Shown: piece by piece, positions 1 to 64,000 of the stretch
How positions within the stretch are numbered: the first letter of the stretch is position 1
Layout: each line of letters starts with the position of its first letter
Assembly: GCF_036346105.1 (NCBI RefSeq)
Contig: NZ_CP107812.1
Coordinates: 124,001 to 188,000, forward strand
DNA: 64,000 bases
Source of the DNA: Streptomyces sp. NBC_00539
GTDB taxonomy: Bacteria > Actinomycetota > Actinomycetes > Streptomycetales > Streptomycetaceae
Reading direction: 5' to 3'
Position numbers and translations under genes: made by a program
Notes under the pieces: generated by a model
Told to the model about the DNA's origin: nothing
What the model saw: the letters and a program-made list of their open reading frames with translations, nothing else
Database searches by the model: none

Positions 1-830
1 GTGGATTCCGAGATGCCGTCGCTGGTCAGGATGTTGCGGGCGTTCAGCGACTGGCGGCGCTCGCGGGGCAGTGCGTAGAAGTAGTCGGCGTGGCTGGGCA
101 TGTAGTAGTCGTTGGTGAACGGCGAGTCGTCGATCGGGAAGTAGTTCTGCCGGCGGGAGATCCAGGAGACCCGGCGGGGCAGTTGCCGGCCGGAGCGGGA
201 GATCAGGTCGAGGAAGGCCTCGGCGCCGGACTGGCCCCCGCCGATGACGACGACGCGTTTGCCGCCGAGGTCGTGGGAGGCGTTCAGGTAGTCGGCGACG
301 TGGAACTGGGTGGGACCGAGCCGGCCGGCGCCCTGCGGCGGGACCCAGGGGCGGCTGCCGACGCCGACCACGACGTTGTCGGCGGTGACGGTGCGGCGGT
401 CGGTGTGGACGGTGTAGGTGCCGCGCCGGTCGTCGAAGCCGACTTCCCGGACGTCCTCGCCGAAGGTGATGTTCTCGTTGCGGCGGCTGGCCCACGCCAG
501 GTAGTTGCGGAATTCCAGCCGGGGCACGTCGTCGAACTGGGCGTTGAGGAAGTGGTAGACCCGGCCCTTCTCGTGGAGGTAGGCGAGGAAGGAGAAGGGG
601 CTGGCGGGGTCGGCGAGGCTCACCAGGTCCTTGAACTGGGAGACCTGGAGGGTGGTTCCGGGTATCTGCTGGCCGTCGTGCCAGCTGAAGGATTCCTTGC
701 GGTCGAGGAAGAGATTGGGCATGTCCGGCCTGCAGTGCAGCAGTGACGCCAGACTGAGGTTGGCCGGGCCCACGCCCACTCCCACGCAGCGGAAGTGCGT
801 GGCACCGGGCGGGAAGCTCTCGTGCGCCAT
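1..830 (-). CDS. Lysine/ornithine N-monooxygenase, 3' end off the window
   Basis: Flavin-dependent N-hydroxylase of the IucD/SidA/PvdA family, which hydroxylates the side-chain amine of L-lysine or L-ornithine using NADPH, FAD and O2. The first 276 residues are visible. The FAD motif GVGVGPANLS is at residues 17-26 and the NADPH motif GGGQSG at 197-202. The family block FPIDDSPFTND follows at 231-241. The reading frame runs through the left edge, so the C-terminal part is missing. The ATG at 830 is preceded by GAGAGG. The gene is the last visible member of the minus-strand operon, 93 bp after the MFS gene. Two saccharopine-type dehydrogenases in the same operon favour lysine as substrate, but that is inference; ornithine cannot be excluded. 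Confidence 0.88.
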   Translation of the reverse strand, partial: MAHESFPPGATHFRCVGVGVGPANLSLASLLHCRPDMPNLFLDRKESFSWHDGQQIPGTTLQVSQFKDLVSLADPASPFSFLAYLHEKGRVYHFLNAQFDDVPRLEFRNYLAWASRRNENITFGEDVREVGFDDRRGTYTVHTDRRTVTADNVVVGVGSRPWVPPQGAGRLGPTQFHVADYLNASHDLGGKRVVVIGGGQSGAEAFLDLISRSGRQLPRRVSWISRRQNYFPIDDSPFTNDYYMPSHADYFYALPRERRQSLNARNILTSDGISES

Positions 831-923
831 GGTCGGAACCTCTCGTTCGAAAGCGTGCGGAAGCGCTGGGAGGCTTCGGAAAGCCTCGGGAAGCGCTGGG
901 AAGCCTTGGGAAAACGGAAACGG

Positions 924-2219
924 TCAGGCGGTCCGGGTCCGGCGGTCGTGTACGGCGATGAGGCCGCAGGCGGTGGCGAGCAGGGAGCAGGCGCCGACCA
1001 GTGGCCACACGAGGGAGCCGAACTGGAGGAACAGCCAGGTGCCGGCCATCGGCCCGAGCGCGGAGCCCAGGCCGAACATGAACTGGAAGCTGCCGATGTA
1101 GCGCGAGCGCAGGGGCTCGGGTCCCGCGCTCGCCGGGTAGGCGAAGACGGCGGGGCCGCCGAGGATCTCGCCCAGCGACCAGACGAGCGTGCCGATGACG
1201 ACGGCGGCCGGGCCGATGGGCAGTCCGTAGCAGGCGACTCCGGCGCCGACGAGGGCGAAGCCGAGACCGACGGTGATCTTGAGCGGCCAGCGCTGGGAGA
1301 CCTTGGTGACCAGCAGCTCGAAGGCGATGACGATGAGGCCGTTGAGCGCGACGGCGAAGGTGTACCAGAAGAGCGCCATGCCGGCGTCCTTCATGTACAG
1401 CGGGAGGGTGGAGAGGTACTGGGTGTAGACGGCGGCGTGGCAGAAGGCGGCGGTCAGGTAGAGCAGGTAGCGGCGGTCGCGCAGGACGGCCGCGTAGCCG
1501 CCGCGGGCGCCGGTGGGGACGGGAGCGGCCGCGGGGTGCCGGGCGGCCTTGGCGGGGAGGGTGGCACGGGCGACGAGGGCGTAGGCGAGCGCGATGACGG
1601 CCTCGCCCCAGAAGAGGAGGGTGTACGAGTGCCCGCCCGCGTTGTAGAGCGCGTAGCCCAGCAGCGGGGCGGCGGTCGCGCCGACGTTGAGGCCGAAGCG
1701 GTACATCGCGAAGATCATGATCTGCCGGTCGCCGTCGGTCTGGTCGGCCAGCAAGGTGGCGGAGGCCGGCCGGAACAGCTGGGCGCCCATGCTGACCAGG
1801 GCGATCGCGCCGAGCAGCAGGGTGAAGTCGGGCAGGTAGAGCAGGGCGGCGGTCAGCACGGCCGTGCTGCTCATGGACACGACGGTGGCGTGACGGATGC
1901 CGAGCCGGTCGGCGAGGGTGCCGCCGACGAGGGAGCCGGCGACGGCGCCCGCCCCGTAGACGCCGAGGGCGATGACGGTGCGGGCCTCGGAGTGGCCGGC
2001 GTCGGTGAGGAAGAGGACGAGGAAGAGCTGCAGGAAACCGCTGAGACGGTTGACGAGCACCCCGGCCAGTACGGTTTTGACGGCGGGCGTGGACTCCTTG
2101 AAGGTGTCCCATACGGCGGCGCGTCCGGCGCTCGTCGCGGCGCCCGGCCGGGTCTGCGGTTCGGCCACCGCGTCGGCCGCCGGGTCAGCCGTTGCTGCTG
2201 GTCTGATGTCAGTGCTCAC
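924..2219 (-). CDS. MFS transporter, probable product exporter
   Basis: A 431-residue major facilitator superfamily permease with about twelve hydrophobic segments and the usual charged loop after the second helix (GGTLADRLGIRHA, about residues 98-110). An N-terminal cytoplasmic stretch of some 35 residues rich in Ala and Pro precedes the first helix. The start at 2219 overlaps the end of the ATP-grasp gene by 11 bp, so the two are probably translationally coupled. Its place among biosynthetic enzymes suggests export of the operon's product or self-protection. The substrate cannot be read from the sequence. Confidence 0.88.
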   Translation of the reverse strand: MSTDIRPAATADPAADAVAEPQTRPGAATSAGRAAVWDTFKESTPAVKTVLAGVLVNRLSGFLQLFLVLFLTDAGHSEARTVIALGVYGAGAVAGSLVGGTLADRLGIRHATVVSMSSTAVLTAALLYLPDFTLLLGAIALVSMGAQLFRPASATLLADQTDGDRQIMIFAMYRFGLNVGATAAPLLGYALYNAGGHSYTLLFWGEAVIALAYALVARATLPAKAARHPAAAPVPTGARGGYAAVLRDRRYLLYLTAAFCHAAVYTQYLSTLPLYMKDAGMALFWYTFAVALNGLIVIAFELLVTKVSQRWPLKITVGLGFALVGAGVACYGLPIGPAAVVIGTLVWSLGEILGGPAVFAYPASAGPEPLRSRYIGSFQFMFGLGSALGPMAGTWLFLQFGSLVWPLVGACSLLATACGLIAVHDRRTRTA

Positions 2220-3540
2220 CGTCGGCCTCCGGGTCGGTGGTGACCGTGACGGCGCCGCGGACGCGCCGCTCCAGCTCGTCCAGTCCCTGCGGGGTGGGCG
2301 CGTCGATCAGGAAGGTCACCGCCCGGTCGTCGGAGCTGGCGAGCGGCCCCAGCCGCGCCCCGGCCTCCTTGAGGACGAACAGGGCGCGCAGCGTGGCCGG
2401 GTCGTCCTTCGCGCCGGGCGCGAGTTCGGGCCACATGCCGGACTCGCCGACCCACAGCGGCCGCACCCCCGGCCAGTCGAGGGTGACGCCGGCGAGCGGG
2501 CCCGTGCCGTGCTCCAGGTACACCTGGCGGGCGAAGCGGGTCGGGGCCGGGTAGGAGGCCGGTTCACCGAGCGCGATCCGGATGATCTCCGGTTCCATCG
2601 GCTGCCCGGTGGCGAGGTGGTAGAGGGCGAGCAGACCGTCGCCGGGGGTGCGGGCGGCGACCTCCATCAGGTACGGGCGGCCGTCGTCGCCGGTGCGCCA
2701 CTCGGCGTGGGCGATGCCGTCGCGGAAGCCCAGCGCTTCGAGCATCCGGCGGTTGGCGTCGAGCAGGGCCGCGTCGGCCTCCGCACGGGCATTGGGGACG
2801 GAGTGGGCGAGTTCCACGAAGGTCTGCGCCCCGGACTCGGTGGTCTCCTTGCGGGTCACCGAGGTGAAGACGGGCCGGCCGTGCTGGACCAGGGACTCCA
2901 CGGAGTACTCCTGGCCGGTGACCTTCTGCTCGATCAGTACCGTCTCGTGGTCCGGGTAGGACGTCAGCAGCTCGCGCAGGGCCGCCTCGTCGCCGACCGC
3001 CACGACCCCGGAACTGGAGTGGCGGGTGGCCGGTTTGACGACGACCGGGTACCCGAGGGCGGTCAGGTCGGCGTCCTCGCGGCCGCCGGGCGGCACCACC
3101 AGGGAGGCCGGGCTGTACTCCTCCAGGTACCAGCGCTGGAGGTACTTGCTGCGGCAGACCCGGGTGGCGCGCAGTCCGGGGCCCGGCAGGCCCAGCGCGT
3201 CGCACAGCAGCCCGGTCTGCTCGACGAGGGTCTCGCCGACCGCGTAGGCGCCGCGCACGGTGTAGCGGCCGCGCCAGTGGCGTGCCCGGGCGACGAACCC
3301 GGGGGTGTACGAGCCCTCCTGGTCCAGGGAGCCGTCGACGTAGGCGATGTCGTCGATGAGGTGGGCCGGGTGCTCGGGGTCCTTGCGGGCCGTCTCGGCG
3401 GCGTCCCGGTGGCGCTCGTCCGTGACGAGCAGGATCCGGAGGTTGCGGGCGGCGAGTTCCTCCAGGTAGCGGGGGTTGCGGCAGACGACCCGGAAGGCGC
3501 CGGTGAGGACGAAGGCTTCGGGCGGGCTGGCGTGGGTCAT
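2209..3540 (-). CDS. ATP-grasp ligase
   Basis: A 443-residue ATP-grasp enzyme. Such enzymes activate a carboxylate as an acyl phosphate and join it to an amine or other nucleophile. Visible landmarks are the ATP-binding lysine strand YPVVVKPATRHSSSGVVAV in the middle of the protein, the acidic segment EQKVTGQEYSVE, and the metal-binding strand YLMEVAARTPGDG. The overall layout resembles L-amino-acid ligases (BacD-like) more than purine enzymes. The ATG at 3540 overlaps the stop of the upstream gene as ATGA. In this operon it is the best candidate for amide bond formation onto a lysine-derived unit, since no NRPS module is present. Substrates are unknown. Confidence 0.85.
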   Translation of the reverse strand: MTHASPPEAFVLTGAFRVVCRNPRYLEELAARNLRILLVTDERHRDAAETARKDPEHPAHLIDDIAYVDGSLDQEGSYTPGFVARARHWRGRYTVRGAYAVGETLVEQTGLLCDALGLPGPGLRATRVCRSKYLQRWYLEEYSPASLVVPPGGREDADLTALGYPVVVKPATRHSSSGVVAVGDEAALRELLTSYPDHETVLIEQKVTGQEYSVESLVQHGRPVFTSVTRKETTESGAQTFVELAHSVPNARAEADAALLDANRRMLEALGFRDGIAHAEWRTGDDGRPYLMEVAARTPGDGLLALYHLATGQPMEPEIIRIALGEPASYPAPTRFARQVYLEHGTGPLAGVTLDWPGVRPLWVGESGMWPELAPGAKDDPATLRALFVLKEAGARLGPLASSDDRAVTFLIDAPTPQGLDELERRVRGAVTVTTDPEADGEH

Positions 3541-4763
3541 GCCGTGGCTCCTGACGGGTTGCTGGAGGGGTACGCGTCGGCGGCCGGGGCGGGGCTCTCC
3601 TCGTACGTTCCGGCCAGGCCCCGGGCGGCGAGGAAGGAGAGCCAGCGGGCGGTCTCGCCGGGCGTTTCGGCGGCCCGGGCCAGACCGGCCGGCAGGGCGC
3701 CGGCCAGGATGCGGGTCACTCCGTAGGCGACGGGCAGGGAGACGCAGCGGGCCATCGCGGACTCGGCCGCGTCGCCGGTGACGTCGAGGAGGTGGGAGCC
3801 GCGCCAGTGGGCGCCGTCGGCGGTGCGCAGTTCCAGGGCGACGGAGAGGACGACGCGGTCGCGGTCATCGGCGGTGGTGGGGTGGCGGGCGGCGAGTTCG
3901 GCGGCCAGGGCGCGTACGGCGGCCAGGTCCCCGCCGGCGACGGTTTCGAAGACCTCCTTCCAGGCGGTGCGCCAGCCCGCGTTGCGCAGGGTGCCGCGGA
4001 CGAAGGTGTCGAGCTTCCAGTGGGCGGGGATGCCGTACTGGGTGACGAAGGGGAGGCTGTCGCGGTTGGGGTAGACCTCGAAGTCCTCCCCTGCGAGGGT
4101 CCGGGTGCGGGTGGCCTCCCAGGGGCGGGGGACGGTCACCTCGGCGCCGGCCTCGATGTGCCGGGCCGGGGAGCCGAGGGCGGCGAGCACCCCGTACGGG
4201 GCCCAGCTGAAGCGGTAGCGGAAGGCGTTGGGGACCGCCGGGACACCGCCGCAGTAGGAGGTGAACCGGGCGGTCGCGGGTATCTCGCCGAGCGCCTCGC
4301 GGGCCCGGGCGACCAGGTCGTGGGCCATCAGGTGGTCGATGCCGGGGTCGAGTCCGGCCTCGGTGAGGACGACCGTACGGGCCTCCTCGCCGGCTTCGGC
4401 GGCGAGTTCGGCGAGCTCCGGCGAGACGTAGCTGGTGCAGGCGAAGTGGGCGCCGCGTTCGATGGCCAGCCGCAGCAGCGGGGCGTGCTCGGCGGCCGGG
4501 AGCATGGAGACGATGACGTCGCCCGGGCCCGCCTCGGCCGCGAGGGCGGCCGGGGCGGAGGGGGCGAGGGCGCGGACTTCGGCGCGGCCGGTGAGGCCGA
4601 GCGCGGCCAGTCGGGCGGCGGCGCGCTCGGCGGTGCGGTCCCACAGGACGACGCGGGGGGCGCTCTCGCAGACGAGGGCGAGTCCGGAGCGTCCGGTGGA
4701 CAGGCCGGTGCCTATCCAGTGGACGGTGCCGGAGGCGGGTATGGCGGGCCGGTCAGCGGACAT
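3537..4763 (-). CDS. Saccharopine dehydrogenase, Lys9/glutamate-forming type
   Basis: A 408-residue NAD(P)-dependent dehydrogenase of the Lys9/LYS9-like family, which interconverts saccharopine with alpha-aminoadipate semialdehyde plus glutamate. The Rossmann start is VHWIGTGLSTGRSGLAL. The family blocks LTEAGLDPGIDHLMAHDL and SYCGGVPAVPNAFRYRFSW are both clear and match the classical enzyme closely. The ATG at 4763 has AGGAG upstream and overlaps the Lys1-type gene by 11 bp. With that neighbour it would turn lysine plus 2-oxoglutarate into aminoadipate semialdehyde plus glutamate. An alternative is that the pair acts on an N-substituted lysine made in the pathway. Confidence 0.87.
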   Translation of the reverse strand: MSADRPAIPASGTVHWIGTGLSTGRSGLALVCESAPRVVLWDRTAERAAARLAALGLTGRAEVRALAPSAPAALAAEAGPGDVIVSMLPAAEHAPLLRLAIERGAHFACTSYVSPELAELAAEAGEEARTVVLTEAGLDPGIDHLMAHDLVARAREALGEIPATARFTSYCGGVPAVPNAFRYRFSWAPYGVLAALGSPARHIEAGAEVTVPRPWEATRTRTLAGEDFEVYPNRDSLPFVTQYGIPAHWKLDTFVRGTLRNAGWRTAWKEVFETVAGGDLAAVRALAAELAARHPTTADDRDRVVLSVALELRTADGAHWRGSHLLDVTGDAAESAMARCVSLPVAYGVTRILAGALPAGLARAAETPGETARWLSFLAARGLAGTYEESPAPAADAYPSSNPSGATA

Positions 4764-5814
4764 GGTGGGTCTCCTGGGCCTGGACGGCCGTCTCGAAGGT
4801 GTGCAGGGCGCGGGGCCAGACGCCGTCCCACTCGGTCAGGCGCAGCAGGTGCGGGGCGAGTTCGGCGGAGAAGGCGGTGCTGGCCTCGACGGGGAGGAGG
4901 GAGGGCAGGTTGTCGATGGCGATCAGGTCGAAGCGGGGGGTGTCGGGGCGCAGGGTCCGGACGGGCTCGTCCCAGGTGGTGGTCTCGTCGTAGACGGGCA
5001 GCACGTTGTGTGCGGAGGTGACGTCGCAGGTGACGTCGGAGACGAGGGTCAGGCGCCGGGTGGTGTCGTCGAGGTCGGTCTTGGTGAGGAACGGCGGGAC
5101 CGGGTCGGTGGTGAGGACGGTGTTGACGAGGAGGTCGTGACCGAGGAGCGCGGCGCGGTCGAGCCGGCGGGTCTCGGCGAGGTCCCAGCGGGTGGGGGTG
5201 AGGCCGGCCGTGGTCAGGGCGTCGCAGGCGCCCCGGCCGCTGCGGCCGAGGGCGCCGATGACCAGGGCGGTGCTCGCGTCCTCGGCCTCGGTGGCTTCGA
5301 GGAGGGCGTCCAGGGTGGCCCGGTCCGTGGGGCGCAGGGGGGTGGTCAGCTGCCCGCGCCGGTGCAGGACGGCGAGGGCCGCCCCGACGTACCCGGCCCA
5401 GTAGCCGAAGGCGGCGACGCGGCGGCCGCGGTCGTCGGTGAGGTACTCCATGTCGAGGAGGGCGCCGCCGCCGGCGGTGAAGCGGGAGAGCAGTGCGCCC
5501 GCGCCGGCCTGGCCCTTGTAGGCGTGGCCGAAGTAGACGTGCCGGTGGCGCAGCGGGGTGCGGTCGTCGGGGAGTTCCTTGAGCCCGAGGACGTAGGCGT
5601 CGTCGGGGGCCAGTTCGTGCCAGGAGTCGGTGGGGGCGCTCTCACAGCCGGCGGCGATGTAGTCGGCGAGGGGGAACACGCGCTGGTCGCAGGCTTCGAC
5701 GGTGATGCGCAGGCCTTGGGCGACGAGGTGGGCGGCGTCGTCCGGGGTGAGCGGCGCGCGGCGTTCGGTGGGGCGGGACTCGTGCCGCATCCAGAGGTGA
5801 ATACTGTCCGACAT
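4753..5814 (-). CDS. Saccharopine dehydrogenase, Lys1/lysine-forming type
   Basis: A 353-residue protein of the alanine dehydrogenase/Lys1 family, which makes saccharopine reversibly from lysine and 2-oxoglutarate with NAD(H). The N-terminal block IHLWMRHESRPTERRAPLTP has the substrate-binding layout of the family. Downstream are VFPLADYIAAGCE and a nucleotide-binding segment ALVIGALGRSGRGA. The ATG at 5814 is chosen because it fits the family start and has AGGAC upstream; an in-frame ATG at 5841 is possible. The gene is followed directly by the Lys9-type gene with an 11-bp overlap. Having both halves of the saccharopine route side by side in a biosynthetic operon is unusual for an actinomycete. 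Confidence 0.86.
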   Translation of the reverse strand: MSDSIHLWMRHESRPTERRAPLTPDDAAHLVAQGLRITVEACDQRVFPLADYIAAGCESAPTDSWHELAPDDAYVLGLKELPDDRTPLRHRHVYFGHAYKGQAGAGALLSRFTAGGGALLDMEYLTDDRGRRVAAFGYWAGYVGAALAVLHRRGQLTTPLRPTDRATLDALLEATEAEDASTALVIGALGRSGRGACDALTTAGLTPTRWDLAETRRLDRAALLGHDLLVNTVLTTDPVPPFLTKTDLDDTTRRLTLVSDVTCDVTSAHNVLPVYDETTTWDEPVRTLRPDTPRFDLIAIDNLPSLLPVEASTAFSAELAPHLLRLTEWDGVWPRALHTFETAVQAQETHHVR

Positions 5815-5927
5815 CTTACGATTTGTCCTATCGGGAGGCATGGGGGTGGGAGGCCCCCGGCCATCGCTCTGTGACGGGGGTGCGCGGTGACGGGGGTCGC
5901 GGTCCGGTGCGTGGGGTGGCGGCGGGC

Positions 5928-7073
5928 TCAGATCAGCGGGATGCGGGCGTTCGCCAGGGGGCGGTAGGCCGGGTTCGAGGGGAAGGTGGACGGGGCAAAG
6001 CCTGCCGCGAGGAGTTCGGTGACGACGGCCGTGGCGAGGGCCACGGCGAGCGTTTCGCCCGGGCAGCGGTGGGCCGATGCGCCGAAGGTGAAGACCGCCG
6101 GATTCACCCGGCCGGGGTGCAGCGCGTGGGGGTCCGGGTTGACGGCGGGGTCCCGGTTGGCGGCGGCGAGGACGACCAGCACCTGCTGGCCCGGCTCGAC
6201 CTTGGAGTCGGCGTGGACGAAGGGCTCGGCGGCGAAGCGGCGGGTGTTCTGGATCGGGGCGTCGTAGCGGACCACTTCGCGCACCAGCGCCTCGATGCCG
6301 CCGTCGCCCGCGGGGGCCGCCGGGGCCGCTCCCCGGGCGAGGGCGACCAGGGTGTTGCCGATCAGGCCCGCGGTGGCGTCGTAGGTCTGTGACAGGAACC
6401 CGACCGCGTTGGAGAGCAGCGGCGCCGAGTGCGGCCATGACGCCCGGTCGGCGGCGCGGACCAGCTCGGCGAGGAGCCCGTCGCCCCGCGCCGTCAGACC
6501 CGGTGCCAGCAGCTCGCGCAGCCGGGCCGCCGCGGTCGCCGCGGCCTGCTGCTGCGCAGGGGTCGCGGTGGCGGGGATGCACTGGACGAAGTCGCCGATG
6601 GCCCGGGCCGCCTCCTGCCCGGCGCCGTCCGTCAGGCCGCTGAGCGCGGCGACGACGCGGGCGGGGACGGAGAACATCAGTTCCTCGTGGGGGACGTCGC
6701 CGCCCGCCGCGAGAACCTCCCGGGTGAACTCGGCGGCCAGGCGGGCCGCGTGGCCGGTGTCGGCACGGGCCAGGGCGTCGGCCACCACCGTCTTGAGCCG
6801 GGCCTGCGTGGGGCCGTCGGTCATGCGCACCAGGTCGCCGAAGACCTCGCCCGCCGCCGTCCCGCCGATCCCGGCCGGGACCGGCTCGGCCGGCGGCCGC
6901 ACCCGCAGCGCGTCGCTGCCCAGCACCGCGCGCACGGCGGCCGCGTCGGCGGCGACCCAGACCCCGAGCGCCTCGTCGTAGGCGAAGGGGCGCTCGGCCA
7001 CCAGGCGCGCGTAGAAGGGGTAGGGGTCCGGGAGGCGGACCGCCTCGATCGGTGTGGTGGTGGTGCTGGTCAC
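5928..7073 (-). CDS. Cytochrome P450
   Basis: A 381-residue bacterial class I P450, expected to need ferredoxin and ferredoxin reductase, neither of which is in the window. The haem-binding motif FTFGASAHRCPGE is at about 328-340 with Cys337 as thiolate ligand, and the K-helix ExxR is E266-R269. The I-helix does not show the usual AGxDT/ET; the corresponding stretch reads LSQTYDATAGL (227-237). GTG start at 7073 with AAGGAG upstream; the acyl-CoA dehydrogenase ends 33 bp before it. As part of the left operon it probably oxidises that pathway's intermediate, but a role on the macrolide next door cannot be excluded. Confidence 0.9.
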   Translation of the reverse strand: MTSTTTTPIEAVRLPDPYPFYARLVAERPFAYDEALGVWVAADAAAVRAVLGSDALRVRPPAEPVPAGIGGTAAGEVFGDLVRMTDGPTQARLKTVVADALARADTGHAARLAAEFTREVLAAGGDVPHEELMFSVPARVVAALSGLTDGAGQEAARAIGDFVQCIPATATPAQQQAAATAAARLRELLAPGLTARGDGLLAELVRAADRASWPHSAPLLSNAVGFLSQTYDATAGLIGNTLVALARGAAPAAPAGDGGIEALVREVVRYDAPIQNTRRFAAEPFVHADSKVEPGQQVLVVLAAANRDPAVNPDPHALHPGRVNPAVFTFGASAHRCPGETLAVALATAVVTELLAAGFAPSTFPSNPAYRPLANARIPLI

Positions 7074-7106
7074 GTCCTGCTCCTTGCCGGGGTGAACACG
7101 TACGGG

Positions 7107-8300
7107 TCAGGCTGCCGCTCGGGCCGCGCGGCGCATGTCGAGCGAGCCCGCGATGGCCATCCGCAGCACCTCCGAGGTGCCCTCGTAGATGCGCAGCGAC
7201 CGGATCTGCCGGTACAGCCGCTCGGTGACGCCGCCCTGGACGATGCCGGCCGCGCCGAGCAGCTGCACGGCGGAGTCCACCACGCCCTGCGCGGTCTCGG
7301 TGGCGTGGACCTTGGCGATGTTGGAGTGCCGGGCGAAGCGGCGGCTGCCCCGGTCCGTCTCCCATGCGGCCCGCGCCACCAGCAGGGACGCCGCGGCCAG
7401 TTGCACCTCCATGTCGGCCAGGGAGGCCTTGACGAGCTGGAGGTCGAACAGGGTCTGCCCGTAGGCCTCCCGCTGCCGGGTGTGCGCGAGGGCCGTGTCG
7501 AAGGCGCGGCGGGCGAAGCCGAGGGCGGCCGCGCCGACGGTGGTGCGGAAGCGTTCCAGCAGGTCCACGGCGATCACGAACCCCCGTCCGGGCCGGCCCA
7601 GTACCGCGTCGGCGGGCACCCGGCAGTCCTCGAAAGACAGGTGGGCGAAGGAGCGCGGGGCGATCGCGTCGATCCGTTCGGCCCGCAGCCCCGGGGTGGC
7701 GGCCGGGACGAGGAAGGCGGTGAGCCCGAGCGCTCCGGGTCCCGGGCCGGTGCGGGCGATGACGACGAACAGGTCGGCGATGGTGCCGTTGGCGATCCAG
7801 GCCTTGCGCCCGTTCAGCACGTACGAGCCGTCCGCCGCGTCCCGCACTGCCTCCAGGCCCACGGAGGCGACGTCCGAACCGGCTTCCCGCTCGGAGACGG
7901 CGAAGGCGCCGATGGTCGTCCCGGCGGCCATCCCCGGCAGGTGGCGACGCTGTTGTGCCTCGCTGCCGAAGCGCAGCAGGGGCGTCGCGGACAGGGCCTG
8001 GATGGAGTACGCGAAGTCGGCCAGGTCCTCGGCGTAGGCGAGGGCCTCGCGGCGCAGGCACAGGGCGCGCAGGTCCTCGGCCGCGCCCGCGGCGGGGTCG
8101 AGCGCGGCCAGCCAGCCCGCGTCGCCGAGGGTGCGCACCAGCCTGCGGCCGGCGGTGTCGGGGTCCAGGGCGCCCACCTCCTCCCACAGGACCCGGTTGC
8201 TGTCGCACCAGGTCCCCGCGGTCCCGGCGAGCCGGCGGTGGCCGTCGTCGTAGAAGGGGAGGTCGAGGACCTCGGGGTCGAAACTCGTCGTCAGTTCCAC
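7107..8300 (-). CDS. Acyl-CoA dehydrogenase family flavoprotein
   Basis: A 397-residue acyl-CoA dehydrogenase. The flavin-side motif [15 protein letters not shown] lies mid-protein, and the C-terminal domain carries [11 protein letters not shown], whose glutamate is the usual catalytic base. Family members introduce alpha,beta double bonds into acyl-CoA or acyl-carrier-protein thioesters with electron-transfer flavoprotein as acceptor. The start is the GTG at 8300 because GAGGAG sits directly upstream and homology begins there; the frame is open further upstream but only as an artefact of high GC. The previous gene stops 11 bp away. It may desaturate an acyl unit passed to or from the ketosynthase III-like protein. 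Confidence 0.9.
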
Positions 8301-8311
8301 GGCGGGGCTCC

Positions 8312-10582
8312 TCAGATGACCAGGTCGGCGGCGGCCGGGGCGGTGGTGACGGGACCGGCCTGCGCCGAGCGCACCCGCTTGACCAGGGCGTGTTCGACGA
8401 AGTAGGCGAAGGAGGCATAGCCGCGCCAGATGCGGCGCCATTCGCGCTGGACGGCTTCCTCGCCGGAGGCCCGGCGTACGTCGTCCAGGTAGGCGACGAC
8501 GATCTCCGCCGACTGGCGGGCGTGGCCCGCCGAGAAGTTGTCGATCGACAGGTGCGCTTCCTCGTAGGAGATGTCGAAGCCGTGGCTGCGCAGCTTCTGG
8601 ATCTCGTGCAGGCGCATCGCGCCGAGGCCGAACATCTCGATGCCCAGGTTGTAGCCGAGGATCTCGTTGTAGAGGGTGTCGGGGAAGAGCGACAGGCAGA
8701 CCTGGTGGACGGAGAAGCCGTACAGGTGGTCGGGGAGGTCCCCCTGGTCCAGGAAGGCGTCCTGGCGGATGTGCGGCAGGTCCATGTCCATGCTGGCGAG
8801 GACCTTGTGGATGATCGTGATGTGGTTCTTCGCCATGTCGCCGCGGCCCATCTCGTCGGCGTAGATGGAGAAGAGCATGTCGTCGCTGCGCCGGGCCCGG
8901 CGGCCGAGGTTGGCGATGCGGTGGGCCCAGGTGCCGTCGATGAGGCTGCCGAGGGCGTACGTCGACTGCTCGAAGACGACCTGGTCGCGGTCCGGGATCT
9001 CGGTGAGCGGCTCGTACGGGTCCACGAGCTTGTCCCAGTAGATCCGCTCGACGCGTTCCAGCAGGGCTTCGGGCGTGTAGTCGAAGTACTCGGCGTCGGT
9101 CAGCAGGCCGCCGGCGCCGTGGGTGAAGAGCAGTTCGGCTTCGGTGAGGCCGGCCTCGGCGCGGGCCCGGGCCAGGGGCAGGACGTGGGGGTAGCGCTCG
9201 AAATTGACGATCCGGTGGAAGAAGGTGCGCTCGTCCGGGGCCGGGCCGGGCTCGCGCGGTACCAGGTCCGCGGGGCGGGCCGCGGCGAGGCGGACGGTCC
9301 AGGCGCGGGCGGCGGCGTCGCCGGCGGTGGCGGGGCCGCTGGGCGGCCCGGCGGGCTCCCCGGCAGCGATGGAACGGGTCCAGGCGGTGAAGACGGCTGC
9401 TTCGCGCTCGTCGAAGATGCCGAACATGGGGCCGCCGAACTTGATGGACTTGAGGAAGCGGCAGGGGCCGCCGTCGCGGGCGGGCCGGACCTGGCGGGAG
9501 GTGCGGAACTCGGCGACGAAGGCGGCCGCGTCGAGGTGTTCGTCGTCCAGCCAGTCGGTGAGCTTGCGGGTGCCCAGGCGCACGGCGCGGTGCTGGCGGC
9601 CGGCGTGCGGGGCGTGCCGGGCGACGATCGCGGCGACCTGGTCGTCCAGGGACAGGCCCTCCTGCCAGCGGGCCAGTTCGGTCAGGGCGGCGGTGTGTTC
9701 GCGCTCCAGGCGCACCATGAGGCGTACGGCCGCCAGTGCGCGGCGGCGGTCCTCGGGCCCGGTCGGGGACTGCGCGGTGAAGGCGAGGTACTCGGCCAGC
9801 AGGGGCCGTACGTCGCTCTCCGCGAGCACCGGCTCGCCGCCGAGCAGGAGTTCGTCGACGCCGAGGGCGTGGGCGGCGTAGTGGACGCCGACCACCTCGG
9901 GGAGGAAGGCGGCGGGCAGGCGGGACAGGGCCACGCGGAAGGCGGCGTGCAGGGCGGTGACCGGGCGGGCCCCGGCGTCGCGCAGGAAGCCTGCGGCCTC
10001 CACCTCGGGGAGGTACACGCCCTGCCCGGCCAGGGCGCGGCGCCGGCGGGCGGGCTGGCCGGCCTCGGCGGTGCCCTCGCCTTGGAGCAGCCAGTGCTGG
10101 CCGAAGAGGCGGCCGACGATTTCGGCGGGCTGGGTGGCGGCCTGGGAGACGGTGTCCAGCCAGCAGGCGCCGGTGAGGGCGAGGGGGGCGCGCTGGCGCA
10201 GGACGGCGGCCCGGATCCCGGGGTCGTCGTGCTCGCGCAGGGGGACGAGGGCGGCGGCGAGTTCGGCGCGGGCGGCCAGTACGTGGACGGCGACGGCGTC
10301 GGCGTCGGCGTCGGCGTCACCGGGCCCGCCTTCGCCCTCCTCCGTCGCCAGGAACGCGGTGAGGACCCGGCGGGCGGCGATGAGAGCGCTCTCGCTCTCC
10401 TGGTCGGCGAGCAGGCGCGCGAAGAGCTCCGCGGGCGGGGCGGCGGTGATCCGTTCGGCCTCGGCGAGGGCGGCGGGACTCGCCTCGACGGGCCCGGCGG
10501 GCAGCGAGGTCGTGAGGTCGGGCAGCGGGAACGCCGGGGCGGGGCGGGTGCGGGCGCTGTCGTAGGAGGGCGCGGTGGTCAT
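8312..10582 (-). CDS. Long haem-oxygenase-like diiron (iron redox) protein
   Basis: A 756-residue protein whose C-terminal 200 residues look like a haem-oxygenase-fold diiron oxidase (the fold of SznF, UndA, BesC and BelK/HrmI). Candidate metal ligands are E577 and H587 in YADEMGRGDMAKNHITIIH, E649 in LGIEMFG, and H677, D681 and H687 in HLSIDNFSAGH. Single-domain relatives are about 230-300 residues, so most of the N-terminal 550 residues are extra; I do not recognise a second domain there. An acidic run of Asp-Ala repeats is at 88-97. ATG at 10582 follows GGGGGAG, two bases after the previous stop. Relatives N-oxygenate or fragment lysine-type amines or fatty acids, which suits this operon, but the reaction is inferred. 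Confidence 0.75.
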   Translation of the reverse strand: MTTAPSYDSARTRPAPAFPLPDLTTSLPAGPVEASPAALAEAERITAAPPAELFARLLADQESESALIAARRVLTAFLATEEGEGGPGDADADADAVAVHVLAARAELAAALVPLREHDDPGIRAAVLRQRAPLALTGACWLDTVSQAATQPAEIVGRLFGQHWLLQGEGTAEAGQPARRRRALAGQGVYLPEVEAAGFLRDAGARPVTALHAAFRVALSRLPAAFLPEVVGVHYAAHALGVDELLLGGEPVLAESDVRPLLAEYLAFTAQSPTGPEDRRRALAAVRLMVRLEREHTAALTELARWQEGLSLDDQVAAIVARHAPHAGRQHRAVRLGTRKLTDWLDDEHLDAAAFVAEFRTSRQVRPARDGGPCRFLKSIKFGGPMFGIFDEREAAVFTAWTRSIAAGEPAGPPSGPATAGDAAARAWTVRLAAARPADLVPREPGPAPDERTFFHRIVNFERYPHVLPLARARAEAGLTEAELLFTHGAGGLLTDAEYFDYTPEALLERVERIYWDKLVDPYEPLTEIPDRDQVVFEQSTYALGSLIDGTWAHRIANLGRRARRSDDMLFSIYADEMGRGDMAKNHITIIHKVLASMDMDLPHIRQDAFLDQGDLPDHLYGFSVHQVCLSLFPDTLYNEILGYNLGIEMFGLGAMRLHEIQKLRSHGFDISYEEAHLSIDNFSAGHARQSAEIVVAYLDDVRRASGEEAVQREWRRIWRGYASFAYFVEHALVKRVRSAQAGPVTTAPAAADLVI

Positions 10583-10584
10583 CT

Positions 10585-11577
10585 TCAGTTCTCCCCCCGG
10601 TCCGGGGTGGCGGGCGCGGACTTGCGCAGCAGGACGGCGACGCGGGAGCCGGGGACGCTGGAGGCCAGCAGGTAGTGGCCGCCGGGGCGCAGCGCTCCGG
10701 CGGCGGCGCGGTCCACGAGGTTGATCAGCGGGTCGGCGGCGAAGCAGTGGCCGAAGCGGGTGATGTTGTCGAGGTGGAGCTGCTGCCGGGTGAAGCCGGC
10801 CTGGCGTTCCTTGAGGGCGATCAGCGGCTTGAAGAGGTTGGGGTGCAGCAGGCCGTCGATCTCGTCGAGCTTCATCCCGGCGGCGTCGAGGATGCGCCGG
10901 TTGACGGTGCGGGCCAGCTCGGAGCTGATCTCGTGGGACCAGTCGAGGGAGGCGGGGTCCTGGGCGGTGGCGCCGGCGATGATCTCGTAGGCGTCGGCGC
11001 CGAGGGGTTCGGCGGAGATGAGGCAGGCGGCGGAACCGTCGCTGAACAGGGCGAAGTTCTCCATGCGGACGGACTCGTCGGTGACCCGGTCGGTGGTGAC
11101 GACCAGGACCCGGCGGTGGGTTCCGGCGGCGACGAGGGCGTGGGCGGTGCGGATGCCCGTCAGGAGGTTGGTGCAGCGGTTCAGGGTGAGGCCGGTGACG
11201 GCGGCGTCGACCAGGCCGATGCCGCTCATCACCTTCTCCACGAAGCCGCCGTGGGTGCGCGGGCCGCCGGGGAAGCGGGTGGAGCACAGGATCAGGCAGT
11301 CGATGCCGGCCGGGTCGGCGCCCGCGGCCCCTACGGTCGCGCGGGCGCTCTCGACGGCGAGGGCCTCCAGGCTCTTGGCGGTCCTGCGGATGCTGCCCCA
11401 GCCCCACAGTTCGGCCCGTGGCGCCATCTTGAACTGGCGGGCCCGTTCGGTCAGGTTGCCGATGCTCGTGTGGTCGGCCACCTGTTCGCCGAGCACGTAG
11501 CGCGGCGCGGACAGGTGGACCGCGGGCAGGTGCGCGGGCGGGAGGACCGCGGGTATGGCTGCGGAAGGAAGGCTCAC
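10585..11577 (-). CDS. Ketosynthase III-like acyltransferase
   Basis: A 330-residue thiolase-superfamily protein related to FabH/KAS III. The nucleophile is Cys135 in LTLNRCTNLL and the histidine is H245 in LLHPNLFK. The position of the third catalytic residue, normally Asn in a GN(T/S)SAA block, reads FGHCFAADP, so it appears to be His277. KAS III relatives with changed triads often transfer acyl groups to O, N or S rather than condensing with malonyl-ACP. The GTG start at 11577 overlaps the preceding stop (GTGA). No acyl carrier protein gene is visible in this locus, so the acyl donor is unknown. Confidence 0.82.
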   Translation of the reverse strand: MSLPSAAIPAVLPPAHLPAVHLSAPRYVLGEQVADHTSIGNLTERARQFKMAPRAELWGWGSIRRTAKSLEALAVESARATVGAAGADPAGIDCLILCSTRFPGGPRTHGGFVEKVMSGIGLVDAAVTGLTLNRCTNLLTGIRTAHALVAAGTHRRVLVVTTDRVTDESVRMENFALFSDGSAACLISAEPLGADAYEIIAGATAQDPASLDWSHEISSELARTVNRRILDAAGMKLDEIDGLLHPNLFKPLIALKERQAGFTRQQLHLDNITRFGHCFAADPLINLVDRAAAGALRPGGHYLLASSVPGSRVAVLLRKSAPATPDRGEN

Positions 11578-12503
11578 GGTGCCGGATCGCTCTCTCGGTC
11601 GTCGGACGGGGCGGTCGGGGCGGGGGCGGCCAGCAGGGCGTTGGCCTCGGCGTACGGGAGTGCGTCGGCGCCGAAGCCGAAGGTGCCGTGCTCGCTGATC
11701 TCGCGGGCGGCGCGGGTCAGGGCGCCGAGCGCGGCGCGGGACAGGGCGGAGCCGGTGCTGATCCGGCGTACGCCGAGGGCCGCGAGGTCGGCGACGGACA
11801 GCGGCAGCGCCCCGCCCATCAGGACGTTGACGGGGCGGGAGACGGAGGAGCAGACGGCGCGGATGGCGGCGGCGTCGGGCAGGGCGGGGGCGTAGAGCAC
11901 GTCGGCGCCGGCGGCCTCGTAGGCCTGGAGGCGGCGGATGGTGTCTTCGAGGTCGGGCCGGCCCTGGAAGAAGTTCTCGGCGCGGGCGGTGACGGTGAAG
12001 GGGAAGTCGAGCCGCTTCGCCGCTTCGACGGCCGCTTCGACGCGCTCCACCGCTTCGCCGAGGGGGCGTACGGGGTCCTCGTCCCGGCCGGTGGAGTCCT
12101 CGATGGAGCCGCCGACCAGGCCGGCGGCGGCGGCCAGGGCGATGGTCTCGGCGATGTCCTCGGGGCGCTCGCCGAAACCGCTCTCCAGGTCGGCGGTGAC
12201 GGGCAGGCCCGTGGCGTCGACGATCGCGGCGGCGTTGGCGAGGAGTTCGGCGCGGGTGACCTGGTTGGCCCCGTCGGGGCGGCCGAGGCTGTGGGCGAGT
12301 CCGGCGCCGGTGGTGGCGAGGGCGGCGAAGCCGAAGGAGGCGAGGATGCGGGCGGTTCCGGCGTCCCAGGGGTTGGGGACGACGAAGGGGCCGGGTCCGG
12401 CGTGCAGGTCGCGGAAGGCGACGGCGCGGCCGTACTGGGACCGGGCGTGCGGGGCGGTGGGCTGCTGGGCGGCGGGCTGCTGGGCGGCGGTGCTGTGGTT
12501 CAC
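11574..12503 (-). CDS. Isocitrate lyase/PEP mutase family protein
   Basis: A 309-residue TIM-barrel enzyme of the isocitrate lyase/phosphoenolpyruvate mutase superfamily. The metal and substrate motif reads VTADLESGFG, followed by GGSIEDSTG and a strand FTVTARAENF. True isocitrate lyases carry a KKCGH loop, which is absent; phosphonate genes are also absent, so a C-C lyase or hydrolase acting on a 2-oxo or 2-hydroxy acid is more likely than PEP mutase. The N-terminus has a short QQPAAQQPTA repeat that is probably disordered. GTG start at 12503 with GAGGA upstream. It sits between the thioesterase and the KAS III-like gene, which suggests supply or cleavage of a small acyl unit. Confidence 0.83.
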   Translation of the reverse strand: MNHSTAAQQPAAQQPTAPHARSQYGRAVAFRDLHAGPGPFVVPNPWDAGTARILASFGFAALATTGAGLAHSLGRPDGANQVTRAELLANAAAIVDATGLPVTADLESGFGERPEDIAETIALAAAAGLVGGSIEDSTGRDEDPVRPLGEAVERVEAAVEAAKRLDFPFTVTARAENFFQGRPDLEDTIRRLQAYEAAGADVLYAPALPDAAAIRAVCSSVSRPVNVLMGGALPLSVADLAALGVRRISTGSALSRAALGALTRAAREISEHGTFGFGADALPYAEANALLAAPAPTAPSDDRESDPAP

Positions 12504-12536
12504 GGTGTCCTCGCTGGTGCGTGCGTCGGCCGGCGG

Positions 12537-13361
12537 TCAGATCAGCTCAACGTACTCATCGCGGGCGGGCGCCACGGCCTCGTGGCGGGCGGCGCGGGCC
12601 AGCGGGCGCAGTACGTCGGTGACGGTGTGGGGCCGGTCCTCGAAGTAGAAGTGGCCCCCGTCGGCCCAGTGGCGGGCCGGCTCCCCCGGGCATTCGCGGG
12701 CCCAGGGCGCGAGGGAGGCGGTGGTGACGTGCGGGTCGTCGATGCCGTTGAGCAGGGTCAGCGGCACGCGCAGCGGCGCGGCGGGGCGGTACTCGTACGC
12801 GGCGACCATCGTGAAGTCGGCCTTGAGGTGGGGCAGGAGGAGTTCCTGCACGGCTTCGTCCTGGAGCACCTCGGGCGGCAGCCCTCCGAAGAAGCCGACG
12901 GCCTCGGTGAACCGGCGGCCCTCCAGCCGTGCCGCCTCGACCACGCGGGGGGTGGGCAGCAGGGAGGGGGCGGAGCAGCCGGAGGCGACGAGGGCGGCGA
13001 GGCCGGGCACTCCGTCGAGGCGGCGGGCGACCTCGAAGGCGAGGGCCGCGCCGAAGCTGTGGCCGAAGAGGACGAAGGGCCGGCCGGGGGCCGTGTCGAG
13101 GGCGATGGCGTGGGCGGCGCCGTCGGCGAGTTCCGCGACGGTGGCGGGGGCGGGCTCGCGGAAGCGGTGGCCCCTGCCCGGCGGGCACACGGCGAGGACG
13201 CGGGCGTCGTCGCCCATGCCGTCCTGCCAGTCCAGGAAGGTGCGGGGGTTGCCGCCGGCGTGCGGGAAGCAGTAGACGCGGGTGCGGTCGTCGGTACCGG
13301 TATCGCTGGGGTCGGCGCCGGGGGCGGTCTCGGAGGTCAGGAACCAGGGGGACGCAGCCAC
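12537..13361 (-). CDS. Type II thioesterase
   Basis: A 274-residue alpha/beta hydrolase of the type II thioesterase family, which removes stalled or wrong acyl groups from carrier proteins. The oxyanion block CFPHAGGNPRTF is at 31-42, the nucleophile motif GHSFGA has Ser102, and the catalytic histidine lies in ADGGHFYF near the C-terminus. GTG start at 13361 with AAGGAA about 14 bases upstream, rather weak. It lies in the left operon, but the nearest megasynthases are in the macrolide locus, so it could edit either pathway. Confidence 0.9.
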   Translation of the reverse strand: MAASPWFLTSETAPGADPSDTGTDDRTRVYCFPHAGGNPRTFLDWQDGMGDDARVLAVCPPGRGHRFREPAPATVAELADGAAHAIALDTAPGRPFVLFGHSFGAALAFEVARRLDGVPGLAALVASGCSAPSLLPTPRVVEAARLEGRRFTEAVGFFGGLPPEVLQDEAVQELLLPHLKADFTMVAAYEYRPAAPLRVPLTLLNGIDDPHVTTASLAPWARECPGEPARHWADGGHFYFEDRPHTVTDVLRPLARAARHEAVAPARDEYVELI

Positions 13362-13435
13362 GAAGATCAGCCATTCCTTTGCCGGTCGGGCGGGGGCGGG
13401 AGGGGAAGAAGTGCAGGACGGGTGGTGGCGGTCGG

Positions 13436-13732
13436 TCAGTTCCAGCCAACGTCGGCCGGGTTGAGCGGCTGGGGGGCGGGGGTGGTACCGGGCTGCGGGT
13501 TGTTCCAGCCGACGTCACCGGCGCCGTCCGCGAGGACGTGGGGGTCCGTGTGGTTCCAGCCGACATCGCCGAGGCGCAGGTGGGTGCCGGATCCGTCGGA
13601 CAGGGCGCCCTGGGCGATGCCGGTGACCGCGGTACCCAGCGCGAAGGCGAGTCCGGCGGCGGCCAGAACCACTCGTCCGCGGATTCCGGAAACGCGGACG
13701 TCCCCACGAGCAACCCTCTGGTTCTTCGTCAT
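13436..13732 (-). CDS. Small secreted-type protein with three DVGWN repeats
   Basis: A 98-residue protein I do not recognise. The N-terminus has basic residues (R13, R18, R20) followed by a hydrophobic stretch at about 21-40 and an Ala/Gly-rich end, as in a Sec signal peptide or a single membrane anchor. The remaining 55 residues carry the pentapeptide DVGWN three times, at 56-60, 73-77 and 94-98, the last being the exact C-terminus. The linkers are Pro-, Gly- and Thr-rich. ATG at 13732 follows GGGGA. It is the first gene of the left operon, next to the promoter region shared with the LuxR-type regulator. A signal or binding peptide, or a precursor of a modified peptide, are both possible; no function is claimed. 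Confidence 0.72.
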   Translation of the reverse strand: MTKNQRVARGDVRVSGIRGRVVLAAAGLAFALGTAVTGIAQGALSDGSGTHLRLGDVGWNHTDPHVLADGAGDVGWNNPQPGTTPAPQPLNPADVGWN

Positions 13733-13973
13733 TTTCCCCAGTCCCCTCGGTCGTTTTCGCCTTGGCCATTCGAGAAACGGAAGTCCGAATCCGGTGTGCG
13801 GCTGCGGTGCTCCGCCGTTCGCCTTCTCGGTGTTCGTTCCTGCGGTGAGACCAAATCTCCTCTGCCGGGAGATCCCGAGGTAGACCTACGATGGCTCCTG
13901 TTTCCGCATTGCGGGAACCTACGGGGTCTCAATCACCCCAGACACCCGCACATCGGACAGACAGGGGTGGCCT
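13733..13973. promoter_or_regulatory. Divergent promoter region with inverted repeats
   Basis: This 241-bp gap separates the left operon from the LuxR-type gene and is less GC-rich than its surroundings. It holds a perfect 6-bp inverted repeat, ATCTCC and GGAGAT with a 7-bp spacer (13855-13873), and a near-perfect one, GTTTCCGC-ATT-GCGGGAAC (13900-13918, one mismatch). The second lies 56 bp before the GTG start of the regulator. These are candidate operators for that regulator; promoters are presumed but no convincing -35/-10 pair was fixed by eye. Confidence 0.45.
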
Positions 13974-14831
13974 GTGGACGTGGTGAAATACGTCGAATCA
14001 GGACAGAACGGAGCATCGGAGGAGCCTCGTGCGCCCGCGGGGGAGGAACCGCAGGCATTCTTGCGAGAACTCGCAACGCACCTCGGCCTGCTGGCGGAGG
14101 AAGCCGCACAGCAGGCCACGCGCGCGGAGGCACTGCCGGAGATCGAGGCCGGCCCGGAGGAGCAGGTCGTGGGCCCCGGAGTGCGCTACCTGCACGGTCT
14201 GGGCAGCATCTCCACCGCGATCAACGAGGCGCTCGGCGCGGTGCGCAGGGAAATCCTGACCGCCCAGCCGGACGGGGCCCGGCCGAGCGCGGTATTGAAG
14301 GAAGCACTGGAATCCGTACGCCGGCACATCGCGGCCGGCATATCCATGCGGACGCTGTACCAGCACACCACGCGTTTTGACGAGGCGACGAAGGACTACG
14401 TGCGCACGGTCACCGAATACGGGGCCCAAGTGCGGACCCTGGAGGAATTCTTCGACCGGCTCATCATCGTGGACGACGTCGCCTTCATCTCGGCGAACGA
14501 GGAACGCACGACCGCGATATCCATCACCGAACCCACCATCATCCGTTTCCTGCGCGACACTTTCGACAAGGCCTGGGACCGGGCCAAGCCCTTTCCGTTC
14601 GTTCCGCTGCACGCGGCGAAGGCGGCCGACGAGGTGGTCCCGGCCATCCGGGAGTCCATCAGCAGACTGCTCGTGGAAGGTTATTCGGACAAGGCGATCG
14701 CCCGCCGGATCGGCATCAGCGAACGCTCCCTCCAGGCACACATCGCGGCCATCAAGCAGGAACTGGGAGCGCTCAACCGATTACAGCTCGGCTATCTGCT
14801 GGGGCGCAACGAGACCACTTACGTTCTGTAA
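13974..14831 (+). CDS. LuxR-type helix-turn-helix transcriptional regulator
   Basis: A 285-residue regulator with a C-terminal LuxR-type helix-turn-helix at about 222-275, including EGYSDKAIARRIGISERSLQ. The N-terminal two thirds is helical and contains the segment VRTLEEFFDRLIIVDDVAF, typical of streptomycete LuxR proteins with a phospholipase D-like/TrmB-type sensory region rather than a REC domain or an ATPase. GTG start at 13974 preceded by AGGGGTGG. It is transcribed away from the minus-strand operon and is the likely pathway-specific regulator of the left locus. A hairpin lies 228 bp after its stop. Confidence 0.88.
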   Translation: MDVVKYVESGQNGASEEPRAPAGEEPQAFLRELATHLGLLAEEAAQQATRAEALPEIEAGPEEQVVGPGVRYLHGLGSISTAINEALGAVRREILTAQPDGARPSAVLKEALESVRRHIAAGISMRTLYQHTTRFDEATKDYVRTVTEYGAQVRTLEEFFDRLIIVDDVAFISANEERTTAISITEPTIIRFLRDTFDKAWDRAKPFPFVPLHAAKAADEVVPAIRESISRLLVEGYSDKAIARRIGISERSLQAHIAAIKQELGALNRLQLGYLLGRNETTYVL

Positions 14832-15059
14832 CGCGGGCGGGGCGGCACGCGCGGCACCGGGACGGCCGGACAGGGTCCTGGCCAGAGGAAACCGAGGGAA
14901 CGGTTTTGCCCACGGCGTTTTACGGCAGTACCGGCAAGGGACGGGAAAGTCCGGATGACGACCACGGCCCGAGAGTGCGGGAGACCGGCTCAAGCGGTAC
15001 TACGGCGGCATTCGAGCGGTTCTCCAGTGCAATACGAAGTGCTGCGGCGCAACGCGAAG

Positions 15060-15107
15060 AAGGGGCTGCCGCGATCCGGGAAGGGAATCGGATCGCGGCA
15101 GCCCCTT
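15060..15107. terminator. Perfect 18-bp hairpin between convergent genes
   Basis: Arms 15060-15077 and 15090-15107 are fully complementary (18 bp, starting AAGGGGCTGCC) with a 12-base loop. It lies between the stops of the LuxR-type gene on the plus strand and the DUF5302-type gene on the minus strand, where a bidirectional terminator is expected. The rest of 14832-15150 holds no gene that I can support. Confidence 0.8.
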
Positions 15108-15150
15108 CGGGTTCGCCGGGCGGTGTGCCGGGCGGTGTCCCGGGCTGCTC

Positions 15151-15333
15151 TCAGCCGGACTTGCGGCGGAAGCTGCGGTTCTGACCGTTGGGTCCGTTGT
15201 ACCCCTTGAGCTTCAGCCGGCCCTCGTGCTGGGCCTGCTGCGACATGGCGGTGCGTGCCTTGCGCTCCAGAGCCTCGCGGAACTTGCGCTTGCCGTCGTT
15301 CTCGGCGGCGTTGTTTTCCGGCGTATCAGTCAT
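15151..15333 (-). CDS. DUF5302-type small protein
   Basis: A 60-residue highly charged protein. It has the core KRKFREALERKARTA and a basic end RSFRRKSG, which I recognise as the pattern of the actinobacterial DUF5302 family. It has no signal or membrane segment and is likely cytoplasmic; its function is unknown. ATG at 15333 has AGGAGGTAA upstream, a strong ribosome binding site. It stands alone between two hairpins. Confidence 0.75.
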   Translation of the reverse strand: MTDTPENNAAENDGKRKFREALERKARTAMSQQAQHEGRLKLKGYNGPNGQNRSFRRKSG

Positions 15334-15446
15334 GCGTTACCTCCTGAGCAATTCCAGAGCTGCTTTAGTCTGACACCCGAGCGGATGTGCGGCGAACCTC
15401 TTTTCCCGCTGGGGGAAAGAATTGCGCCACCCGCCCGGGTCTTGCT

Positions 15447-15510
15447 CCGGCCCTTTCGGCCGGCGCCCCGTCCGCCTCCGGGGAAACCGGCCTCCGGGCC
15501 GATTTCCCCG
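15447..15510 (-). terminator. Two hairpins downstream of hflX
   Basis: The larger hairpin spans 15479-15510, with 14-base arms containing one mismatch (CGGGGAAA pairing with TTTCCCCG, and CGGCC with GGCCG) and a 4-base loop. A smaller one at 15447-15463 has 6-bp arms, CCGGCC and GGCCGG. Both lie just past the hflX stop on the minus strand and could end its transcript. Confidence 0.6.
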
Positions 15511-15536
15511 GCGAATACGGGGAGTCATCGGGGCGC

Positions 15537-16943
15537 TCAGGCCACGTAGTCCGCGAGCTCCGCGGCCAGGGCGGCGTCCACGTTGGCGCGCAGGTGGGTG
15601 CCGGTCTCGCCGTGGCTCTCGGCGAGGATCTCGCCGTCCGCGTGGATCCGTGCGACCAGGTGGCCCTCGGTGTACGGGATGACCACCTCCACCTGCGTCT
15701 CGGGGCGGGGCAGTTCCGCCTCGATGCGGGCCAGCAGCGCGGGGATGCCCTCCCCGGTGCGGGCGGAGACGGCCACCGCCCCCGGCTCGGCCGCCAGCAG
15801 CCGCTCCAGGGCCTCGGGGCTCGCGGCGTCGGTCTTGTTGACCACGATGACCTCGGGCACGCCCGCGCCGCCGACCTCGCCGACGACGGCGCGCACGGCC
15901 TCGATCTGGGACTCGGGATCCGGGTGGGAGCCGTCCACGACGTGCAGGATGAGGTCCGCCTCGGCGACCTCCTCCAGGGTGGAGCGGAACGCGTCGACGA
16001 GCTGGTGCGGCAGGTGCCGCACGAAGCCGACCGTGTCGGCGAGGGTGTAGGCCCGTCCGGCCGGGGTCTCGCAGCGGCGCACCGTGGGGTCCAGCGTGGC
16101 GAACAGGGCGTTCTGTACGTGTACTTCGGCCCCGGTGAGGCGGTTGAGCAGCGAGGACTTGCCCGCGTTGGTGTAGCCGGCGATGGCCACCGACGGGACC
16201 TTGTTGCGGCGGCGCTCCTGGCGCTTGAGGTCGCGGGCGGTCTTCATCTCGTCGATCTCGCGCCGCATCCTGGCCATCTTGTCGCGCAGCCGGCGCCGGT
16301 CCGTCTCGATCTTGGTCTCGCCGGGGCCGCGGGTGGCCATGCCGCCACCGCCCGCTCCGCCGCCGCCCATCTGCCGGGACAGCGAGGCGCCCCAGCCGCG
16401 CAGCCGCGGCAGCATGTACTGCATCTGCGCGAGCGCGACCTGGGCCTTGCCCTCGCGGGAGGTGGCGCGCTGGGCGAAGATGTCGAGGATCAGGGCGGTC
16501 CGGTCCACGACCTTGACCTTGACGAACTCCTCCAGCCGCACGAGCTGGGCCGGGCTCAGCTCGCCGTCGCACACGACCGTGTCGGCGCCGCTCTCGGCGA
16601 CGATGTCGCGCAGCTCCTTCGCCTTGCCCGAGCCGATGTACGTCGCCGGGTCGGGCTTGTCGCGGCGCTGGATCACACCGTCGAGCACCAGGGCCCCGGC
16701 GGTCTCGGCGAGTGCGGCGAGCTCGGCCAGCGAGCTCTCGGCCTCCGCGACCGTGCCGGAGGTCCACACGCCGACCAGCACCACCCGCTCCAGGCGGACC
16801 TGGCGCTGCTCGACCTCGACGACGTCCCGCAGTTCCGTGGACAGGGCGGCGACGTGGCGCAGCCCGGTGTCCTCACCGGCGTTGATCGCGGCGGCGGTCC
16901 CGATCGGGTTCCCGGTGGTCCTGGGCTGCTCTGTTGCGGTCAT
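15537..16943 (-). CDS. hflX: GTPase HflX
   Basis: A 468-residue ribosome-associated GTPase that splits stalled or inactive 70S particles. The N-terminal HflX domain carries YIGSGKAKEL and ends in a Gly-rich loop before GPGETKIETDRRR. All GTPase motifs are present: GYTNAGKSS (G1), DTVGFVRHLP (G3), VNKTD (G4) and SARTGEG (G5). ATG at 16943 follows GAGAGGAAG. The length is normal for the family. It is usually a housekeeping gene, but here it lies directly downstream of the macrolide beta-glucosidase gene in the same direction, only 32 bp away. Some HflX paralogues give macrolide/lincosamide resistance, so a self-protection role is possible. Confidence 0.95.
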   Translation of the reverse strand: MTATEQPRTTGNPIGTAAAINAGEDTGLRHVAALSTELRDVVEVEQRQVRLERVVLVGVWTSGTVAEAESSLAELAALAETAGALVLDGVIQRRDKPDPATYIGSGKAKELRDIVAESGADTVVCDGELSPAQLVRLEEFVKVKVVDRTALILDIFAQRATSREGKAQVALAQMQYMLPRLRGWGASLSRQMGGGGAGGGGMATRGPGETKIETDRRRLRDKMARMRREIDEMKTARDLKRQERRRNKVPSVAIAGYTNAGKSSLLNRLTGAEVHVQNALFATLDPTVRRCETPAGRAYTLADTVGFVRHLPHQLVDAFRSTLEEVAEADLILHVVDGSHPDPESQIEAVRAVVGEVGGAGVPEVIVVNKTDAASPEALERLLAAEPGAVAVSARTGEGIPALLARIEAELPRPETQVEVVIPYTEGHLVARIHADGEILAESHGETGTHLRANVDAALAAELADYVA

Positions 16944-16975
16944 GCGCTTCCTCTCAGAGGGGGGTGGGTGGTGGG

Positions 16976-19501
16976 TCACTGGGTGAGGCGGCCGGTGAGG
17001 CGGATGTCCGCCGAGGAGGAGCCGACGGAGACCGCGCGGGGGCCGGGCGCGTTCTGCCAGGCGTGCCGCTGGGTGTTCCAGTACTGGAGCTGGCGCGCGT
17101 CGACGGGGACGGTGACGCGCTTCTCCTCGCCGGGTTCCAGGGCGACCTTCGTGTAGCCGGCCAGTTTCTTGACGGCCTGTGGGGCGGTGACGAGGCCGCT
17201 GGGGCCGAGGTAGACCTGGACGGCTTCCTTGCCGGCGACGGGGCCGCTGTTGCGCACGCTCACGCGGACGGCGGCGCCGGTGGCGGTGCGTTCCACGGCG
17301 AGGTCGCGGTAGTCGAAGGTGGTGTAGGACAGGCCGTGGCCGAAGGGGAACAGCGGGGTGACGCCCTGCTGGTCGTACCAGCGGTAGCCGACGTGGATGC
17401 CTTCGCTGTACTCCTGCTTGCCGTCGACTCCGGGGAAGCGCTTGGGGTTCCCGGCCATCGGCTGGGCGTCCTCGGCGGCCGGGAAGGTCTGGGTGAGCTT
17501 GCCGCTGGGGTTGGCGTCCCCGTACAGCAGGGCGGCGGTGGCCCGGGCGCCTTCCTGGCCGGGGTACCACATGTCGAGGACGGCGGCGGTGGAGGAGAGC
17601 CACGGCATCAGCACCGAGGAGCCGGTGTTGAGGACGACGACGGTGTTCGGGTTGGCCTTGGCGACGGCGGAGATCAGCGCGTCCTGCCCGTCGGGCAGCG
17701 AGAGGGAGGGCCGGTCGTAGCCCTCGGAGCCCTCGTCCTGGGCGAAGACGACGGCGGTCTTCGCGTGGGAGGCGGCGGTGACGGCGCGCTGGATGTCGCG
17801 GGCGGCCTGCTCGGGGGTGACCCAGGTGAGGTCGACGGACAGCGGGCGGTCGGGCCAGGCCCAGCCGCTCATGGAGAGCTTGTGCGTGCCCCGGGTGAGC
17901 CGCAGGACGACGCTGGTGGTCTCGCTGAACGAGTCGGCGGCGTAGACGGGGTCCTGGCCTTCGATCTGCAGGACGGCCAGGCCGCCGTCGACGCGCAGGC
18001 CCAGGCGGTAGTCGCCGTCGGCGGGGACGGTCAGGGTGCCGTCGTAGAAGGCGCGGTCGCCTCCGGCCGCGAGCTGCTGTCCGTTGGTGAAGGCGGGGCT
18101 GAGGTTCTCGGCGGGCAGCGGGGTGCCGAGCCGGTCGATGCCCGGTTCGTACCGTACGGAGGCCCCGGAGCCGGCGCGTTCGCGCAGGGCGTCCAGCGGG
18201 ACCTGGGCCGCGTCGGGCACGACGTGGGCGCTGCCGAGGCCGGAGACCTTGGGGCGCAGGGCGCTGTCGCCGATGACGGCGACGTCGGCCCCGGCGGCCC
18301 CGGTCAGCGGCAGGGCGGGGCGGCCCGCAGTGGTGGTGTTGCGCAGCAGCACGGCGCCGTTCTCGGCGATGCGGCGGGCGGTGTCCCGGCCGGCCTGGGC
18401 GTCGCGTACGGGACGCTGGGGGGCGGGAGTGTCGAGGAGGCCGAAGCGTTCCATCTGGGTGACGATGCGGGTGACGGAGCGGTCGAGGGTGGCTTCGGGG
18501 ACGGCGCCCTCGCGCAGCGCGGTGCGCAGGGAGGCACCGAAGTACTTGGAGTCGGGGACGGGGTCGGTGGGCTTGCCCATCTCCAGGCCGAGTTCCTGGT
18601 CGAGGCCCTTGGTGATGTCGGCGGTGGCGTGGGTGGCGAGCCAGTCGGACATCACCCAGCCGCGGAAGCCCCACTGTTCGCGCAGGACCTTCTGGAGCAG
18701 CTGGTCGTTGCCGCAGGAGTGGGTTCCGTTGACGCCGTTGTAGGAGCACATGACGGCGGCGGCGCCGGCGTCGACGGCGCTGTGGAAGCCGGGGAGTTCG
18801 ATCTCCTGGAGGGTCTGCTCGTCGATGGAGGCGTCGACGGTGAAGCGGTCGCTCTCCTGGTTGTTGCCCGCGAAGTGTTTGACCGTGGCCATCAGGCCCT
18901 GGCTCTGGGTGCCCTTGATCTGGGCGGCGGCGGTGCGGGCGGTGACGAGCGGGTCCTCGCTGAACGTCTCGAAGTTGCGGCCGCCGTGCGGCACCCGGAT
19001 GGTGTTGACCATCGGGCCGAGCACGACGTCCTGGCCGAGCGCCCGGCCCTCGTGGCCCAGGACCTTGCCGTAGGCGGTGGCGAGGGAGTCGTCGAAGGTG
19101 GCGGCGAGCGCCGTGGGGGTGGGCAGGGCGGTGGAGCGGGCGCCGTTGATGCGCACTCCGGTCGGGCCGTCGGAGACCTGGAGCGGGGGGACGCCCAGGC
19201 GCGGCACTCCGGGGAGGTAGCCGACGCCCTTGGCGAGGGAGCCGCCGGCGGGGCCGGCCGTCCAGTGGACGAAGGACAGCTTCTCGTCCAGGGTCATCTG
19301 CGCGACCAGGGCCCGGACCCGGGCGGTGCCTTCGGGTGCGGGGGCCGTCGCGGCCTCGGAGGTCCCGGCGGTGAGCAGGCCGCCGGTGCACAGCAGTACG
19401 CAGCCGACGGCGAGCAGGCGCGCGGCGCGGCCGGGGCGCCCGCCGGTCCGGAATCTGGTGCGGAGGCGGGGTATTCGCCCCTGTGGCCTGCGGGACAGCA
19501 T
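16976..19501 (-). CDS. Secreted family 3 beta-glucosidase (macrolide-activating type)
   Basis: An 841-residue glycoside hydrolase family 3 protein. The N-terminus has a twin-arginine-rich basic stretch and hydrophobic core with cleavage expected near residues 50-52 (TSEAATAP). The catalytic nucleophile is D286 in GWVMSDWLATH and substrate residues lie in VKHFAGNNQESDR. A PA14-like insert (TLTVPADGDYRLGLRVDGG) sits mid-protein and a fibronectin III-like domain ends it. This architecture matches DesR and OleR, which remove a protective glucose from macrolides outside the cell. Position beside sugar-attachment genes supports that role. ATG at 19501 follows AGGAGAG. No macrolide glucosyltransferase is visible here. 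Confidence 0.9.
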   Translation of the reverse strand: MLSRRPQGRIPRLRTRFRTGGRPGRAARLLAVGCVLLCTGGLLTAGTSEAATAPAPEGTARVRALVAQMTLDEKLSFVHWTAGPAGGSLAKGVGYLPGVPRLGVPPLQVSDGPTGVRINGARSTALPTPTALAATFDDSLATAYGKVLGHEGRALGQDVVLGPMVNTIRVPHGGRNFETFSEDPLVTARTAAAQIKGTQSQGLMATVKHFAGNNQESDRFTVDASIDEQTLQEIELPGFHSAVDAGAAAVMCSYNGVNGTHSCGNDQLLQKVLREQWGFRGWVMSDWLATHATADITKGLDQELGLEMGKPTDPVPDSKYFGASLRTALREGAVPEATLDRSVTRIVTQMERFGLLDTPAPQRPVRDAQAGRDTARRIAENGAVLLRNTTTAGRPALPLTGAAGADVAVIGDSALRPKVSGLGSAHVVPDAAQVPLDALRERAGSGASVRYEPGIDRLGTPLPAENLSPAFTNGQQLAAGGDRAFYDGTLTVPADGDYRLGLRVDGGLAVLQIEGQDPVYAADSFSETTSVVLRLTRGTHKLSMSGWAWPDRPLSVDLTWVTPEQAARDIQRAVTAASHAKTAVVFAQDEGSEGYDRPSLSLPDGQDALISAVAKANPNTVVVLNTGSSVLMPWLSSTAAVLDMWYPGQEGARATAALLYGDANPSGKLTQTFPAAEDAQPMAGNPKRFPGVDGKQEYSEGIHVGYRWYDQQGVTPLFPFGHGLSYTTFDYRDLAVERTATGAAVRVSVRNSGPVAGKEAVQVYLGPSGLVTAPQAVKKLAGYTKVALEPGEEKRVTVPVDARQLQYWNTQRHAWQNAPGPRAVSVGSSSADIRLTGRLTQ

Positions 19502-19518
19502 GCGTCTCTCCTGGAGGT

Positions 19519-19611
19519 CGTGCCGGGTCGGTGCGGGTCGTGCCGGGTCGTGCTGAGTTCGTGCCGGGTCGTGCGGGGTTCGTGCCGGGTCGTGCGGGGT
19601 TCGTGCCGGGT
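19519..19611. repeat. Helically phased direct repeats before the beta-glucosidase gene
   Basis: About nine copies of a 10-11-bp motif (consensus CGTGCCGGGT or CGTGCGGGGTT) follow each other, forming four units of 20-21 bp (19519, 19539, 19560, 19581) plus a partial one from 19602. The period is close to one helical turn per copy. The array ends 17 bp before the ATG of the beta-glucosidase on the minus strand. Confidence 0.8.
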
Positions 19612-19831
19612 TCACGCGAGGGTCGAGCGACAAAACGGGCGCCACGTACGCGCCTCTCCACGCTTCCCGAGATCCGTCCCGCGGACGAGGTCGGCCCGCC
19701 ACACTCTTCTCGGCGCGACCGGGCGGGGGCCCTCTGCCCTGCGGGGAAGGGGGATCCGCGGGTTCCGGTGGCAGCCGGGCAGGCCCTCGCAGCACCCGGA
19801 ACGGGCCCGGAACGCCCCGGCGGGGGCGGGA

Positions 19832-19852
19832 GGTGGTGGCCCGGCCACCACC
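19832..19852. promoter_or_regulatory. Perfect palindrome GGTGGTGGC-CCG-GCCACCACC
   Basis: Nine-base arms with a 3-base spacer, in the divergent gap between the beta-glucosidase gene and the IS701-like gene. A close variant occurs at 23254-23274 before the PucR-type regulator gene. The shared position upstream of locus genes suggests an operator. The remainder of the 522-bp gap (19502-20023) holds the phased repeats and GC-rich sequence without a gene. Confidence 0.45.
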
Positions 19853-20023
19853 CCGGGGCGGTGCGGCGGCGGCCCCGGGCCCGGCCGGGGCGGTGGCGGC
19901 CGGTGGGCGGGAAGTGTGTTTCCGGCCGACCTGGCCGGTGCCGGCCGGTGCGGGGACGGTGGAGGGGATCCAGTGAACCGCCCCCGGCCAGCGCGTTTCG
20001 GGGCGCCGACCCCGAGGAGCGTC

Positions 20024-21331
20024 ATGAGGGCCATCCGCCCGGCGGAGGAAGCCGAAGCCCTGCCGCGTGATCCTGCCGCCGAGGCCCGGGCGCTGCGCGC
20101 GTCCGTACTGGGTTCGCTGCGCCGCCGGGACCAGCGGCACAAGGGCGAGCTGTACGTGGACGGGCTGCTGACCGCGCCCGGCCGCAAGACGATGCGCAAC
20201 CTGGCCGCGAGCACCGACGAGCGGGCCGCGGAGCAGAGCCTGCACCACTTCATCAGCTGCTCGACCTGGGACTGGTCGCCGCTGCGCGCCCGCCTGGCCT
20301 GCGCCCTGGACCGGCTGCTGGCGCCCCGGGCATGGGTGGTGCGGCCGCTGGTGATCCCGAAGACGGGCCGGCATTCGGTGGGCGTGGGCCGCAGGTTCGT
20401 GCCGCAGCTGGGGCAGGTCGTCAACAGCCAGCACGGGTACGGGCTGTGGCTGGCCTCGGGCGCGGCGGCGGTGCCGGTGAACTGGCGGCTGTCGCTGAGC
20501 GGCGACTGGCTCGACGACGCGGAGAGGCGTCAGCGGGCGGCGATACCCGACTCCGTGGACGAGGGTGCGGCGCGGGCGCCGGCCGTGGACATGGTCCTGG
20601 AGACGGCCGCGTGGGGTGCGTCGGCGGTGCCCGTGGTGGCCGACGCCCGGGAGGAGGCGCTGCCCGCGCAGGTGGAGGCCTTCTCGGGGGCCGGGCTGTC
20701 CTTCCTGCTGCGGATCGGCGGCGGTACGGGACTGCTCGCCCCGAACCTGTCGGCGGGACGGAGCCGGGTCGCGGCCGGGTCGGCGACCCTGCTCGCGGAG
20801 CTGGCCCGCTCCCAGCGGCGGCCCGTGGAGTGGTTCGACCCGGCCGGCCCCGGGCTGCCGCGGACGTCGATGGTGGCGCTGCTCCCGGTGCGGCTGCCGG
20901 GCGGGCCGGGGACGTCGGCGCCGCTCACGCTCGTCGGGGTGTGGTCGCCGGACAGCCGCGAGGTGTCGGAGCTGTGGCTGACGAACATGACGGGGGCGGG
21001 CCGCGGGACGCTGCTGGGGCTGGGCAGGCTGATCGGGCGCGCCGACGCCGACTTCCGCCGCACCGGGCTGGCCGTGGGCGCGCTGGACTTCGAGGGACGC
21101 TCGTACCACGGCTGGCACCGGCACGCCACGCTCGTGTCGCTGGCCCACGCCGAGCGGATGCTGGCCTCGGGCGCCCACCGGGGCGCCGCCGCGGTGACCG
21201 CGGTCCCTATGGTGACGGGGGGCCGGCGGGCTCGGGGTCGAGGGAGGTTCGGGCCCGTCGCAGTCGCAGGGCGAGCTGAAGTTCCAGTGCCCGGTCGGGG
21301 TGTTGCCAGTCCCGGCCGAGCAGCTGGGTGA
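20024..21331 (+). CDS. IS701-like transposase-derived protein, catalytic site altered
   Basis: A protein of about 435 residues with the IS701/DDE-type transposase layout. The family block usually reading DDTGFPKxGxHSVGV is here VRPLVIPKTGRHSVGV, so the leading aspartates are gone. The second acidic position remains in VVADAREE and the glutamate remains in DFEGRSYHGWHRHATL. No terminal inverted repeats were found. Two starts are possible: ATG 20024 with GAGGAG, or GTG 19973 with GGAGGGG; the first is used. The 3' end overlaps the convergent PucR-type gene by 125 bp. Such proteins beside antibiotic clusters may be relics or domesticated DNA-binding proteins; a regulatory role is inference. Confidence 0.75.
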   Translation: MRAIRPAEEAEALPRDPAAEARALRASVLGSLRRRDQRHKGELYVDGLLTAPGRKTMRNLAASTDERAAEQSLHHFISCSTWDWSPLRARLACALDRLLAPRAWVVRPLVIPKTGRHSVGVGRRFVPQLGQVVNSQHGYGLWLASGAAAVPVNWRLSLSGDWLDDAERRQRAAIPDSVDEGAARAPAVDMVLETAAWGASAVPVVADAREEALPAQVEAFSGAGLSFLLRIGGGTGLLAPNLSAGRSRVAAGSATLLAELARSQRRPVEWFDPAGPGLPRTSMVALLPVRLPGGPGTSAPLTLVGVWSPDSREVSELWLTNMTGAGRGTLLGLGRLIGRADADFRRTGLAVGALDFEGRSYHGWHRHATLVSLAHAERMLASGAHRGAAAVTAVPMVTGGRRARGRGRFGPVAVAGRAEVPVPGRGVASPGRAAG

Positions 21332-23144
21332 TGCGCTCCAGGCGGCGCGAGACCGTGTTGGGGTGTACGTAGAGCAGCTCGGCGGCGCGGGTGGGGCTGC
21401 CGGCGGCCATGAACCAGCCCTGCAGGGTCTCCACGAGGTTCCCGAACCGTTCCGCGTCGTGGTCGAGCAGCGGCCCCAGGGTCCGCTCGACGAAGCCCGT
21501 GACATCGTTTTCCTCGGCGAGCAGCATGCCGAGGAAGCCGAGTTCGGCGGCGGCGGCGGAGCGGCCGGCTCCGCCGAGGGCGGTGAGGGCCTCCAGGCAG
21601 CGCACGGCTTCCCGGTAGGCGGGATGGACGCCGTCGGCGCCCCGGGTGGGCCCGCAGGAACCGGCGGTGACCTGGGCGCCGGTCGCGCCGGCCAGTTCGG
21701 CGCGGACCTCGCGGGCGCGGGCGACGGCGTCCTCGCCGGGCAGCAGCAGGACGAGCCGGTCGCCCTGGACGGTCTTCATCCCGCGGTGGCGGCGTGCGTA
21801 GGCGGTGGCCCAGCTCTCGACGAGTTCGGCGGCCCCGGTACGGGCGTGGGCGACGACGACCACGTACGGGCGGTGCAGTTCGGCGGCGAACCGGCCGGCC
21901 CGTTCCACGACGCGGTCCGGGGGGCCGTCCCAGGTGGTCAGGTCGGCCAGCAGTTCGTCGCGCACCTGCCCTTCGACGGCGGTGGAGCGCTGCATGACCA
22001 GGAGCAGGCAGACCGTGCGGGCGTAGGCCAGCAGGATCTGTTCGCCGGGCGCGGCGGTGGCGTCCTCGGGGTGGAACAGGAGGCAGCCGACGTCTTCGGA
22101 GCGCACGGACAGCGGCAGCACCCAGGTGCCGTTGGACAGGGGGCAGGCGATGCCGGTGGCGGCGGCGTCGAGGCGTACCCGGGCCAGTTCCCCGGGGTCG
22201 GGGCGGGGCGTGCGGCCGCGTTCGGCGAGACGCTCGCCGCCCTGCCCCTGTACGGCGAGGCTGCCGCCGAGCTCGGTGGCGGCGCGGGCGAGGAGTTCGT
22301 CCAGGCCGGCGCCGTCCAGGACGAGCCGGACCAGCTCGTCCTGGACGGTGTTGGCGCGCAGGGCGTCACTGAGCGAGGCGCGCACGCGGGCCCCCGACTC
22401 CTCCAGTTCGGTGTTGGCGGTGTGGACGTCCTCCAGGTGCCGGGCAGTCCCGATGGCGACGGCGGCGAGGTCCGCGAGCGAGCACATCAGCGCGACCTCC
22501 TCGGGCGTGAAGTGCCGGATCCCGCGGGCGGCCACGTACAGGTGTCCCAGGTGGCGGTCGTCGGCGCGCAGCGGCACGCCGAGCACGGCGTGCAGGGACT
22601 CCGCTTGCAGGACCTCGTCGAGCGCGGCGGCCGGGGTGGGCGGGTCGTCGCCGAGGTGGTCGGCGGTCCAGAAGGGGGCGGGCTGTTCCCCGGGGGCCCC
22701 GGCGGGCAGGGCGGCGCCGCGCACGCGGTAGCCGACGGTGAGGGCGCTGACCGCGCCGTCGGCGGTGCTGACGACGGCGTCGCCGGTGTCCTCGTCCAGC
22801 AGGACGGTGCAGGCGAGGTCCGTGTTCATCATGAGCCGGGCGCGGCGGGTGATCAGGCGCAGGGTCGCGTCGAGGCCGCCGGGCCGGGTGAGGTCGCGGG
22901 CGGCGTCCACGAGGGAGGCCAGGTCGGCCTCGCGGCGGCTGCGGCGTTCGAAGAGCCCGCTGACTTCCAGGGCCAGGCTCCTGGCGCGCTCCAGCCGTTC
23001 GGCCCGGGGGGTGTCGCCGGATCTGCGGGCCCGGGCGACGAGTTCGTCGTAGGAGCGGGCGGGTGCCTCGCTCGCGAGGAGTTCCAGGACGCGCAGTACG
23101 TCCTCTTCTGTGTGGCTCAGGAGGGTCGCCGACTCCCCCGTCAT
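21207..23144 (-). CDS. GAF domain / PucR-type helix-turn-helix regulator
   Basis: A 645-residue regulator. An N-terminal helical segment leads into a GAF-type sensor region (about 60-230, including LHAVLGVPLRADDRHLGHLYVA). A second ligand-binding-like middle section follows, and the C-terminal PucR/CdaR-type helix-turn-helix contains AAELLYVHPNTVSRRLERI. ATG at 23144 is chosen over an in-frame TTG at 23156 because of a GGGGG stretch and the more usual start codon. It lies between the beta-glucosidase region and the sugar methyltransferase, so it is a candidate pathway regulator. A palindrome related to that at 19832 lies about 110 bp upstream of its start. Confidence 0.88.
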   Translation of the reverse strand: MTGESATLLSHTEEDVLRVLELLASEAPARSYDELVARARRSGDTPRAERLERARSLALEVSGLFERRSRREADLASLVDAARDLTRPGGLDATLRLITRRARLMMNTDLACTVLLDEDTGDAVVSTADGAVSALTVGYRVRGAALPAGAPGEQPAPFWTADHLGDDPPTPAAALDEVLQAESLHAVLGVPLRADDRHLGHLYVAARGIRHFTPEEVALMCSLADLAAVAIGTARHLEDVHTANTELEESGARVRASLSDALRANTVQDELVRLVLDGAGLDELLARAATELGGSLAVQGQGGERLAERGRTPRPDPGELARVRLDAAATGIACPLSNGTWVLPLSVRSEDVGCLLFHPEDATAAPGEQILLAYARTVCLLLVMQRSTAVEGQVRDELLADLTTWDGPPDRVVERAGRFAAELHRPYVVVVAHARTGAAELVESWATAYARRHRGMKTVQGDRLVLLLPGEDAVARAREVRAELAGATGAQVTAGSCGPTRGADGVHPAYREAVRCLEALTALGGAGRSAAAAELGFLGMLLAEENDVTGFVERTLGPLLDHDAERFGNLVETLQGWFMAAGSPTRAAELLYVHPNTVSRRLERITQLLGRDWQHPDRALELQLALRLRRARTSLDPEPAGPPSP

Positions 23145-23612
23145 CGCTGCCCCCAACGGTCAAATAGGACGGAACCTCAGATGCCGGGAACGTAACTTCC
23201 GTCTTGAACGAGCGTCAACCGGACCGGGGGGCGTCCCGGCGGGGTGGGCAAGGGGTGGTGGCCCGGTCACCACGGGCGGGGCGGGCCGGGGGGCCGGGCA
23301 GTGGCCGCACCACCTTGGACCGGACCTGTCCCGGGTTCCGGGCGGGCCGGTGTGGCTGCCGGGGCGCCGGTGCGGGACCGCGCCCCACGGGGCACCGGCT
23401 CCCGTGGGACGCTCGCGGCGGCCCGGATCCTCCGGCGGGACCCGAGCGGTCCTCGACCGGGGCCCGGGCGTTCGTGGCCCGGGTTCCCGCCGGATCGCGA
23501 CCCGGGACGCCGGGCCGCCCCGGCCGGCCGCGGGCCGCGCAGGGCGGGCGCGGGCCGCGCAGGGCAGGGCGGGCCGTGTACGGGGCAAGCCGTGGCGGGG
23601 GCGCGGGCCTTG
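23145..23612. other. 468-bp GC-rich intergenic region with a palindrome and a direct repeat
   Basis: No gene is supported here. At 23254-23274 the sequence GGTGGTGGC-CCG-GTCACCACG repeats the palindrome at 19832-19852 with two changes. Near 23530-23575 a stretch CGCGGGCCGCGCAGGGC occurs twice in tandem. It lies upstream of the PucR-type gene and downstream of the sugar methyltransferase, so it probably holds the regulator's promoter. Confidence 0.5.
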
Positions 23613-24359
23613 TCAGGTGCGCAGGCCGACGAAGAGGCCCCGGCCGGACGGGCCGCCCTCCTGGAACTCCACGGCCAGACCGGCCCGCTCGAAGGCCCGC
23701 TCGTAGGCGGTGCGCTCGAAGAGGGTGATCAGGTGGCTTTCGGACAGGTGCGTGATGTCCCGGCCCGGCTCGGCGACGAGGTAGTGGACGTCGATGTGCG
23801 TGGCGTCGCCCTCCAGCCGGGAGTGCGAGACCCGGGAGATGGTCTTGCCCTCCGCCTCGACGATGGACGCGCCCACGAATCCGGGGGTGAAGGTCTGCGG
23901 GAACCACCACGGTTCGACCACGACGACCCCGCCGGCGGGGTCGAGGTGCGCGGCGAAGCGGGCGAGCGCCGCGTCGAGTTCGTCCTCGTCGCGCATGTGG
24001 CCGATGGAGCTGAACATGCAGGTGACGGCGGAGTACGTGCGGTCCAGCGCGAAGTCGCGCATGTCGCCGCCGTGGACGGTCGCGGCCGGGTTGCGGCGCT
24101 GTGCGATCTCCCGCATGTCGGGCGAGAGTTCCAGGCCTTCGACGGTGTCGAAGGCGGCGCTCAGGTGCTCCAGGTGGAGGCCGGTGCCGCAGGCCACGTC
24201 GAGGAGGCTGCGGGCGCCGGGCACCTTGGCGGTGACCAGGGCCGCGAGGTCGGCGGCCTCGCGGGCGTAGTCCTTGCCCTTGCCCTGGTGGACGAGGTCG
24301 TAGAGACGGGCGATGCCGCCCGTGTAGCCCTGGTCCGGGCGCAGGTCGGTGGTGGTCAC
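23613..24359 (-). CDS. TDP-sugar N,N-dimethyltransferase (TylM1/DesVI type)
   Basis: A 248-residue SAM-dependent methyltransferase. The SAM motif is SLLDVACGTGLHLEHL, and the family signatures YDLVHQGKGKDYAREA, TCMFSSIGHM, VVEPWWFPQTFTPG and GGPSGRGLFVGL are very close to TylM1 and DesVI. Those enzymes dimethylate the 3-amino group of the TDP sugar to give TDP-mycaminose or TDP-desosamine. The GTG at 24359 overlaps the glycosyltransferase stop (GTGA), with AAGGAGA upstream inside that gene. It is the last gene of the PKS-sugar operon visible here; earlier deoxysugar genes are not in the window. Confidence 0.93.
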   Translation of the reverse strand: MTTTDLRPDQGYTGGIARLYDLVHQGKGKDYAREAADLAALVTAKVPGARSLLDVACGTGLHLEHLSAAFDTVEGLELSPDMREIAQRRNPAATVHGGDMRDFALDRTYSAVTCMFSSIGHMRDEDELDAALARFAAHLDPAGGVVVVEPWWFPQTFTPGFVGASIVEAEGKTISRVSHSRLEGDATHIDVHYLVAEPGRDITHLSESHLITLFERTAYERAFERAGLAVEFQEGGPSGRGLFVGLRT

Positions 24360-25657
24360 TTCGGGTCTCCTTGGCTGGGGTGGGGGGTGTGGCCGTGGCG
24401 CGCCGCCAGGCGTTCCAGGGCGGGGACGAGGACTGCGGGGGACGGGGCGGCGAGCGTCTCCTCGCGCAGGCGGCGGGCTCCCTCGGCGAGCGAGGGGTCG
24501 GTGAGGGCGCGTACGACCGCCTCCCGCAGCGAGGCCGCGTCCAGCTTCTCGGGCGGCAGGTCGATGCCGGCGCCCTGCTCGGCGTGGAGTTCGGCCTTGA
24601 GCGGGGCGTCCCACAGCGAGCCGACGATGATCTGCGGCACGCCGTGCAGGGTCGCGGTGTAGCCGGTGCCCGCGCCGCCGTGGTGGACGATCGCGTCGCA
24701 GGTCGGCAGGAGCACGTCCATGGGCACGAAGTCGACGGCCCGGATGTTGGCGGGCAGGCCCTCGCGGTCCCGCAGCTGGCTCGCGTCGAGGGTGGCGACG
24801 ATCTCGGCGTCCACGTCGCCCAGCGCGTGCAGCAGTTCCTCGAACGGGACGGCGTCGCGGCCGTACGTCTCGCGCGCGGAGACGCCGAGGGTGATGCACA
24901 CGCGGCGCCGGGCGGGCGGCGCGTGCAGCCAGTCGGGGACCACGGAGGGGCCGTTGTACGGGACGAAACGCATCGGCAGCACTTCGCCCGGTACCGGCAC
25001 GCGCAGGCTCGCGGGGGCCGGGTCGATGGTCGCGTGGCCGCCGATGACCTCCTCGATCGCGGCGGCGTCGGGGGTGACTCCGTGCCGCTCCAGGGTCCAG
25101 GTCAGCCATTCGGCCATCGGGTCCTCGCGCCGTTCCCCGGGCTGGAGGGCGAGCAGTTCGAGGAACTGGCGCCGGGCGGAGAGGATGACGTCGGGGCCCC
25201 ACAGGAGCCGGGCGTGGGCGGCGCCGACGACGTGCGCGGCGATGGGTCCGGCGTAGGTGAACGGCTCCCACAGCACCAGGTCGGGCCGCCAGGCGCGGGC
25301 GAAGGCCACCAGGTCGTCGATGGTCGTGTCGCCGTTGAGCGGCGCGAACGACATGGCCGTCATCATGGTCTGCCGCCCAAGGGCGTGTTCCCAGCCGAGC
25401 GGGCCGCGGCGGGTCTGCGCGAAGTCCAGACCCTGCTGGTAGGGGGTGGGGTCGCCGCCGATCCGGGTCATCAGCTCGACGATGGAGTCCAGATCGCCGA
25501 CGGGTACGGCGGTCAGCCCGGAGCCGTTGATCACCTCGGTGAGCGCGGGCTGGCTGGCGACCCGGACCTCGTGGCCCGCGGCGCGCAGCGCCCAGGCGAG
25601 CGGCACCAGGTTGTAGTAGTGGGTGTTGTGCGCGAAGCACGTGATCAGGACGCGCAT
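24356..25657 (-). CDS. Macrolide aminosugar glycosyltransferase (DesVII/TylM2 type)
   Basis: A 433-residue GT-B glycosyltransferase of family 1. The N-terminal acceptor domain begins MRVLITCFAHNTHYYNLVPL, typical of the EryCIII/DesVII group. The C-terminal donor-binding motif is VHHGGAGTGYTATLHGVP. Members of this group transfer TDP-activated aminosugars to the macrolactone and need a P450-like auxiliary protein, which is encoded by the gene just upstream. ATG at 25657 follows GAGGGGGAG. The expected reaction is attachment of a dimethylamino sugar to the C5 hydroxyl of a tylactone-type ring; the position is inferred from known 16-membered macrolides. Confidence 0.92.
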   Translation of the reverse strand: MRVLITCFAHNTHYYNLVPLAWALRAAGHEVRVASQPALTEVINGSGLTAVPVGDLDSIVELMTRIGGDPTPYQQGLDFAQTRRGPLGWEHALGRQTMMTAMSFAPLNGDTTIDDLVAFARAWRPDLVLWEPFTYAGPIAAHVVGAAHARLLWGPDVILSARRQFLELLALQPGERREDPMAEWLTWTLERHGVTPDAAAIEEVIGGHATIDPAPASLRVPVPGEVLPMRFVPYNGPSVVPDWLHAPPARRRVCITLGVSARETYGRDAVPFEELLHALGDVDAEIVATLDASQLRDREGLPANIRAVDFVPMDVLLPTCDAIVHHGGAGTGYTATLHGVPQIIVGSLWDAPLKAELHAEQGAGIDLPPEKLDAASLREAVVRALTDPSLAEGARRLREETLAAPSPAVLVPALERLAARHGHTPHPSQGDPK

Positions 25658-25711
25658 GACGTCGTCTCCCCCTCGGGGCCCTCGTGACGGTGGGCGGGCG
25701 GTCGGGCCGGT

Positions 25712-26923
25712 TCAGCCGGCCGTGGCGACCGGGAAGCGGGCGGGGGCCCGCAGCACCGGTGAGCGCGGGCGGGTCACCGGCTCTCCGGCGGTGCGCAGGT
25801 CCGGCAGGGTCTCGGCGAGGACGCGCAGCGCGGCGCGGGCGTTCGCCGCGACGAGGTGGGCGGACAGCCCGAAGTGCAGGTCGCCGGGCAGGCCGAGGGG
25901 CCCGGCGTCCTCGGGTGCCCGCGGGTCGCGGTCCGCGGCGGCGACGAGGACGGTCACCCGCGCCCCGGCCGGGAGCGGGGTGCCGGCGAGGGTGACGCCG
26001 GTGCGGGCCACGCGGGTCTCCAGCCGTACGGGCGGCGCGTCGCGCAGCGTGCGTGCGACGGCCGCCCGGGCCGCTGCGGGACCGGCCGCGAGCCGCTGCC
26101 AGGCGCCCGGCTCCCCGAGCAGTGCGCGGACGGCGTTGACGATGAGGACCGCGGTGGCCTCGGCGGCGCTGACGGCCACCACCAGACGGGCCCGCACCGC
26201 ATCGGTGCCGGCCCCGTCGAAGGCGCGCGCGAGCAGGGCGCCCATCGCCTGCTCGGCGGCTTCGGCGGCCCGCGCGGTGGCGTGGGTCTGGGGGCAGAGC
26301 AGGCCGTCCAGGGCGTGGCGGCAGCCGGGCAGGAGGCGGGCGAACTCCGCGTGCGCGTGGTCGGGCAGGCCGAGCTGTCCGGCGAGCACGGGGCCCATGA
26401 GGGGGCGGGCGAAGTCCTCGGCGAGGTCGAAGCGCGGGCCGAGCCCGGCCAGGAGCGTACGGGCGTGCGCCGCGGCCTGCTCCTCGGCGCACGCCTCGTC
26501 CGGGACGTGCAGCAGCGGGCCGCCGAAGGCGGTGAGCGCGGCCAGCCGGGCGGCGGCCGCCCGGTCGAGGGCCAAGGCGGTGCTGCGGTACGGGAGCAGG
26601 TCGCCGGCCGGGTCGTCGCCGTCGGCCGGGGCCCCGTCGAAGGCGGGACCCTCCAGGACCTGCCGGGCGACGGCGTGGTCGGCCGTCACCCAGGTGTCGA
26701 GCAGCTCGCTGTGGTACAGCGGGCCGAGGGCCCGGACCCGCTCTTCGAAGGCCTCCGGACCGTCGGTCCCGGCGCGCAGGACCAGCCCGTACGGGTCTCC
26801 CGCGATCCCGGCGAACCACTGTGCGGCCCGGGTGAGTTGGGCGCCGCGGGCCCGGCGGGCGGTGTCCCGGGCGGATGCGGCGGCCACCTGCGGGGCGGGC
26901 GGGGCCGGAGTTCTTGAGGTCAT
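25712..26923 (-). CDS. P450-like glycosyltransferase auxiliary protein (EryCII/DesVIII/TylM3 type)
   Basis: A 403-residue P450 homologue that has lost its haem ligand. The haem loop reads LHFGLSAHLVAANA (349-362) with Val358 where the axial cysteine should be, as in EryCII, DesVIII and TylM3. These proteins bind and activate the partner glycosyltransferase rather than catalysing oxidation. ATG at 26923 has GAGGAG five bases upstream and is preferred; an in-frame ATG at 26938 would overlap the PKS stop. It sits directly between the last PKS gene and the glycosyltransferase, the same order as in the pikromycin locus. Confidence 0.92.
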   Translation of the reverse strand: MTSRTPAPPAPQVAAASARDTARRARGAQLTRAAQWFAGIAGDPYGLVLRAGTDGPEAFEERVRALGPLYHSELLDTWVTADHAVARQVLEGPAFDGAPADGDDPAGDLLPYRSTALALDRAAAARLAALTAFGGPLLHVPDEACAEEQAAAHARTLLAGLGPRFDLAEDFARPLMGPVLAGQLGLPDHAHAEFARLLPGCRHALDGLLCPQTHATARAAEAAEQAMGALLARAFDGAGTDAVRARLVVAVSAAEATAVLIVNAVRALLGEPGAWQRLAAGPAAARAAVARTLRDAPPVRLETRVARTGVTLAGTPLPAGARVTVLVAAADRDPRAPEDAGPLGLPGDLHFGLSAHLVAANARAALRVLAETLPDLRTAGEPVTRPRSPVLRAPARFPVATAG

Positions 26924-26934
26924 GGGGCTCCTCG

Positions 26935-29900
26935 TCATCGGTCGCCGCCGGGCAGCGCGTCCAGCCAGGCGTCGACGGCGCGGGCGGTGGCCGGGGCGTG
27001 CTCGGTCATCATCGTGAAGTGGTTGCCGGGGACGTCCAGGGTGGTGTGGGCGAAGTCCCAGGCGGACCGCCAGTCCTGGTGCGGGTCGCTCCAGTCGGCC
27101 ATGGGGTCGGTGGCGCGCAGGTGCAGGACCGGGGCGCGGGTGGGCTGCGGCGTCCAGCCGAGCAGGAGCCGGTGGTAGGCGCCCATGGCGGTCAGCCGGG
27201 TGTCGTCGAGCGGTACGGGCGTACGGTCCATCGCCCAGCGGAGCATGACGTCCCGCCAGACGCCCATGGCTCCCGGCTGGCTCGGGGTGTAGACGTCGGC
27301 GAGGACGAGGGCGGCGGGCCCGGGGCCGGTGCGCTCCAGGTGGCGGGCGAGCGCGTGGGCGGCATTGGCGCCGGCCGAGTGGCCGATCAGCGCGTACGGG
27401 CGGCCCGCGGCGAGCCGGGTGACGGTGGCGGCGTGCGCCGCGCACAAGGCTTCGAGGGAGTCGGGCAGCGGCTCCCCGGGCCGGTACCCGGGCTGGGGGA
27501 GGGCGAGGACGGGGCGCCGTCCGGCCAGGGCGGTGGCGAAGGCGGCGAACTCCATGGGGCCGGAGACGGCGGCGGTGCCGCTGACCGCGATGAGCAGCGG
27601 CCGGCCCGGGGCTTCGGCGTCGGGTGCGGGTGCGAGCGGGACGGGCGGGAGGGGGTGGGGGCGTTCGCGGGTGAAGACGGGGCGCAGGGCGGCGACGGCG
27701 GCGAGCGCGTCGACGGCCTCGGCCACCCTGCCGGTGGCGACGGCGTCGCGGTAGAGCGGGACGAGGGTGCCGGCTGCGGCTGCGTCCCGTTCGCCGCGTT
27801 CCGAGCCGAGGAGTCCGCCCAGGTGGGCGGCGAGCTTGGCCGGGGTGTCGTGCGTGAACAGCGCCTCGGCTTCCAGGTCGAGTCCGGTGGCGGAGTTCAG
27901 GGCGCGCCGGAAGTGGGTGACGGCCAGGGAGTCGAAGCCGAGCAGCAGGAACGGCGTGTCGGTCTCGACCTCGTCGGCGGTGTCGTGGCCGAGTACGGCG
28001 GCGGCCTCGGCGCGCACGAGGGCGAGGACCGCGCCGGGGCGCTCCGCCGGGGGCAGGGCGGCCAGGTCGCGGGCGGGGGCCGGGGCGGCGGTGGCGGCCG
28101 GCGCGGTGGCAGGGGTCCGGTCCTCGTCGGGGGTGGTCGGCGTGAGGTCCGCGATCAGGGGGCTGGGGCGGTAGGCGGTGAAGCCGTCCGCGAAGGGCCC
28201 CCAGTCGGTGTCGGTGACGGTCACGTTGGCCTCGCCCGCAGCGACGGCGCGCAGCAGCTCGGTCAGCGCGTCCTGCGGGTCCATCGGCCGTACGCCCCTG
28301 CGCCGCAGGTACGCGCCGCCTTCGCCGTCGCCCATCCCGCCGCCGCCCCACAGGCCCCAGGCGACGGAGGTCGCGGGCAGGCCGTCGGCGCGCCGGCGCA
28401 GGGCGAGCGCGTCGAGGTCGGCGTTGGCCGCGGCGTACGCGCACTGTCCGGCGCTGCCCCAGACGCCCGCGCCCGAGGAGTACAGGACGAACGCGTCCAG
28501 GGCGAGGGGCCGGGTCAGTTCGTCGAGGTGGCGGGCGCCGGCCACCTTGCCCGCGTAGACGTCCGCGAAGACCTCGGCGCCGGCTTCCGTGAGGGGGCTG
28601 ACCTGCGGGACGCCCGCGGCGTGGAAGACTGCCGTCAGCGGGGCGTCGGCGGGGACCTGGGCCAGCAGGGCGGCGAGTGCGTCGCGGTCCGCGAGGTCGG
28701 CGGCCGCGAAGGTCACCTTGGCGCCCCGCGCGAGGAGTTCGGCCTCGAGTTCCGCGGCGCCCGGGGCCTGGCGGCCGCGCCGGCCGACCAGGAGCAGGTG
28801 CGCTGCGCCCTCGGCGGCGAGCCGGCGGGCCAGGTGCCCGCCGAGGGCGCCGGTGCCGCCGGTCACCAGGACGGTGCCGTGCGGACGGTACGGGGGCCGC
28901 CCGGCGCGGGGTGCGGGCGCGGCGGTGAGCCGACGGCCGTAGGCGCGTCCGGCGCGGACGGCCACCTGGTCCTCGGGGCCACCGAGCGCGCCGGCCAGCA
29001 GCCGCCAGGCATCGTCGTCGGCCGGGTCCGTCCCGGGCAGGTCGACCAGGCCGCCCCACAGGGCGGGGAGTTCGAGGGCCGCCACCCGGCCGAGGCCCCA
29101 CAGCTGGGCGCCCGCGGCCCCGGGCCGTTCGCCGTCGGTCACGGCCACCGCGCCCCGCGTCGCGCACCACAGGCGCGCGGAGGGGGCCTTCTGCGCCATG
29201 GCCCGGGCGAGGTGCAGCGTGGCCCGGACCGCGGCCGGGACCAGCTCGGACCCGGTGTCCTCGGCGGTGCCCAGCAGGGACAGGACGCCCGCCGGGGCGT
29301 CGCCGGACGCGTCGAACAGGGCGGCGGCGGTGGCCCGGTCGGCCGCCGCGGCGTCCAGGGACAGCCGGTGGACGGTCGCGCCGCGCGCGGTCAGGGCCCG
29401 CTCGGCGGCCTCGGCGAGCGGAGCGGCGGCTCCGGCGGCTCCGGCGGGCTCCACGACCAGCCAGGTCCCGTCGAGACGGACGGCCGGGCCCGGCGGGGTG
29501 GACAGGGGCCGCCAGGTGACCTCGTAGCGGCGGGCGCCGGAACGGGCGCCGCCGCGTTCGGCGGGGGCGATCCAGTACCGGCGGTGCTGCCAGGCGTACA
29601 CCGGCAGCGGGGCCGGGCGGGCGCCGGTTCCCTCGAAGAGGCGGGCGCGGTCGAGGGCGGCGCCCCGGGCGGAGGTGGCGGCCACGGCGCGCAGCAGCGT
29701 CTCGCCCTCGGGGCGGCCGCGCCGCAGTACGGGCACCAGCAGGGGCGCCTCGTCGGCGGGGGCCGCGCCGGGGGCGTCCGGCGCGGCGAGGACGTCCTCG
29801 GCCATGGCGCACAGCACGCCGTCGGGCCCGAGTTCGACGAAGGTGGCGGCGCCCATGCCGCGGGCGGTGCGCACCCCGTCGGCGAAGCGGACGGCCGAAC

Positions 29901-32343
29901 GGATGTGCCGGGCCCAGTAGTCGCCGGTGCGCAGGTCCTGTCCGGCGGCGCGGCGGCCGGTGACGTTGGAGATGACGGGGATCCGGGCGACCTGGTAGTC
30001 CAGTCGGTCCGCGACCTCGCGGAACTCGGCCAGTACGGGGTCCATGAGCGGCGAGTGGAAGGCGTGGCTGACGGTGAGCCGCTTGGTCTTCGTCCCCCGC
30101 TCCTCCAGGCGGGCCCGGACGGCCTCCACGGCCTGTTCGGTGCCCGAGACGACCACCGACCGGGGGCCGTTGACGGCGGCGACGTCCACCGCGCCGGGGT
30201 GTGCGGCCAGCAGCTCCCGTACCTCTTCCTCGGCGGCGCGGACGGAGAGCATGGCGCCGCCCGGCGGCAGCGCGTCCATCAGCCGGCCGCGGGCGAGGAC
30301 GAGGGTGCAGGCGTCGTCGAGCCCGAGTACGCCGGCCACGTGTGCGGCGGCGATCTCGCCGACGGAGTGCCCGAGGAGGACGTCGGGCCGCATGCCCCAG
30401 TGCTCCAGCAGCCGGAACAGGGCCACCTCCGCCGCGAACAGGGCGGCCTGCGCGTACCGGGTGCGGTGCAGGAGCTCCGCGTCGGGAGTGCCGGGCGGGG
30501 CGTCGAGCACGGCGGCCAGCGGGCGTTCGAGGTGGGCGTCCAGGCGCTCGGCGACGGCATCCCACGCCTTGGCGAACACCGGTTGCGCGCCGTGCAGTTC
30601 GCGGGTCATGCCGGGGCGCTGGCTGCCCTGCCCGGTGAAGAGGAAGGCGGTCTTCGCCTCGCGCCGGCGCACCCCGTGGACGACGGCCGGGGAGGGGGTG
30701 CCGTCGGCGAGGGCGTCCAGGCCGCGGGCGAGGTCGGCGTGGGAGGCGCCGAGGACGACGGCGCGGTGGTCGAAGGCGGTACGGGTGGCGGCGAGGGACA
30801 GGCCGGTGTCGAGGGGGCAGGGCCGGGCGTCGGCGAGGTGCTCGCGCAGCCGGGCCGCCTGGGCGCGCAGCGCGGGCCCGGTGCGGCCGGAGACGAACCA
30901 CGGCACGAGGGGCAGCGCCACGCGCGGCGCCTCTTCCGGGGCGGGGCCCGGGGCGGGGGGTGCCTCCTCCAGGATGACGTGCGCGTTGGTGCCGCCCACG
31001 CCGAAGGCCGAGACGCCCGCCCGGCGGGTACGGGCGCCGGCCGGCCACGGGACGGGCTCGGTCAGCAGCCGGACGCCCCCCGCCGTCCAGTCGACGTGCG
31101 GGGTGGGCTCCTCGGCGTGCAGGGTCCGGGGCAGCAGCCCGTGCCGCATGGCCTGGACGGTCTTGATGACGCCGCCCACCCCGGCGGCGGCCTGCGCGTG
31201 CCCGATGTTGGACTTGAGCGAGCCCAGCCGCAGCGGCGCGTCCCCGGGCCGGCCCTGTCCGTACACGGCGAGCAGGGCCTGCGCCTCGATGGGGTCGCCG
31301 AGGCGGGTGCCGGTGCCGTGGGCCTCCACGGCGTCCACGTCCTGGGGTTCGAGGCCCGCGTCGGCGAGGGCCTGGCGGATGACGCGCTGCTGGGAGGGGC
31401 CGTTGGGGGCGGTGAGGCCGTTGCTGGCGCCGTCCTGGTTGACGGCGGTGCCACGGATGACGGCGAGGACGGTGCGGCCGGCCGCGCGGGCGTCGGAGAG
31501 CCGCTCCAGGACGAGGACGCCGACGCCCTCCGCCCATCCCGTGCCGTCGGCATCGGCCGAGAAGGCCTTGCACCGGCCGTCGGGGGCCAGGCCCTTCTGC
31601 CGGGAGAACTCCACGAACGCGGCGGCGTCCGGCATGACCGCGACGCCCCCGGCCAGTGCCAGGCCGCATTCACCGCGCCGCAGCGCAGCCACCGCGAGGT
31701 GCAGGGCGACCAGCGAGGACGAACAGGCGGTCTCCACCGTCATGGAGGGGCCTTCGAGGCCCAGTGCGTACGAGATCCGGCCGGACAGCACGGCGTCCGC
31801 ACTGCCCGTCAGGAGGTAGCCGTGCGACCCCTCCGGGACCCGGTCCGGGTCGCTCGCATAGGTGGCGTGGGCGGCGCCCACGTACACGCCCGTGCCGGTA
31901 CCGGCCAGGGTCCGCGGATCCAGGCCGGTGCGCTCCAGCGCCTCCCACGAGGTCTCCAGCAGCAGCCGCTGCTGGGGGTCCATGACGACGGCCTCGCGGG
32001 GCGGGATCCCGAAGAACGCGGCGTCGAAGTCGGTGGCGCCGGAGAGGAACCCGCCCTGGTCGCAGTAAGTGGTGCCGGGCGATTCGGGGTCCGGGTCGTA
32101 GAGCCCCTCCAGGTCCCAGCCGCGGTCCTGCGGGAACGGCGCGACGGCGTCCCGCCCGGCGGCGACCAGGTCCCAGAGCCCTTCCGGCGAGTCCACCCCG
32201 CCGGGGTAGCGGCAGGCCATCCCGACGACGGCGATGGGCTCGTGCGCGGCCGCGGCCAGCTCCCGGTTGCGCCTGCGCAGGCGTTCGGTCTCCTTCAACG
32301 AGGTGCGCAGCGCCTCCATGAGCTTCTCGGAGGACATGGCCAT
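26935..32343 (-). CDS. Type I PKS, final module: KS-AT(malonyl)-KR-ACP-TE
   Basis: An 1802-residue single-module PKS that ends the macrolide chain. An N-terminal coiled-coil docking helix (4-30) precedes the KS (about 34-460; Cys207, His342, His382). The AT has GHSVGE (Ser660) and HAFH (760-763), the malonyl-CoA signature. The KR is intact (GGTGALG at 1162, Y1303, N1307), with Trp five residues after the catalytic Ser and no LDD, the A-type (L-hydroxyl) signature. The ACP serine is 1472. The TE has GHSAG (Ser1656), Asp1683 and His1775. It matches module 7 of tylactone synthase: malonyl extension, reduction to the C3 hydroxyl and macrolactonisation. The DesVIII-type gene starts immediately after. 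Confidence 0.95.
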
Positions 32344-32360
32344 CGGTGGGGTCCCTCTCT

Positions 32361-32420
32361 GGACGGGGGCGGCGGGGCGGCGGACGGGGGGGACGGGGGG
32401 GGGACGGGGGGGACGGGGGG
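32361..32420. repeat. Low-complexity GACGGGGGG repeats between two PKS genes
   Basis: The 85-bp gap between the last two PKS genes contains repeated units of GAC followed by six or more G, including a run of nine G. It is upstream of the ribosome binding site of the final PKS gene (AGAGGGA before 32343). It may be a replication slippage site; no other signal is seen. Confidence 0.7.
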
Positions 32421-32428
32421 CTCGTGCG

Positions 32429-35400
32429 TCAGGCGGCCGCGTCGCGCAGGGCCAGCTCGATGAGCGCGTCGCCGTCGAGGTCGTCGATGTGCGCGACCTC
32501 GTCGGCTGCGGTGGCGGCGTCGGAACCGGCCGTGCCGTCGGCCTCGGTGCCGGCCTTGATGCCGGCCCTCAGGTCATCGAACGCGCCGCCACCGGAGCGC
32601 TGCTGGAGCGCGGACGCTGGCGCGCCGTACGCCGGTTCGCCCCCCGGGGCGAGCGCGAGCAGGGCCGGGAGCAGGCCGGACTCGCGGAGCGCGGACAGCG
32701 GCAGGGCCGCCAGCGCTGTGCGGATCCGGATCTCCTCGGGGTCGCCCGCCACCTGCGGCGCGGGGCCTTCGGGGGTGAGGAGTGCGACCAGGTGGGCGGT
32801 GACGGCGGCGGCCGTCGGGTAGTCGAAAACGAGGGTCGGGGGCAGCTTGCGCCCGGTGGCGGCGCTGAGCCGTCCGGCGAACTCGCCCGCGGTGAGGGAA
32901 CTGAACCCGATGTCCTTGAAGGCCCCTTCCGGGTCGACGTCCTCGGGCCCGGCGTGGCCGAGCACGGTCGCGACGGCGCGGCGCACCGCGTCGAGCACGA
33001 TCTCGTACCCCTCGGCCGGTCCGGCGGCCGCGAGGCGGGCGGTCAGGCCGTCGTCCGCGGGACCGTCCGGCTCGTCGGCGCCCGTCGCCTCGCGCACGCC
33101 CGGCAGTTCGGCGATGAGGGGGCTGGGCCGGAAGGCGGTGAAGCCCTTGGCGAAGAGCGGCCAGTCCATGTCGGCGAGGGCCACGCACACGTCCTCGCGG
33201 TCGAGTGCCCGGCCGAGTGCCCGGACGGCGAGGACCGGGTCCATGGCGCGCAGGCCCCGGCTGCTGAGGAACTCCTCGCCGGCGCCTTCGCCCATGCCGC
33301 CCCCGCCCCACAGGCCCCAGGCCACGGAGGTCGCGGCGAGGCCCTGGGCGCGGCGCCGCTCGGCGAGCGCGTCGAGGGCGGCGTTGGCGGCGCCGTAGGC
33401 GCTCTGGCCGCCGCTGCCCCAGACGCCGGCGCCGGAGGAGTACAGCACGAACGCGTCGAGTACGAGCCCTCGCGCGCGGGTCAGCTCGTCCAGGTGGCGG
33501 GCGCCCGCGACCTTGCCCGCGTACACCTCGGCGAACGACTCGGCCCCGGTGTCCAGGAAGGCCGCGGAGTGCGGGACGCCGGCGGTGTGGAAGACGGCGG
33601 TCGGCGGGTGGGCCTCCAGGAGCGCATCGAGCGCGGTGCGGTCGGAGACGTCGCAGGCCGCGAGGGTGACCTCGGCGCCCAGGGCGCGCAGTTCGGCGGC
33701 CAGTTCGCCGGCTCCCGGCGCGTCGGGACCGCGCCGCCCGGTGAGGACCAGGTGGGCGGCGCCGGCTCCGGCGAGCCAGCGCGCGACGTGGGCGCCGAGC
33801 GCGCCGGTACCGCCGGTGACCAGGACGGTGCCGCGCGGCGCGTACGCCCGGCGGGCGGGGGCGGTACCCGCGGAGACGAGCCTGCGCCCGTACGTCCCGG
33901 AGGGGCGTACGGCCATCTGGTCCTCGGCGTCGGTACGGGCGAGGGCCGCGACGAGCCGGTCCCAGTCCCGGGGGCCGGGGTCCTCCGGCAGGTCCACGAG
34001 GCCGCCCCACAGACGGGGCTGCTCCAGCGCGATGCCCCGTCCCAGGCCCCACACCTGGGCGCCGGCGGACCGGGGCAGTTCGCCGGGCGCCACGGCGACC
34101 GCGCCCCGGGTGACGGCCCACAAACGGACGGCGGTTCCCGCATCGGCCGCCGCCTGGGCGAGCAGGGTGGTGCCGACGGCGGCGAGGGGCAGGTCGGCGT
34201 GGGCGGGGTGCGCGCGCTCGTCGGCGCCGAGGAGGGAGAGGATGCCGGTGGGGGCGTCGTCGCCGTGGGTGGTGAGGGCGGTGAGTTGCGCGGCCAGTGC
34301 GGTACGGGTGGCGGTGGCCGGGTCGACGGCCAGCCGCTCGGCGCGGGCACCGTGACGGGCCAGCGCCGCCTCCGCCGCCTCGACCAGCTCGGCGTCCAGA
34401 CCGTGCGGGACGACGAGCAGCCACCGGCCGTCGAGCCGGGACGCCGAACCACCGGCCAGGCCCTTCCACGTGGCACGGTAACGCCACGCATCGACCCCAT
34501 CGGCGGCAGAAGAAGCAGGCGCGTGGGCCGGGGCGGAAGGCTCCAGCCAGTAATGCGCACGCTGGAACGGATACGTCGGCAGATCCACCCGACGGGCACC
34601 CGTCCCCTCGAACACAGCCGCCCAGTCGACCTCCACACCACGCACGAACAGCTCGGCGACAGAAACGAGGAACCGCTCCAGGCCGCCCTCGTCACGGCGC
34701 AGCGAACCACCCGCCACGACATCGGCGGTCTCCTGGATCCCCATCGTCAGCACCGGGTGGGCACTCGACTCGATGAACGTCCCGAAACCCTTCGCCACCA
34801 ACGAACGGATCGTTTCCTCAAAACGCACGGGGTTGCGCAGATTCCGGTACCAGTACCCGGCATCCAGCACCGGCTCGGACAGCAGTCCGCCCGTCACCGT
34901 CGAGTAGAACGGCACCTCGGGCCGCTGCGGCCGGACCGGCCCCAGAACCTCCAGCAACTCGGCTTCGATCCGCTCCACGTGCGCGGAGTGCGAGGCGTAG
35001 TCGACCGGTACCTGACGGGCCCGGATGTCCTCCGCCTGCGCAGCGGCCACGAACTCCACGATGGCATCCGCATCACCCGCCACGACCGTGCTGGAGGGAC
35101 CGTTGACGGCCGCGATACCCAGCCGCCCCGCCCATCCCGCAAGCCGGGCCTCCACCTCAACCAGAGGCAGAGGAATCGACGCCATCCCGCCCAGCCCGGC
35201 CAGCTCCCGCCCGATCACCGCCGCACGGAGGGCCACCACCCGGGCCGCATCCTCCAACGACAACGCGCCGGAGACGGCGGCAGCGGCGATCTCGCCCTGC
35301 GAATGCCCCACCACCGCATCCGGGACGACACCCAGCGACCGCCACAGCGCGGCCAGGGACACCATCACCGCCCACGTCACCGGCTGGACCACATCCACCC

Positions 35401-37198
35401 GGTCCAGCGAACGGCCCTCCCGCACCACCTCGACCACATCGAAGTCCACGAACGGCGCCAACGCCTCCGCACACTCCCGCAACCGCGCCGCGAACACCGG
35501 CGAGGACTCCAGCAGCCCCGCACCCATCCCCACCCACTGCGTCCCCTGCCCGGGGAACACCAACACCCGACGCCCCGTAGAACCTGCGACGCCCTCCACG
35601 ACCGTCGGTCCGACGGTGACCTCGCGGTGCTCGAACACGGCACGCGCGGAGGCCAGGGTGTAGCCGATGTCGAGCGGTCGCAGCGCGGGGTCGCGGTCCG
35701 GTAGGGCCGTCAGCCCGTCCTGCCGGGCGCGCAGTGCCGCCTTGGAGCGGGCGGTCACGACGCGCGGTACGACCGGCAGTTCGCGCACCGCCGTTTCCGC
35801 GACCGGTTCGGCGGCCGGGGCCTGCTCCAGGATCACGTGCGCGTTCGTCCCGCTCACCCCGAACGACGACACACCCGCCCGACGCGGACGCCCCACCTCC
35901 GGCCATGCCCGCTCCTCCGTCAGGAGGGAGACGGATCCGGAGTCCCAGAGGATCTGTGAGGACGGTGCGTCGATGTGCAGGGTCCGGGGCAGGGTCCCGT
36001 GTCGCAGCGCCATCACCATCTTGATGACGCCGGCGACCCCGGCGGCGGCCTGGGTGTGGCCGATGTTCGACTTGAGCGACCCGAGCCACAGCGGCCGTTC
36101 GGGGCCGTGTGCGCTGCCGTAGGTGTCCATGAGGGCGTGGACCTCGATCGGATCACCCAGTTTGGTGCCGGTGCCGTGTGCCTCGACGGCGTCGATGTCG
36201 GCGGCGGTGACCTGTGCGTCGGCGAGTGCCTGACGGATGACGCGCTGCTGTGCCGCGCTGCTGGGGGCGGTGAGGCCGTTGCTGGCGCCGTCCTGGTTCA
36301 CCGCCGAGCCGCGCAGGACGGCGAGCACCTGGTGCCCCTTGCGCACGGCGTCGGAGAGGCGTTCCACGAGGACGATCCCGGCGCCTTCGCCGGGGCCGAA
36401 GCCGTCGGCGGCGTCGGCGAAGGCCTTGCACCGTCCGTCGGCGGACACGCCGCGCTGGCGGGAGAACTGCACGAAGACGGCGGGGGTGGACATGACGGTG
36501 ACTCCGCCGGCCAGGGCGAGGTCGCATTCGCCGCGGCGCAGCGACTGGGCGGCCTGGTGGAGGGCGACGAGGGAGGAGGAGCAGGCCGTGTCGACGGTGA
36601 CCGCCGGGCCTTCCAGGCCGAGGGTGTAGGCGATGCGGCCGGAGGTGAAGCTGACGACGCTGCCGGTGAGCAGGTCTCCTTCGAGCTGCGCGGACGGCTC
36701 GTGGACGTGGGCGGTGTAGCCGCCGTCCCAGGCGCCGACGAAGACGCCGGTTCGGCTGCCGTGCAGGGAGCGGGGGTCGATGCCGGCGCGTTCCAGGGCT
36801 TCCCAGGAGGTTTCCAGCAGCAGCCGCTGCTGGGGGTCCATCGCGACCGCCTCGCGGGGCGAGATGCCGAAGAAGGCGGGGTCGAAGGCTCCGGCGGCGT
36901 TCAGGAAGCCGCCTTCTCGGCAGTAGGTGCGGCCGGCCGCGTCGGGGTCGGGGTCGTAGAGGCCGTCCACGTCCCAGCCGCGGTCACCGGGGAAGGGGCC
37001 CACGGCGTCGGTGCCGGAGGACACGAGTTCCCAGAGGGCTTCCGGGGTGTCGACGCCGCCGGGGAACCGGCAGGCCATGCCGACGATCGCGAGGGGCTCG
37101 TGGGCGCGCGCCTGTAGTTCCTTGAGGCGTTCGCTGGTGCGGTGCAGTTCGGTCGTCGTCCGCTTGAGGTACTCGCGGAGCTTGTCTTCGTTCGCCAT
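32429..37198 (-). CDS. Type I PKS, sixth module: KS-AT(methylmalonyl)-KR-ACP
   Basis: A 1589-residue single-module PKS. An N-terminal coiled-coil docking segment (5-31) precedes the KS (about 33-460; Cys206, His341, His381). The AT has GHSQGE (Ser633) and YASH (734-737), the methylmalonyl-CoA signature. The KR is intact (GGTGALG at 1129, Y1268, N1272), with Trp1260 and no LDD, again A-type. The ACP reads IGFSSLTA with Ser1434; the usual Asp before it is Ser1433. The C-terminus ends in [15 protein letters not shown], a docking tail for the next protein. This fits tylactone module 6, which sets the C4 methyl and the C5 hydroxyl where the aminosugar is attached. Post-AT sequence is shared with module 1. 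Confidence 0.95.
34238..34830. repeat. Module 6 copy of a patch shared with module 1
   Basis: This stretch (AT C-terminus, post-AT linker and start of the KR structural part) is nearly identical to 61379-61971 at a constant offset of 27141, with scattered differences. Sequence on both sides diverges more. This is the pattern expected from gene conversion or recent module recombination. Confidence 0.75.
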
Positions 37199-37227
37199 GT
37201 CTCGTCACCCCGTACGTGCTGTGCGGT

Positions 37228-40200
37228 TCAGAACCGCTCGTCGATGAATGCGAAGATCTCGTCGTCGTCGGCGTCCTCGATGGAGTCGGCGACGGAGGAC
37301 GCCGCGGTGTCCGCCGGGCCGCCCGTGCCGCTGCCGGTGGCGGTGCCGGTCGTGGAGCCGAGTCCGTGCCACAGGCCGGTGAGGGCCGCCAGCCGGTTGG
37401 CGATCTCCCGGTGCGCCGTCTCGTCGGGGCCGGCCGCGCCGTCGGTCCGGCCGGACAGGGTCCCGAACAGGGCTTCCAGCCGGTCGAGTTCGGCCATGAC
37501 GATGTCGGGCCGCGCCGCGGAGGCGGGCTCGCCGGCGGCCGGGGTCCCGTCCGGGGCGAGCGCGCGGCGCAGGTGGCCGGCGAGCGCGGCCGGTGTCGGG
37601 TGGTCGAAGACGAGGGTGGCGGCGAGGCGCAGTCCGGTGGCGGCGGCGAGCCGGTTGCGCATCTCGACGGCCGTGAGGGAGTCGAAGCCGAGTTCCTTGA
37701 AGGCGCGGTCGATGACGATCCCCTCGGGGCCGCCGTGGCCGAGTACGGCCGCGGCGTGGGTGCGTACGGCGTCGAGGACCAGTTCCTCCTGCTCGTCGGC
37801 GGGCAGGCCGGTGATCCGGTCCGCGAGCGTCTCGGCGGGGGCGGCCGCCCGGTGGGTTCCGCCGCGGGCCCGGGTGTCGTCGCCGACCAGGTCCCGCAGG
37901 AAGGCGGGTACGGGCGCTGCGGCGCGCAGGGCCGCGTGGTTGAGCCTGATGGGCACTTGGAGGGGCGCGCCGGCCGCTTGGGCGGCGTCGAACAGCGCGA
38001 GGCCTTCGGCGTCGGTGAGGGGCATGACGCCGCCGCGGGCGAGGCGGCGGTGCATGCCGCTCTGGTCGAGGTGTCCTGCCATCCGGCTGTTGCTCGACCA
38101 CAGGCCCCAGGCGAGGGAGACGCCGGGCAGGCCCAGCGAGCGCCGGTAGCCGGCGAACGCGTCGAGGAAGGCGTTGGCGGCCGCGTACCCGCCCTGACCG
38201 GGGCTGCCGAAGAGTGCGGAGGAGGACGAGTAGAGGACGAAGGCCGACAGGTCCAGGTCGCGGGTCAGCTCGTGCAGGTTGAGGACGGCGTCGACCTTGG
38301 GGTGCAGGACGGTGTCCAGGGCGCCCGGGGTGAGGGTGGGAAGGGTGCCGTCCGAGAGGACGCCCGCGGTGTGGACGACGCCGGTCAGCGGGTGGGCGTC
38401 GGGTATGTCGGCGAGCAGTGCGGCGAGCTGCTCGCGGTCGCCGGCGTCGCAGGCCCGTACGGTGACCTCGGCGCCGAGGGCGGTGAGTTCGGCGATGAGG
38501 GCGCTCGCGCCGTCCGCGTCGGGGCCCTGGCGGCCGGCGAGCACGAGGTGGCGTACGCCGTGTCCGGTGACGAGGTGGCGGGCGACGGCGCTGCCGAGGG
38601 TGCCGGTGCCGCCGGTGACGAGGACCGTGCCGTGCGGCCCGAAGGAGGGCGGCATGGTCAGGACGAGCTTTCCGGTGTGGCGGGCCTGGCTGAGGGTGCG
38701 GAAGGCCTCGCGGGCGTGCCGGACCTCGTGGACGGTCAGCGGCAGGGGGGTGAGGACGCCCGCGTCGAAGAGGGCGAGGAGTTCGCGGAGCATGGCGCCG
38801 ACGGTGTCGGGGCCGGCTTGGACCAGGTCGAACGCCTGGTAGCGGGTGCCGGGGTGGTCGGCGGCGACGGTGTCCGGGTCGCGGACGTCGGCCTTGCCCA
38901 GTTCGAGGAAGTGGCCGCCGCGGGGCAGCAGCCGCAGGGAGGCGTCGACGTATTCGCCGGCGAGGGAGTTGAGGACGATGTCGACGCCCCGGCCGCCGGT
39001 CGCGGCGAGGAACTCGTCGGCGAAGGCGGTGGTGCGGGAGTTGGCGATGGCGCCGTCGGTGAGGCCGAGGCCGCGCAGGGTGTCCCACTTGCCGGTGGAG
39101 GCGGTGGCGTACACGGTGAGGCCGTGGTGGCGGGCCAGTTGCAGGGCGGCCATGCCGACGCCGCCGGCGGCCGCGTGGATCAGCAGGGACTGGCCGGGGG
39201 TGGCCCGGGCCAGGCGGGTCAGGGCGTACTGGGCGGTGAGGAACACGGCGGGGACGGAGGCCGCTTCGGCGTAGGTCCAGCCTGCCGGTATCGGGACGAC
39301 CATGCGGTGGTCGGCGACGGCGTAGGGGCCGAAGCCGCCCGTCCACATGCCCAGGACCCGGTCGCCGGGGGAGACGGAGGTGACGCCGGGGCCGGTCTCG
39401 GTGACGACGCCCGCGCCCTCGGCGCCCATGACGCCTTCGCCGGGGTACATGCCCAGCGCGATGAGGGTGTCGCGGAAGTTGACTCCGGCGGCCCGGACGG
39501 CGATGCGGACCTGGCCCTCCTCCAGGGGTGCCAGGGTGTCGGGGGCGGGGGCGAGGCGCAGACCCTCCAGGGTGCCGGTGCCGCTGGTGGCGAGCCGCCA
39601 GGCGGGGGTCGCGGCGGGCGGTACGAGGAGGTCGCCGCGCGGGTCGGTGTCGCCGGCACGGGCCAGGCGGGGGACGCGGACGGCGCCGCCCCGGACGGCG
39701 AGCTGCGGTTCCCCGGAGGCGAGGGCGGCGGTGAGGGCGGCGGCGTCCCAGGCGCCCGGGTCGAGGTCGAGGAGGGTGAAGCGGCCGGGCTCCTCCGACT
39801 GGGCGGAGCGGATCAGGCCCCACACGGTGGCGGCGGCCGGATCGGCGGTGTCCTCGTCGGGGGTGGTGGAGACGGCGCCCCGGGTGAGGAGGGTGAGGGT
39901 GGTGCCGTCGAGCCGGTCCCCGGCGTCGAGCCAGGCCTGGGCGAGGTCCAGGGCCCGGTGGGCGACGGTGTGGGCGGTGCGCGCGTCGGGGCGGGGGTGG
40001 TGCGGGAAGGACACGGCGACGGTGTCGGGGGCCCGGCCGGTGGCGGTCGCGTCGAGCAGCGCGGGCAGGTCGGGGTACCAGTCGCAGGCGCCGCCGGTGG
40101 CTTCGAGGGCGGCGATGACCTTGGCGTGGTCCTCGCCGACGACGGCGACCCGGCGTACCGGCAGGGTGTCGGCGGCGGGCAGCTGCGGCCAGGTGACCTC

Positions 40201-43200
40201 GTACAGGGCGCCCCCGAGGCGGGCGCGGCCGCCGGTGGCGGCGAGCTGTTCGGGGGAGACGGTGCGCACGAGGAGTTCGGCGATGTCGAGTACGGGGCGG
40301 CCGGCTTCGTCGGTGCAGGTCAGCCGGACGGCTTCGGCGCTGACGGGGTGGATGGTGACGCGCAGCCGGCCGGCGCCTTCGGCGTGCAGGCGGACGCCGC
40401 GTACGGCGAACGGCATGCGGGCCTGGCCGTCGTCGGGGAAGAACGCGCCGAGGCTCATGGCCTGGAGGGCGGCGTCCAGGAGCGCGGGGTGGATGCCGTA
40501 GCCGGCGGACGTGTCGGCGGTGCGTTCGGGCAGGGCGACTTCGGCGTGGACGGCGGCGCCGTCGAGCCAGCCGTCGCGGTAGCCCCGGAAGTGGGGGCCG
40601 TAGTCGTAGCCGCGTGCGGTGAACTCCGCGTAGAAGGCGTCGGGTTCGCGGCGTCCGGCGGGCCGGGCCGCGGCGGGGGGCCAGGGCGCGGCGGCCGGGG
40701 CGGGCGGCTCTTCTGCGGCGGGGGCGAGTACGGCTTCGGCGTGGCGGTGCCAGGGCGCGCCGGGGTCGGCGTCCGCCTCGCGCGAGTGGACGGTGAGGGT
40801 GCGCCGGCCGTCCTCGGCGGCGGCGCCGACGAGCAGCCGCAGTTCGACGGCGCCGTCGTCGGGCAGGACGACGGGGGCCTGGAGGATCAGCTCGTCCAGG
40901 CTGCCGCAGCCGGATTGCCGGCCCGCCCACAGGGCGAGGTCGACGAGTGCGGCGCCGGGCAGCAGGACGGTGCCGAGCAGGGTGTGGTCGGCGAGCCACG
41001 GCTCGGTGTCGGCGCCGAGGCGGGCGGTGTAGACGACGGAGCCGGATTCGGGCAGTTCCACTCCCCCGCCGAGCAGGGGGTGGCCGGCTTCGCGCAGGCC
41101 GATGGAGGCGGCGTCGCCGCGCCGGGCGGGGGCGTTGTACCAGTAGCGCTCGCGCTGGAAGGGGTAGGTGGGCAGGTCGACGCGGCGGGAGCCGGCGCCG
41201 AACAGGGCGTCGGCGTCGATCTCGACGCCGGCGACGTGGGCGGCGGCGAGGGCCGTGGCGAACCAGCGGGCGCCGCCCTTGTCACGGCGCAGGGTGCCGA
41301 GGACGGAGGCCCGTGCGCCGGTGTCTGCGACGGTCTCCTGGAGGGAGGTCGCGAGCATGGGGTGCGGAGCGGGTTCGAGGAAGACTTCGTGGCCGTCGGC
41401 GAGGAGTGCGCGGGTGGCCTGTTCGAACTCGACGGGTTCGCGCATGTTGCGGTACCAGTACGCGGAGTCGAGGGCGGCGGTGTCGAGGAGGCCGCCGGTG
41501 ACGGTGGAGTAGAACGGGATGTCGCCGCTGCGCGGGGCCACCGGCGCCAGGACCTCCAGGAGGTGCTCCTTGAGGGCGTCGACCTGCGCGGAGTGCCCGG
41601 CGGTGTCGACGCCGGGGATGGCCCGGGCGTGGACGCCATCGGCGGTCAGCTCTTCCAGCAGTTCGTGCAGGGCCTGCGGTTCACCGGCGACGGCGGCGGT
41701 GCCGGGGCTGTTGACGGCGGCGATGGACAGCCGGTCGCCGAACCGCTCCAGGCGCGGGCGCAGCGCCTCGGGGCCCAGGGACACGGCGATCATGCCGCCC
41801 TTGCCGGCGAGGGTGAGCCAGGCCTGGCTGCGCAGGGCGACGATGCGCGCGGCGTCGTCCAGGCTCAGGCCTCCGGCCACGTACGCGGCGGCGATCTCGC
41901 CCTGGGAGTGGCCGACCACGGCCGACGGGTGGACGCCGAGGGAACGCCAGGTGGCGGCTAGCGACACCATCATGGTGAACAGCACGGGCTGGACGACGTC
42001 GACGCGGCTGAGCGAGGGTGCGCCGGGCACCTGGCGCAGGACGTCCATGACGGACCAGTCGAGGTGGGCGGAGAGCGCCGTGTCACAGGCGAGCGCGGTG
42101 TCGCGGAAAGCCGGTGAGCGGTCGAGGAGCCCTTCGGCCATGGCGGGCCACTGGGAGCCCTGGCCGGGGAAGACGAACGCGACGCGGTCGCCGGGTCCGG
42201 CGGTGCCGCGGAGCGCGGCGGGGTGCGGCCGGTCCTGGGCGAGGGAGGCCAGGGCGTCGAGGAGTTCCTCGCGGCTCTCGCCGATGACGGCGGCCCGCTG
42301 GTCGAAGCGGGAGCGGGCCGTCAGCAGGGTGTACCCGGCGTCGGCGGGGTGGAGCGCGGGATTGTCGACGAGTCCCGTGCGCAGGCGGGCCGCCTGCGCA
42401 CGCAGCGCGGGTTCGGAGCGGGCGGACAGCAGCAGCGGGACGGTGACCTCCGCCCACGGGTCGCTCTGCTCGCCGGGGTCCGTGGCGGGGGAGGCGGCCG
42501 GGCGGGGGGCCTCCTCCAGGATGACGTGGGCGTTGGTGCCGCTGATGCCGAAGGCGGAGACGGCGGCGCGGCGCGGGGTTTCCCGCTGCGGCCAGGGGAG
42601 GTCGTCGGTGAGCAGCGCCACCGCGCCGGAGGACCAGTCCACGCGGGGGGTGGGCTCGTCGACGTGCAGGGTGCGGGGCAGGGTGTCGCCGCGCAGCGCC
42701 AGCACCATCTTGATGACGCCCGCGACTCCGGCGGCGGCCTGGGTGTGGCCGATGTTGGACTTCACGGAGCCGAGCCACAGGGGGGTGTCGGCGGGGCGCC
42801 CTTCGCCGTAGGTGGCGAGGACGGCCTGCGCTTCGATGGGGTCGCCGAGTTCGGTGCCGGTGCCGTGGGCCTCGACGGCGTCCACGTCGTGCGGTTCGAG
42901 GCCGGCGTCGGCGAGGGCCTGGCGGATGACGCGCTGCTGGGAGGGGCCGTTGGGGGCGGTGAGGCCGTTGCTGGCGCCGTCCTGGTTGACGGCGGAGCCA
43001 CGGATGACGGCGAGGACGGGGTGTCCGTTGGCTTCGGCGTCGCTGAGCCGCTCCACGACCAGCATGCCGGCGCCTTCGCCGAGGGCCACGCCGTCGGCGG
43101 ACGCCGCGAAGGCGCGGGAGCGGCCGGTGGGCGACATGACGCGCTGGCGGGAGAACTCGACCAGCATCTCGGGGGTGGACATGACGGTGGCGCCGCCGAC

Positions 43201-46200
43201 GAGGGCCATCGCGCATTCGCCGCGCCGCAGGGACTGGACGGCGAGGTGCAGGGCGACCAGGGACGCCGAGCAGGCGGTGTCGACGGTGACGGCCGGGCCT
43301 TCGAGGCCGAAGACGTACGAGAGCCGCCCGGACATGACGCTGGCGGAGTTGCCGGTGCCGAGGTAGCCGTCGAAGTCCTCGTCGCCGTTCTGCAGGAGCG
43401 GCATGTAGTGCTGGCCGTTGGTGCCGACGAACACGCCGGTGCGGCTGCCGCGCAGCACGTCCGGGTCGATGCCGGCCCGTTCCAGGGCCTCCCAGGAGGT
43501 CTCCAGCAGCAGCCGCTGCTGCGGGTCCATGGCGAGGGCCTCGCGGGGGGAGATGCCGAAGAACTCGGGGTCGAAGTCGGGGGCCTCGTGCAGGAACCCG
43601 CCCTCGCGGACGTACGTACGGCCCTTCGCCTCCGGGTCGGGATCGTAGAGGCCGTCGAGGTCCCAGCCGCGGTTGGCCGGGAACGGGGTGATGGCGTCAC
43701 CGCCGTCGCGCACCAGCCGCCACAGCTCGTCGGGGGTGTTGATGCCGCCGGGGAAACGGCAGGCCATGGCGACGACGGCGACGGGCTCGCCGTCCCCTCC
43801 GGCGGGGGCGGTGGTGAACGGGCCGGCCGTGACGGGCTCGGGGTCGGCGCCGGCCGCCAGCTCGTGGAGGTGACGGGCGAGGGCCGCGCTGGTCGGGTGG
43901 TCGAAGACGAGGGACGCGGGCAGGCTCAGCCCGGTGGCCTCGCGGAGCCGGTTGCGCAGTTCGACGGCGGTCACGGAGTTCACGCCGAGGTCCTTGAACG
44001 CCCGGTCGGGGGCGATGTCCTCGGGCGAGGTGTGGCCCAGCGCGGCGGCCACCTGCGCGCGCACCAGTCGCAGCAGTTCCCGTCGCTGTTCCTCGGCGGG
44101 CCTGCCCCGCAGGCCCGCCGCGATCTTGGTGTCGGCGGCGGTCCGGGCCGCGGCGGCTTCCCGCTCGGCCGCGCGCAGCGCCCGTACGGCGGGCAGTTCG
44201 TCGAGGAGCGCGGAGGGCCGGGCGGCGGTGTACGCGGCGGCGAACCGCTCCCAGTCGACGTCGGCGACGGCGAGGCCGCTCTCGCGGCGCGCGAGGGCCG
44301 AGTCCAGGACGTCCAGGGCCCGCTCGGGATCGAGGAACGACAGGCCGGCACCGCGGATCCGGTCGGCGGCGGGCCCGGTGAGGGCCCCCCGCCAGGGGGT
44401 CCAGGCGACGGACGCGGCGGGCAGGCCGCGGCCGCGCAGTACGTCGGCGAGCGCGTCGAGGTGGGCCGTGCCGGCCGCGTAGCCGCCCTGGCCGGCCCCG
44501 CCCCACACCCCGGCGACGGAGGAGAAGAGGACGAACGCGTCCGGTGCGGAGCCGCTGTCCGCCAGGATCCCCGCCAGGCGGACGGCCAGGTCGGTCTTGG
44601 CGGCGACGGCGGCGGCGAAGCCCTCCGTCGTGGTCCCGGTGAGGGTGGCGGGCGAGGCGGGCGGCGGGACGACGTACAGGGCCGAAGGGGCGTACCGGCC
44701 GAGCAGTTCCCGCAGTTCCCGGTCCGAGGCGGGGTCACAGGGCGCGAGGGTCACGCGGGCCGCGAGGGAGCCGTCGAGTTCCCGGGGGAGGCCGTCGGCC
44801 GGTCCGGCGAGGACGACCCGGTCGGCGCCGGCGGCGAGCAGCCGGCCGGCCAGGGGGGCGGCCACGGCCGCGAGGTCACCGATGACGAGTACGGTGCCGC
44901 GCGCGGCGGTGGGCGCGGAGGAGCGGCCGGCGTCGGCCTGGACGAGGCGGCGCCCGTAGGTGCCGGAGGGCCGCACGGCGACCTGGTCCTCGGCGCCCGG
45001 GGCGGCGAGGACGGCGGCGATCTGCTGCCAGGAGCGCGCGTCGGGCCGGGCGGGCAGGTCGAGGAGACCGCCCCACAGGGCGGGCAGTTCGAGGGCGGCG
45101 ACCCGTCCGAAGCCCCAGAGCTGGGCCTGCGCGGGGGACGGGGTCTCGGCGGGCGACACGGCGACCGAGCAGGAGGTCACCGCCCAGAGCCGGGCCGTGG
45201 TACCCGCGTCGGCGGCGGCCTGGGTGAGGGCGAGGGTGGCGGCGACGCCGAGCGGCAGGCCCGCGTGTTCGGGGTGCGGGCCGTCGGCGAGGGCCAGCAG
45301 CGACAGGATCCCGGCGAGCGGGGGGCCGTCCGGGCGGTCGGCGGCTTCGGCGAGCCGGGCGCGCAGGAGGGACCGGTCGGCATGGGCCGGGTCGAGGGTG
45401 AGCGTCTCCACGGTGGCGCCGAGGGCGGCGAGGGCCTGGCGGGCGGCGTCGGCGTGGTCGGCGGCGGCCGGGGAGTCGGGGGCGGCCGGGGAGTCGGGGG
45501 CGACGAGCAGCCAGCGCCCGTGCAGGCGGGCGGCCGGGTCGTCGGTGCGCAGGCTCTTCCACTGGACGCGGTACGCGAGGGAGTCCCGCGGGGCGACCGC
45601 CGCCGCCTGGGTGGCGGGGGCCGGGGGAAGCCAGTAGTGGGTGCGCTGGAAGGCGTAGGTGGGCAGGTCGACGGGCCGGGCGCCGGTGCCCTCGAAGAGG
45701 GTGGCCCAGTCGATGTCGACGCCGCGGACGAAGAGTTCGGCGGCGGAGGTCAGCAGCCGCTGGAGCCCGCCCTCGTCGCGGCGCAGCGACCCGGCGGCGA
45801 GGACCTCGGCTCCGGTGGCCTCTGCGGTCTCCTGGATGCCCATCGTCAGGACGGGGTGGGCACTGGACTCCACGAAGGTGGTGAAGCCCTTGGCGGCCAG
45901 GGAGCGGATCGTTTCCTCGAAGCGGACGGGGTTGCGCAGGTTGCGGTACCAGTAGGCGGCGTCGAGGGTGGTGGTGTCGGCGAGTTCGGCGGTGACGGTG
46001 GAGTAGAACGGGACGTCGGCCCGGCGCGGGGTGATCGGGCCGAGGACGTCGAGGAGTTCCGCTTCGATCCGCTCCACATGTGCGGAGTGGGAGGCGTAGT
46101 CGACCGGTACCTGACGGGCCCGGATGTCCTCCGCCTGCGCGGCAGCGACGAACTCCACGATGGCATCGGCGTCACCCGCGACGACCGTGCTGGAGGGGCC

Positions 46201-48333
46201 GTTGACGGCGGCGATACCCAGCCGCCCCGACCACGCCTCCAGCCGTGCCTCCACCTCAACCAGAGGCAGAGGAATCGACGCCATGCCGCCCAGCCCGGCC
46301 AGTTCCCGGCCGATCACTGCGGCACGGAGGGCCACCACCCGGGCGGCGTCCTCCAGTGACAGCGCGCCGGAGACGGCGGCAGCGGCGATCTCGCCCTGCG
46401 AATGCCCCACGACCGCATCCGGCACCACACCCAGGGAGCGCCACAGCGCGGCCAGCGACACCATCACCGCCCACGTCACCGGCTGGACCACATCCACCCG
46501 GTCCAGCGAACGGCCCTCCCGCACCACCTGGACCACGTCGAAGTCCACGAACGGCGCCAGCGCGTCCGCGCACTCCCGCAACCGCGCCGCGAACACCGGC
46601 GAGGACTCCAACAGCCCCGCACCCATCCCCACCCACTGCGTCCCCTGCCCCGGGAACACCAACACCCGACGGCCCGGGGTGCCTGCGACGCCCTCCACGA
46701 CCGTCGGTCCCAGGGTGACCGAGCGGTGTTCCAGCATCGAGCGGCCGGTCGCGAGGCTCAGGGCCACGTCCAGGGGACGGAGGGCGGGGTTCTGCTCCAG
46801 GTGCGCGTCCAGGCGGGCGCTCTGGGCGCGCAGTGCGGTCTCGGACTTGGCGGTGAGGACGAGGGGAACGACCGGCAGTTCCCGCTCAGCGGACTCCACC
46901 ACCGACTCCACCACCGGAGCCTGCTCCAGGATCACGTGCGCGTTCGTCCCGCTCACCCCGAACGACGACACACCCGCCCTGCGCGGACGCCCCACCTCCG
47001 GCCACGCCCGCTCCTCCGTCAAGAGAGAGACAGCACCCGCCTCCCAATCCACCTGCGACGACGGCACATCCACATGCAGGGACTTCGGCAGCCTCCCGTG
47101 CTCCAGCGCCATCACCATCTTGATGACACCACCCACACCCGCAGCAGCCTGCGCATGCCCGATGTTCGACTTCAACGACCCCAACCACAACGGCTCACCG
47201 TCCACCGGCCGCTGCCCGTACGTCGCCAACAACGCCTGCGCCTCGATCGGATCCCCCAACCGGGTCCCCGTACCATGCGCCTCCACCACATCCACATCAG
47301 CCACACCCAGACCGGCACTCTCCAACGCCGCCCGGATCACCCGCTGCTGCGACGGACCGTTCGGCGCCGTCAACCCATTGCTCGCACCGTCCTGGTTCAC
47401 CGCCGAACCCCGCACCACCGCCCACACCCGATGACCCCCGGCCACCGCGTCAGACAGCCGCATCACCAGCAGCATCCCCACACCCTCGGCCCAGCCCGTA
47501 CCGTCCGCCGCATCCGAGAACGCCTTCACCCGGCCATCCCCCGCAAGCCCCCGCTGCTGCGAGAACTCCACGAAGGTGGAGGGCGTGGCCATGACGGTGA
47601 CGCCGCCGGCGAGTGCGAGGTCGCACTCCCCCGCCCGCAGCGACTGGGCGGCCAGGTGCAGGGCGACGAGGGAGGAGGAGCAGGCCGTGTCGACGGTGAC
47701 CGCCGGGCCTTCCAGGCCCAGAGCGAAGGAAATGCGGCCGGAGACCACGCTGCCGGAGGTGCCGGTGCCGCCGTAGCCGCCGGCGTCGTCGCGTGCGGCG
47801 GGGCGGTCGGTGCCGTAGTCGTGGTACATGGCGCCGACGAAGACGCCCGCGCGGGATCCCCGCAACGACGAAGCCGGAATACCCGCCCGCTCCAACGCCT
47901 CCCACGACGTCTCCAACAGCAACCGCTGCTGCGGATCCATCGCCACCGCCTCACGCGGCGAAATACCGAAGAAGTCCGCATCGAACTCCCCCGCCTCATG
48001 CAGGAAACCACCCTCCCGCACATACGAACGCCCCGGAACACCAGGCTCCGGATCAAAGAACGACTCCACGTCCCACCCACGGTCACCCGGGAACGGAGAC
48101 ACCGCATCCACACCCGACGACACCAGATCCCACAAACCCTCCGGCGAGCCCACCCCACCCGGGAAACGACACGCCATCCCCACGATCGCCAGGGGTTCGG
48201 TGCTCCGCTCCTCGGCCTCGCGGAGGCGTGCTTGCGTCTCGTGCAGCTCGGTCATGGCGCGGCGGAGGTACTCGCGGAGCCTGGCCTCGTTGCCCGTGGT
48301 GGAGTCCTGGCTGGTGGCGTCGTGAGCGGACAC
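37228..48333 (-). CDS. Type I PKS, modules 4 and 5: KS-AT-KR0-ACP / KS-AT(ethylmalonyl)-DH-ER-KR-ACP
   Basis: A 3701-residue two-module PKS. Module 4 has KS Cys218, AT GHSQGE (Ser645) with YASH (746-749, methylmalonyl), and a KR that is dead: the NADPH loop reads [11 protein letters not shown] (1150-1160) and the catalytic Asn after Y1285 is Thr1289. Its ACP reads LGVNSVTA (Ser1453). Module 5 has KS Cys1688, AT Ser2143 with TAGH (2244-2247, ethylmalonyl type), DH (H2450 in [12 protein letters not shown]2620), ER (about 2930-3230, [11 protein letters not shown]) and KR (GGTGTLG, Y3383, N3387), then ACP Ser3552. It ends in an acidic tail DDDEIFAFI. This equals TylGIII: a C9 ketone from module 4 and the C6 ethyl branch from module 5. 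GTG start with GGGGAGAG upstream. Confidence 0.95.
46181..47574. repeat. Module 4 copy of a 1.4-kb sequence identical to module 1
   Basis: By eye this 1394-bp stretch (AT back into KS, minus strand) shows no difference from 62223-63616 (offset 16042). Single mismatches occur just before it (46168, 46180). It diverges at 47575 but identity at the same offset resumes from about 47839 to the window edge (47958/64000). The part from about 46900 has a distinct codon style. Confidence 0.85.
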
Positions 48334-48365
48334 GGCTCTCCCCTGGAGGTGTTCGGTGCAGGGCT

Positions 48366-51300
48366 TCAAATGGCGCGGAAGCCGCTGTCGAGCAGCTGGA
48401 ACAGTTCGTCGTCGGAGGCGGAATGGAGTAGTTCGGTGACGGTGCCGGCAGCAGGGCCGGCGGGGGTTTCGGTGTCGGTGCGGGTGTCGGAAGCAGCGGC
48501 TTCCGGCGGGGCGGTGGTGGTCGCCACGCCGAGCCCGGCCAGCAGGGCGGACAGCCGGTCGGCGACCTTCCCGCGGGCGTCGTCGTCCAGGTCGGCCCGG
48601 GCGGTCTCCTCGCCGAGCCTGCCGATGAGGGCGAGCAGGGAGGCTTCCGCTCCGGGCAGTTCCCCGTCGATGTGCTCGGCGAGGGCCAGGGGCGTCGGGT
48701 GGTCGAAGACGAGGGTCGCCGTGAGCCGCAGGCCGGTCTCGGCGCCGAGCCGGTTGCGCAGTTCGACGGCGGTGAGCGAGTCGAAGCCGGCTTCCCGGAA
48801 GCTGCGGTGGACGCCGACCTCGGTCGGGCCCGCGTAGCCGAGTACGACCGCGACCTCGGTCCGTACGAGGTCCAGGACGAGCGCGGAGCGTTCGGCCCGG
48901 GGCAGACCGGCGACCCGGTCGGCGAGTGTCGGCCGGGGCTGCTCCGGCCCGCGGTCCGCGGCCGGCGAACCGGCTCGGACCGTGCCCGCCGCGCGGCGGG
49001 TCGCCTGCTCGGCGAGCGTGCGCAGGACGGGCGGCAGGGCGGTGCGGTCGGCGGCGGGGTCGATGCGCAGGGGCAGCAGGACGGCGTCCGGGCGGGTGCA
49101 GGCGGCGTCGAACAGGTCGAGGGCCTCGGCTTGCGGGAGGGCGGTGATGCCACTGCGGCGCAGTCGGGCCGCGTCGGTCTCGCCGAGGGTGCCTGCCATG
49201 CCGGCGCCCGCCCAGGGGCCCCAGCCGAGGGAGACGGCGGGCAGGCCCTGGCCGTGGCGCCAGGAGGCGAACGCGTCGAGGTAGGCGTTGGCGGCGGCGT
49301 AGGTGGACTGTCCGGCGCTGCCGAGGAGTCCGGCGGCCGAGGAGAACAGGACGAACGCGTCGAGTTCCAGGCCCCGGGTCAGGTCGTGGAGGGCGAGGGC
49401 CGCGTCGGCCTTGGGCCGCAGGACGGCTTCGAGGCGCGCGGGATCCTGCGCGGTGAGCAGACCGTCGTCGAGGACGCCGGCCGTGTGGACGACCGCGGTG
49501 AGCGGGCGCTCGGCGGGGATCCGTGCGAGGAGCGCCGCGAGGGCGGTGCGGTCGGCGGCGTCGCAGGCGGCGAGTTCCACGGTGTGGGCGCCGGCTTCGG
49601 TGAGCGCGGCGGCCAGTGCGGCGGCGCCCGGGGCGTCGGGGCCGCGCCGGCTGGTCAGCAGCAGGTGGCGTACGCCGTGTGCGGTGACCAGCCTGCGGGC
49701 CACGGCGGAGCCCAGGCCGCCGGTGCCGCCGGTGATGAGGACGGTGCCGTCGGGGTTCCAGGCGGCGGCGCCGGGCGCCGTGGTGACGCGGGCGACGCCG
49801 GGGGCGTGGGGGGTGCCGGCGCGGAGGGCGAGCTGGTCGGCGCCGTCGGCGCGGGTCAGGGCGGCGGGCAGGGCCGCGTACGAGGCGGGCTGCTCGTCGG
49901 TGTCCACGAGGGCGAACCGGCCGGGGTGTTCGGTCTGGGCCGAGCGGATCAGGCCCCAGGCGACGGCGGCGGCGGGGTCGGTGACGGGCTGTCCGGGGCC
50001 GGTGGTGACCGCCTGGTGGGTGAGGACGGTCAGCCGGGATCCGGTCGGGCGGTCCGCGGCGAGCCACTGCCGGGCGAGGGCGAGGACGCGGCGGCCCACG
50101 GCCTGCGGGCCGTCTCCGCGCTCTTCACCCTCTTCGCCGTCTGCGCCGTCTGCGCGGGCGTCTCCGCGCAGGTCGGCCACGGCGTGGACGGGCCCCGCCG
50201 GTACGTCGGCGAAGGGTGCGTCGGGATCGGCCGCGGTCCGGACGTCCGCTCCGGCGGCGGTCAGGGCGTCGGCCAGCGCCGGGGCGGGGTCGCCGAGGAG
50301 CAGCCACGTGGTCCCGCCGGGCTGTCCGGGGTCGGTGGCCAGCGGGGTCCAGGTGGGCCGCAGCAGCGGCGCGGAACCGGTGCCGGCAGCGGCGGCGGCG
50401 GCGATCCGGTCGGCCCGGACCCGGCGCAGGGCCAGGGAGGCGGCGGCGAAGACGGGCCGGCCCTCGGGGTCGGCGGCGCTCACGGCGTAGGCGTCGGGCC
50501 CGGCCGGGGCGATCCGTACCCGCAGGGCGTCGGCGCCGTGGGCGTGCAGGGCGGCTCCGGTCCAGGAGAACGGTACGAGCCCGTGGGCGTCGGGCCGGGC
50601 GGCGGTGACGGCGTGCAGGGCGGCGTCGAGGAGGGCGGGGTGCAGGCCGTAGCCGGCGGCGTCGGCGCTCTCCTCGGGGCGCAGGGCGGCGTACGCGAAG
50701 ACTTCGTCGCCCCTTCGCCAGGCGGCCCGCAGGCCCTGGAACGCGGGTCCGTAGCCGATCCCGGCGGCGGCGAACCGCTCGTACTCGGCCTCGACGGCGA
50801 CGGGTTCGGCGCCCTCGGGCGGCCAGGTGCCGGTGAGCGGGGCGAAGGTGTCGTCCGGGGCCGCGGCCGGGCCGGGTGCGGTGCGGCCGGTGGCGTGCGG
50901 GGTCCAGTCGTCGGCGCTCGACCCGGTGCCGGAACCGGCTGCGGCGGAGTGGATCCGCAGGGGGCGCGTCCCGTCGGCGTCGGCGGCGCCGAGGTGGACG
51001 CGCAGCCGTACGGGCGCTTCGTCGGGCAGCACGAGCGGGCCGTCGAAGGTGAGTTCCGCGACCCGGTCCCCGGTCGTGGAGGTGGCCTTGAGGGCGACTT
51101 CGAGGAGGGCCGTGCCGGGGACGACGACGCGTCCGGCGACGGTGTGCCCGGCGAGCCAGGGGTGGGTGCGGGTGGACAGGGTCGTCGTCCACACCGTGCC
51201 CTGGCCGTCGGGGAGTTCGACGCGGGCGGCGAGCAGCGGGTGTCCGGCGGTGTCGACCCCGGCGGCGGCCAGGCCGTCCCCCTGCGCGGGGGCGGGGGCG

Positions 51301-54272
51301 TCGAGCCAGTAGCGGGAGCGCTGGAAGGCGTAGGTCGGCAGTTGTGCGGTGAGCTCCGCGTCGGCGGCGGGGTGGGGGGCGGGGGCGGTCCGGGCGCCGA
51401 GTCCGTGGACGTGGGCGGCGGCCATGGCCTCGGCGAAGGCCCGCGCCCCGGGCTTGCGGCGGCGCTGCACGGCGATCGTGCGCACGGGGGCGGTGTCCCG
51501 GTCGTGGTCGCGGCCGAGGCTCTCGTCATGGCCGTGGCCGAGGTCGTCGTCGTGGTCGAGGATCGTGCGGGTCATGGCGGTGAGGACCGCGTCGGGGCCC
51601 AGTTCCAGGAAGCTGTCGACGCCTTCGGCGCGCAGGGCGCGGACGCCGTCGAGGAAGCGCACCGGACGGCGCGCGTGGCGGACCCAGTGGTCCGCGGTGC
51701 GCAGGTCCTCGCCGGTGGCGAGCCGTCCGGTCAGGTTCGACATGACAGGAATCTTGGGCGGGTGGTATTCGAGACCGCGAGCGATCGTTTCGAACTGTGT
51801 CAACATGCCGTCCATGTGCGGCGAGTGGAAGGCGTGGCTGACGGTCAGCCGCCTGGCGGCGCGGCCGCGGCTCTTCCAGTACTCGACCAGTTCCGCCACG
51901 TCCGGCTCGTCGCCCGCGACCACCACGGCGGCCGGCCCGTTCACCGCGGCGAGGTCGATCCGCGCCTCCCGGCCCGCGAGCTGCGGCCGTACCTCGTCCT
52001 CTCCGGCCTGGAGCGCGGCCATCGCCCCGCCGCCGGGCAGTTCGCCCATCAGCCGGCCGCGTGCGGCGACGAGCCGGGCCGCGTCCGGCAGGCTGAACAC
52101 GCCGGCCACGTAGGCGGCGGTGAGCTCGCCGACCGAGTGGCCGGCGACGGCGTCGGGGCGGACGCCGCGCGAGGTGACGAGCGCGTGGAGGGCCGCTTCG
52201 AGGGCGAACAGGGCGGGCTGCGTGTACTCGGTGCGGTCGAGCAGTCCGGCGTCCGGCGTCCCGGGTGCGGCGAACATGACCGTGCGCAGGGGGCGTTCCA
52301 GGTGGGGGTCGAAGGCGGCGCACAGCTCGTCGAGGGCGGCCGCGAACACCGGCTCGGCGGCGTACAGCTCGCGGCCCATCCCGGGACGCTGGCTGCCCTG
52401 GCCGGTGAAGAGGAAGGCGGTACGCCGGCTGCCGGTGGCGGCCCGGCCGGTCACCACCAGGCCCGTGTCCGGGCGGGCGTCGTCGGCGAGGGACTCCAGA
52501 CCGCGCAGCAGGGTCCCGGCGTCCTCGCCGAGGACGACCGCGCGCTCGGGGAAGGCGGTGCGGCGGTGGGCCAGTACGGAGGCCACGGCGGCGGGGTCCG
52601 CGGGCCGGGCGGCCAGGTGGTCGGCGAGCCGGCGGGCCTGGGCGCGCAGGGCGGGCACGTCCCGGGCGGAGAGCGCCCAGGCGATGGGGACGGGCGCGGC
52701 CGACGCGTCGGACGCTGCGGCTCCGTCTTCGGCTCGGGCTGCGGCTCCGGCTCCGTCTTCGGCTCGGGCTCCGGCTCCGGCTCCGTCTTCGGCTCGGGCT
52801 CCGGCTCCGGCTCCCGCTCCCGCGGGCTGCTCGGCGGCTTCGAGGATGACGTGGGCGTTGGTGCCGCTCGCGCCGAACGCGGAGACCCCGGCGCGGCGGG
52901 GGCCGTCGGCGCGCCGGGGCCAGGGGGTGGTCTCGGTGAGCAGGGTGACCGCGCCGGCCGTCCAGTCGATCTGCCGCGACGGCTCCTCGGCGTGCAGGGT
53001 CTTGGGCAGGACGCCGTGGCGCAGGGCCAGGACGGTCTTGATCACCCCGGCCACCCCGGCGGCGGCCTGGGCGTGCCCGATGTTGGACTTGAGGGAGCCG
53101 AGCAGCAGGGGCGCTCCGGCCGGGCGGGCCTGGCCGTACGTGGCGAGCAGGGCGTGCGCCTCGATGGGGTCGCCGAGGCCGGTGCCGGTGCCGTGCGCTT
53201 CCACGGCGTCGACCTGGTCGGCGGTGAGCCCCGCGTTCTCCAGGGCGGCGCGGATGACGCGCTGCTGGGCGGGCCCGTTGGGGGCGGTGAGGCCGGCGCC
53301 GGTGCCGTCCTGGTTGACGGCGGAGCCGCGGAGGACGGCCAGTACGGTACGGCCTTCACGGCGGGCGTCGGACAGCCGCTGGAGCAGCAGCATTCCGGCG
53401 CCCTCGCCGAAACCGGTGCCGTCGGCCGAGTCGGAGAAGGCCTTGCAGCGGCCGTCGGGGGCGAGCCCGCGCTGACGGGAGAAGTCGATGAACATGGTGG
53501 GCGTGGACAGCACGGTCGCTCCGCCCGCGAGCGCCAGGTCGCACTCTCCGGCCCGCAGGGCCTGCGCGGCGAGGTGCAGGGCGACGAGCGAGGACGAGCA
53601 GGCGGTGTCGACGGTGACGGCCGGTCCGCGCAGGCCGAAGGTGTAGGAGACGCGGCCCGAGGCGACGCTGCCCGCGCTGCCGTTGACGAGGTAGCCCTCC
53701 AGGCCTTCGGGGATGCGGGCGCCGGGGGTGTGCGGGACGCGGGAGCCGTAGTCGTCGTACATGACCCCGGCGTAGACGCCGGTGCGGCTGTCACGGACGT
53801 CGTCCCGGGTGAGGCCGGCGCGTTCGAAGGCCTCCCAGGCGGTCTCCAGCAGCAGCCGCTGCTGGGGGTCCATGGCGAGGGCCTCGCGGGGGGAGATGCC
53901 GAAGAACTCCGGGTCGAAGTCGGCGCAGTCGTAGAGGAAGCCGCCTTCCCGGGCGTAGCTGGTCCCGGGGGCCCCGGGGTCGGGGTCGTAGAGCGCCTCC
54001 AGGTCCCAGCCGCGGTCCACGGGCAGGCCGGAGATCGCGTCGGTGCCCGACCGCAGGAGCTCCCAGAGGGCCTCGGGGGTACGGACCCCGCCGGGGAGGC
54101 GGCAGCTCATGGAGACGATCGCGATGGGCTCGCGGGCGGCTTCCTCGACGGTGCGCAGCCGTTCCCGGGTGCTGACGAGTTCGGCGGTGACCCGCTTGAG
54201 GTAGTCCCTGATCTTCGCCGAGTTGTCGGCGGGGGCGGGGGTGTCGGCGTGGGAGAGGGGGGTGCCCGTCAC
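48366..54272 (-). CDS. Type I PKS, third module: KS-AT(malonyl)-DH-KR-ACP
   Basis: A 1968-residue single-module PKS. An N-terminal helical docking segment (18-45) leads to the KS (about 48-475; Cys225, His360, His400). The AT has GHSVGE (Ser713) and HAFH (813-816), so malonyl-CoA. The DH carries H1043 in [11 protein letters not shown] and D1216 in HPALLDAA. The KR is intact (GGTGGLG at 1515, Y1658, N1662) with LDD at 1601-1603, B-type as expected when a DH follows. The ACP serine is 1832. The GTG at 54272 overlaps the previous PKS stop (GTGA) with GAGGAG upstream. It fits module 3 of tylactone synthase, giving one double bond of the conjugated diene. A 30-bp tandem repeat lies in the KS-AT linker. 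Confidence 0.94.
52721..52810. repeat. Three 30-bp tandem units in the KS-AT linker of module 3
   Basis: Units start at 52721, 52751 and 52781 and begin CTCCGTCTTCGGCTCGGGCT; the second and third are identical and the first differs at one base. They encode a ten-residue repeat around [10 protein letters not shown] at residues 485-516. Three units keep the reading frame, so copy number could vary without harm. Confidence 0.9.
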
Positions 54273-57200
54273 AGCTGCTCCTCGATGAAGGCGAAAAGTT
54301 CGTCGTCGTCGGCCGAGTCCAGCCGCGCTCCGGCGGCGGCCTGGTACGGGTCCGCGGTGGCGGCGGGATGCGCCGCCGGGAGGCCGCCGACGGCGGCGAC
54401 GAGTGCGGCGAGCCGCCGCCGGAGGGTCTCGCGGCGGATGTCGTCGCCGGCCATGCCCGCGACGGCCGCCTCCAGGGCGTCGAGCCCGGCCAGGGCCGCC
54501 TCGCCCGCCTCCTTGCCGCCGTCGGCCGCGGCGCGCAGTTCCGCGTCGATGTGCTCGGCGGTGGCCTGGGCGGTGGGGTGGTCGAAGACGACCGCGGCGG
54601 CCAGCCGCAGTCCGGTGGCGGCGTTGAGGCGGTTGCGCAGCTCGACGGCGGTGAGTGAGTCGAAGCCGATCTCGCGGAAGGCGCGGGCGGGTTCGACCGC
54701 CTCGGGGCCGGTGAAGCCGAGTACGGCGGCGACCTCCGTCCGTACAAGGGCGAGCAGTTCCCGGCCGCGGGCGGCGGCGTCGAGTCCGGCGAGGCGCCGG
54801 GCCAGTGCCTGCGCCGCGCCGCCGTCGCCGCCCGGTCCGGTCGCGCCGGCGGGCGGCGCGGTGGCGGCCGCGCGCGGCGTCCCGGCGGCGGCCGGGACCA
54901 GGGCCCGCAGCAGGGCCGGTACGGCGTCGGGCCCGTGGGCGGCCCGCTCGCGGCGCAGGGCCGGGACGTCCAGGCGCAGCGGTACGAGAAGGGCGTCGGG
55001 GGCGGCGAGGGCCCGGTCGAAGAGGGCGAGGCCCTGCGCGTTGTCCATGGGCGCGATGCCGGAGCGCCGCATGCGGCGCAGGTCGGTGTCGGAGAGGTGC
55101 CCGGTCATTCCGCTGGCCTCGCCCCACAGTCCCCAGGCGAGGGATACGGCGGGCAGCCCGGCGGCCCGGCGGTGCTGGGCCAGGGCGTCCACGAAGGTGT
55201 TCGCGGCGGCGTAGTTGGCCTGCCCGGGGCGGCCGAGGAGTCCGGCGGCGCCGGAGAACAGCACGAACGCGGACAGGGGCAGGTGGGCGGTGAGTTCGTG
55301 CAGGTGCAGGGCCGCGTCCGCCTTGGGCCGCAGTACGGTGTCCAGCCGCTGCGGGGTGAGCGTGGTGACCGCGCCGTCGTCCAGGACTCCCGCGGCGTGG
55401 ATCACCGCGGTCAGCGGGTGGGCGGCGGGGATCCCCGAGAGCAGCGCCGCCACCGCGGAGCGGTCGCCCGTGTCGAGGGCGCTGATCTCCACCCGGGCGC
55501 CGAGCGCCGTCAGTTCCGCTTCGAGGGCGGCGGCCCCTTCGGCGGCGGGTCCGCTGCGGCTGGCGAGCAGCAGGCGCCGGGCCCCGTACGAGGTGACGAG
55601 GTGGCGGGCGACGAGCCGGCCGAGCGTGCCGGTGGCGCCGGTGACCAGGACGGTCCCCTCGGGGTCGAACGGCCGCGCGGCCCCGGCGGTCACCGCTTCG
55701 GCCCGGCCCAGGGCGGGCGCGTACGCCTGCCCGTCGCGCAGCGCGAGCTGCGGCTCCCCGGTGGCGAGCGCGCCGGCCAGCGCCGCCGCCGATGAGGGGG
55801 CGCCGTCCGTGTCCACGAGGGTGAACCGGTCCGGGTGCTCGCTCTGCGCGGACCGTACGAGGCCCCACAGTGCGGCGGCCGCGAGCCCGGCCGGGGACTC
55901 CCCGGGCGTGGTGGCGACGGCCCGTTCGGTCAGCACGACCAGCCGGGTCGCGGCGAACCGCTCGTCCTGCCCGAGCCACTCCTGGACCAGGGCCAGGCCC
56001 CGCGCGGTGAGTTCGCGTACCTCACCGGGCGCGGGCAGAGGTGCCTGCGCACCGGCGGCGGCCCCGGCCGGGGCCGGGAAGGTGACGACGACGGCGTCCG
56101 GCGCGGGGGCGCCCGCGTCCATCGAGGCCACCAGCGCCGCCAGGTCGGGGTGCGCGGCTTCGGGCCCCCCGATCCCCAGGGGGTCCGGGCCGACCACGGC
56201 GGTGCGGACGGCCGGCTCCCGGCCGACGGCGGCGGGCCGCCAGTCGACCCGGTACAGGGGCAGGTCCGCGTCGGCCGCACCGAGCAGCGCGTCCAGCCGT
56301 TCCCGGGGGACGGGCCGCATCACGAGCGCGTCGAGCGTCAGCACGGGCGCACCGGTCAGGTCTACGGCCTCCAGCGAGACGGCGCCCTCGCCGGTCCGCG
56401 CGAGGCGCACGCGCAGCGCGTCGGCGCCGGTCGCGTGCAGGGTCGCGCCCTGCCAGGCGAACGGGAGCAGTACGGAACCGGCGGGCACGGCGAGGAGGTC
56501 ACCGGCCAGCCAGGGCTGGAGCGCGGCGTCCAGGAGTGCCGGGTGGATACCGAAGTGGGCGGCGTCGGCCCGGGCGCGGTCGGGGAGACGGACTTCGGCG
56601 AAGACCTCGCCGGGACGCCGCCACAGCGAGGCGACTCCGGCGAAGACCTCCCCGTACTCGTAGCCGAGGTCGGAGAACCGCGTGTAGACCTCGTCCGGCT
56701 CCACGCGCTCGGCACCGGCCGGCGGCCAGGCCTCCGCCGCGGCCCATTCGGCCGGGACGGCCCGGGCCGGGACGGCGGGAGCGGCGTCGGCCGGGCGGAG
56801 AACGCCGTCGGCGTGCCGCGTCCACTCGGCATCGTCGTCCTCGGGGCGGGAGTGCAGGGTCACCCGGCGGCGCCCGCTCTCGTCGGGGGCCGCGACCCGT
56901 ACCTGGATGCGGACCCCGCCGCGGCCCGGCAAGACCAGCGGGGCTTCGAGCCCGAGTTCCTCCAGTCCGGCCGAACCCGTCGCGGCGGCCGCGTGCAGAG
57001 CCAGCTCGGCGAAGGCGGTGCCGGGCAGCAGGGTCCGGCCGGAGACGGCGTGATCGGCGGTCCACGGCTGCTCGGCACGCGAGATCCGCCCGGCGAACAG
57101 CACCTCCCCGCCGGCGGCGAGCGGCAGGGCGCCACCCAGCAGCGGGTGCGTCTCCCAGTCCATCCCGAACCGCGCGGCGGCGGCGTCGCCGACACCGGCG

Positions 57201-60200
57201 GGGGAGGTCGGCGCCCAGTAGTGGGAGCGCTGGAAGGCGTACGTCGGCAGGTCGGCCAGACGGGCGCCGGTGCCCTCGAAGAGTGCGGCCCAGTCGATGT
57301 CGACGCCGCGCACGAACAGCTCGGCGGCGGAGGTGAGGAACCGCTCCAGGCCGCCTTCGTCGCGTCGCAGCGAACCGACGGCGAGTACGTCGGCGGTCTC
57401 CTGGATGCCGATGGTCAGGACGGGGTGGGCGCTGGACTCCACGTAGGTCCCGAAGCCGTCGGTGACCAGTGCGCGGACGGTCTCCTCGAAGCGGACGGGC
57501 TGGCGCAGGTTCCGGTACCAGTACCCGGCGTCCAGCACCGGTTCGGTCAGCAGTCCGCCCGTCACCGTCGAGTAGAAGGGGACCTCGGGCCGGCGGGGGG
57601 TGATCGGGCCGAGGACGTCGAGGAGTTCCGCTTCGATCCGCTCCACGTGCGCGGAGTGCGAGGCGTAGTCCACCGGCACCTGACGGGCCCGGATGTCCTC
57701 CGCCTGCGCGGCGGCCACGAACTCCACGATGGCATCGGCGTCACCCGCCACGACCGTGCTGGAGGGGCCGTTGACGGCGGCGATACCGAGCCGCCCCGCC
57801 CATCCCGCAAGCCGTGCCTCCACCTCAACCTGAGGCAGAGGAACGGACGCCATGCCGCCCAGCCCGGCCAGCTCCCGCCCGATCACCGCCGCACGGAGGG
57901 CCACCACCCGGGCGGCATCCTCCAGTGACAGCGCACCCGACACGGCGGCAGCAGCGATCTCGCCCTGCGAGTGACCGACGACCGCATCCGGGACGACACC
58001 CAGCGACCGCCACAACGCGGCCAGGGACACCATCACCGCCCACGTCACCGGCTGGACCACATCCACCCGGTCCAGCGAACGGCCCTCACGCACCACCTCG
58101 ACCACGTCGAAGTCCACGAACGGCGCCAACGCCTCCGCACACTCCCGCAACCGATCGGCGAACACCGGCGAGGACTCCAACAGCCCCGCACCCATCCCCA
58201 CCCACTGCGTCCCCTGCCCCGGGAACACCAACACCCGACGGCCGGTCTCACCGGCCACCCCGTCGACCGTCGTGTCCCCGAGGACCACCCGCCGGTGCTC
58301 GAACACCGACCGGCCCGCGGCGAGGGTGAACCCGGCGTCGAGCAGCCGTACGTCCTCGCGCCCCAGGCGCTCGCGCAGCCGTTCGGCCTGCTCGTGCAGA
58401 CCGGCGGCCGTCCTCGCCGACACCACCAGCGGCACGACCGGCATCTCGCGCACCGCCGCTTCGGCCGGTGCTTCGGGCGCCGCTTCGGCGGTGGGTTCGG
58501 CGGCCGGTTCCGTGGTCGGTTCGGCGGCCGGTTCGGTGGTCGGGGCCTGCTCCAGGATCACGTGGGCGTTGGTCCCGCTGACGCCGAACGCCGAGACGCC
58601 CGCACGCCGGGGCCGGTCGCCCTCGGGCCACTTCCGCGTCTCGGTGAGCAGCGATACGGTGCCCGCGCTCCAGTCCACCTTCGAGGACGGCGCGTCGACG
58701 TGCAGGGTCTTCGGCAGCATCCCGTGCCTGAGCGCCATCACCATCTTGATGACGCCGCCCACCCCGGCGGCCGCCTGCGGGTGACCGATGTTGGACTTGA
58801 GCGACCCGAGCCACAGCGGCCGTTCGGCGGGCCGCCGGCCGTAGGTCGCGAGCAGCGCCTGCGCCTCGATGGGGTCGCCGAGGCGCGTGCCCGTACCGTG
58901 CGCCTCCACGACGTCGACGTCCTCGGCCCCGAGACCGGCGTGTGCCAGTGCCTGGGCGATGACGCGTTCCTGGGAGGGGCCGTTGGGGGCGGTGAGGCCG
59001 TTGCTGGCGCCGTCCTGGTTGACGGCGTCGCCACGGATGACGGCGAGTACGGGGTGGCCGTTGCGCCGGGCGTCCGAGAGCCGCTCCACGAGGACCATGC
59101 CGGCGCCCTCGGCCCAGCTGGTGCCGTCGGCGGCGTCGGCGAAGGCCTTGCTGCGGCCGTCGGCGGCGAGGCCGCGCTGGCGGGAGAACTCCACGAAGAG
59201 TCCGGGCGCCGCCATGACGGTGACACCGCCGGCCAGGGCCAGGTCGCATTCACCGGCCCTGACCGCCTGGGCGGCCAGGTGCAGGGCGACCAGCGAGGAG
59301 GAGCAGGCCGTGTCGACGGAAAGGGAGGGGCCTTCCAGGCCCAGTACGTAGGAGATGCGGCCGGACACGACGCTCGCGGACTTCCCGGTGAGCAGGTGCC
59401 CCTCGTGTTCCTCCGAGGCCTCGTGGAGCCTGGAGGCGTACTCCTGGTGGGTGAGGCCCGCGTAGACGCCGGTGCGGGTTCCGCGCAGCGACCGGGGGTC
59501 GATGCCCGCCCGTTCGAGGGCCTCCCAGGAGGTTTCCAGGAGGAGCCGCTGCTGCGGGTCCATGACCAGGGCCTCGCGGGGGGAGATCCCGAAGAAGTCG
59601 GCGTCGAACTCGGCGGCGTCGTACAGGAAACCGCCTTCGCGGACGTACGTCGTACCGCGTCGGCCGGCCTCGGGGTCGGGTTCGTAGACGTCGTCCAGGT
59701 TCCAGCCGCGGTCCAGGGGCGCGGCCCCGATCACGTCCCGCTCGTCCATGACCAGGTCCCACAGCGCCTCCGGGCTGTCGGCGCCGCCGGGGAAGCGGCA
59801 GGCCATGCCGACGATGACGACGGGGTCGTCCTCGCCGCCGGAAGCGACGGCGGCAGCCGCGGCGGGGGCCGTAAGCGGCGCGGCCGCGGCGTCGGCGCCC
59901 AGGAGCGTGCCGAGCAGGTGGGCGGCGAGGACGGACGGGTTGGGCCGGTCGAAGACGACGGTGGCGGGCAGGTTGAGCCCGGTGGCCCGGGTGAGGCGGT
60001 TGCGCAGCTCGAGGGCGGTGAGGGAGTCGAACCCGGCGTCCTTGAAGGCCCGGTCGGGCCGGATGGCGTCGGTGCCGGGGTGCCGCAGCACCGCGGCGGC
60101 CTCGGTCCGGACCAGTTCCACGAGGACGCGGCTGCGTTCGGCTTCCGGGAGCCCGGCGAGCCGCCGGGCCAATCCGTCGGCGGGTCCGGCGGCGGAGTCC

Positions 60201-63200
60201 GCGGCGGCACGCCCCCGCTCCTCCTCCAGGGCGCGCCGGGCCTCGTGCACCGTGTCGAAGAGGTGACCGGGGCGGAGGGCAGCGGTGCGGGGGGCGAACT
60301 CCGCCCAGTCGACGTCGACCACGGTGACGCAGACGTCCCCTTGGTCGAGGGCGCGGTGCAGGGCTTCGATGCCTTCCTCGGGGTCCATCGCCCGGATGCC
60401 CCGGCGTCCCAGGCTCTCCTCCCCCGCGCCTTCGGCCATGCCGCGCCCGCCCCACAGGCCCCAGGCGACGGAGGTCGCGGGCAGGCCTTGGGCGCGGCGC
60501 TGTTCGGCGAGTACGTCGAGCGAGGCGTTGGCGGCGGCGTAGGCGGCCTGGCCGCCGTTGCCCCAGGTGCCGGTGACGGAGGAGAAGAGGACGAACGCGT
60601 CGAGTTCGAGCCCCCGCGCACGGGTGAGTTCGTGCAGGTGGCGGGCCGCGTCGGCCTTGGGAGCGGCGATCTCGCGGAAGCTGTCGCCGGAGATCGTGCC
60701 GATCACACCGTCGTTGAGGACGCCGGCGGTGTGGAAGACGGCGGTCGGCGGGTGGGCCTCCAGGAGCGCGTCGAGCGCGGTGCGGTCTGAGACGTCGCAG
60801 GCCGCGAGGGTGACGTCGGCGCCCAGGGCGCGCAGTTCGGCGGCCAGTTCCAGGGCCCCGGGCGCGTCGGGACCGCGCCGGCTGGTGAGGACGAGGTGCT
60901 CGGCCCCGTTGCGCACGAGCCAGCGCGCGACGTGGGCGCCGAGCGCGCCGGTGCCGCCGGTGACCAGGACGGTGCCACGGGCGCGCCAGCGGCCGCCGTC
61001 CGTCGCGGCGGCGACGGCAGTGGCGGCGGCGACACGGCTGATGCGGCGCCCGTACGTGCCGGAGGCGCGGACGGCCACCTGGTCCTCGCCATCGGTACGG
61101 GCGAGGGCCGCGGCCAGCCGGTCCCAGGCGCGGGCGTCGGGCTGAGCGGGGAGGTCGACGACGCCGCCCCAGAGGGCGGGCAGTTCGAGGGCGGCGACCC
61201 GGGCGAAGGCCCACACCTGGGCGCCGATGTCAGCCGGAAGCTCACCGGGGGACACGGCGACGGCCTCGCGGGTCAGGGCCCATACGCGGGCGGAGCCGGG
61301 GGCGGCGTCCTGAGCGGCCTGGACGAGCGCGAGGGTCGCCGGGAGCACCTCGGGCGAAGACAGGAGGGAGAAGAGGGAGAGGATGCCGGTGGGGGCGTCG
61401 TCGCCGTGGGTGGTGAGGGCGGTGAATCGCGCGGCCAGCGCGGTACGGGTGGCGGTGGCCGGGTCGACGGCCAGCCGCTCGGCGCGGGCACCGTGACGGG
61501 CCAGCGCCGCCTCCACCGCCTCGACCAGCTCGGCGTCCAGACCGTGCGGGACGACGAGCAGCCACCGGCCGTCGAGCCGGGACGCCGAACCACCGGACAG
61601 GCCCTTCCACGTGGCACGATAACGCCACGCATCGACACCATCAGCAGCAGAAGAAGCAGGCGCGTGGGCCGGGGCGGAAGGCTCCAGCCAGTAATGCGCA
61701 CGCTGGAACGGATACGTCGGCAGATCCACCCGACGGGCACCCGTCCCCTCGAACACAGCCGCCCAATCGACCTCCACACCACGCACGAACAGCTCGGCGA
61801 CAGAAACAAGGAACCGCTCCAGGCCGCCCTCGTCACGGCGCAGCGAACCACCCGCCACGACATCGGCCGTCTCCTGGATCCCCATCGTCAGCACCGGGTG
61901 GGCACTCGACTCGATGAACGTCCCGAAACCCTTCGCCACCAACGAACGGATCGTTTCCTCAAAACGCACGGGCTGGCGCAGGTTCCGGTACCAGTAGGCG
62001 GCGTCGAGGGTGGTGGTGTCGGCGAGTTCGGCGGTGACGGTGGAGTAGAACGGGACGTCGGCCCGGCGCGGGGTGATCGGGCCCAGCACCTCCAGCAGCT
62101 CGGCTTCGATCCGCTCCACATGTGCGGAGTGCGAGGCGTAGTCGACCGGCACCTGACGGGCCCGGATGTCCTCCGCCTGCGCGGCAGCGACGAACTCCAC
62201 GATGGCATCCGCGTCACCCGCCACGACCGTGCTGGAGGGGCCGTTGACGGCGGCGATACCCAGCCGCCCCGACCACGCCTCCAGCCGTGCCTCCACCTCA
62301 ACCAGAGGCAGAGGAATCGACGCCATGCCGCCCAGCCCGGCCAGTTCCCGGCCGATCACTGCGGCACGGAGGGCCACCACCCGGGCGGCGTCCTCCAGTG
62401 ACAGCGCGCCGGAGACGGCGGCAGCGGCGATCTCGCCCTGCGAATGCCCCACGACCGCATCCGGCACCACACCCAGGGAGCGCCACAGCGCGGCCAGCGA
62501 CACCATCACCGCCCACGTCACCGGCTGGACCACATCCACCCGGTCCAGCGAACGGCCCTCCCGCACCACCTGGACCACGTCGAAGTCCACGAACGGCGCC
62601 AGCGCGTCCGCGCACTCCCGCAACCGCGCCGCGAACACCGGCGAGGACTCCAACAGCCCCGCACCCATCCCCACCCACTGCGTCCCCTGCCCCGGGAACA
62701 CCAACACCCGACGGCCCGGGGTGCCTGCGACGCCCTCCACGACCGTCGGTCCCAGGGTGACCGAGCGGTGTTCCAGCATCGAGCGGCCGGTCGCGAGGCT
62801 CAGGGCCACGTCCAGGGGACGGAGGGCGGGGTTCTGCTCCAGGTGCGCGTCCAGGCGGGCGCTCTGGGCGCGCAGTGCGGTCTCGGACTTGGCGGTGAGG
62901 ACGAGGGGAACGACCGGCAGTTCCCGCTCAGCGGACTCCACCACCGACTCCACCACCGGAGCCTGCTCCAGGATCACGTGCGCGTTCGTCCCGCTCACCC
63001 CGAACGACGACACACCCGCCCTGCGCGGACGCCCCACCTCCGGCCACGCCCGCTCCTCCGTCAAGAGAGAGACAGCACCCGCCTCCCAATCCACCTGCGA
63101 CGACGGCACATCCACATGCAGGGACTTCGGCAGCCTCCCGTGCTCCAGCGCCATCACCATCTTGATGACACCACCCACACCCGCAGCAGCCTGCGCATGC

Positions 63201-64000
63201 CCGATGTTCGACTTCAACGACCCCAACCACAACGGCTCACCGTCCACCGGCCGCTGCCCGTACGTCGCCAACAACGCCTGCGCCTCGATCGGATCCCCCA
63301 ACCGGGTCCCCGTACCATGCGCCTCCACCACATCCACATCAGCCACACCCAGACCGGCACTCTCCAACGCCGCCCGGATCACCCGCTGCTGCGACGGACC
63401 GTTCGGCGCCGTCAACCCATTGCTCGCACCGTCCTGGTTCACCGCCGAACCCCGCACCACCGCCCACACCCGATGACCCCCGGCCACCGCGTCAGACAGC
63501 CGCATCACCAGCAGCATCCCCACACCCTCGGCCCAGCCCGTACCGTCCGCCGCATCCGAGAACGCCTTCACCCGGCCATCCCCCGCAAGCCCCCGCTGCT
63601 GCGAGAACTCCACGAACAGACCGGGTGCGGCCATCACCGAGACGCCGCCCGCGAAGGCGAGGTCGCATTCGCCGGAGCGCAGGGACTGGGCGGCCAGGTG
63701 GAGGGCGACGAGGGAGGAGGAGCAGGCCGTGTCGACGGTGACCGCCGGGCCTTCCAGGCCCAGGGCATACGCGATGCGGCCGGACATGACGCTGGCCGTG
63801 TTGCCCGTGAGGAGGTAGCCCTCGTAGCCCTGGGCGGGCTCGTACAGCCGGGGGCCGTACTCCTGCGACATAGCACCGACGAAGACGCCCGCGCGGGATC
63901 CCCGCAACGACGAAGCCGGAATACCCGCCCGCTCCAACGCCTCCCACGACGTCTCCAACAGCAACCGCTGCTGCGGATCCATCGCCACCGCCTCACGCGG
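54269..64000 (-). CDS. Type I PKS, modules 1 and 2, 5' end off the window
   Basis: The visible 3243 residues cover two modules; the start and any loading domain lie beyond the right edge. Module 1: KS with TACSSS (cut just upstream of [10 protein letters not shown]), AT with GHSQGE and YASH (methylmalonyl), an intact KR (GGTGALG; YAAAN) with LND and a Trp in the catalytic loop, and ACP GFDSLTA. Module 2: complete KS, AT with GHSQGE and YASH, DH ([11 protein letters not shown] and HPALLDAA), KR with GATGTLG, LDD and a Pro/Asn B-type catalytic loop, and ACP GFDSLTA. It ends in an acidic docking tail DDDELFAFI. This equals modules 1 and 2 of TylGI. Approximate module 2 span is 59830-54400. Confidence 0.94.
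61379..61971. repeat. Module 1 copy of a patch shared with module 6
   Basis: Counterpart of 34238-34830 (offset 27141), nearly identical with scattered single-base changes. It adjoins the stretch shared with module 4, so module 1 appears stitched from two sources. Confidence 0.75.
62223..63616. repeat. Module 1 copy of the 1.4-kb sequence identical to module 4
   Basis: Counterpart of 46181-47574. No difference was seen by eye over 1394 bp, covering the AT N-terminal part, the KS-AT linker and much of the KS. Confidence 0.85.

Follow-up and report, generated by a model that had tools for sequence, protein, structure and literature searches.

Identity and extent of the gene cluster

We assign the locus described here, from Streptomyces sp. 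NBC_00539, to the azaserine biosynthetic gene clusters as an orthologue of azs, with a probability of about 0.93, and azaserine is the likely product of the cluster. Positions refer to the window, the whole stretch of 64,000 nucleotides that was analysed, and negative positions lie to the left of it. The cluster extends from a PPTase gene (window -11352..-10684) to a LuxR gene ending at window position 14831. An earlier note had described five genes in positions 1 to 5814, encoding a Lys1-type and a Lys9-type dehydrogenase, an ATP-grasp protein, an exporter and an N-monooxygenase; all five were confirmed there on the minus strand by Pfam and PDB matches, and by sequence comparison their family assignments are far beyond chance. 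Of the five, four share 4-11 bases with a neighbour, and the gap between the MFS and monooxygenase genes is 93 bases. On its left this set is flanked by a hydrazine synthetase of cupin/MetRS/carrier type, a homologue of the C-N-cleaving FAD enzyme, an NRPS and the greater part of the hydrazone cassette; on its right are a P450, an acyl-CoA dehydrogenase, a haem-oxygenase-like enzyme and others. The cluster genes within the window are predicted as follows, with percentages giving identity to the named counterpart.

1..830 (stop at window -498), minus strand: L-lysine N6-monooxygenase, AzsL homologue; PF13434, E 7.6e-94; S. fragilis 71%, G. harbinensis 60%
924..2219, minus strand: MFS exporter, AzsK homologue; MFS_1, E 4e-39; S. 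fragilis 68%
2209..3540, minus strand: ATP-grasp protein resembling L-amino-acid ligases, AzsJ homologue; ATP-grasp_4, E 4.3e-17; PDB sequence match 3vot, E 4.7e-14
3537..4763, minus strand: Lys9-type saccharopine dehydrogenase/reductase, AzsI homologue; Sacchrp_dh_C, E 1.8e-39; saccharopine reductase 1e5l, E 4.8e-38; S. fragilis 70%
4753..5814, minus strand: Lys1-type saccharopine dehydrogenase, AzsH homologue; AlaDh_PNT_N, E 6.9e-21; yeast saccharopine dehydrogenase 3ugk, E 2e-66; S. fragilis 67%
5928..7073, minus strand: cytochrome P450, AzsG homologue; Pfam p450, E 5e-8; S. fragilis 68%
7107..8300, minus strand: acyl-CoA dehydrogenase-like enzyme, AzsF homologue; S. fragilis 73%
8312..10582 (start set at the ATG of MTTAPSYDS), minus strand: haem-oxygenase-like iron enzyme, AzsE homologue; Haem_oxygenas_2, E 1.3e-14; S. 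fragilis 68%, G. harbinensis 50%
10585..11577, minus strand: KAS III-like acyltransferase, AzsD homologue; S. fragilis 66%
11574..12503, minus strand: isocitrate lyase / PEP mutase family enzyme, AzsC homologue; PF13714, E 3.8e-78; S. fragilis 70%
12537..13361, minus strand: thioesterase, AzsB homologue; PF00975, E 2.9e-36; S. fragilis 61%
13436..13732, minus strand: AzsA, small exported-type protein with three DVGWN copies; S. fragilis 47% over 56% of length
13974..14831, plus strand, divergent from AzsA: AzsR, LuxR-type HTH regulator; GerE, E 4.3e-7; S. fragilis 73% over 76% of length

A gene-by-gene comparison with azs of the azaserine producer Streptomyces fragilis NBRC 12862 (PMC10445470; two loci) found counterparts for all 21 cluster genes, with gene order and relative strand conserved. 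The two clusters differ in sequence, with identities of 44-76%, each measured over the best matching stretch, and in AzsA copy number. The gene table printed for azs in PMC10445470 has exactly this set in this order, so the earlier statement that no described pathway contains exactly these genes does not hold; judged by homology, the five-gene set (AzsL, K, J, I and H) is the middle part of a known cluster and is not new. S. cirratus and plasmid pSA3239 each carried counterparts for 21/21 genes. In the azaserine producer Glycomyces harbinensis (two loci) there were counterparts for 18 of the 21, including both saccharopine enzymes, the ATP-grasp protein and the MFS exporter; AzsA, AzsR and the PPTase (AzsU) were absent in the stretches read, and the thioesterase gene lay at a different place. 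Three adenylation-domain stretches, FDLSVWDVFG, MMSGDR and SLGGPTETTIWN, were identical across the window, S. fragilis and G. harbinensis.

It is very improbable that the product is N-nitroglycine or another hydrazone-derived compound instead of azaserine. According to PMC13274452, S. noursei has a closely similar N-nitroglycine cluster and also produces azaserine. The S. noursei locus (L042) has the N-monooxygenase, FAD enzyme, cupin/MetRS protein, NRPS, HDO and P450 in common with our cluster, but in the 22 kb covered no match was found to H, I, J or K, the saccharopine and ATP-grasp/MFS pairs. In addition, the shared genes were 52-70% identical to S. noursei versus 61-76% to S. fragilis for the same genes, and the adenylation domain reads SVY in S. 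noursei versus SVW in the window. An N-nitroglycine cluster would be marked by an extra oxidase, NngS; the 21 NBC_00539 cluster genes include one P450 and one haem-oxygenase-like gene.

The hydroxamate siderophore locus that the earlier note had named as an alternative was rejected: siderophore synthetase and uptake genes were absent among the 21 cluster genes, and genes further to the left were read by eye as translations.

Predicted route to azaserine

Azaserine derives from lysine and glycine, with hydrazinoacetic acid as an intermediate, and the steps set out here have been reported for homologues and are carried over by orthology. The hydrazinoacetic acid genes azsL, azsM and azsN were all present, the carrier domain being fused to the cupin/MetRS protein (Cupin_2, tRNA-synt_1g, PP-binding). 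A search for such a hydrazine synthetase or an NRPS to the left had been proposed, and both were found, which bears out the earlier suggestion of an N-N bond pathway. AzsL would N-hydroxylate lysine, AzsN would join N6-hydroxylysine to glycine, and AzsM would then oxidise the C-N bond, giving hydrazinoacetic acid and 2-aminoadipate 6-semialdehyde. The hydrazone cassette (azsS, P, Q, T and F) was complete, with 66-76% identity to S. fragilis, and may convert hydrazinoacetic acid to a carrier-bound hydrazone; the role given to AzsF in PMC10445470 is the conversion of hydrazine to hydrazone on the carrier. AzsD is predicted to transfer the hydrazone onto the AzsN carrier domain, the NRPS AzsO (condensation, AMP-binding and PP-binding domains) would esterify it to serine, and the thioesterase AzsB, also present, would release the product. 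The diazo group may be formed by a cluster oxidase, either the iron enzyme AzsE or the P450 AzsG, both of which were found in the cluster.

The solved relatives of the AzsL homologue are lysine, putrescine and ornithine N-monooxygenases, all of them matching. Lysine as its substrate is inferred from gene order; the sequence match alone does not decide between lysine and ornithine.

The saccharopine dehydrogenase pair

A comparison of active-site residues showed that nine of ten yeast Lys1 positions are identical in AzsH (16, 18, 77, 78, 96, 99, 122, 131 and 135), the exception being K to R at position 13. The lysine and histidine aligned with the active-site residues 77 and 96 of yeast Lys1 were invariant in 17 hydrazine-cluster proteins. 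AzsI has both Pfam domains and keeps the Lys9 substrate motifs GLDPGIDH, YCGG.PA, FSW and YPNRDS.

It seems rather probable that AzsI joins the released semialdehyde with glutamate to form saccharopine and that AzsH converts saccharopine to lysine and 2-oxoglutarate; lysine would then be a reusable nitrogen carrier, with glutamate paying for the hydrazine nitrogen. Among 80 AzsN loci, the two genes occurred together in 28, never singly and always alongside AzsL and AzsM. Because the FAD enzyme was present in all 28, AzsH and AzsI probably regenerate lysine from aminoadipate semialdehyde. Of the two roles offered in the earlier note, recycling of lysine carbon thus fits best. A role on an N-substituted lysine is less likely, since a homologue of the flavoenzyme that performs this step in other hydrazine pathways is present in our cluster and in the same 28 loci. 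Counting against recycling, the pair was missing from 52/80 AzsN loci (43/68 among loci with at least 9 kb on both sides).

Could a dehydrogenase, most likely the Lys9-type one, oxidatively cleave N6-(carboxymethylamino)lysine instead of the flavoenzyme? On chemical grounds, this compound closely resembles saccharopine, and the bond to be broken, from C-epsilon to N, is the one cleaved by Lys9 enzymes. We consider this highly unlikely: an AzsM homologue (61% identity to S. fragilis) adjoins in our cluster, was found in 79 of the 80 loci overall as well as in all 28 with the pair, and stood without the pair in 51.

Streptomyces makes its lysine by the diaminopimelate route, and for this reason saccharopine enzymes would make lysine only from aminoadipate semialdehyde, the expected product of AzsM. 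This argues against the view that AzsH and AzsI merely boost the supply of lysine precursor, without closing a loop from the semialdehyde that AzsM releases, since supply and recycling would be the same reaction. A lysine-supply role is the one printed for the two enzymes in PMC10445470, which also states that triacsin production was unaffected when tri23/tri24 were disrupted; this dispensability favours the supply view and counts against recycling, although we regard supply without a loop as unlikely. In the printed table of that paper, through which alone the triacsin cluster was compared, Tri23 and Tri24 are homologues of the pair and the hydrazinoacetic acid genes are common to both clusters, whereas product and assembly differ.

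We give very little weight to ordinary lysine catabolism placed in the cluster by chance. Similar dehydrogenase pairs do occur elsewhere in many family genomes, and one other neighbourhood recurs in 8 of 12 pair regions examined outside hydrazine clusters. When 56 Lys9-type proteins were placed in a tree, however, the 32 from hydrazine clusters were strongly grouped relative to the 24 others, the label needing 3 changes versus 18.4 when shuffled, although the 32 did not form a single clade. Chance placement is also opposed by the overlaps of 4-11 bases of the dehydrogenase genes with each other and with the ATP-grasp gene, and by the same slot of the pair in S. fragilis and G. harbinensis.

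As a specific marker for hydrazine clusters, the dehydrogenase pair was rejected on account of those similar pairs. A Lys9 match was found in 45/298 family genomes and an AzsN match in only 16/298, so Lys9/Lys1 genes occur without a hydrazine synthetase; NBC_00539 itself carries another Lys1-type gene, on C1.

The ligase-like protein and exporter pair

AzsJ and AzsK look like an accessory pair, an amino-acid-ligase-like enzyme and an exporter, as judged from the AzsJ model and gene neighbourhood. The MFS gene was found in 22 of the 80 AzsN loci with the ATP-grasp gene always alongside, and the two stood together in 22/22 loci having either. The AzsJ model (pLDDT 88) had L-amino acid ligases among its best Foldseek matches, and chains of 3vot, RizA (4wd3) and BacD/YwfE made up 6 of its best 7 (TMq 0.67-0.71). 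The ATP-grasp fold is widespread, with 582 matches at E <=0.001 and a purine enzyme at rank 3, and it does not fix the substrate of AzsJ. In bacilysin biosynthesis, BacE is the exporter partner of the ligase BacD. The arrangement here is similar in that the AzsJ model matches the BacD fold and azsJ adjoins the MFS exporter gene, but sequence identity to the BacD chains is just 14-15%. The coupling of azaserine to an amino acid by AzsJ is a tentative proposal, and we know of no dipeptide of azaserine.

AzsA repeats and the regulator AzsR

AzsA contains three copies of DVGWN in NBC_00539 and two in S. fragilis, and its gene stood beside azsR in all 16 close AzsR loci. No Pfam or NCBIfam family matched AzsA, and Tandem Repeats Finder found no repeat in its DNA. 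A protein search for further AzsA relatives gave matches in 25 of 298 genomes at E <=0.01, mostly weak and chance-like; apart from the window's own AzsA, just one fell below 1e-4. A strict signal-peptide filter dropped the DVGWN precursors at L182, L183, L184 and L193, and an unfiltered scan recovered all four. At 10 of 64 distinct places with related LuxR genes we found divergent precursors with other repeated D-x-G-W-x pentapeptides (DTGWT up to 7, DSGWN 6, DSGWT 5, and others). These precursors beside LuxR regulators are a candidate family of peptide signals; a narrow literature search returned no title on a DVGWN peptide and none on D-x-G-W-x peptides.

The N-terminal domain of AzsR was PLD/TrmB-like by model and fold search. 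It is conceivable, though we hold it loosely, that the Streptomyces azs cluster is switched on by a new secreted peptide signal, AzsA being exported and trimmed to D-V-G-W-N peptides that act via the PLD-fold/LuxR protein AzsR, within a wider family in which some LuxR paralogues each have their own D-x-G-W-x precursor.

Implications

The presence of AzsH and AzsI suggests a role for lysine as a carrier that is regenerated after lending its nitrogen to the hydrazine. The ligase/exporter pair and AzsA, parts left aside by the published account, look worth testing, and if the D-x-G-W-x precursors are signals, it could become possible to activate silent clusters of Streptomyces by adding short synthetic peptides.

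Gene content and identity of the cluster

The five minus-strand genes described in the earlier note are real and lie where it had placed them, and they belong to a single longer gene run. The cupin/MetRS hydrazine synthetase or NRPS that it had proposed looking for to the left are both present there. The window covers positions 124001-188000 of contig C2 (G000:C2), which has 436,969 bases; the genome consists of 7.5 Mb in two contigs.

Genes of the run
C2 112648-113316, left of window: PPTase (AzsU)
C2 113342-114355, left of window: C45 peptidase-like protein
C2 114352-114963, left of window: GNAT
C2 114967-115245, left of window: carrier protein
C2 115238-116827, left of window: AMP ligase
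C2 116824-120156, left of window: NRPS (AzsO)
C2 120153-122417, left of window: cupin/MetRS/carrier protein (AzsN)
C2 122414-123502, left of window: FAD oxidoreductase (AzsM)
Window 1-5814, minus strand: N-monooxygenase (AzsL), MFS exporter (AzsK), ATP-grasp protein (AzsJ), Lys9-type (AzsI) and Lys1-type (AzsH) dehydrogenases
Right of the five genes: P450, acyl-CoA dehydrogenase, haem-oxygenase-like iron enzyme, KAS III, isocitrate-lyase-like enzyme, thioesterase
Window 13436-13732, right of the thioesterase: 98-residue protein (AzsA)
Window 13974-14831, divergent from AzsA: LuxR regulator (AzsR)

The cluster table for the azaserine (azs) producer Streptomyces fragilis in PMC10445470 gives the same gene set, identically ordered from azsR to azsU. 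It refutes the earlier statement that no described pathway has exactly this set; the N-N bond reading proposed alongside it was correct. We compared the best 80 of 109 stretches encoding a relative of AzsN, including those of S. fragilis NBRC 12862 (L024) and Glycomyces harbinensis (L067). In a gene-by-gene comparison, counterparts of all 21 cluster genes were found in S. fragilis, S. cirratus and the S. lavendulae plasmid pSA3239, whereas G. harbinensis had 18 of the 21: the stretches read gave no AzsA, AzsR or PPTase, and its thioesterase was at another place. The pocket-region stretches of the adenylation domain are those of both producers, S. fragilis and G. harbinensis. Together, these counterparts and shared pocket stretches identify the cluster, by orthology, as an azaserine cluster, with azaserine as its predicted product. 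The complete 21-gene azaserine-type cluster of S. lavendulae is carried on a plasmid (L013/L153, NZ_CP024986.1), and the window's 437 kb contig may be a plasmid too.

The saccharopine dehydrogenases

The earlier note suggested comparing the active sites of both dehydrogenases with those of true LYS1 and LYS9. Against yeast Lys1 (3ugk), the Lys1-type protein scores E 2e-66 and is identical at 9 of 10 compared positions, including 77 and 96, which we take to be the catalytic lysine and histidine. In the Lys9-type protein, the conserved motifs of the fungal and human enzymes are retained. Both proteins resemble ordinary saccharopine enzymes.

The pair occurs in 28 of the best 80 AzsN loci, never one gene alone. 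The N-monooxygenase and the flavoenzyme accompany the pair in all 28, and the flavoenzyme is present in 79 of the 80, so the pair is no stand-in for it. According to published work, lysine is N-hydroxylated, the cupin/MetRS enzyme couples it to glycine, and the flavoenzyme then splits the product into aminoadipate semialdehyde and hydrazinoacetic acid; the latter is succinylated, attached to a carrier, desuccinylated and dehydrogenated to a hydrazone, which is transferred to the AzsN carrier domain and esterified to serine (PMC10445470, PMC13274452, PMC13061610 and preprint PMC12154687, PMC8664883). In the simplest role, the pair would reconvert the released semialdehyde to lysine, spending glutamate nitrogen in the process, and AzsH and AzsI are probably lysine-recycling helpers. 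Against this, the pair is absent from 52 of the best 80 loci, and from 43 of the 68 among them flanked by at least 9 kb on both sides, and PMC10445470 includes a report that disruption of tri23/tri24 had no effect on triacsin.

In the 298 family genomes, Lys9-type matches were found in 45, Lys1-type in 51 and AzsN in 16, so pairs of this kind also have uses elsewhere. Of the 12 non-hydrazine pair regions fetched, eight (L125, L127-L131, L137, L141) share one neighbourhood, presumably encoding GTP cyclohydrolase II, 6-pyruvoyl-tetrahydropterin synthase and a glycosyltransferase. A tree was built from 56 Lys9-type proteins (32 belonging to hydrazine clusters, the other 24 labelled 'not') after removal of near-duplicates and matches below 330 residues. 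The hydrazine-cluster label changed 3 times on it, against 18.4 with shuffled labels; the 32 proteins fall into more than one clade, with several long branches and some unsure placements, and in G210, a genome labelled 'not', an AzsN gene lies some 0.87 Mb away from the pair.

Lone AzsH-like genes (77-78%) were seen at L135 10009-12168 and L136 9823-10866, one of them adjoining an AzsC-like gene (89%); these regions gave weak NRPS/AMP-ligase matches, and no AzsN match was found in their genomes. The present genome has a second Lys1-type gene, 64% identical (L124 9827-10819; G000:C1:1497776-1498810), whose 20 kb surroundings gave no Lys9-type match. The other contig also holds a second hydrazine set (L122 12127-17438; C1 about 367,100-372,500) with cupin/MetRS (74%), FAD enzyme (61%) and N-monooxygenase (66%). 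Its Lys9-like gene matches only piecewise, with internal stretches absent and a change of frame before the last piece, and is apparently degenerate.

The ATP-grasp protein and the exporter

Of the best 80 AzsN loci, 22 have homologues of both AzsJ and AzsK, and none has one without the other. An azaserine-type NRPS accompanies them in 20, and the remaining two contigs (L079 and L085) end at or near AzsN; conversely, 20 of the 40 NRPS-bearing loci among the 80 have the pair. The best sequence relative of AzsJ with known structure is the L-amino acid ligase 3vot (E 4.7e-14). A model (pLDDT 88), built from the window protein aligned to its counterparts in the 19 of the 22 loci with the frame readable whole, has the L-amino acid ligases 3vot, RizA and BacD as closest folds; a purine-type ATP-grasp enzyme stood at rank 3, followed by hundreds of weaker ATP-grasp matches. 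BacD ligates anticapsin to another amino acid. By analogy, AzsJ is tentatively a candidate ligase that would join azaserine to a further amino acid ahead of its export. In PMC10445470, AzsJ was speculated to have no part in azaserine biosynthesis.

AzsA and AzsR

The cluster's most novel feature lies outside window 1-5814. AzsA, which PMC10445470 terms hypothetical and speculates not to be involved, has 98 residues, a hydrophobic signal-peptide-like stretch and three copies of DVGWN in its tail. A search of 38 genomes, from 40 named loci, found a close AzsR (identity at least 60%) in 16, each with a divergent small reading frame containing 1-4 exact DVGWN copies, the remainder of the protein varying widely. 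The other 22 genomes, G. harbinensis included, had no close AzsR, so azaserine does not depend on the AzsA/AzsR pair in every case. Of the 298 family genomes, 2 matched a DNA pattern for two copies, both times at azaserine clusters.

Some paralogous LuxR genes have the same divergent layout with other pentapeptides. At 64 distinct paralogue places, the divergent upstream frame had at least one D/N-x-G-W-x in 12, at least two in 10 and none in 52; the downstream control gave 8 and 1, respectively, and no such downstream frame was found at the 16 AzsR places. In 18 precursors with at least two copies, several of them from close relatives and not independent, 60 of 63 copies match the pentapeptide most frequent in the precursor they belong to, and nine such most frequent pentapeptides occur. 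Across 2.0 Mb of other loci, single copies of a wider motif occurred in 28 short frames that also had a signal-like stretch; two copies occurred in none. Seven precursors are small, of exported type, and adjoin LuxR genes 35-41% identical to AzsR:

Precursors beside paralogous LuxR genes
L204 670-1116: DTGWT, 7 copies
L209 2512-2907: DSGWN, 6 copies
L194 2531-2860: DSGWT, 5 copies
L212 2512-2925: DTGWT, 6 copies
L216 2559-2852: DIGWx, 4 copies
L200 2512-2808: DSGWG, 3 copies
L198 2587-2895: DPGWT/DPSWT, 4 copies

AzsR has a PLD/TrmB-like domain ahead of its HTH (model pLDDT 74.8), and Foldseek matched the model to TrmBL2 and PLD-family nucleases (TMq about 0.4). Forced azsR expression was part of the heterologous azaserine production published in PMC10445470. 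The AzsA-type peptide is tentatively a candidate secreted signal, but a cytosolic regulator would require its re-uptake, and a cell-surface or structural role is possible. Narrow searches of an open-licence literature collection found nothing on D-x-G-W-x-type peptides.

Formation of the diazo group

In PMC13274452, the iron enzyme is proposed as the maker of the azaserine diazo group. Five loci (L035, L036, L071, L074 and L090) have the azaserine-type NRPS and the iron enzyme, with neither a P450 nor an acyl-CoA dehydrogenase matched in the DNA examined. If complete, they would bear on which oxidase forms the diazo group.
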